Shown here: one piece after another, positions 1-27,111 of the stretch
How positions within the stretch are numbered: the first letter of the stretch is position 1
Layout: the number at the start of each line of letters is the position of its first letter
DNA from: a bacterium
Lineage (GTDB): Bacteria > JAMOTN01
Assembly: GCA_027062325.1 (NCBI GenBank)
Contig: JAMOTN010000054.1
Span: forward strand, 1-27,111
Length of the DNA stretch: 27,111 bases
Reading direction: 5' to 3'
Translations under genes and position numbers: made by a program
The notes under the pieces: model-generated
What the model saw: only the letters and a program-made list of their open reading frames with translations
Databases searched by the model: none
Told to the model about the DNA's origin: nothing

Positions 1-2
1 CC

Positions 3-359
3 CCCCCCATTATCAAGGTATCCCCCTTTAAATACGATCCAGAAGATGTAAACGTATACGAATTAAAACTTCCTGTTCCAGAACCTCAATTAGAATACGC
101 TGTCTTAAAAGAACCACTTTTCTCTCCCGTTAACTTACGAGTGGAACCGAAAGGTGACAGTGTTAGAGTTGTATTCAAATACACTCCAGACAATTTCTCA
201 GTTAAAGTCTTTCTTAAAGGAAAAAAAGTGCATTTCACAAATCCACTGGTTTTGAACTTTTACAAACCTACTAATTGGGCAAACTTCGCGGGATATTTTG
301 CAGTTTTTCTTGCAATAGCTATCCTAGCAATATTCTTATGGCGCTCAAGAATTAGTTAA
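3..359 (+). CDS. C-terminal part of a membrane-anchored (probably exported) protein; 5' end outside window
   Basis: The reading frame is open from the left edge (base 3) to TAA at 357-359, so this is the last ~118 residues of a longer protein. A GTG at 141 lies mid-frame and need not be the start. The visible part is Pro/Val/Lys-rich, beta-type sequence, ending in one hydrophobic helix (about the last 25 residues, AGYFAVFLAIAILAIFLW) and a short basic tail RSRIS. This is the topology of a protein with its bulk outside the membrane, held by a C-terminal anchor. The next gene begins 15 bp downstream on the same strand, so it is probably the first visible gene of a four-gene operon. I do not recognise the family. 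Confidence 0.6.
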   Translation, partial: PPIIKVSPFKYDPEDVNVYELKLPVPEPQLEYAVLKEPLFSPVNLRVEPKGDSVRVVFKYTPDNFSVKVFLKGKKVHFTNPLVLNFYKPTNWANFAGYFAVFLAIAILAIFLWRSRIS

Positions 360-374
360 AAAAGGTCTGCAGCA

Positions 375-1100
375 ATGGAAAGTAGCTATAAATTAGTTGT
401 ATCAATTAAAGCAGCTCGACTCATAAATGAAAACCTAGAAAAAATCAGCTCTGCAATTGGTACGCGTATCATTCCAATATTTATTATCTCTTCAAATCCA
501 TATCACCCAGTTAACACTCACAGTGATACCAATGTGCTAAAAATTGATAAAACACTATTTATAAACGCGAACACACGTTTTTACCCAGAAATTCCATTTA
601 ATAAATACACCGTTATAAAAATTCCTCTAGGAAAAAAATGGCCTTTGAGTACTCTTATAAACATTTTCATATCCCGGAAAAAAGTGGCAATTCTAAATCC
701 CAAAACCTCCTCCCCACTTGTAAAGTCACTTTTAGAAAAGAAATCTTTCACCTTTATTCACACTAAACAGTCGTACGCTGCATGTAGCTGCATAGAAATA
801 GGAGATACCATAGTCACCTCAGATAAAGGCATATACAAAACCCTTCGTAAAAAAGGCATACCTACCCAGCTATTTTCCTCAAATATAAAGTTGCCAGGCC
901 CTATAAATACCAAAATTCACACAGGCTTCATAGGCGGTGCATGCTTTAGCTGGCAAAACAATACTCTCTTTTCATTTGGCTACTCAAAAGAATTACAAAA
1001 AATATGCAGTGAATATAATTTAAAATACATTCCACTGCAATTTCATAATGTTAAAATGAATAATGTCATTTATGATTTTGGCGGAGGAGTGTTCATCTGA
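375..1100 (+). CDS. DUF6873-like (GME/pentein-fold) protein of unknown function
   Basis: This 241-aa soluble protein has no signal peptide or membrane helix. Its motif order resembles the DUF6873 family: an early 'HPVNTHSDTN' segment (residues 44-53), 'YAACSC' (134-139), 'TIVTSDKGIYK' (145-155), 'GFIGGAC' (184-190) and a C-terminal 'DFGGGVFI'. The family is thought to share the guanidino-modifying-enzyme (pentein) fold, but no reaction is established, so I assign no substrate. The match is by recall of motif order and is moderate. ATG 375 follows an AAGG-type ribosome binding site and lies 15 bp after the previous stop. The next gene starts 14 bp after this stop, which indicates co-transcription. 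Confidence 0.6.
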   Translation: MESSYKLVVSIKAARLINENLEKISSAIGTRIIPIFIISSNPYHPVNTHSDTNVLKIDKTLFINANTRFYPEIPFNKYTVIKIPLGKKWPLSTLINIFISRKKVAILNPKTSSPLVKSLLEKKSFTFIHTKQSYAACSCIEIGDTIVTSDKGIYKTLRKKGIPTQLFSSNIKLPGPINTKIHTGFIGGACFSWQNNTLFSFGYSKELQKICSEYNLKYIPLQFHNVKMNNVIYDFGGGVFI

Positions 1101-1114
1101 TAAAATAGAGTGCT

Positions 1115-2857
1115 ATGAGTGATCCAACAGTTACAAAATTTACCGAAAAGATCTTATACCTGAATGAACGTGAATTTATCGAATACTTAACTGAAGTCCT
1201 TTCTTCAATAAGCCCCTCCTGGCATCTCATAGCTAAACTGCCGGGATCAAATTCAGGTATTTCACGGGGTATTCCTTCTTCTGCTCTCGAAAGTATAAAG
1301 TTGTTTATTGACAGCGAAGAGGTAATGATTATAAAGTGCATCCCAGAAGTCAAGGACTTTCTCGAAGAGTTAATCCCAGTAATAAAGCTTAAGTATCTCC
1401 AACTCAAAACTCAAAAGAACCTTGAGATCTCAAAGAAACACATTTCAAGCCTATCAACTATAATAAAAAGCTTATCTTCAAATGTGGAAAGTTCACACCT
1501 ACTAAAAGACATTCTCATGTACGCAGTGGAGCTGGTTAAAGCAGATCACGCAGCATTGTTCCTAAAAGATAAAGAAAAACTTATCCCTACAGCAACTTAC
1601 AACGTAGCTGAAGAACTAACTTATCACATTGGAGAAAGCCTAGTAGGTTGGGTCGCCAAAACATCAACACCCATATTTGTAAAAGACACAAGTAAAGACA
1701 ACCGTTTTAAACCAAAAGCAGGCCTCACTATAAAAAGTGACATTTCTGTTCCTCTCACTGTAAAAAATAAAGTAGCAGGAGTTTTATCTGTGGGAAAAAG
1801 CAGCACCTACTTCTCTGATGAGGATTTTGAAATAATGCTAAACTATGCAAATGCAGCCTCGGCTGTTTTAAACTTTTTAAAGCTACTTTCAGAACAAAAG
1901 CAGTTGGTGTGGGATCTGGAGTTACTATTTAAAACCTCCACTCATATCTTCTCGGGAAATGTAAACTCAATAATTTCAAGAACAGCCTCACTTGCTATGG
2001 AAGCACTTGAGTGTAAACACTGCAGCATAATCGTTTTGAAAAATGAATCAATAATTGACAGGCAATTATCTGTTGGACTCACACATCCTGTAACAACTGT
2101 CGAAGAAACCCGTCTCTTGAAAAAATTAATTGAGATAAAAAAACCTATAATACTGAATTCTCTCTCCGATTGGAAAAAATTGGACCTTGAACCATCCTCG
2201 AATTACTCATCTCTGAATCTAATAGCAACTCCAATGCTAGTTGAGAACCAAATAATCGGCGCAATATTTGCAACAGATAAGATAAACCCTCCATTTTCTC
2301 CACAAGATCTTCATCTTTTAACAACTCTTGCCACCTATGCAGCAGCAGCAATAATAAAGAGCAAATTAGAAACCGAAACTTACGTTGACCCGTTAACTCA
2401 AACTCACAATAGACGTTACCTTGAAAAGATAGCTCTAAGTATAAACAGCCGAGCAAAAGGAGGCGAACGCTTTTCCATAATAATGGTTGACATAGATCAT
2501 TTCAAAAAAATCAACGACACGTATGGTCACCAAATGGGTGATAACATACTTCAACTGGTAAGTTACACCTTTAAAACCATGCTTCGCGAAAACGACACAA
2601 TCATTCGCTACGGCGGGGAAGAATTTTTGCTTATTCTTCCTAAAGCTGACAAGGCTAGCGCTTTTCACATTATGGAGAGAATAAGACAACAGCTTTTCAA
2701 ATTCTCACAAGGCCGTTTCGGACTTGAAGTTACCTTAAGTGCCGGCATTTGTGAAATGCCAAGTGAAGCAGAATATCTTGAAGAAGCCATTAAGATAGCA
2801 GATGACAGACTCTACACCGCCAAAAATACAGGACGCAACAAGGTGATAATCGAATGA
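1115..2857 (+). CDS. Diguanylate cyclase with two GAF domains (GAF-GAF-GGDEF)
   Basis: A predicted cytoplasmic enzyme of 580 aa that makes c-di-GMP from two GTP. Residues 1-110 form an unassigned N-terminal region. GAF 1 spans about 125-258 (for example 'GESLVGWVAKTSTPIFVKD') and GAF 2 about 275-415; both are likely ligand sensors. The GGDEF domain spans 421-580, with 'DPLTQTHNRRYLE', metal-binding 'VDIDHFKKINDTYGH' (458-472) and the active-site motif GGEEF (500-504). An RxxD sequence (R491-D494) lies exactly five residues before GGEEF, which is the position of the product-inhibition I-site, so feedback control is probably intact. No transmembrane segment or EAL domain is seen. The stop overlaps the next start as ATGA. 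The ribosome binding site is weak (a purine-rich 'AGAG' just upstream), suggesting translational coupling with neighbours. Confidence 0.93.
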   Translation: MSDPTVTKFTEKILYLNEREFIEYLTEVLSSISPSWHLIAKLPGSNSGISRGIPSSALESIKLFIDSEEVMIIKCIPEVKDFLEELIPVIKLKYLQLKTQKNLEISKKHISSLSTIIKSLSSNVESSHLLKDILMYAVELVKADHAALFLKDKEKLIPTATYNVAEELTYHIGESLVGWVAKTSTPIFVKDTSKDNRFKPKAGLTIKSDISVPLTVKNKVAGVLSVGKSSTYFSDEDFEIMLNYANAASAVLNFLKLLSEQKQLVWDLELLFKTSTHIFSGNVNSIISRTASLAMEALECKHCSIIVLKNESIIDRQLSVGLTHPVTTVEETRLLKKLIEIKKPIILNSLSDWKKLDLEPSSNYSSLNLIATPMLVENQIIGAIFATDKINPPFSPQDLHLLTTLATYAAAAIIKSKLETETYVDPLTQTHNRRYLEKIALSINSRAKGGERFSIIMVDIDHFKKINDTYGHQMGDNILQLVSYTFKTMLRENDTIIRYGGEEFLLILPKADKASAFHIMERIRQQLFKFSQGRFGLEVTLSAGICEMPSEAEYLEEAIKIADDRLYTAKNTGRNKVIIE

Positions 2858-3696
2858 TAAATAAAATTCTGACTAGATTTAAAGCTCACTCTTTTCTATT
2901 TTTCATAGATGGTAAACCATACATAGATTTCAAAGTAGCTAAGGACTTCCCATTTGGTTATTCACTTAATCTACTTTCTCGACCTATGAGGTACTTTATA
3001 CAAAAGGGAGCATTTATTCATGCTCCTCTGCTTATCTCACTCATAAAAAAACTGCAAGATGAACAGTCAAACACCTCCATATTAATACCGATTACACAAG
3101 AACAAAGCAAAACTATAAGCCAATACTTTGGCTGTTCAAGCAAAGTGGATAACTTTTGGACTTTGAATCTAGAAAAGCAAAATAGTCTTTTATCTAAAGG
3201 CTTCATCACCTCATCAACCATAATAAACAGTTTTATAACATCAAAATTCTGGGTAACTCCTTTGAATCACTTATTGAAATTTCCCGAACTTTTTGACACA
3301 TTAACCAACTCAAACTCCACCTCAAGACACACTATTTTTGCCACCCTACTATTTTCACATCTCTGGAAAAAATGGCTAAAAAAACTCTATAAAAAATCCT
3401 GTGAGATCTTCTCAATTCTTAAAGAAGAAGTGCATTTAATTGAAAAATCCATACAAAAAGCAGAAGCTAAATTAACCTCCAAACTTACAATAACCATCAC
3501 CGTTGAAAGTAAACTAAATGCCAAAGAATTAGAAAATCTCCTTGAAAAAAACCGAATACTAGCACACACAACCGATTTATCTACTTCCAAAAACTCAATA
3601 ACACTTTATTTCCCAGTAACTGTTCACAACTCCGACGTAAAATTCGCAATGAGAAAATTGAGAAGAATACTAAAAACTCTTTCTATTTCAAATTAA
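2854..3696 (+). CDS. Hypothetical protein, translationally coupled to the diguanylate cyclase
   Basis: 280 aa, no family recognised. The ATG overlaps the stop of the diguanylate cyclase (ATGA at 2854-2857), strong evidence for coupled translation and an operon. No signal peptide or clear membrane helix. Residues ~165-215 are rich in Lys/Leu and likely helical (LWKKWLKKLYKKSCEIF, then an EEV..IEKSIQKAEAKL stretch). The C-terminal ~75 residues alternate beta-like and helical segments (LTITITVES, then ITLYFPVTVH, then KFAMRKLRRILKTL), suggesting a small alpha/beta domain. Overlap with the GGDEF gene suggests a role in the same c-di-GMP circuit, but that is inference only. It converges on and shares the TTAA stop bases with the next gene. 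It is very Gly-poor and Ser/Thr/Asn-rich, matching the C-rich coding strand. Confidence 0.75.
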   Translation: MINKILTRFKAHSFLFFIDGKPYIDFKVAKDFPFGYSLNLLSRPMRYFIQKGAFIHAPLLISLIKKLQDEQSNTSILIPITQEQSKTISQYFGCSSKVDNFWTLNLEKQNSLLSKGFITSSTIINSFITSKFWVTPLNHLLKFPELFDTLTNSNSTSRHTIFATLLFSHLWKKWLKKLYKKSCEIFSILKEEVHLIEKSIQKAEAKLTSKLTITITVESKLNAKELENLLEKNRILAHTTDLSTSKNSITLYFPVTVHNSDVKFAMRKLRRILKTLSISN

Positions 3697-4442
3697 CGCA
3701 CTTTGGACAATAACCATGCCTTGAATTGCAAATAGGTGTCTAAGATAAATGCTATCGGATTCGAAAGTTCTTTTAATAACTGCTTAAAACCCCTTTTTCT
3801 CAAACCAGGTAAACTCTCTGGAGCTATCCCCACAGCATCCACTATGTAGCTACTAAGTAAATTCGGCTCACCTTTTCCATTCCAAGCAGCCCAAGTGTAC
3901 TTCAAAGAAGGCCTGTAAGTCCACAATCTATCCGGTACCCACGGCAGAATCCAGGCGTATTCCCACCACTTAAGCAAAATACCGCGACAGGTATTTGAGC
4001 CATAATTATCGAAAAACCTCTCAAACGCTACAAAAGCTATCTGGGAAGGTAACACATTTTGATCAAAAAATATCCATATGCTTTTTCTCTTACGCACCGC
4101 ACTATGTTTAAAACGCTTGAAGTCAAGGGGAAGACCAATATTAAATTCAAACTCAAGTGCATTTTTTAAAATCTCAACTTCATTCAAAAAATCCACCCTT
4201 CCAAACCATACAACGTATAAACTTAGTTGCTGTGGATTTAAAAAAGCTTTTTTAGATCTCTCATCATCATCTTCACTTCCTTTTAAATAATAGTTGTTAA
4301 TTCTCTTCAAAATTTTAAAAAACTTCTCACGATCCTTGGCAAACATCACCAATGTAAAGTGCCCCTTAGGATAAGGTGTAATTTCACCTATAACTTCACT
4401 TAAATTTAAAGTTTTGAAAATGTAGCCCTGCTCCTTCTTCAA
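3693..4442 (-). CDS. Hypothetical Trp-rich protein
   Basis: 249 aa, no family recognised. It starts with TTG (4442-4440) behind a good ribosome binding site: the minus strand reads AGGGGGG about 7 nt upstream. It is cytoplasmic by appearance, with no signal peptide or membrane helix. The striking feature is seven Trp between residues 159 and 187 (W159, W160, W164, W168, W174, W184, W187) in a basic, aromatic stretch ('LLKWWEYAWILPWVPDRLW'). The C-terminal part has 'ESLPGLRKRGFKQLLKEL', which is amphipathic and vaguely helix-hairpin-helix-like. Its stop overlaps the stop of the opposite-strand gene by four bases. It is divergent from the O-antigen ligase-like gene across a 129-bp gap that must hold both promoters. 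Confidence 0.7.
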   Translation of the reverse strand: MKKEQGYIFKTLNLSEVIGEITPYPKGHFTLVMFAKDREKFFKILKRINNYYLKGSEDDDERSKKAFLNPQQLSLYVVWFGRVDFLNEVEILKNALEFEFNIGLPLDFKRFKHSAVRKRKSIWIFFDQNVLPSQIAFVAFERFFDNYGSNTCRGILLKWWEYAWILPWVPDRLWTYRPSLKYTWAAWNGKGEPNLLSSYIVDAVGIAPESLPGLRKRGFKQLLKELSNPIAFILDTYLQFKAWLLSKVR

Positions 4443-4571
4443 CTAATTCCCCCCTACCAAACCATTAATACAACCTAACCCTTAGAACCTTTCTTTTGAT
4501 GTATATTTTAACCTTTTTTCTTATACTTTTTAAGAAAGCAATAAAATGAAAGTAATGCGGAGGATAAAAAT

Positions 4572-6068
4572 TTGCAGCGCCTCGGTATAAATCGTGCAAT
4601 AATCTCCGGCTTGATAATTCTCCTACCATCACTTCACATAACCCTTCTTGCAGACTCATTCCGCCCCATAAAGTTTGCTGCCTTTTTAATAATTACAGCG
4701 CTAATAGCAATCTCAACTGAATCACTTCGCCTCCCTAAAAATGCCTGGTTGCTTTTTCCTATATTTCTAGCTCTGGAACCTAATTCCCCATCTATACTGC
4801 TCCTTGCAGCAATTCTAATGACAATGAGCGACTTCCTTCAAAAGAAAAATTTTGACTGGGAAATAGCAATTTCCACATTCCTTCCCATCCTCTTTTGGTT
4901 AATTTACAACGTCGAATATCCAAAAAAATTCATATCCACTTTCGGAAATAGATCTTACTTGTCCTCATTCTTAGCGGCAGCAATACCTTATACAGTAAAA
5001 TTTTCTCCCCCCCTTGCATATCTATCCACCCTAATAATAAGCTTCTCGGGATGTCGCGCTTCAACCCTTGCCTTAATGCTCATCTCAACAATAGCCATAT
5101 CTCGAAAATTTTATCCAAAACAATTTGCAAACATCCTTTTATTACTTACACTATCTATCCCTATCTTTTTTATTTATAAATCCGGGATAGCAACCAGAAA
5201 CTGGACTCCTAGTGCAAATGCAGAAAGAGTAAAGATAGTAACAAACTGCATAAACATCGCTCTAAAAAAACCAATGGGAATAGGCATTGGAAACACTCCC
5301 TCTAAACTTCTAGAAGAATCTCTAAAGCACGACTTCCCAGTAATTAGAACTGATTGGTGTCACAACGAATACATTCAAACAATAGTAGAGATGGGAATTC
5401 TAGGATTATTTCCAATAGTCTTTTTCATTATTCCACTAATTCACATTCTTACCAATCCAAAAATTCCTCCCAATTCCCACAAACTCCTCTACACCCTTAG
5501 CCTTACCAGCATAGCCTTCGAATCCCTGGTATTTTTCCCTCTTCATATTCCACCCGTAGCCTTTATTGCCCTTTATTCATTTACAAAGTTAATCTCAAAA
5601 TCAAGTTCAAAACCAACAAAATTAATCAATGGAGTGTGGAAAGTTGTAAAGTACTTTATTGCCTTATCCCTCCTAGTAAATGCTGCATTTATTATATGGA
5701 AAGCAAGAATCTATAGAGAGTTTTTAGACAAACCTTCCTTGCAAAATGCTCAAAAGGTTTTAAAATTTAAATTTGATCCTTTTCTGGCCTTCAAGGCAGG
5801 CTTTATAGCACAACAAAATGCTGATTTAAAAAATGCTGTAAAATTCTATGCAATGAGTGCTCTCCCCGAAGCAAAGTTCAATCTATCTTTAATACTTCTC
5901 CAACTCAATGAAAAAAAACAAGCTTGTAAAATTTTGAGGCAACTCAGTTCTCAATATCCATGGTTTGACAAAGCTAATAAACTGTACAAAAAAGCTTGTC
6001 TAAAGAGCCCATACCATCACTCAACTAAAAGTCGTTCTAAAACTTCAAACACATCTTCCTCGATGTAA
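4572..6068 (+). CDS. O-antigen ligase/polymerase-like membrane protein with C-terminal TPR-like region
   Basis: 498 aa, inner-membrane protein of the O-antigen ligase / Wzy (Wzy_C) superfamily, which transfers or polymerises surface polysaccharide from a lipid carrier outside the membrane. About ten hydrophobic helices run between residues 8 and 375. The family signatures are 'SGCRASTLALML' (159-170, with Arg162) and the periplasmic loop: 'KPMGIGIGN' (233-241) followed by 'CHNEYIQTIVEMGILGL' (263-279, His264). Residues ~390-475 are soluble and helical with TPR-like spacing, as in some larger family members. The TTG start (4572) is chosen because GGAGG lies 8 nt upstream. The last 52 bp overlap the convergent helicase gene, and the tail 'HHSTKSRSKTSNTSSSM' looks unstructured. 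No other polysaccharide gene is nearby, so the substrate is unknown. Confidence 0.85.
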   Translation: MQRLGINRAIISGLIILLPSLHITLLADSFRPIKFAAFLIITALIAISTESLRLPKNAWLLFPIFLALEPNSPSILLLAAILMTMSDFLQKKNFDWEIAISTFLPILFWLIYNVEYPKKFISTFGNRSYLSSFLAAAIPYTVKFSPPLAYLSTLIISFSGCRASTLALMLISTIAISRKFYPKQFANILLLLTLSIPIFFIYKSGIATRNWTPSANAERVKIVTNCINIALKKPMGIGIGNTPSKLLEESLKHDFPVIRTDWCHNEYIQTIVEMGILGLFPIVFFIIPLIHILTNPKIPPNSHKLLYTLSLTSIAFESLVFFPLHIPPVAFIALYSFTKLISKSSSKPTKLINGVWKVVKYFIALSLLVNAAFIIWKARIYREFLDKPSLQNAQKVLKFKFDPFLAFKAGFIAQQNADLKNAVKFYAMSALPEAKFNLSLILLQLNEKKQACKILRQLSSQYPWFDKANKLYKKACLKSPYHHSTKSRSKTSNTSSSM

Positions 6069-8599
6069 TAACTCACTAAAACCAATGGTAGATCTTTCAC
6101 TTGATAAAGTTGTCTCAAAACTTCTGCGTATCTTTTCAATTGGGAAGCAGCCTTTTTTTCACTTTTTGCACTGAGTTTAAATTCGAATACATAAACAGCT
6201 TTATCTCCAATAACCAACAAATCCACTCTGTTACCATCTCTTAACGTAACTTCCCATGCAAACACTAAATTTTTGCTTTCGCCAAACTCTTCCTCCAAAA
6301 AAGCAATAACCCTTTTTACAAATCTATTATTTTTCAAAAGCGCATGCTCAATATCTCCCTTTATTCTATTCACATTTAGGTAAGTTCCTTTTAAATCACA
6401 AAAGGCAGTAAATTCATCCAACCCAAACTCTTTAACTAGAAACTCACTCTTATCAATCAAAATATTCTCACTATTCAACTCATCTGGCCGCCAAATATCC
6501 AATATATCTTCAAATAGCTCCTTTCTATCACTTTTACTCTCTTTCCCTTCTTCTTTTATCAAATCTTTTGAAAACACCACATATAACTCATTTTCAGCCC
6601 GGCTAAGTGCTACATAGTAAATTCTTCTTTCTTCATTCAACTCTTCCAAGGAAGCAACCGCTTTTGAAACAAGCACCGCCACTTCATCTATTTTTCTATT
6701 TCCCCGCCTGTCAAAGAAAGCTACACCGTACTTACCGTAGCTCTGACCTCTACCCTTAGGTTTACTAACAAACACAACAACTCTTTCAAATTCCAGCCCC
6801 TTAGCCTGGTGCACTGTGTAAATAGAATAATCTTCACCCCTGGGCAACACCGCTGAAAATCTAAACTTCGGATAAAATCGAACAAAATTCTCTTTTAATA
6901 TTCCAGAAAATAACTCCCACTCTTGAAGTGCCACACTGTATGAATACGCAAAAGCTGCCTCAAGAGATAAATTGCTTCTCCTCACTGTGTTGGACTTTAT
7001 CTCTATTGCCTTATCAAAAGTAGCATCCTGCCTTGCCGTATTCCCAAAAAACTGCTCAAATCTTTTGAGACCCGCAGGTGGATAAGGAGAATAGTAAAAA
7101 TAGTAATTAGCGTATAGCTTATTCAAATCCACATCTCCTATGGGCACATCTCCTCCATAAACGCTGCCAACAAACCCCCTCTTATTAAGCTCTTTCCAAA
7201 GTTTATATACTTCAATATTTCTTCTAACTATGAAAGTACAATAGCCGTTTTGCAAAAATCGAGCCACATTTTCTAATGAGTCAGCACAATAAAATTCAAC
7301 CTTCCCATTACACTCTCTATTTACCTTTTGCTCACCTTCTCTAAAATAAGTTATTGCATACTCATTTAGTCTTCTTACTACTTCACTACAACTTCTCCAG
7401 TTATCCTCCATGATTAACACTTTTCCAACTTTATTCTCTATCTCATCTACAACAAAGTACTGACTTCCTCTAAAACCATATATACTCTGCTTCACATCTC
7501 CAACTAACACAGTATTTTTAAACCCCTTTCTCATATCCTCTAGAATCCTCAACTGCAGCATATTCAAATCTTGAACTTCATCAATTAGAAAATACCTGTA
7601 CTTTTCAAAAAAGTAATCTGAATTACTCCGCATTATCTTTTTGGCTTGCTGTTGTACAGATGAGTAAGTAATAACTCCTCTTTCTTTTAAAAACTTCCTC
7701 CATCCTCTGATAAACTCGATAAACTCTTCTTTAACCTGAATGTCAAATAAATTATCTTCTCCCTCTTCTATTTTTTTCACATCTTCCTCTATAGAATTTA
7801 AAAGATTGTAAACCTTGGAAAAGGAATTCTTTAAAAGTAGTCTTTTCAAAACATCATCAACATCAGATTTTTTAACAAACTCATTTAAAGCACTCCTATT
7901 CTTGGAACGCAGTGAAGACGATAAAAGTCCTTCCCTTATAGCCTCTTCTTTCAAAATCTCTATTTCAAACCTCAATTTTTTTAAAAGCTTAAACCATTTT
8001 CTCTCCACCTCATCAAGCCAATTATCTACTTCATCCCACATTAAGTCTTCAACAGAAAAGTAACTCTCCAACCTTTTTCGAGCAAAGTAGTTCATAATCT
8101 CATATTTTTTTTCATCGCTCTTTCTCAAATTCAAAAAGTGATCTATATATTCAGCTTTTAAAGCTTCCTCTAAAGTCCCTGTAACAAACTCCCTCGCTCC
8201 AACCTGGGTATAAAAATTCTCAACCACGGAGCTGAAAAATGAATGAAACGTGCCCGAAACAGCCTTTGAAAAATGCTTTGAAAATTCAACAATGTATCCT
8301 CTGAAATCCTCACAGTCCCCCCACACTTTTCTAAGAACAGAAAGAATCCTCTCCTTAAAGGAGCGGGCAGCTTCACGAGTAAAAGTTAAAAATACAATTT
8401 CCTCAGGCAAAACTCCATGTTTTAGAAGCTCAAAATAAATTCTAACCAGTAATGTAGTCTTCCCAGCTCCTGCAGAAGCTTTTACTAAAACCCCATTTCG
8501 AATAACACTAGGGTGCAAAACCTCATCAATTAACTTACTCTTTGGAATATACAAAAGAGCCTTCTCTGCAAGCCTTTTAAACATATCCTCCCTTCCCAC
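6017..8599 (-). CDS. AddA/RecB-like SF1 helicase with C-terminal RecB-family nuclease
   Basis: 860-aa UvrD-family helicase-nuclease, likely for double-strand-break end processing. Helicase motifs in order: Walker A 'ASAGAGKTT' (41-49), Ia 'TFTREAA' (72-78), II 'DEVQD' (340-344), III 'GDVKQSIYGFRGS' (367-379), IV 'NWRS' (400-403), V 'VHQAKGLEF' (596-604), VI 'YYVALSRAENE' (661-671). The C-terminal nuclease shows the full RecB-family set: His752 in 'GDIEHALL', Asp793, 'EFK' (806-808) and 'QLKRY' (820-824). AddA is usually ~1200 aa, so this is a compact form, and no AddB/RecC partner gene is visible. The GTG start lies 4 bp after the protease stop; an internal ATG at codon 6 is too close to its GGGAGG. 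Last gene of the DUF342-RseP operon. The 3' end overlaps the O-antigen ligase-like gene. Confidence 0.9.
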   Translation of the reverse strand: MGREDMFKRLAEKALLYIPKSKLIDEVLHPSVIRNGVLVKASAGAGKTTLLVRIYFELLKHGVLPEEIVFLTFTREAARSFKERILSVLRKVWGDCEDFRGYIVEFSKHFSKAVSGTFHSFFSSVVENFYTQVGAREFVTGTLEEALKAEYIDHFLNLRKSDEKKYEIMNYFARKRLESYFSVEDLMWDEVDNWLDEVERKWFKLLKKLRFEIEILKEEAIREGLLSSSLRSKNRSALNEFVKKSDVDDVLKRLLLKNSFSKVYNLLNSIEEDVKKIEEGEDNLFDIQVKEEFIEFIRGWRKFLKERGVITYSSVQQQAKKIMRSNSDYFFEKYRYFLIDEVQDLNMLQLRILEDMRKGFKNTVLVGDVKQSIYGFRGSQYFVVDEIENKVGKVLIMEDNWRSCSEVVRRLNEYAITYFREGEQKVNRECNGKVEFYCADSLENVARFLQNGYCTFIVRRNIEVYKLWKELNKRGFVGSVYGGDVPIGDVDLNKLYANYYFYYSPYPPAGLKRFEQFFGNTARQDATFDKAIEIKSNTVRRSNLSLEAAFAYSYSVALQEWELFSGILKENFVRFYPKFRFSAVLPRGEDYSIYTVHQAKGLEFERVVVFVSKPKGRGQSYGKYGVAFFDRRGNRKIDEVAVLVSKAVASLEELNEERRIYYVALSRAENELYVVFSKDLIKEEGKESKSDRKELFEDILDIWRPDELNSENILIDKSEFLVKEFGLDEFTAFCDLKGTYLNVNRIKGDIEHALLKNNRFVKRVIAFLEEEFGESKNLVFAWEVTLRDGNRVDLLVIGDKAVYVFEFKLSAKSEKKAASQLKRYAEVLRQLYQVKDLPLVLVSYYIEEDVFEVLERLLVE

Positions 8600-8603
8600 T
8601 TAA

Positions 8604-10151
8604 CTACCTACCTCTAAATATATCCATCGTATCCTTGTAAACTAAAAGTCCAAGTAATCCAAGTAAGACAATAAACCCTGCAAAATGTATCCTCTCTTCC
8701 AACTTTTCGCTTATCTTAAGTCCAAATCCTCGGAACATTTCAATAAGAGCCCTCGCTCCGTCAAGAGCTGGAAATGGCACTAAGTTTATCAAGCCAATAT
8801 TAAGGGAAAGTATCGCTATTACCGTTAGAAAATCCTCAAATGACTCTTTGGCAGTTCTCATCATTATTCTAAATATCCCCACAGGTCCAGATACATCCCG
8901 AGTGCTCACTCTAAATTCAAATAACCTCTTGAACCAAGCAAGCATCATTCCTAACCACTTTTTAAAATCTTCGGTAGCAAATTTGACAGCTTCCAAAATT
9001 CCAACCTTGTTGTAAATAGTATAATAAGGCATCTTCAAACCAAACTTATCTCCCTCCAACTTAATTTTAAATTTCAAAACCTTGTCTCCCCTTAACACCG
9101 CAACTTCAACGGTAGAATCTCTGTGTTTTTTCCCTACAAACCTTAGATACTCCCAGCACCTAACTGGCACAGAGTTAATCTCAAGCAAAATATCCCCCTT
9201 CTTCAAACCAGCTTTGCAAGCTGCTCTCCCTTCAACTGGATCAACAATTGGTTCAAGTGGGGGATAAAGAGGCTCCAATTTATCAACATTCACAGTAAGG
9301 ATTTTCTCTCCTGTTGCTGTTAATCTAGAAACTTTCATAGTAAAAGGTCCCTTACCTTTAAATTTTGCCAGCTCATCAAGCGAATTCACTCTCTTACCGT
9401 TTACTTCTAAAATTAAGTCCTGTGGCTGCAATCCTGCTTTAGCATAGCCACTTTTCTCTGAAATTTCACCTACGACGGGAACTATTTCTCCAGAAGCAGC
9501 AATACCTAACCTATCTTCCATAACAACTCTTGCCGTATAATTTTTACCATTGCGGATCCACTCAATCTCAACCTCGTGAGAAGCATAAAATTTAACAGCG
9601 TGCTTCAGTACTCCCCAACTCGTTATGTGTATAGATCCAACTCTAATTATCAAATCTCCTGACTTAATACCAACTTTTTCAGCAATAGATCCTTTCAATA
9701 CTTTGCCAACCTTAGGAGAATACAAAACCGCTGGCACTTTTCGCTCATCAAAAAAGTAATTAACAGTAAAGAACAAAAACCATGCCAATGCAAAATTAAA
9801 TATTGCCCCTGCAAGAAGTATCATAACCTTGGCAAATGAGGACTTTGACTTATAAGAGTCACCATCCTCCTCTGAACTTAAAGTATCTTTATCATCCTCT
9901 TCCCTACTTTCATTCTCTCCCTCACTCTCCCCTTCAAACTCGTCCAACCCCTTCAACAAAACGTAACCACCTATGGGAAGCCACCTTACCGAGTAAAGAG
10001 TTCCATTTTTTTTAGTAGAAAAGATCTCAGGTCCCATACCTATAGAAAATTCATGAACCTTAACTCCAAATAACCTTGCCACAATGTAGTGTCCAAATTC
10101 GTGAACAAGAATTATTACTCCTAAACCAAGAAGTGCCATTATCCATCCCAT
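8604..10151 (-). CDS. rseP: RseP-type site-2 intramembrane metalloprotease with three PDZ domains
   Basis: Zinc metalloprotease of the M50 family; such enzymes cleave membrane-embedded anti-sigma factors or remnant signal peptides. I prefer ATG 10151 (515 aa): 'GGGGCGG' lies 5 nt upstream and the protein then begins directly with the catalytic helix. A TTG at 10184 is also open but has no ribosome binding site. Residues numbered from ATG 10151: 'VHEFGH' (16-21) is the zinc site and 'NLVPFPALDG' (456-465) supplies the third ligand. Three tandem PDZ domains lie at about 144-209, 224-289 and 299-367; E. coli RseP has two. An acidic Ser/Glu/Asp-rich insertion (70-104) sits in the cytosolic-side loop before the second helix. 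It follows the DUF342 gene by 35 bp and precedes the helicase by 4 bp. Confidence 0.9.
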   Translation of the reverse strand: MGWIMALLGLGVIILVHEFGHYIVARLFGVKVHEFSIGMGPEIFSTKKNGTLYSVRWLPIGGYVLLKGLDEFEGESEGENESREEDDKDTLSSEEDGDSYKSKSSFAKVMILLAGAIFNFALAWFLFFTVNYFFDERKVPAVLYSPKVGKVLKGSIAEKVGIKSGDLIIRVGSIHITSWGVLKHAVKFYASHEVEIEWIRNGKNYTARVVMEDRLGIAASGEIVPVVGEISEKSGYAKAGLQPQDLILEVNGKRVNSLDELAKFKGKGPFTMKVSRLTATGEKILTVNVDKLEPLYPPLEPIVDPVEGRAACKAGLKKGDILLEINSVPVRCWEYLRFVGKKHRDSTVEVAVLRGDKVLKFKIKLEGDKFGLKMPYYTIYNKVGILEAVKFATEDFKKWLGMMLAWFKRLFEFRVSTRDVSGPVGIFRIMMRTAKESFEDFLTVIAILSLNIGLINLVPFPALDGARALIEMFRGFGLKISEKLEERIHFAGFIVLLGLLGLLVYKDTMDIFRGR

Positions 10152-10186
10152 ATATACCGCCCCTTTCAAATCCTCCTCAGTCAAAC

Positions 10187-11923
10187 TTAATCAGACAATA
10201 CATCTACATTGTAAGCCAAAGGCAGGAATTTAAGTTGAGCCTCTTCAAGAGCAAGTGTAGTAGCCTTCAAGGCAGATTTAACTGGGTAAATCTCATGCCT
10301 TACCTTAAAAAATCCACCCGGATACGCAGTGTCAACAATGTCGATCCTAGCCTTGTGAAGAAATTCATCATCAGCTCCCTCTAACTTTATTAATAACTCC
10401 TCCAATTTAGCCGCCATCTCCTTAACCTTCCTCTCCCATTCCTCCACTTCAGTTTTTAAATTCATATACTTTTCATACTCATCAGCTTCCAACTCTCCAA
10501 GCTGAAACTTCTTCTTAAGAACTGCAAACTCCTTATTTTTCTCCTCTGCAATTTTGTTAACTTCCTCAGCTTCCTTTTCTATTCTCTCAAATTCTCGCTT
10601 CAATTTCATAGGATACCCAACCTCTACCTCGTACTTCACTTCTCCTTCACTTCCCCATATTTTAGCACGAGCAAGCAAACAAGCCCTCACCTTTGTGATA
10701 ACTTGTCCTTTGCCAGCTTCACATATAAATCTTCCATCCGTAGCAATGTCTCCTCCTCTAACATACTCTGAGACTATAATCTCCCTTTCTGCCCAAACAT
10801 CTGCATCTTGAATAAACTTAGCATACAAAGCATGAGAATTTATAGTAGTCTCTTCCTTACCAACAATTCCTCCTTTAACTACAATCTTTCCAGTAACATC
10901 AAACTCAACTTTTTCCGCAATTCCACCTATTAGCAAATTACCATCAACTTTAACCTTACAGAATGTCACATCTCCCTTAACATAAACAATTCCCTTAACA
11001 TCAATATCTTCACTCAACTTTTCAAAAATCATTGTTTCCTTAACAATTGGAAACCCATTGACAAGTTCACAGTATCCCTGACGAGCTGCTTTTATTTCCA
11101 GCTCTACTACTTCAACTCCTTCAAGATCAGAAGGTATTTCAATATCCCTAACAGGCGGCGGTGCTACACTCTCTCCCTTAACATTCTTTCCTGGTTCCCC
11201 TTCAACTGGAGGAACTATAACTCCTAAAACTTGCTCTTCTTCTACAATAAGTATTTCTCCACGCCTTTCAGCCTCAAAATCCACCTTCCAAATTATTTCT
11301 GCATCTTTTCCCTCTTTAGGCGGAACACCCTCTGCTACAACTTCAACTTCTTTCTCCAAAGAAATTAAACTCTCCACCCGATCCTCCAAAATAAGTCCTC
11401 TATCCAACCCTAAGTTTGACAAATATTCTACAGCCTCAGATAAGCTGGGCCATTTTGTGCCAACTCCTTTAGGAGGAATAAATCTTGCTGTTGCACTCAT
11501 TAAATCCTCTGCAAACTCCACCTCAAAAGAATATTCACTAGACTCAACATTTACTTCTAGCTCTACTTCCCCCGTCTCCTCCAATACTTGCTTCGCCTCT
11601 TTAACCCACTCTGGAGAAGGCTCTATACCCCTAGCAACAAGATACTTTAAAGCTATTCCAAAAGGAGCATCTGTCTTAAATTTCCACTTATTCTCCTCAA
11701 CTTTTACAAACTCAAATGTGTACTCTATAAGTTTCTTTTTCTGTTTAGAAACAGATTTTTTCTTTAGGCCAAACTCAATTTCAACCCAACCACCAAGTAT
11801 GAAGAATCCCCATTTTCGACGCTTAATATTCCACTCTAAATCCTCTGGAGAACAGTTAAAAAGCTTGCAAGCCAAACTTATAGCATCACTAACTGTTGGA
11901 GACTTAATTAGGAGCTTTTTCAA
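10187..11923 (-). CDS. Jag_N-FapA (DUF342) polymerisation-domain protein
   Basis: 578 aa. Residues 1-52 resemble the Jag N-terminal domain ('SDAISLACKLFNCSPEDLEW' then 'WGFFILGG'). The FapA N-terminal region covers about 135-260, with typical 'VVAEGVPPKEGKDAEI' (195-210) and 'VIVPPVEGEPGKNVKGE' (235-251). A right-handed parallel beta-helix (about 305-425) contains repeated Val/Gly/Ile turns such as 'VDGNLLIGGIAEKVEF'. A charged coiled coil follows (about 440-515), then a short C-terminal domain. FapA proteins are polymer-forming cytoplasmic scaffolds, named for flagellar assembly in Vibrio but widespread in non-flagellates. No flagellar gene is visible here. The TTG start (11923) follows GAGGAG by 9 nt. 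First gene of the operon with the protease and helicase; the upstream gene ends in a terminator, so a promoter must lie in 11924-12040. Confidence 0.85.
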   Translation of the reverse strand: MKKLLIKSPTVSDAISLACKLFNCSPEDLEWNIKRRKWGFFILGGWVEIEFGLKKKSVSKQKKKLIEYTFEFVKVEENKWKFKTDAPFGIALKYLVARGIEPSPEWVKEAKQVLEETGEVELEVNVESSEYSFEVEFAEDLMSATARFIPPKGVGTKWPSLSEAVEYLSNLGLDRGLILEDRVESLISLEKEVEVVAEGVPPKEGKDAEIIWKVDFEAERRGEILIVEEEQVLGVIVPPVEGEPGKNVKGESVAPPPVRDIEIPSDLEGVEVVELEIKAARQGYCELVNGFPIVKETMIFEKLSEDIDVKGIVYVKGDVTFCKVKVDGNLLIGGIAEKVEFDVTGKIVVKGGIVGKEETTINSHALYAKFIQDADVWAEREIIVSEYVRGGDIATDGRFICEAGKGQVITKVRACLLARAKIWGSEGEVKYEVEVGYPMKLKREFERIEKEAEEVNKIAEEKNKEFAVLKKKFQLGELEADEYEKYMNLKTEVEEWERKVKEMAAKLEELLIKLEGADDEFLHKARIDIVDTAYPGGFFKVRHEIYPVKSALKATTLALEEAQLKFLPLAYNVDVLSD

Positions 11924-12039
11924 ATTTTACCACTCCTCTGCTACTTTAGAACAAATAAAAGCAAAATTTTCAAAAGACTTTCAACTTTGGTTCTCTACCA
12001 AATTACCATTAAATTTTAACAAATAACAGAAAAACAACC

Positions 12040-12072
12040 AAAATATAAAAAGGGGCACACTAGGTGCCCCCT
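12040..12072 (-). terminator. Rho-independent terminator of the Ala/Gly-rich envelope gene
   Basis: Read on the minus strand: stem GGGGCAC, five-base loop CTAGT, stem GTGCCCC, then TTTTTATATTTT. The 7-bp GC-rich stem is perfect (plus positions 52058 is not implied; arms are 12064-12070 and 12052-12058). It lies about 40 bp after the stop of the Ala/Gly-rich gene and separates it from the DUF342 operon. The remaining gap to 11924 shows no gene; it presumably holds the DUF342 operon promoter, but I see no convincing one. Confidence 0.88.
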
Positions 12073-12109
12073 GCTCAAATTCATACACTCATCATATTTC
12101 CAACTTTCA

Positions 12110-13054
12110 TTATTTTGCAGCCTTCAAAAGCTTCTGATACTCTTCGTACGCTTTTCTGTACTCTTTCAAAGCCTTCTTAACTTCAGGAGCGTTCACATCC
12201 TTTGCCTTTGCCATAGCGTCAACATATCTCTTGTAGGCTGCAATGTACCTGTCATGAGCTGCCTTCAAAGCCGTGGACTTAGTTCCAGCTACAGCTTTAC
12301 CCTTGGATGGCTGTCTTGCCCCCTTGTCTGGATTTGCAGCAACTTTTCCCTTACCTTTTTTCATGACCGGCTTTGCAGTTTCTTTCTGCTTGTTAGTCTT
12401 CACAGTAACAGAAGTGTTTGGCTTAACAGTTACATTTACTTCCTTAGATGCATTCTCTGGTTTAGTAGTTGTAGTCGTTGGCCTATTATTAGTGCTACTC
12501 GTCGGTTTAACTGTAACATTACTGCTACCAGTAGAAGTTGAACTACTAGGAGTAACAACCATTCCACCCGTTGCCTTCTTCTTTATAAACTTCTTATACA
12601 CAATGTAAGCAATTACACCAACAGCAACAACTGCCAAAATCGGAAGAAGTGGGCTGGAAGCCAATCCTGCAATTGCTCCACCAAGTGCTCCAAGCCCAGA
12701 GGCCACTGCACCACCAACTGCAGCCCCTGCAGAAGTTATAGCACTACCTGCTGCTGCTGCACCAGCAGTTATTGCTCCACCAAGTGCCGTACCTGCACCA
12801 GCAATTGCTCCACCTGCTGCAGCAACTCCAGCACTCAAGGCAGCTCCCGCTGCACTTGCTGCACCTGCTGCCACAGCTCCAGCAGCTCCAACCAAACCAA
12901 TTGCAGCCTTTACAAGAATTGGACCAACTATCGTCAACCCAACACCAGTAATAACTCCCCACAAAAACGTCTTTTTAGAAGCATAAACAGTACTACCAAA
13001 TCCAAACGTCGTAAGGAAAGCTACAATTAAGAAAACACTCAATATTTTCCTCAT
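12110..13054 (-). CDS. Exported Ala/Gly-rich (glycine-zipper) envelope protein with basic helical C-terminus
   Basis: 314 aa, family not recognised. ATG 13054 is chosen over the longer open frame because AGGAGG lies 8 nt upstream and the protein then begins with a signal peptide (MRKILSVFLIVAFLTTFGFG, likely cleavage after 'VYA' at residue 25). Residues 34-135 are almost entirely small or hydrophobic, with dense Gly-x-x-x-Gly/Ala spacing as in glycine-zipper membrane segments. A hydrophobic helix (136-153) ends in 'KKFIKKK'. A Ser/Thr/Asn/Pro linker (160-225) leads to a Lys/Pro/Ala-rich stretch (226-262) and an amphipathic Tyr/Lys/Ala helix (263-314, 'HDRYIAAYKRYVDAMAKAK'). It is monocistronic, with its own leader and terminator and a strong ribosome binding site, suggesting abundant expression. 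Topology and role (pore, anchor or structural layer) are open. Confidence 0.82.
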   Translation of the reverse strand: MRKILSVFLIVAFLTTFGFGSTVYASKKTFLWGVITGVGLTIVGPILVKAAIGLVGAAGAVAAGAASAAGAALSAGVAAAGGAIAGAGTALGGAITAGAAAAGSAITSAGAAVGGAVASGLGALGGAIAGLASSPLLPILAVVAVGVIAYIVYKKFIKKKATGGMVVTPSSSTSTGSSNVTVKPTSSTNNRPTTTTTKPENASKEVNVTVKPNTSVTVKTNKQKETAKPVMKKGKGKVAANPDKGARQPSKGKAVAGTKSTALKAAHDRYIAAYKRYVDAMAKAKDVNAPEVKKALKEYRKAYEEYQKLLKAAK

Positions 13055-13062
13055 AATTACCA

Positions 13063-13139
13063 CCTCCTGGAATTTTTTAAATTTCAACTTTAACACCACC
13101 TCCCAACACTTGTAATACACATGGAGGCTTCTACCTCCA
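13063..13139 (-). promoter_or_regulatory. Structured leader with hairpin and duplicated Shine-Dalgarno of the Ala/Gly-rich gene
   Basis: Minus strand. A perfect 6-bp hairpin TGGAGG-TAGAAG-CCTCCA occupies 13139-13122. Downstream are two copies of GGAGGTGGT, at 13103-13095 and 13067-13059. The second is the ribosome binding site for ATG 13054; the first precedes an in-frame TTG at 13087. The CCTCC arm of the hairpin can pair with its own partner or with either GGAGG downstream, so mutually exclusive folds are possible. The pairing is visible in the sequence; regulation is inference. Confidence 0.4.
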
Positions 13140-13164
13140 CTCATAATTTTAATGAATAGACCTA

Positions 13165-13212
13165 TTGGTGTACCACCAAAAATAATTTACCTAAGGTATT
13201 AACAACTATCAA
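13165..13212 (-). promoter_or_regulatory. Candidate promoter and 5'-terminal hairpin of the Ala/Gly-rich gene
   Basis: On the minus strand TTGATA (13212-13207) and TAAATT (13189-13184) are separated by 17 bp, a sigma70-like arrangement with a weak -10. Transcription would start near 13177, at a perfect 6-bp inverted repeat TTGGTG-GTA-CACCAA (13179-13165). That would put a stem-loop at the very 5' end of a ~125-nt leader. The rest of the 183-bp gap between polA and this gene contains no reading frame I support. Confidence 0.4.
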
Positions 13213-13237
13213 ACACTAGACTTCTAGTTTAAAAACA

Positions 13238-15868
13238 TCAATCCCAAAATTCAGCAACACTTACATTAACAGGTAATACTCCAAACTCATCAACTACAAC
13301 ATTTTCCATTATCTCTTTTACACGTTCAACATCATCCATATCCTCATTTCTAACATATAAAACAACCTCATCGTGAACAAGCAAAACGGGAATAAATCCT
13401 TCATTAACCAATTCCGTCACTGCCATTTTAAATACATCTGCTGCTGTTGATTGAACAGGATAGTTGTAAACAAAGTTAACAGCCTCTTCTTTCACTTTAT
13501 TTGAAACAGAGGCAAAATTCGCAATCTGAGCACGGCGCCCATAAAAACTGAAGACCTCCAAGTTTTTTTCTGCTTGGTAAATAAGCTCTTCATGCCAATC
13601 CTTTACTTTAGGGAAGTTTGCGTAAAAATTATCTATTATATCCTTTGCCTCATCCAAGCTTACACCTAGCATTCTAGCCAAGCCAAACGGGCTTTGCCCG
13701 TAAACAATAGCGTAGTTAATAGCTTTGGCAACATCTCTCTTCTCTTTAGTTCCAAACAACTTTTCTGCAACAGCAGAATGCACATCTTCTCCCTCTAAAA
13801 TTCTCATTAAATTTTCATCTTCAGCTAACCTAGCCACTAATCTCATCTCTATCTGTGAATAATCCGCTGCCAAAACTTTGTAGCCAACTGGAGCCACAAA
13901 CAGCTCCCTAAATCTCGCTCCATCTTCACTTTTAACTGGAACATTTTGAAGATTTGGATTCTTAGTAACAACACGTCCCGTCACAGTTCCAAATTGAACA
14001 AACTCCGGCTTCAATTGGCCAAAAAATGCTGCATCTTTCAAACTTTGAGCAATCTGTTTCAATTTATTTACCTTTCTCCAAATAAGAATTTTTTCTATAA
14101 TTGGATGTAAATTAGCCCACTTTTCTAGCTCATCAGCTCTCGTAGTTTTCAACTTTATAGCGTATTTTTTAAAGAGCGCTTCCCTTAACTGTTTAGGAGA
14201 AGAAAGGTTAAAGTTACCCAGTTCTGAAATTATCATTCTTTCAAGCTCTTTTTCTCTGTCATTAAACTCTACCCTCAACTCTTCCAACTTTTCTAAATCC
14301 AACACAACACTCTGATCACAAATTTTCTCCAATGCTGCGCTAAAATTCTTCTCAATATTGTATATTTTTGAAAAATTGCTCCAACTATAAGCTTCTAATC
14401 TATCCAACAATTTTCCCAACAAATCACTATCACTTCTACTCTCCCACGGAGCTGGCAACACAAATCTTTTCAGAACCTCTTCAAGCTCTACATTTTTAGA
14501 AAATACAATACTAAAAGCAACTTTCAAATCACCTGTTCTGATATACTCTTTACCACCTAACCCTAAATTTCTCAAACTCCACATTACCTTACTTTCCCCA
14601 TCAACTATCCCCTTACCATCAAAAACATTCCTCCCAAGCCTGGCAGCTAATTCTTCTACATCATTTTCCCTGTATAAATTCTCTCCTATTGCAACACTTT
14701 TTAATTCATACCTTGAGCAAAACTCGTATAATCTCTTCCTGTTAAAACCTTCCTCATTATCTAATGCACTCCCAAACTGCAACTTTTCAAGCCACTTCAA
14801 ACCTCTAAATGCTTCTAACAACTCATCATCCACACTTAACTTTATTAATCTTTTGTAAAACAAAACCTCTTCTAATTTGCCTTCAAGCCTTTCCCTATCC
14901 TTAGAAGGAAGACTGGCTAAATTTTCAAAAATTTTCTCCACAGATCCAAACTTTACAATCAACTTGGAAGCAGTTTTTTTACCTATTCCCTTTATACCGG
15001 GAATATTATCAGAACTATCTCCAACCAAAGCCTTCCAATCAGGCAAGAGCGACGGCTCAAAACCAAATTCATCTAAAAATTCCCCAACCCCTTTAACCTT
15101 CATCTCTCCATTAGTTTTGTACTCAAGTTGAAAAACATTTTCTCCCAACAATTGATTCAAATCCTGGTCAGAAGAAATTATAAACTTATATCCATTAAAC
15201 CCTCCCATAACAAAGGTTGCCATAAGATCATCTGCCTCTCTATCATCGTATCCAAGACAGGGAACCCCAAGTTTTAGAAACAATTTCCACAGCAATGGCA
15301 AGTTTTTCTTCAAGTGACTAGGCATAGGCTTTCTTTGAACTTTATATAATTCAAACATCTCCCTGCGCTTTAATTTTCCCTTTTCAATAAAAACAAGTGG
15401 AATAAAAATTATTTTTTTATCCGCCTTTGCAGCATCTTTACTTTTGAAATCAACTTTATCAAGAACAACCCTAACTTTATCTTCTTTCAACAAAAACAAG
15501 TCTAAATTATCAAAATCATCAACATCAAACACAAAGCGAGCAGTGTAGAAACTCCCACTTAATCCAAGTTTGCATAGAAACTTTGCAACCTCTTCCTGTG
15601 TTTTCTTCCATATCCTATACCCCAGCGTTAAATGAGTTGTAACAACTCCTCCCAAGGTCAACATAGGTACAGGAACTGCAAAAAAAGCTCTGTATGCAAG
15701 ATTGTACCCATCAAACAATAGATAAACTGGGATATGTTCTTCTGCAGTAGAAATAGCACTATTTTTATCTTTATTCTCACCCTTATCTTCCACTCTTTTC
15801 TCTACATTTTCAAACAAAGTAAAAGCTAAAAGGTCATTGCCTCCCTTTAATTTTTTCCTTCTACCCAT
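13238..15868 (-). CDS. polA: DNA polymerase I (5' nuclease plus polymerase; no visible proofreading motifs)
   Basis: 876-aa family A polymerase for gap filling and RNA-primer removal. Residues 1-45 are a charged N-terminal extension. The 5' nuclease follows: 'FDGYNLAYRAF' (52-62), 'YKVQRKP' (175-181), 'READD' (210-214), 'SSDQDLNQLL' (232-241) and helix-hairpin-helix 'DSSDNIPGIKGIGKKTA' (284-300). An insertion of ~45 residues (about 117-165) splits the usual link between 'VFD' and 'YKxxRKP'. The middle region (about 390-500) shows no Exo I DxE motif, so proofreading is probably absent. Polymerase motif A is 'AADYSQIE' (667-674, Asp669), motif B 'RDVAKAINYAIVYG' (711-724), motif C 'VHDE' (831-834). 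In motif B, Asp712 and Tyr719 replace the usual Arg and Phe. ATG 15868 follows 'AGGGG'. It lies 15 bp after the lipoprotein stop. Confidence 0.97.
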   Translation of the reverse strand: MGRRKKLKGGNDLLAFTLFENVEKRVEDKGENKDKNSAISTAEEHIPVYLLFDGYNLAYRAFFAVPVPMLTLGGVVTTHLTLGYRIWKKTQEEVAKFLCKLGLSGSFYTARFVFDVDDFDNLDLFLLKEDKVRVVLDKVDFKSKDAAKADKKIIFIPLVFIEKGKLKRREMFELYKVQRKPMPSHLKKNLPLLWKLFLKLGVPCLGYDDREADDLMATFVMGGFNGYKFIISSDQDLNQLLGENVFQLEYKTNGEMKVKGVGEFLDEFGFEPSLLPDWKALVGDSSDNIPGIKGIGKKTASKLIVKFGSVEKIFENLASLPSKDRERLEGKLEEVLFYKRLIKLSVDDELLEAFRGLKWLEKLQFGSALDNEEGFNRKRLYEFCSRYELKSVAIGENLYRENDVEELAARLGRNVFDGKGIVDGESKVMWSLRNLGLGGKEYIRTGDLKVAFSIVFSKNVELEEVLKRFVLPAPWESRSDSDLLGKLLDRLEAYSWSNFSKIYNIEKNFSAALEKICDQSVVLDLEKLEELRVEFNDREKELERMIISELGNFNLSSPKQLREALFKKYAIKLKTTRADELEKWANLHPIIEKILIWRKVNKLKQIAQSLKDAAFFGQLKPEFVQFGTVTGRVVTKNPNLQNVPVKSEDGARFRELFVAPVGYKVLAADYSQIEMRLVARLAEDENLMRILEGEDVHSAVAEKLFGTKEKRDVAKAINYAIVYGQSPFGLARMLGVSLDEAKDIIDNFYANFPKVKDWHEELIYQAEKNLEVFSFYGRRAQIANFASVSNKVKEEAVNFVYNYPVQSTAADVFKMAVTELVNEGFIPVLLVHDEVVLYVRNEDMDDVERVKEIMENVVVDEFGVLPVNVSVAEFWD

Positions 15869-15883
15869 TCTATTTCCCCTCTA

Positions 15884-17371
15884 TCAATTCTCTATCTCTC
15901 CTTCAAGAATTTGATTATAACTATTATCTCCAGCAATATTACTATCATCATTATCTTCATTTTCTATAACTAAAGCTTTCACCTCTGCTACATCTCCATC
16001 GTGTAACTTCAAGTAAGAATCCTTAAATATAGATTTAAGCAATTTTACGAAACTCTTATCCTCCCCCATTTCTTCAAGGCTGCGAACAAAAGAAGTGTCA
16101 AACTCTTCTAACTCCTTATTCAAATCATCAGGTAATTCTATTCCAAATCTTTTCATTATGTTAAGTATTACCTCTTTAACATTCACACCACTAACTTCAC
16201 CACTTCCTTCAATGTCACCTATCTGATACGTATAGCTTCCATCAAGGTGAATTTCCAAACTTGCTCCCTTGATCATCTCCTTTATAAAATTTTCCATCTT
16301 AGGATTGAATTTCCCCACAACAAGAGTGGAAATATTTTCATCAGAAGTAATACCTTCTTCCCTACTAATAACAATACGTCCATCATAAATCCCTAACCCT
16401 ACAGATTCCTCTGACATTTCAGAAGACTTAAGTACTATTTTCAAACTTCCGGCATCACCATAGGAGCTCTCAACTCCTAAACCATAAATTTTACCATCTA
16501 CTCCTACTCCAACCAGTCCATTGTTCAATACGCATATATCAGGCTTTTCTTCTTTAAAACTCTCATATTCAACCTCTGTACTTGTCAATCCATTCTCGTT
16601 TAAATTTGTAAAAGCAATACCTTCCTGCAAACTCCAATCGAAATCTCCAGAAAACACTATCCCCTGTGTTTTTGCCGCCTGGTACTTGTATCTTTTCAAA
16701 TCCAATCCAACACCTGCAGCCAACAGATTGTTATAATTCATCTCCAACTTAACATCATCTTCCTCAGTACTTACACACTTTGCCATAGCATCAAAGCTTC
16801 TTATTATCTCATTCTCACTAGAAACTTCAAATCCCAACTCCTTTGCAAAAGCTAAAAGCGCCTCCCTGAGTCCATCTTCATCCAAAGTGCTCGAATCTAA
16901 ATCAACCTCTACATTAAATTTAGCTGCTAATTCCTCAACCTTCTTACTCGCATCTCGAGGGGACAAGCCCTTCTTCCACAACGAAGCTGCCAAAGAAGCA
17001 AATGGAGTCACATTCAACAAACGATCCTTTAAGGTATCATCCAACACATCCACTGCTTCCATCTTCATGCTGTCCTTATAAGCATCAACTTTAATGGTAA
17101 ATCCTCTATACTCAACAGGTATCTTTACCAAATAACTCCCTTTCTCATCTGTAGTTGTCTCAAAAGTAGCCACAACCTTATTTCCGTTCAAAACACTTAG
17201 CACAACTCTAGTATCTTTCCATAAATCGTCTGCCACATAACCATTAACAAAAAAGTACTTATCTAAAACTTCTGTGGTAACTCCCAGCTCCTCTGTCGTA
17301 TCTAAACATCCACTTATAAAAAATGTAGATAATAAAATAAATACAAAAAATAATAATTTTTCTCCCCTCAA
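15884..17371 (-). CDS. Secreted lipoprotein of unknown function
   Basis: About 495 aa. The lipobox 'FISGC' places the lipidated Cys at residue 22, after n-region 'MRGEK' and a Leu/Phe-rich core. I choose TTG 17371 because AGGAGG lies 9 nt upstream. An ATG at 17416 is in frame but lacks a ribosome binding site, and the frame's extension to 17503 runs into the giant gene's terminator. After the Cys, residues ~40-100 look like a carboxypeptidase-regulatory/CnaB-type beta-sandwich ('GSYLVKIPVEYRGFTIKVDAY'). Then comes 'NVTPFASLAASL', a segment seen in many exported lipoproteins, followed by mixed helical and beta sequence with several repeated-looking Gly/Val strands and an acidic Asn-rich tail. 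A TATAAT at 17471-17466 is a possible -10. Its gene leads into polA, an odd pairing with no obvious functional link. Confidence 0.82.
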   Translation of the reverse strand: MRGEKLLFFVFILLSTFFISGCLDTTEELGVTTEVLDKYFFVNGYVADDLWKDTRVVLSVLNGNKVVATFETTTDEKGSYLVKIPVEYRGFTIKVDAYKDSMKMEAVDVLDDTLKDRLLNVTPFASLAASLWKKGLSPRDASKKVEELAAKFNVEVDLDSSTLDEDGLREALLAFAKELGFEVSSENEIIRSFDAMAKCVSTEEDDVKLEMNYNNLLAAGVGLDLKRYKYQAAKTQGIVFSGDFDWSLQEGIAFTNLNENGLTSTEVEYESFKEEKPDICVLNNGLVGVGVDGKIYGLGVESSYGDAGSLKIVLKSSEMSEESVGLGIYDGRIVISREEGITSDENISTLVVGKFNPKMENFIKEMIKGASLEIHLDGSYTYQIGDIEGSGEVSGVNVKEVILNIMKRFGIELPDDLNKELEEFDTSFVRSLEEMGEDKSFVKLLKSIFKDSYLKLHDGDVAEVKALVIENEDNDDSNIAGDNSYNQILEGEIEN

Positions 17372-17499
17372 CCTCCTCAACCTCCTATTCCAATAGTCTA
17401 AATATTCCACCTTCATAAACGTATATCGGCATGAAAAGCAAAAGCGTATATATCTAAAAACTGCAATTATAAACCCACAATTAAAATATTTTAGATACA

Positions 17500-17528
17500 A
17501 CACAAAAGGGGCGACCTAAAGCCGCCCC
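17500..17528 (-). terminator. Rho-independent terminator of the giant surface-protein gene
   Basis: Read on the minus strand: GGGGCGGC (17528-17521), loop TTTAG, GTCGCCCC (17515-17508), then TTTTGTGTTGT. The 8-bp stem contains a single G-U pair. It lies about 50 bp after the stop at 17578 and insulates the lipoprotein-polA operon from the giant gene. Confidence 0.85.
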
Positions 17529-17577
17529 CTAAAATTAATCAAATAGGTCCAGATAAATCACTCAACCAATATTTTCA

Positions 17578-20500
17578 CTATTTAATTCTCTCAAAATTCA
17601 CCATATCAAAGTACACAGCACCCTTCAACGCAGGATCCCTGTACTTACCAAGATAGAGATACACCCTCTTTACCTTCTTGAGATCAACACCAACTATCTT
17701 AAAGTCCTTTGTAAACTTTTGCCAAGTTGGATTGGAGTAGGGAATTCCAGTTGCTCCAAGTTTGATAATATCCATCATTACATCTCCTTTCGTCACATCA
17801 ATCTTTCCATCTCCATCCACATCAAATGCCAATCCAACTCTTATGCGCACCTTTCCATCGGTCTTTATGTAAACCGTCAACCTGTAAATTTTATCTTCTC
17901 CAACATCTAACATGTCCTTATCAATTATGTGATAAGCACATGGGAAGTCAAACGTTCCAAAGTCTCCTATCTCAACATACGTACGTCCTACTTTGACATT
18001 TCCCAACCTATCCTTCAACGCCACCTCTAACCATGCAGCATCTCCAACTTCGGCACTTCCAACCTGAACCTCTACTCTCTTAGCATCAGTGTATTCTCCT
18101 TCATCATAACTCACCAAGTTTGTACCCGGAATATCAAGTATCCACTTTTCATTACTTGCATAGTCAACAAGCACTTTATTGTTGTAATAGTCATATCCAA
18201 TTGCTATGAAGTCGCTCTTACTCCTCATAGGTATAACGTACGGCTTATCCGACGTAGCCTTAGGTTCAACAACAACTTCATAAAGCGGCCCAGGCACAGT
18301 CTTCATAAGCATCTTTGCATAATATGAATTTGTTGCATCTTTCAACACCTCAGCCGAGGAAGCCTCGTGATAAAGCTTAATCTTCACAAATGGAGCCTCT
18401 GCCAACCAATCGAAGAAGTCAAACTCTGCAGTTCCTGCATTCAAGGTCAACTCCAACTCTGTCTTTCTCTCATCACTATCTATCTGGTAAATGCCAGCAG
18501 TCTCTTTGTCTGGGTTCATAGTAACCTTAACACGCGTTGTATAATCTGAGTACCTTACATTACCGTACTCATCAACACTTCCTATAACCAACCTTATCTT
18601 AGAAGGAGCTCCAGCCTTTTCATCGTACTCTGCAGTTGCAGGATAGAGCAACACAACTCCCTCACTTGGATCATTCCACGTCACGTCATATATTTTCCAA
18701 TTTTTCTCACTAGTAGAGTCTTTATACAAGAACACCAACCTTGACACCTTATCAGATGGTTTAATAATCACCCTCTCCGTAGCAAATATGTATTTTGATA
18801 CCGAGTAAGGATTATAAGAGATCATATTGCGTAGTTGCGACTCACTCGTTACCTCATTGCTGTAAACAGCTATTACCGTTCCAATAACAGCAGACGTCGT
18901 AGCAGCAAGTGCGTTACCAGCCGTCTTATTATGCATTACAAATTCTCCAAGCCCTGGTACCCTGCCAAATTCATCAAATCTTGTGGAAGCATAGCTTGTC
19001 CACACGGAATCAACCGGCACCTCATTACCCCAACTGTCGGTTCCAATCACTTCAAAGTCTTGAGTCTCACCAACAACAACTTCAGGACTATCCGGTTTTA
19101 TATCTATATATTGAATCTTACCCGCCACAACTTTTATTATAGGAGTCCTGTCTTCTGTGGAGTTACCAAGTGACGAATTGGCAAACACATAGAACCTATC
19201 TCCAACTCTGCGCGTAGTGATGAATTCAACACTACAACTTCCATTCTTTATCTCAGTTGTCACAGCTCCACCATAAGCAGGCGGTACTAAACTCTTCACA
19301 AAGTACGGTGCCACTGGTGGATACAACAATGTATATGGAGTCTGAGGTCCTCTCAACAACTCAGAAGTTTTAGCTTCAATAGAAGCATAGGTCCACAACG
19401 CACTATATCTACTACTTTTGACCACATTTCCACCCTTATCATAAGCAATTGCTCTTATATTAACCTTTGCATCATCAGCACTGACTATTATTTCCTTACT
19501 AACATCAAGTTGCTCTCCATACCATGTATTCTCAGGAGTTCTAACTTCAACTATCTCAAACCTTGCAGGCTTTCCTTCGTAAACTTCAACAAGTCCTGCA
19601 ACCTTATTAACAAAGTTTCCTTTGGAGTCAACAACTATCATTCTAATTCCATAGAGTTTTTCCGGATATGGATAACGCGTCTTGTAATAAGCAAACTCTG
19701 CAGGATCAGACTTGTAGGTTGCTTCATAACTTGCATCATCCAATACTATGCGGAGATCCGGTAATACCTTGACAGGTTCTTTGGCATCTATATACACATT
19801 AAGACTAGTTGATGTATCTTCAGAAGGCTTAGGATCAAATACGGCGAATCCCGGCAAGGTAACTGTAGTGCCGTCAACTAGTGTAATATCCTGTGCCTCT
19901 TTTGAAATAAGTAGCGTATCATCAATGCTCATACCAAGATCTTTTGTTTCCAATCCATCTGGAACATATATTATTCCAGCATCTTTCAACTGCTTTAACA
20001 CCATCGGATCAATCTGTTTATAGTTTAAGCGAGAAACTGGGGGCACTGTAATTTCAGGAGCAGTTCTATCCTCTGCAATTGCAACCCTTGAGTAACCCCA
20101 TTGGCCAACATTTCCCATCTTATCCACAGCGCACGCCCTAACAGCATACTTAACAGCATCAGGAATATTGAACGCTGCTACACATGTTGGAGCATAAGCT
20201 GGAATTATCGTCTCAAATCCAAGACTATCTAACCATATCTGAGCTGGTGAATTATCAAAGCTTTCAACTTCTATCCTAACCTTTCTTATTGCTTCACCTA
20301 CTGGTACTCCAAGCTCAGTAAGAGATACTATGTAAAGATTCCACTTCTGGGTAGGCTGGTAAACGGTTCCAACAATAACATCTCCCTCTTTAGTGGCAAA
20401 TACATCCTGAGTCCACAAAGCTGAATACTGACCTTGATCTCCGTAGAGTATAACCCTTATCAACTTTGGAAGTTTAGAGGAAGACTCAACGTGTACCCAA

Positions 20501-23500
20501 AATGCCAAAGCTTCAAAGTCTCCATTCTCAACTCGATAAGGCTTATCAGCCGTGTAATCTAGGTATGCTGTCTGTGATGGATTTAGATCAAATTTAACTG
20601 CACTCTTTCCAGCATACACCCACTCATAGTCTATAGGCTTGACTCCTTCTGTAAATGTAACCTGTTCTGGCTTTTCTACATCCAAGAACCACCAACTGTC
20701 TCCATTCGCAGCAGTTGCTACAACCACGTAATCCACATTTATGTGTCCTGTTCCAGTGTAATCAACTTTAAATCCTTTCAACTCAACATCTCCAGTCGCA
20801 TTAGATACAAGCTGAGAGTAAGAAAGTACTATCGGTATCCACTTATCAGCTTTTTGTATAGGTGCCACATCCCTCTCAGTATCAGTGGCTATAGGCACAA
20901 AGGAACTTCTCCATGTGTAACGTCTATTTTTGAACATATACTTCAACTCTTTGGCACTTCCATCAACGCTAACATCAAGTGTAACCTTTAATTTGCTAGC
21001 CACACTCCCAAGGGCACTCGTATCAAACCTCACCCACATTACCAAAGCATCCGAAGTCTTCATTTTGTAAGGTGTATCAAATGAATATGCAAATCCTTCA
21101 CCAGCCTCAATTCTGGCGGACCTCTTTCCACTCAAAGCAACAGCTGTATCTACCATCCCAGGAGCTACGTCTTCCCAATTTTCATCAACAACCACTATCC
21201 TTGGTATCAAAGCTAAGCTCTCCTCACCTGCGTTTAAGTTAAGCTTAGTCTCAACACGCACCAAATCATACATAAGATCTACTTCTGGAAAGTCAACCGT
21301 TTGAATCGTGATAGAACGTATATATTTACCTTTTAACTTCTCAAGATCAATGGAAACTGGCTGCCACTTACCATAAGGCGGCAATCCACCTATATATTCT
21401 GCTCCAGTTCCGATCACAACTGCATTTGCTAGGTAATAGCTGTACTTGTCTGTAATCTCCCCACCCGGAGCTGAAGCCGTATTTACAGTTATCTTTATAT
21501 AGCTGTGACTCGTGTATTTACCTATGAATCTGAACCAAATTACCATCTCAAGATCTTGTGAATAAGGCACATAGTAATCCTGGTCCAACTGATGAGTCAA
21601 ATAGCCATTTCCAACCTGCTTGACAAATTTATTACCGCTTGCCGCCATATCTGGATCATCAACCACTCCATTTGTCCAATTTTCATCAAATAACAGGTCA
21701 GAAGTAAAGTTGCTTATAACACCCTGGGTAAACTTGGAAAGCGGTATCCATTTACCCTCGTTTATAGCAAGCTGCACTTGAGCTAGGTAGAAATCTATAC
21801 CCGTACCCTCTCTCAACGAAATCGTATCAACATTCATGTGGGTATCAACATCACTTTTAGCTACCACCTTAATAGAAATTCCCCTTATCTCCATACCATT
21901 CACACCTATCTCATCCGCTTTTACAACCAGTGGTGCCCATCCAGAAAGGCTTGTATCCGGAATTGCACCCAGCGCCTGAGCTGTTGGATCAACTGCAGAA
22001 TCACCGAACAAAACTTTCTTTATAACTCCACCGCTACCATCTAGCAGCGAAATCACAACAGCCCTTGGTTTGTAGTAAATAATCTTTTCGATTGTAGCTT
22101 CTTTGGTAGTAACAGAGTGAACAAAAGTCCATATAACAAGTTCACTCGAAGGAGCAAGATAAAGTGGTATAAGTGCATTTTCTAATCTAAACTCAGCGCT
22201 TTCTCCCTTAGCTGGAGTGAAGTATAGACTTTCTTTTCCACCAACCGAAGTTCTCAAATCCCACTGAACGTTTCCAATGTAATACACATTTTCCTTGAAC
22301 GTTGGTAAACTATCACTCTCATCTATCCAAGCACTTCTTCCAATGTCTGGAATTTTGTCCCAAACAGCTCCAAGCATACCTGCGTCCCCAGCATTTGTAT
22401 GAGGATTCGTGGTCTCTATTACAACATTGCACGGAATAGGAGGCGTTGTATCCACAACAACCGTATCAGAACGCGCCAAGAATATATCATCTATATACAT
22501 ATCAGCTGCCGAATCATTCGGTACGACTATTCTCACAAAATCGCACTCTGGCACATCAACCACAACTCTCACAAATCTCCATACCCCATTTCCAGCCGAG
22601 GTAACCACTGTCTCAAATGAAGCAGTATAAGACCCCTTCAAACTAATCGGCCAGTAAGTGTAGGCTCCCGTATCCACAGCATCTGCCATATCATAGTACT
22701 CAAATCTTAAGTTATGATTTGCCTCAGCATCTCCTCTTACCCACATTCCGAATATAAATTCACCAGTCCCCGGAGTAACTTCAACGTAAGCTTCAGCAGA
22801 AGGTTTAATAACCAAACTTCTTGCTACATAGTGGTAAATATCGGTGCTCAAAGCATCACTTTTGCTCTCTCCAACAATTTTCCAGTTATCCAAATCGTTA
22901 TCAAATGTCCATATGCAGAAGTAATTCCTGCTCAAATTACCATCTGGATCTTGAACCTCATCGTACGGTACCGCACATATCTCTAAAACTCCATCTCTCT
23001 TTGTACTGTATTTCGCCATGAAACCTTCCTCTGGATCCTGAGCAAAGTCAGAATATGCATTCTGGAGATTTTCGAAGACCTTTATTCCAGCAAGGTGGTT
23101 AGCTTCTTTATAATCACTCCATTCATCCACTTCAAATGGCACAGCAGCAAGAGCACTCTTATCAATCAAAATCTCAAACTTACCCATCAACGGAGTATTA
23201 AGTCTGAATGCCGGAATTTCCGCAGTTGCCCCGTTAAGTAAAATATCCTCAACATAAAATCCAACAGTGTAATATCCCATATCTGTGAACTTATCCAAAT
23301 TTACATCCAAGTAATACACATTATATCTTGCAGGATCTATATCTCCCTGGGCCGCCTTCCACGGAGCAAGTTTTTCTACGAACCAAGCAGAAGTTAAAGA
23401 GGCAGTTTCTGCAGTAGCCTCAAAAACTATCCTACCCTCTCTATTTCTAAAGTAGAACTTATGAATAGGAAGATATTGATTCTTGTTATCAAACAACGGA

Positions 23501-26500
23501 TCTCTAACTACAACCATAACACGTACCCAATCACCAACTAACACATTTGGATCCGAAGTGAATCCACTAGCATCTGCAAGCTTTCTATCAACTTTAGATA
23601 TATCCCATACTTGGAAGCTATCTTTATATATGATAGGTGCATCCCCTTTAAATGCCACATACTTAACAGTTCTCTTAATTTTCAAAGTTTGATACTCATG
23701 TTGATCATACTCCCAAGCCTTCCAAGAATACACATTGCTCACTAGCTTTTGATCCCAATCAACAACCTCTAACTTTTTGAAAGTATTGGCAGCAAAATTA
23801 AGAACTACTTTGGCTCCATTCTGAGTGTACCAATCACTCGTCGTTAATGTCACATCATACTCATTACCAGCATTCTCAGCTCCCTCAGGTGGAAGCATTA
23901 AACATGCCTGTATCTTCACTTTATCCTCATTATTCATGTGATACATTGATACATTGTTTCCAGGATAGTCTATATCTTTTGAAACTTTATGTAATAATGG
24001 AAGTAATTTAGCGTATCTCTTCCAACTCACAACATTAACTGTCAATTCTTTTTCTCCCAATGACTCAACTTTTACCTTATAAGGAACGTACAACAAATTA
24101 CTCAAATCTTTGATAGGCTCTTTTGGCCAGTTTGTAACATGGAAAGCTACAGGAGTACTGTGCACCTTTACATCACCATTAACTTCTAATCTCAAAGCAA
24201 TTGTCTCATCTCCACCAAAAGCCCTGTATTCATCGTGTCTATTATCAAACGGAATAAACAAAGGATTCGAATAAAGATCCGGCACAAAGTCCTTAGCAAA
24301 GTCATAACCATTACTTATTAATATTTCTCCAGTATCTTCATCTACTCCATCATTTTTGTACATCTTAAATTCGTACACCAAATGAGCTGCAGCAAACCTT
24401 CTAAGCTTCTCCAGATGTTCTGTAGTAAAGTTACTAAACGCCGAATCGTTATACAAAAGCACTGGTGGCTGTGCTATAGCATCTCCCTTCCCATCCAATT
24501 TCAAACCGATCTGACCACTTCCAAATACCACAACTGTCAATCTTATCCAACCAGTTGAGCTTGTTAAGTCGTTAACTTTATAGTAAACTGTATCACTAAC
24601 TGTTGGATCATTGCGGAAGATTATGGCTTCCTCGCTTGGTTCAAATCCTCCATTTACTAATATCACAGCAACTATTGAATCAGCAGGTTTTAACGTTATA
24701 GCCAGATTCTGATTTTGTCTTATCCACTTTTCATATACAACCAAACTATTACTAATTTTCTGAGAAAGTTCCCCACTATTTCCAAGGTTCACAATTTTTC
24801 CATCCGCAGTGTATAAGCCCAGCTTTCTCAACACTTCAAGAATCGAGGCTTTGGTTCCTTGAAGGGCTTTATTCCACAAAGTGCTACTAATTCTACTTCT
24901 ATCAACTGGAACTTTCCTCCACAATCCATCTCTAGGATTCCCCATATTTAGTTTATCTTTACCTACCATGTAGTTAGTAACATCTTCATCAAAGTAAGCC
25001 CATCCTTTGAAAGCTATCTTATTTCTAAAGGACCTGGGCTCAACATAAGCAACTAATACGTTATCTAAAAATCTATCACTGAACACCATTTCAGTAGTAG
25101 ATCCATTCTTCAAATAATACATTGTACGGATACCATCCTCTACTCCCCCTTGTTCTCCCACATAATAAGGCAAAGCAAGTGTTTTAAATACACCTACAAT
25201 AGTATCCTTAGAATCAACCTTTTCCCCATTAAGCATCAAAGCAACCTCAATACTCACCCTATCAGGCAATATGTACGTTGGAACAACAGGTATCTTAATA
25301 ACTTCTTCAGAGCAGTAAATTGGCCTGAACAACTCAATATGCCATTCTACATCTTCAGCATGTGCAACACTCCAGTTCTCGCCTGCTCCCACAACAAACC
25401 ACTTATCAACTAAAGTGTCATTTTTAGGATCATAGAAGTCAACTTCCAAAGTAGCAGTTCCATAACTACTCAACTTACCAAATGGACCATATAAATTGAT
25501 AAACGTAACCTCACCAGGATACCATCTTTTATTTGCTACAACACCAACTATAGGGCTAGACACATAAATAACATCCTCATATGTATAAGTAGCTTTATTT
25601 CCTGCAGGATCCTTCACCGTAATTGCAACATCATACCAACCTTCTTTGGCATCAAGCGGTATTTCCCACGTTCCTACCCAGAAAGTTTTTTCGTAATCTG
25701 CCTCAGAATCATTCCAAGCATCAATTTCAGCTGAACCCTCTATTGGTATAACACTCTTGTCTGCAAAGTTTTGAGCATCCACAGTGTACTTCTTACCCTC
25801 TGGGGATATAAATGTAATCTCAACCTTTTTGAAGAACTTATCAGTCTTAAAAACAGGATCATCAACATCAACGGGAATATACAACGCATCAATTCCACGA
25901 ATGACAGTCTTATCATCATCTTCTGTCACATCCTCCATTCCATTGTATCTCTCTGCCCATATTTCAAACGTTGCTACTGTAGGAGGGGTAGCATCGTATA
26001 TCACACGAATAATATTACTTTTCTTGACATTTTTGTAGTAAAGGTCTGCTATTTCCTGCGCGGACAAAGCACGATTGTAGACAAACATGTCATCAACACG
26101 ACCATTAAGAGGTTCAGCTGCCCACCTATAATTTCTTCCTAACTTGAAAGTTGAGATCATACGTATTTTTTTACCCGGAACATACTTTTTACCTACCTCT
26201 CTGCCATTAACATAGAACCTAAACCATTGGCCATCATATACTCCCACTAGGAACCTCCACTGGTTAATGTTATTCAAATCCTCGATATCAATACGGGTAC
26301 TGCTCCCATCTTCAAAATAGGCGTAAAACCTCATAAACTTACTGTTGTTGTAAAAGTAAGCTTGCATTCCCATCTCCCACGTGTTTGTTTTTACTTCCCA
26401 TATTTGCTGGATATTCTCATTGGTTAAACCATTAAATTTATACCAACATCCTATTGTGAATTGAGAAACAGGTTGATTTCTCAAAGGATTTGGTAATTCA

Positions 26501-27111
26501 ACATAAGTGTTAACATCTCCTTTGAATTCTACACTTCTTCCGAGTTGAGGAGTTGCCCCCTCTTCAAAACTCACCTGGCTTCCAACGCACTGTCCGTCGC
26601 ATCCGTTTCCGCTAATATCGTTGTAGGTGTTATCATCAAACGACCAGTATGCAAGTAATCCTTCATCTATCCTATATTTAGGAAATGCGATATCATCACT
26701 CAAAGCACCGTGCTCATCAAGAGCTCTCACATCAAGGTAGTATATATTATCAAGGTATCCTTCGTTATAAACAGCCTGTTTTAGCAACTCAAACCTAACC
26801 TGACTCCAAGCATTTGCAAGGCCATCACCGAATGGTCCTTCCTCTCCATAAGAAACCGTGATCGGCGACTGAGCTGTCGGCCATGCATAAAGTTTTACCC
26901 TTCTCACCGTTCCGTAAAGCTGCTGATACCCTTCAATTGGACAGTATCCTATATAGTTGTCAAGGTAATCCGTACTGATTCCATGTTCACTTCTTATATT
27001 TCTCACAACACTAGTCGGTCCTTTCACTTTTACTCCATCAAGAAGGGCCCAACCCATAGAATGCCCGTTTCCTGCATCTCCGCGCCTTATATCATAGAGT
27101 ATCGAGTGCCA
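17578..27111 (-). CDS. Giant modular surface protein (LamG, jelly-roll and Ig-like domains); N-terminus outside window
   Basis: The frame stays open from the stop at 17578 to the right edge. An ATG at 27057 is internal or uncertain, since 18 more in-frame codons precede it without a stop. At least 3177 aa. Modules in protein order by base position: Fn3/Ig-like start (to ~26680); LamG/concanavalin-like domain ~26670-26030 ('AYWSFDDNTYNDISGNG' to 'RALSAQEIADLYY'); Ig-like ~26025-25560 ('DPAGNKATYTYEDV'); a large unassigned region ~25560-22930; five jelly-roll-like modules ~22925-20205; then Ig-like domains with recurring D-x-x-G-N turns to ~17975; and a C-terminal jelly-roll-like module with an EF-hand-type loop 'DVDGDGKID'. 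No sortase motif, S-layer homology domain or C-terminal membrane helix is seen, so attachment must use another route or the missing N-terminus. Probably an S-layer, sheath or adhesin component; carbohydrate or Ca2+ binding is likely. Confidence 0.9.
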   Translation of the reverse strand, partial: WHSILYDIRRGDAGNGHSMGWALLDGVKVKGPTSVVRNIRSEHGISTDYLDNYIGYCPIEGYQQLYGTVRRVKLYAWPTAQSPITVSYGEEGPFGDGLANAWSQVRFELLKQAVYNEGYLDNIYYLDVRALDEHGALSDDIAFPKYRIDEGLLAYWSFDDNTYNDISGNGCDGQCVGSQVSFEEGATPQLGRSVEFKGDVNTYVELPNPLRNQPVSQFTIGCWYKFNGLTNENIQQIWEVKTNTWEMGMQAYFYNNSKFMRFYAYFEDGSSTRIDIEDLNNINQWRFLVGVYDGQWFRFYVNGREVGKKYVPGKKIRMISTFKLGRNYRWAAEPLNGRVDDMFVYNRALSAQEIADLYYKNVKKSNIIRVIYDATPPTVATFEIWAERYNGMEDVTEDDDKTVIRGIDALYIPVDVDDPVFKTDKFFKKVEITFISPEGKKYTVDAQNFADKSVIPIEGSAEIDAWNDSEADYEKTFWVGTWEIPLDAKEGWYDVAITVKDPAGNKATYTYEDVIYVSSPIVGVVANKRWYPGEVTFINLYGPFGKLSSYGTATLEVDFYDPKNDTLVDKWFVVGAGENWSVAHAEDVEWHIELFRPIYCSEEVIKIPVVPTYILPDRVSIEVALMLNGEKVDSKDTIVGVFKTLALPYYVGEQGGVEDGIRTMYYLKNGSTTEMVFSDRFLDNVLVAYVEPRSFRNKIAFKGWAYFDEDVTNYMVGKDKLNMGNPRDGLWRKVPVDRSRISSTLWNKALQGTKASILEVLRKLGLYTADGKIVNLGNSGELSQKISNSLVVYEKWIRQNQNLAITLKPADSIVAVILVNGGFEPSEEAIIFRNDPTVSDTVYYKVNDLTSSTGWIRLTVVVFGSGQIGLKLDGKGDAIAQPPVLLYNDSAFSNFTTEHLEKLRRFAAAHLVYEFKMYKNDGVDEDTGEILISNGYDFAKDFVPDLYSNPLFIPFDNRHDEYRAFGGDETIALRLEVNGDVKVHSTPVAFHVTNWPKEPIKDLSNLLYVPYKVKVESLGEKELTVNVVSWKRYAKLLPLLHKVSKDIDYPGNNVSMYHMNNEDKVKIQACLMLPPEGAENAGNEYDVTLTTSDWYTQNGAKVVLNFAANTFKKLEVVDWDQKLVSNVYSWKAWEYDQHEYQTLKIKRTVKYVAFKGDAPIIYKDSFQVWDISKVDRKLADASGFTSDPNVLVGDWVRVMVVVRDPLFDNKNQYLPIHKFYFRNREGRIVFEATAETASLTSAWFVEKLAPWKAAQGDIDPARYNVYYLDVNLDKFTDMGYYTVGFYVEDILLNGATAEIPAFRLNTPLMGKFEILIDKSALAAVPFEVDEWSDYKEANHLAGIKVFENLQNAYSDFAQDPEEGFMAKYSTKRDGVLEICAVPYDEVQDPDGNLSRNYFCIWTFDNDLDNWKIVGESKSDALSTDIYHYVARSLVIKPSAEAYVEVTPGTGEFIFGMWVRGDAEANHNLRFEYYDMADAVDTGAYTYWPISLKGSYTASFETVVTSAGNGVWRFVRVVVDVPECDFVRIVVPNDSAADMYIDDIFLARSDTVVVDTTPPIPCNVVIETTNPHTNAGDAGMLGAVWDKIPDIGRSAWIDESDSLPTFKENVYYIGNVQWDLRTSVGGKESLYFTPAKGESAEFRLENALIPLYLAPSSELVIWTFVHSVTTKEATIEKIIYYKPRAVVISLLDGSGGVIKKVLFGDSAVDPTAQALGAIPDTSLSGWAPLVVKADEIGVNGMEIRGISIKVVAKSDVDTHMNVDTISLREGTGIDFYLAQVQLAINEGKWIPLSKFTQGVISNFTSDLLFDENWTNGVVDDPDMAASGNKFVKQVGNGYLTHQLDQDYYVPYSQDLEMVIWFRFIGKYTSHSYIKITVNTASAPGGEITDKYSYYLANAVVIGTGAEYIGGLPPYGKWQPVSIDLEKLKGKYIRSITIQTVDFPEVDLMYDLVRVETKLNLNAGEESLALIPRIVVVDENWEDVAPGMVDTAVALSGKRSARIEAGEGFAYSFDTPYKMKTSDALVMWVRFDTSALGSVASKLKVTLDVSVDGSAKELKYMFKNRRYTWRSSFVPIATDTERDVAPIQKADKWIPIVLSYSQLVSNATGDVELKGFKVDYTGTGHINVDYVVVATAANGDSWWFLDVEKPEQVTFTEGVKPIDYEWVYAGKSAVKFDLNPSQTAYLDYTADKPYRVENGDFEALAFWVHVESSSKLPKLIRVILYGDQGQYSALWTQDVFATKEGDVIVGTVYQPTQKWNLYIVSLTELGVPVGEAIRKVRIEVESFDNSPAQIWLDSLGFETIIPAYAPTCVAAFNIPDAVKYAVRACAVDKMGNVGQWGYSRVAIAEDRTAPEITVPPVSRLNYKQIDPMVLKQLKDAGIIYVPDGLETKDLGMSIDDTLLISKEAQDITLVDGTTVTLPGFAVFDPKPSEDTSTSLNVYIDAKEPVKVLPDLRIVLDDASYEATYKSDPAEFAYYKTRYPYPEKLYGIRMIVVDSKGNFVNKVAGLVEVYEGKPARFEIVEVRTPENTWYGEQLDVSKEIIVSADDAKVNIRAIAYDKGGNVVKSSRYSALWTYASIEAKTSELLRGPQTPYTLLYPPVAPYFVKSLVPPAYGGAVTTEIKNGSCSVEFITTRRVGDRFYVFANSSLGNSTEDRTPIIKVVAGKIQYIDIKPDSPEVVVGETQDFEVIGTDSWGNEVPVDSVWTSYASTRFDEFGRVPGLGEFVMHNKTAGNALAATTSAVIGTVIAVYSNEVTSESQLRNMISYNPYSVSKYIFATERVIIKPSDKVSRLVFLYKDSTSEKNWKIYDVTWNDPSEGVVLLYPATAEYDEKAGAPSKIRLVIGSVDEYGNVRYSDYTTRVKVTMNPDKETAGIYQIDSDERKTELELTLNAGTAEFDFFDWLAEAPFVKIKLYHEASSAEVLKDATNSYYAKMLMKTVPGPLYEVVVEPKATSDKPYVIPMRSKSDFIAIGYDYYNNKVLVDYASNEKWILDIPGTNLVSYDEGEYTDAKRVEVQVGSAEVGDAAWLEVALKDRLGNVKVGRTYVEIGDFGTFDFPCAYHIIDKDMLDVGEDKIYRLTVYIKTDGKVRIRVGLAFDVDGDGKIDVTKGDVMMDIIKLGATGIPYSNPTWQKFTKDFKIVGVDLKKVKRVYLYLGKYRDPALKGAVYFDMVNFERIK
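20205..22925 (-). repeat. Five divergent jelly-roll-like protein modules within the giant gene
   Basis: Protein-level repeats of ~150-165 residues at about 22925-22470, 22290-21810, 21700-21240, 21205-20705 and 20705-20205. Each has a strand of the type 'FIFGMWVRG', 'LVIWTFVHS', 'MVIWFRF', 'LVMWVRFD' or 'LAFWVHVE'. Most then have a 'KWxPxxxxxxxL' segment ('KWQPVSIDLEKL', 'KWIPIVLSYSQL', 'KWNLYIVSLTEL') and end in a 'YIDDIFL', 'NVDTISL', 'NVDYVVV' or 'WLDSLGF' strand. This resembles carbohydrate-binding galactose-binding-like folds. There is no obvious DNA-level identity, so the duplications are old. Confidence 0.6.

Follow-up and report, generated by a model that had tools for sequence, protein, structure and literature searches.

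A divergent DNA polymerase I from a probable thermophile with natural Asp and Tyr at the dideoxynucleotide-selectivity positions of the O helix

Thermo Sequenase is Taq F667Y, and the double mutant Taq R660D/F667Y was reportedly engineered by Li et al. in 1999. The stretch of DNA analysed here, 27,111 nucleotides of a bacterial contig (the window), encodes a DNA polymerase I (PolA) with both of these residues in its natural sequence. The locus raises the question of what kind of enzyme this is, how rare the Asp and Tyr pair is among cellular genomes, whether it was inherited or acquired independently, and how the enzyme would treat dideoxynucleotides (ddNTPs).

A divergent Pol I and its host

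The polA gene (13238–15868; this and all other window features described here lie on the minus strand) encodes 876 amino acids from an ATG start. By Pfam, the product has the architecture of a bacterial Pol I, with a DNA_pol_A domain (E 1.4e-88) and an N-terminal 5′–3′ nuclease (5_3_exonuc and 5_3_exonuc_N; PF02739 and PF01367), and in a profile search it is the sole match to PF00476 in the assembly (1.65 Mb, 81 contigs, 84% complete). In a MAFFT alignment to E. coli PolA, all five of the catalytic residues of the polymerase (D705, E710, K758, Y766 and D882 in E. coli numbering) are kept, as D669, E674, K715, Y723 and D833. The alignment places the catalytic D669 and the steric-gate E674 in motif A (ADYSQIEMR, 13841–13867), and D833 in motif C (H832-D833-E834, 13367–13375). 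The best fold matches of the AlphaFold2 model are Klenow, Taq, M. smegmatis Pol1 and Bst (polymerase part, VIA-align Z 31–42). The protein falls under the NCBIfam equivalog cut-offs (TIGR00593 and PRK05755, 465.6 of 600 and 481.9 of 720 bits), which are curated naming thresholds and describe no functional feature, and it is at most 40% identical to the other Pol I found; both facts mark it as divergent. Despite the NCBIfam miss, we file it as a divergent Pol I, since it passes the Pfam cut-offs and has the fold and architecture of the family. As a whole, the locus is best explained as encoding the host's ordinary single Pol I, serving gap filling and primer removal, and we hold this with considerable confidence.

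The 5′ nuclease domain (residues 47–355, 14804–15730; Pfam and alignments) retains most of the catalytic Asp residues in the alignment and is predicted by sequence to be a nuclease. It holds an insertion of roughly 40–45 amino acids (15538–15344, residues about 111–175) around the strand that bears the metal-binding Asp63 in E. coli. Asp63 aligns with Ile161, and a VFD sits upstream near residues 113–115; owing to the insertion, the equivalent of Asp63 is hard to assign. The 3′–5′ exonuclease region (residues 361–495, 14384–14788) is degenerate by alignment to E. coli D355/E357, and much of it is modelled at low pLDDT. In the alignment, the positions of the exo I Asp-x-Glu, D355 and E357, fall in a gap, and the protein does not carry the residue set of a proofreading (DEDDy) Pol I (D355, E357, D424 and D501). 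Because exo I is in a gap and the region is poorly predicted, proofreading is expected to be absent, as in the Thermus-type sequence, the enzyme lacking its catalytic residues.

Among the genes of the assembly is one for a full-length reverse gyrase (E 4e-250, 1–1171 of 1172), and the 16S rRNA gene (L315) has 61.7% GC versus 38% for the window. Taken together, these two features make it very probable that the host is a thermophile, in line with a guess made in the preliminary description of this DNA. Its relatives in the genome collection are all at the 'same domain' level, with none nearer, and it probably comes from a poorly sampled phylum. Adjoining polA downstream is a 344-residue protein (12110–13144) with no Pfam match, rich in Gly and Ala in its first half and in Thr and Lys later. 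A few genes downstream of polA, a UvrD-type helicase with a C-terminal PD-(D/E)XK-like match (6017–8599) resembles AddA/RecB-type repair nucleases. A 3159-residue protein (17578–27057) reaches nearly to the window's end; its single Pfam match is a laminin-G-like domain close to the N terminus. No Rfam matches were obtained in the window.

The O helix and the rarity of its residue pair

Motif B reads RDVAKAINYAIVYG (residues 711–724, 13697–13738). Two alignments, phmmer to Taq and MAFFT to E. coli PolA, agree on its register, in which R711 corresponds to Taq R659 and E. coli R754, K715 to K663 and K758, and Y723 to Y671 and Y766; the invariant Lys, Tyr and Gly make this register secure. Asp712 (GAT, 13733–13735) then occupies the position of Taq R660 and E. 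coli R755, and Tyr719 (TAC, 13712–13714) that of Taq F667, E. coli F762 and T7 Y526, while Ala720 (GCT, 13709–13711) replaces Taq G668. The preliminary description had proposed these three assignments and read the codons of the first two, and the alignments and translation agree with it throughout. Residues 708–722 (13703–13747) form a single helix in the AlphaFold2 model (DSSP; pLDDT about 90), the predicted O helix. We looked in the alignments and the model for a placement of Asp712 or Tyr719 off this helix, and both lie inside it, as does Ala720. Ahead of the helix, the segment from D(V/I)H to the R659 equivalent (13739–13786) is shortened, with an offset of 16 versus 22 in most Pol I and 14 in T7, and the N–O loop is six residues shorter than usual.

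How often the two residues occur was surveyed in 386 genomes from 260 families, which were picked as the nearest available and not at random. A DNA pattern for motif B allowing Phe or Tyr at position 667 (Taq numbering) matched 313 of them. Tyr667 was found in 12 and Asp660 in 11 of the roughly 313 genomes whose motif B was recognised, counts that are lower bounds, since DNA patterns miss variants departing from the searched form. Both residues together were found in one of the 386 genomes only, that of the window, and a looser Asp pattern concurs. Under independence 0.42 joint cases would be expected, so that the pair is rare, yet no commoner than chance given the single frequencies. On a quick tree of the sampled bacterial rows, Phe/Tyr changed state at least seven times and Asp at least four; as read from these sequences, each residue has arisen repeatedly in cellular genomes. 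Given the tree-wide spread of Tyr (12 of about 313 genomes, seven Phe/Tyr changes on the sampled tree), the published claim of an almost universal Phe762 in cellular PolAs needs qualifying (PMC9069017).

A whole-protein search of genome contigs returned 80 loci, all with Tyr and none with Asp660, whose sources by title are nearly all Actinomycetota, because the search peptide ADYSQIEM matches that group. No close relative of the window's PolA is among these 80 loci (at most 37% identity). Among 50 cellular sequences, 4 of the 12 Tyr667 enzymes but none of the 38 Phe667 enzymes have Ala668 (p 0.002); a short loop is likewise seen in 4 of the 12, versus 1 of the 38 (p 0.009). Both comparisons were made post hoc and ignore relatedness. 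They suggest that Tyr667, Ala668 and the short loop may be structurally coupled; one Phe-Ala case (G292) lies outside the 50-sequence set. A Tyr-Ala motif B (NYA) is also present in the cellular Pol I of three other genomes (G004, G152 and G375; L114, L115 and L120). A further genome, G380 (L119), combines Tyr with a short loop and is the row most similar to the window's PolA in the tree (37%). The enzyme is a rare combination of already known features within a divergent Pol I, and not a new kind of enzyme.

Independent gain or inheritance

According to the preliminary description, it is unusual for a natural, probably thermophilic enzyme to have both residues. Among cellular Pol I this stands, in view of the single case among 386 genomes, whereas for natural polymerases overall it does not. 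Indeed, T7 gp5 (V01146) reads RDNAKTFIYGFLYG, with Asp and Tyr both natural, and a viral scan gave at least 120 stretches, of which at least 103 had RD..K...YG..YG together with an upstream D(I/V)H-like element in a PolA context. The pair is thus routine in T7-like phage enzymes, and the idea that it is unique in nature was rejected, T7 carrying both residues. Also rejected was inheritance of the Tyr from the actinobacterial Tyr clade, which is not the nearest in the 56-row tree described below.

The polymerase domain, or its fingers, could have come from a T7-like phage by gene transfer or recombination, with Asp, Tyr and short loop inherited together. T7-like polymerases do join these three features, with their own offset of 14, and an AU test on the careful tree did not reject the grouping of the window's PolA with the T7 set (p 0.46). 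In that tree (56 rows), however, the T7 set is split off at 100/100, and the window's PolA sits on a long branch among the bacterial-type Pol I (46 rows, 99/99), in a bootstrap that had not converged; the T7 set is a long branch as well, and two such branches are drawn together. Furthermore, motif A is bacterial (DYSQIEMR versus DASGLELR in T7), identity is 24.5% to T7 but reaches 40% with bacterial Pol I, and the enzyme has a 5′ nuclease domain and lacks a T7-type exonuclease, so that the T7-like phage layout of an active 3′–5′ exonuclease and no 5′ nuclease domain is not its own. Motif A, the order of the domains and similarity over the whole protein thus favour, but do not prove, convergence over T7 ancestry, that is, an independent origin of the T7-like O helix as judged from these sequences, and we regard a phage source as quite improbable.

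Alternatively, in a fast-evolving gene both residues might have drifted in separately and neutrally, with other changes cancelling their effects and ddNTP discrimination remaining ordinary. The single frequencies of Tyr (12) and Asp (11) in about 313 genomes make one joint case compatible with independence, and polA does sit on a long branch and under the NCBIfam equivalog cut-offs. Tyr, however, abolishes discrimination in all the backgrounds cited (Taq, E. coli Pol I, T7 and M. tuberculosis), and its tracking of Ala668 and short loops across lineages, in small numbers examined post hoc without regard to relatedness, hints at coupling. Such a coincidence therefore appears unlikely. An assembly error or a broken polA copy is harder still to credit: the genome, at 84% completeness, is a draft of 81 contigs, but the reading frame stays open for 876 residues with motifs A, B and C intact, the genome has no second polA, and the change from Arg to Asp takes more than one base. 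A bolder version of convergence would have the cellular Pol I of a heat-loving lineage, one lacking any sampled relative at phylum level, rebuild the T7-type fingers (short N–O loop, Asp660, Tyr667 and Ala668) as a coupled, speed-raising set, yielding a thermostable enzyme for sequencing that is exonuclease-deficient and uses the ddNTPs almost uniformly; we consider this conceivable but rather doubtful. The reading that we prefer, and think quite probable taken jointly, is that the host's own Pol I, without proofreading residues, has independently gained Tyr667 and Asp660 in its O helix and with them a mechanism of low ddNTP discrimination.

Predicted ddNTP use and comparison with known enzymes

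The precedents invoked in the preliminary description, namely F667Y and R660D/F667Y in Taq and the natural Tyr of T7 and mycobacterial Pol I, are found in the literature and in the sequences (PMC4068291, PMC4215692, PMC3997047; T7 Y526; Tyr in all 80 of the mostly actinobacterial loci). In Taq, the 6000-fold discrimination against ddNTPs gives way to a 2-fold preference for them upon F667Y, and in the structure the Tyr hydroxyl is within bonding distance of the β-phosphate (PMC3997047). Taq R660 contacts guanine O6/N7, and R660D abolishes the ddGTP preference (PMC4068291); in R660D/F667Y the ddGTP bias is gone and dye-terminator sequencing is improved (PMC4068291; PMC4215692). T7, with its natural Asp and Tyr, uses the ddNTPs nearly equally (PMC4068291). 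M. tuberculosis Pol I, which has a natural Tyr, is reported to be unable to discriminate against ddNTPs, the review's wording being that of the exonuclease domain (PMC5694481).

With Tyr at the position of Taq 667 and E. coli 762, the window's PolA belongs to the Tyr-type family A enzymes. By gaining this Tyr and the Asp at the Taq R660 position independently, its O helix would have become locally T7-like. The Tyr hydroxyl would bond the β-phosphate of the incoming nucleotide and offset the missing 3′-OH, such that ddNTPs are used almost like dNTPs, and with Asp in place of Arg, the guanine O6/N7 contact from which Taq's ddGTP preference arises would be lost. The precedents of Taq F667Y, T7 and M. 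tuberculosis Pol I make it likely that ddNTP discrimination would be low, as the preliminary description had predicted. We are less sure that all four ddNTPs would be used evenly, which might equally well prove true or false: the R660–ddGTP effect was demonstrated in the Taq background only, and evenness is an extrapolation from an enzyme to which this one is only about 33% identical. That distance also counts against the predicted ddNTP behaviour in general, as do the differences near the active site, namely G668A, Asn (N798) at the aligned position of E. coli R841, and the short N–O loop, which could alter ddNTP discrimination.

As ddNTPs are not encountered in cells, the advantage in nature is probably unrelated to them and would lie in faster or more robust dNTP insertion. 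In T7, Y526F halves the specific activity (PMC13228545). The sequence, its alignment, the position of the residues in the modelled helix, the loss of the exonuclease residues and the rarity of the pair are observed; the biochemistry and thermostability of the window's PolA, as well as the selective reason for its residues, we infer. If the preferred reading is true, nature has made Taq R660D/F667Y unaided in an exonuclease-deficient enzyme of a thermophile, which would be directly usable for terminator chemistry and would test whether Asp660 and Tyr667 act alike in a distant background.

Compared with known systems, the window's PolA shares with Taq the Pol I fold, a 5′ nuclease fused to the polymerase, a 3′–5′ exonuclease that is predicted to be inactive here too and a probably thermophilic source, and with the engineered R660D/F667Y the same two residues, here natural; it is only about 33% identical to Taq and departs from it in G668A, in the loop shorter by six residues and in the 5′ nuclease insertion. 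T7 gp5 naturally has Asp519 and Tyr526 (RDNAKTFIYG), and its loop ahead of the O helix is short as well, but unlike the window's PolA it has an active 3′–5′ exonuclease, depends on thioredoxin, lacks a 5′ nuclease domain and has another motif A. The actinobacterial and mycobacterial Pol I likewise have Tyr naturally at the F667 position and lack an exonuclease active site, but they carry R, S, T, A or H at position 660 (D in none of 80 loci) together with Gly668, and form a separate branch. The Pol I of G004, G152 and G375 share NYA in motif B, with R or G rather than D at 660. What sets the window's PolA apart, as judged from its sequence, is the unusual occurrence of the Asp and Tyr pair in a cellular, 5′-nuclease-fused, probably thermostable Pol I predicted to lack proofreading.

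Follow-up and report, generated by a model that had tools for sequence, protein, structure and literature searches.

The extracellular proteins Giant1–5 of Apilactobacillus kunkeei, a Gram-positive host with a genome of 1.5 Mb, exceed 3000 residues and probably bind glycans or surfaces; their genes form one cluster, and the proteins combine N-terminal beta-solenoids with long stretches of repeats (PMC12863079). Giant ORFs of Omnitrophota, including that of Velamenicoccus archaeovorus, whose 39,678 residues contain 42 predicted membrane helices, were proposed to act in adhesion or in the attack on surface polysaccharides (PMC10066038). The large adhesin of Marinomonas primoryensis, a protein of 1.5 MDa, contains a PA14 lectin domain (PMC8092209).

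The giant protein described here is encoded at the end of contig C54 (27,111 bases), the whole of which constituted the analysed window, in an assembly of 1.65 Mb (81 contigs, 84% complete). It is unusual by its size and not by its kind, and, on balance, it is probably a secreted, extended glycan-binding adhesin. As in A. kunkeei, several giants are encoded in a small genome (1.65 Mb here vs. 1.5 Mb), but their genes lie on different contigs of a probably diderm cell, and the protein described here has LamG and jelly-roll modules. The very large size is shared with the Omnitrophota proteins, whereas no membrane helix of the kind predicted for V. archaeovorus was present in the part seen here. 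M. primoryensis is a diderm whose extended adhesin carries a sugar-binding module, as is predicted for the present protein. The adhesin of that species belongs to the RTX proteins, has Ig repeats that are nearly identical and is secreted by a type I system; no such features were noticed here in the general analysis of the sequence. With bacterial proteins combining LamG (PF13385) and jelly rolls of the CBM11, CBM16, CBM30 or SGBP-B type, the giant protein shares a clear LamG domain and the common jelly-roll fold, but its jelly-roll module has neither a Pfam family nor a profile relative in 386 genomes.

The giant open reading frame

The ORF analysis of the window revealed a minus-strand frame running from 27111 to 17578, stop-free across 3177 codons. 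The chance of such a frame staying open at the composition of the window is about 10^-77, and its codon positions 1, 2 and 3 differed as they do in real genes, with a strong codon-position bias. No start is present in the gene: the window comprises all of contig C54 and the frame continues beyond the contig end, so that the gene was cut by the assembly. The first in-frame ATG, at position 27057, begins MGWALLDGVKVK, which is not signal-peptide-like, and upstream of this codon the frame stays open as far as the contig reaches. The encoded protein exceeds 357 kDa and is beta-rich and acidic (pI 4.8). A terminator stem at 17530–17506 stands 3' of the gene. The features of the gene and its product were as follows:

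17578..27111, minus strand: giant ORF, 3177 codons, 5' end off the contig, without a visible start codon or signal peptide
26047..26511, minus strand: LamG/concanavalin A-like domain (Laminin_G_3), residues 201–355, Pfam E = 2.7e-23
25567..26019, minus strand: Ig-like module, residues 365–515, weak Big_13/DUF4625 match below cut-off
22912..25566, minus strand: middle region, residues 516–1400, without a Pfam, PDB or genome match, beta-alternating pattern
22456..22911, minus strand: possible further jelly-roll module, residues 1401–1552, sequence pattern judged by eye
21790..22302, minus strand: jelly-roll (CBM-like) module 1, sequence comparison
21229..21696, minus strand: jelly-roll module 2, modelled (pLDDT 76, pTM 0.77), nearest folds including CBM8, CBM11, CBM16, CBM30 and SGBP-B
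20701..21186, minus strand: jelly-roll module 3, sequence comparison
20197..20634, minus strand: jelly-roll module 4, sequence comparison
17977..20196, minus strand: beta-rich region, residues 2306–3045, probably Ig-like modules, propensity and hydrophobic moment
17581..17976, minus strand: C-terminal region, residues 3046–3177, jelly-roll-like by eye, EF-hand-like DVDGDGKID loop
17506..17530, minus strand: intrinsic terminator of the giant gene, 11-pair stem and T-rich tail

The initial annotation had described a single giant frame of at least 3177 residues with its own terminator, and both parts of this description were borne out: the frame is open over all 3177 codons and at its 5' end and has the codon bias of a gene, and the 11-pair stem is followed by a T-rich tail.

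The recovery of the missing 5' end, proposed with that annotation, was attempted by reading both ends of the other 80 contigs (C8, C9, C12, C13, C24 and C30 read as N). The ends read as sequence amounted to about 60% of the assembly and the remainder was covered by genome searches. No exact overlap of 15–127 bases with the window end was detected at the other contig ends. Two 3'-truncated ORFs with signal-like N-termini, at the right end of C62 (at least 2242 residues) and the left end of C23 (at least 717 residues), were chosen as candidate 5' fragments on the basis of their large size, extracellular-looking character and signal-like start. Neither could be linked to the giant gene: against both, the first 100 residues of the giant protein scored no better than shuffles. 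The codon composition was not decisive, although C62 was closer in GC3 and skew. The 5' part was thus not found at the ends of the 80 contigs.

LamG, Ig-like and jelly-roll modules

The LamG domain matched Laminin_G_3 (PF13385) with 83.2 bits relative to a curated cut-off of 27.6, over positions 4–151 of the 151-position profile, and reached E = 6.1e-25 in the genome search. The genome profile search showed residues 201–355 to be the sole Laminin_G_3 in the genome. A somewhat longer stretch, residues 152–358, matched PDB 5hon, a chain named extracellular arabinanase, with E = 7.9e-7. The LamG module of the earlier description was therefore confirmed, whereas the Ig-like modules named beside it received a Big_13 match at residues 480–510 that was sub-threshold in Pfam (E = 0.033).

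Residues 1605–2304 encompassed four tandem copies of one jelly-roll module, which were 22–24% identical to the reference copy, as four mutually related modules. AlphaFold modelling of module 2, with the four copies used as the alignment, predicted a jelly roll (beta-sandwich) for the repeated module with pLDDT 76 and pTM 0.77. The Foldseek comparison of the model pointed to SGBP-B (E = 3e-4) and CBM16 (E = 8e-4). In structural alignments the model was matched with CBM8 (Z 10.7, rmsd 2.8, 127 residues aligned), agarases (Z 10.5, rmsd 3.2, 132 aligned), CBM11 (Z 9.1, rmsd 3.7, 124 aligned) and CBM30 (Z 8.9, rmsd 3.4, 132 aligned). The best solved folds were rich in carbohydrate-binding modules and glycan-binding proteins; the same list of neighbours also contained meprin MAM domains as well as phage fibre proteins and others. 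Because the jelly roll is common to proteins not known as lectins, the fold alone is not a proof of sugar binding.

By sequence, no Pfam match placed the module in a CBM family, and a profile comparison with the PDB gave no significant hit (best E = 0.64); 2wz8, at E = 0.088 in a PDB profile search, was not significant either. Among 386 genomes, matches to the jelly-roll profile were confined to the giant gene. As judged from the model, these modules resemble carbohydrate-binding modules, and the jelly-roll-like modules of the initial annotation are thereby supported by both the prediction and its fold neighbours. The hhalign comparison of residues 1401–1552 with the jelly-roll family was negative.

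The modules described above could also belong to a secreted polysaccharide-degrading enzyme, in which the LamG domain and the jelly rolls would be accessory CBMs and the catalytic domain would reside in the missing 5' part or in the middle. The resemblance of the LamG stretch to a chain named arabinanase and the many glycoside hydrolase modules among the structural neighbours of the jelly roll agree with such a function. However, no catalytic family exceeded the cut-off in the 3177 residues in Pfam, loose E-values included, or NCBIfam. To our knowledge, enzymes rarely carry more than 2500 residues of accessory modules, which also argues against this explanation, and an enzymatic role is considered rather unlikely.

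The middle region

The region between the Ig-like and jelly-roll modules, of which about 880 residues had been reported to match nothing recognisable, indeed gave no significant match. Residues 516–1400 had no significant match in Pfam or in the PDB, where the best E was 0.35, nor to any protein in the other genomes of the 386-genome set. The hydrophobic alternation across most of the region, evaluated by propensity and hydrophobic moment, was that of the LamG and jelly-roll modules, and two stretches, at about residues 736–800 and 886–925, were possibly helical by the same measures. The AlphaFold prediction from the single sequence of residues 642–1000 was unusable (pLDDT 36). In the self-comparison, residues 1180–1330 weakly resembled the Ig-like residues 360–520, with E = 0.057 for 21 sequences.

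The simplest reading of these patterns is that the middle may be a series of further beta-sandwich modules, more divergent in sequence, that contains a helical insertion. The presence of at least one unseen fold, perhaps with the helical insertion, which would form the functional core as a new binding or catalytic module, is regarded as very improbable. The comparison genomes are related at the domain level only, so a surface protein that evolves fast in an isolated lineage would be expected to lack relatives among them, and this lack alone does not indicate a new fold in the middle.

C-terminal part and export

Within the beta-rich region, stretches within about residues 2635–2784 matched large ORFs in two other genomes. 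Profile comparison did not confirm the C-terminal region (residues 3046–3177) as a member of the jelly-roll family, and no sorting or anchor signal was found in it. The 3177 residues contained no membrane helix (best 19-residue mean hydrophobicity 1.53), and no SLH domain was detected among them, the N-terminal part being off the contig. The type IX sorting domain Por_Secre_tail was not found in the giant protein either. The earlier statement that the protein has no standard anchor thus holds for the part present, in which there is no transmembrane segment, SLH or sorting domain. The protein is probably exported, as known proteins usually carry modules of these kinds outside the cell, and any attachment would be by the missing N-terminal part, which would leave the C-terminus free.

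The large size and the beta-rich, acidic composition (pI 4.8) would suit a protein that forms the bulk of a surface layer, a sheath or a coat. The modules, however, are heterogeneous and do not form a uniform lattice unit; moreover, SLH is absent from the part present while the genome encodes three separate SLH proteins. This role is judged improbable and less likely than that of a glycan-binding adhesin.

Other giant proteins and the cell envelope

At least five ORFs of more than 2000 residues, exported-looking or modular, were identified in the genome, on C54 (at least 3177 residues), C35 (3272), C73 (at least 3057), C62 (at least 2242) and C74 (at least 2052). Together they amount to about 13,800 residues, or ~2.5% of the assembly; since all but one of the five are truncated at a contig end, the number of genes may be smaller. 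The C35 giant (C35:28621–38436, plus strand, 3272 residues) is complete and has a hydrophobic, signal-like N-terminus. Its C-terminal domain, which spans about 95 residues and ends in FVAR, is shared with the C73 giant (C73:7976–17146, minus strand, at least 3057 residues) at 31% identity. The C35 copy of this domain passed the Por_Secre_tail cut-off (28.6 vs. 27 bits). Weaker copies of the FVAR-ending domain were observed at C81:41122–41331, C7:3776–4042 and perhaps C70:2269–2502, and the domain is possibly a common export or sorting signal of the lineage.

The shared domain, with its one copy over the Por_Secre_tail cut-off, raises the option of a type IX-like export of the C54 protein together with the other giants, as a gliding adhesin of a type such as SprB. 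The domain is nevertheless absent from the C54 protein, which gave no match to it, and SprA remained below its cut-off in the genome search (25.6 of 200 bits), so that a type IX system is not established. Export of this type is regarded as highly doubtful.

The ORF at the right end of C62 (L226 1273–7998, at least 2242 residues) has a signal-like N-terminus and appeared beta-helix-like by eye. Its end lies just past copy two of a 300-nt repeat (95% identity, copies spaced by 831 bases), which may have broken the assembly at this point. The ORF at the left end of C74 (L177 1–6156, at least 2052 residues, 5' end off the contig) contains ten carboxypeptidase-regulatory-like domains.

Three SLH matches were located in three other ORFs of the genome, one of which, read in part, showed by eye an SLH followed by a porin-like region. 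Fragments at contig ends were LptD-like and secretin-like by eye. These fragments and the SLH proteins, one with a porin-like region, suggest that the cell is diderm. The PolA scan gave distant actinobacterial matches only, and the comparison genomes listed share only the domain with the source; the host is an isolated lineage without a near relative among the genomes searched.

Proposed role of the giant protein

In the glycan-binding adhesin favoured here, LamG, Ig-like and tandem CBM-like jelly-roll modules would be arranged as 'beads-on-a-string' and together hold the glycans of surfaces, particles or neighbouring cells. The evidence counted for it comprised the LamG domain, the CBM-like jelly rolls, the lack of a catalytic family, at least four other giants, the signs of a diderm cell, the O-antigen ligase and the signal-like N-termini of two giants, the complete one on C35 and the 5' fragment on C62. 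Glycan binding by the LamG and jelly-roll modules is predicted from the domain match and the modelled fold; no relatives that could show conserved ligand residues were found in the genomes searched, and a comparison with viral contigs revealed no relative. Of the functions initially suggested, that of a giant adhesin or a protein binding glycans agrees with the LamG and CBM-like modules, whereas that of a surface layer or sheath found no positive support, given the heterogeneous modules, the lack of SLH in the part present and the existence of separate SLH proteins.

In this small genome of an isolated lineage (1.65 Mb, 84% complete), at least ~2.5% of the DNA is thus taken up by five giant ORFs, most of them modular, and this investment suggests that the cells live in attachment to surfaces, particles or other cells. 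Neither the jelly-roll module nor the middle region has a relative in the collections searched, and both might turn out to represent new families of glycan-binding modules.

Neighbouring genes and other observations in the window

The next same-strand gene past the terminator (15884–17503, minus strand) encodes a putative lipoprotein of 539 residues with a lipobox-like N-terminus (LLSTFFISGC), for which no Pfam match was obtained. An O-antigen ligase family protein is also encoded in the window. The product of 12110–13144 (minus strand) and that of L242 3185–5611 (plus strand) are Ala/Gly-rich proteins, alike by eye, in each of which a hydrophobic segment at the N-terminus is accompanied by membrane stretches that are glycine-zipper-like and by a region rich in Lys and Gly (KGKGK). 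The GC skew of the plus strand ranged from -0.10 to -0.48 per 1500-base block, and the G-rich minus strand codes for most of the large genes. Bases 1–25 of the window recur, reverse-complemented, within the left end of C55 at about base 128 (L158).
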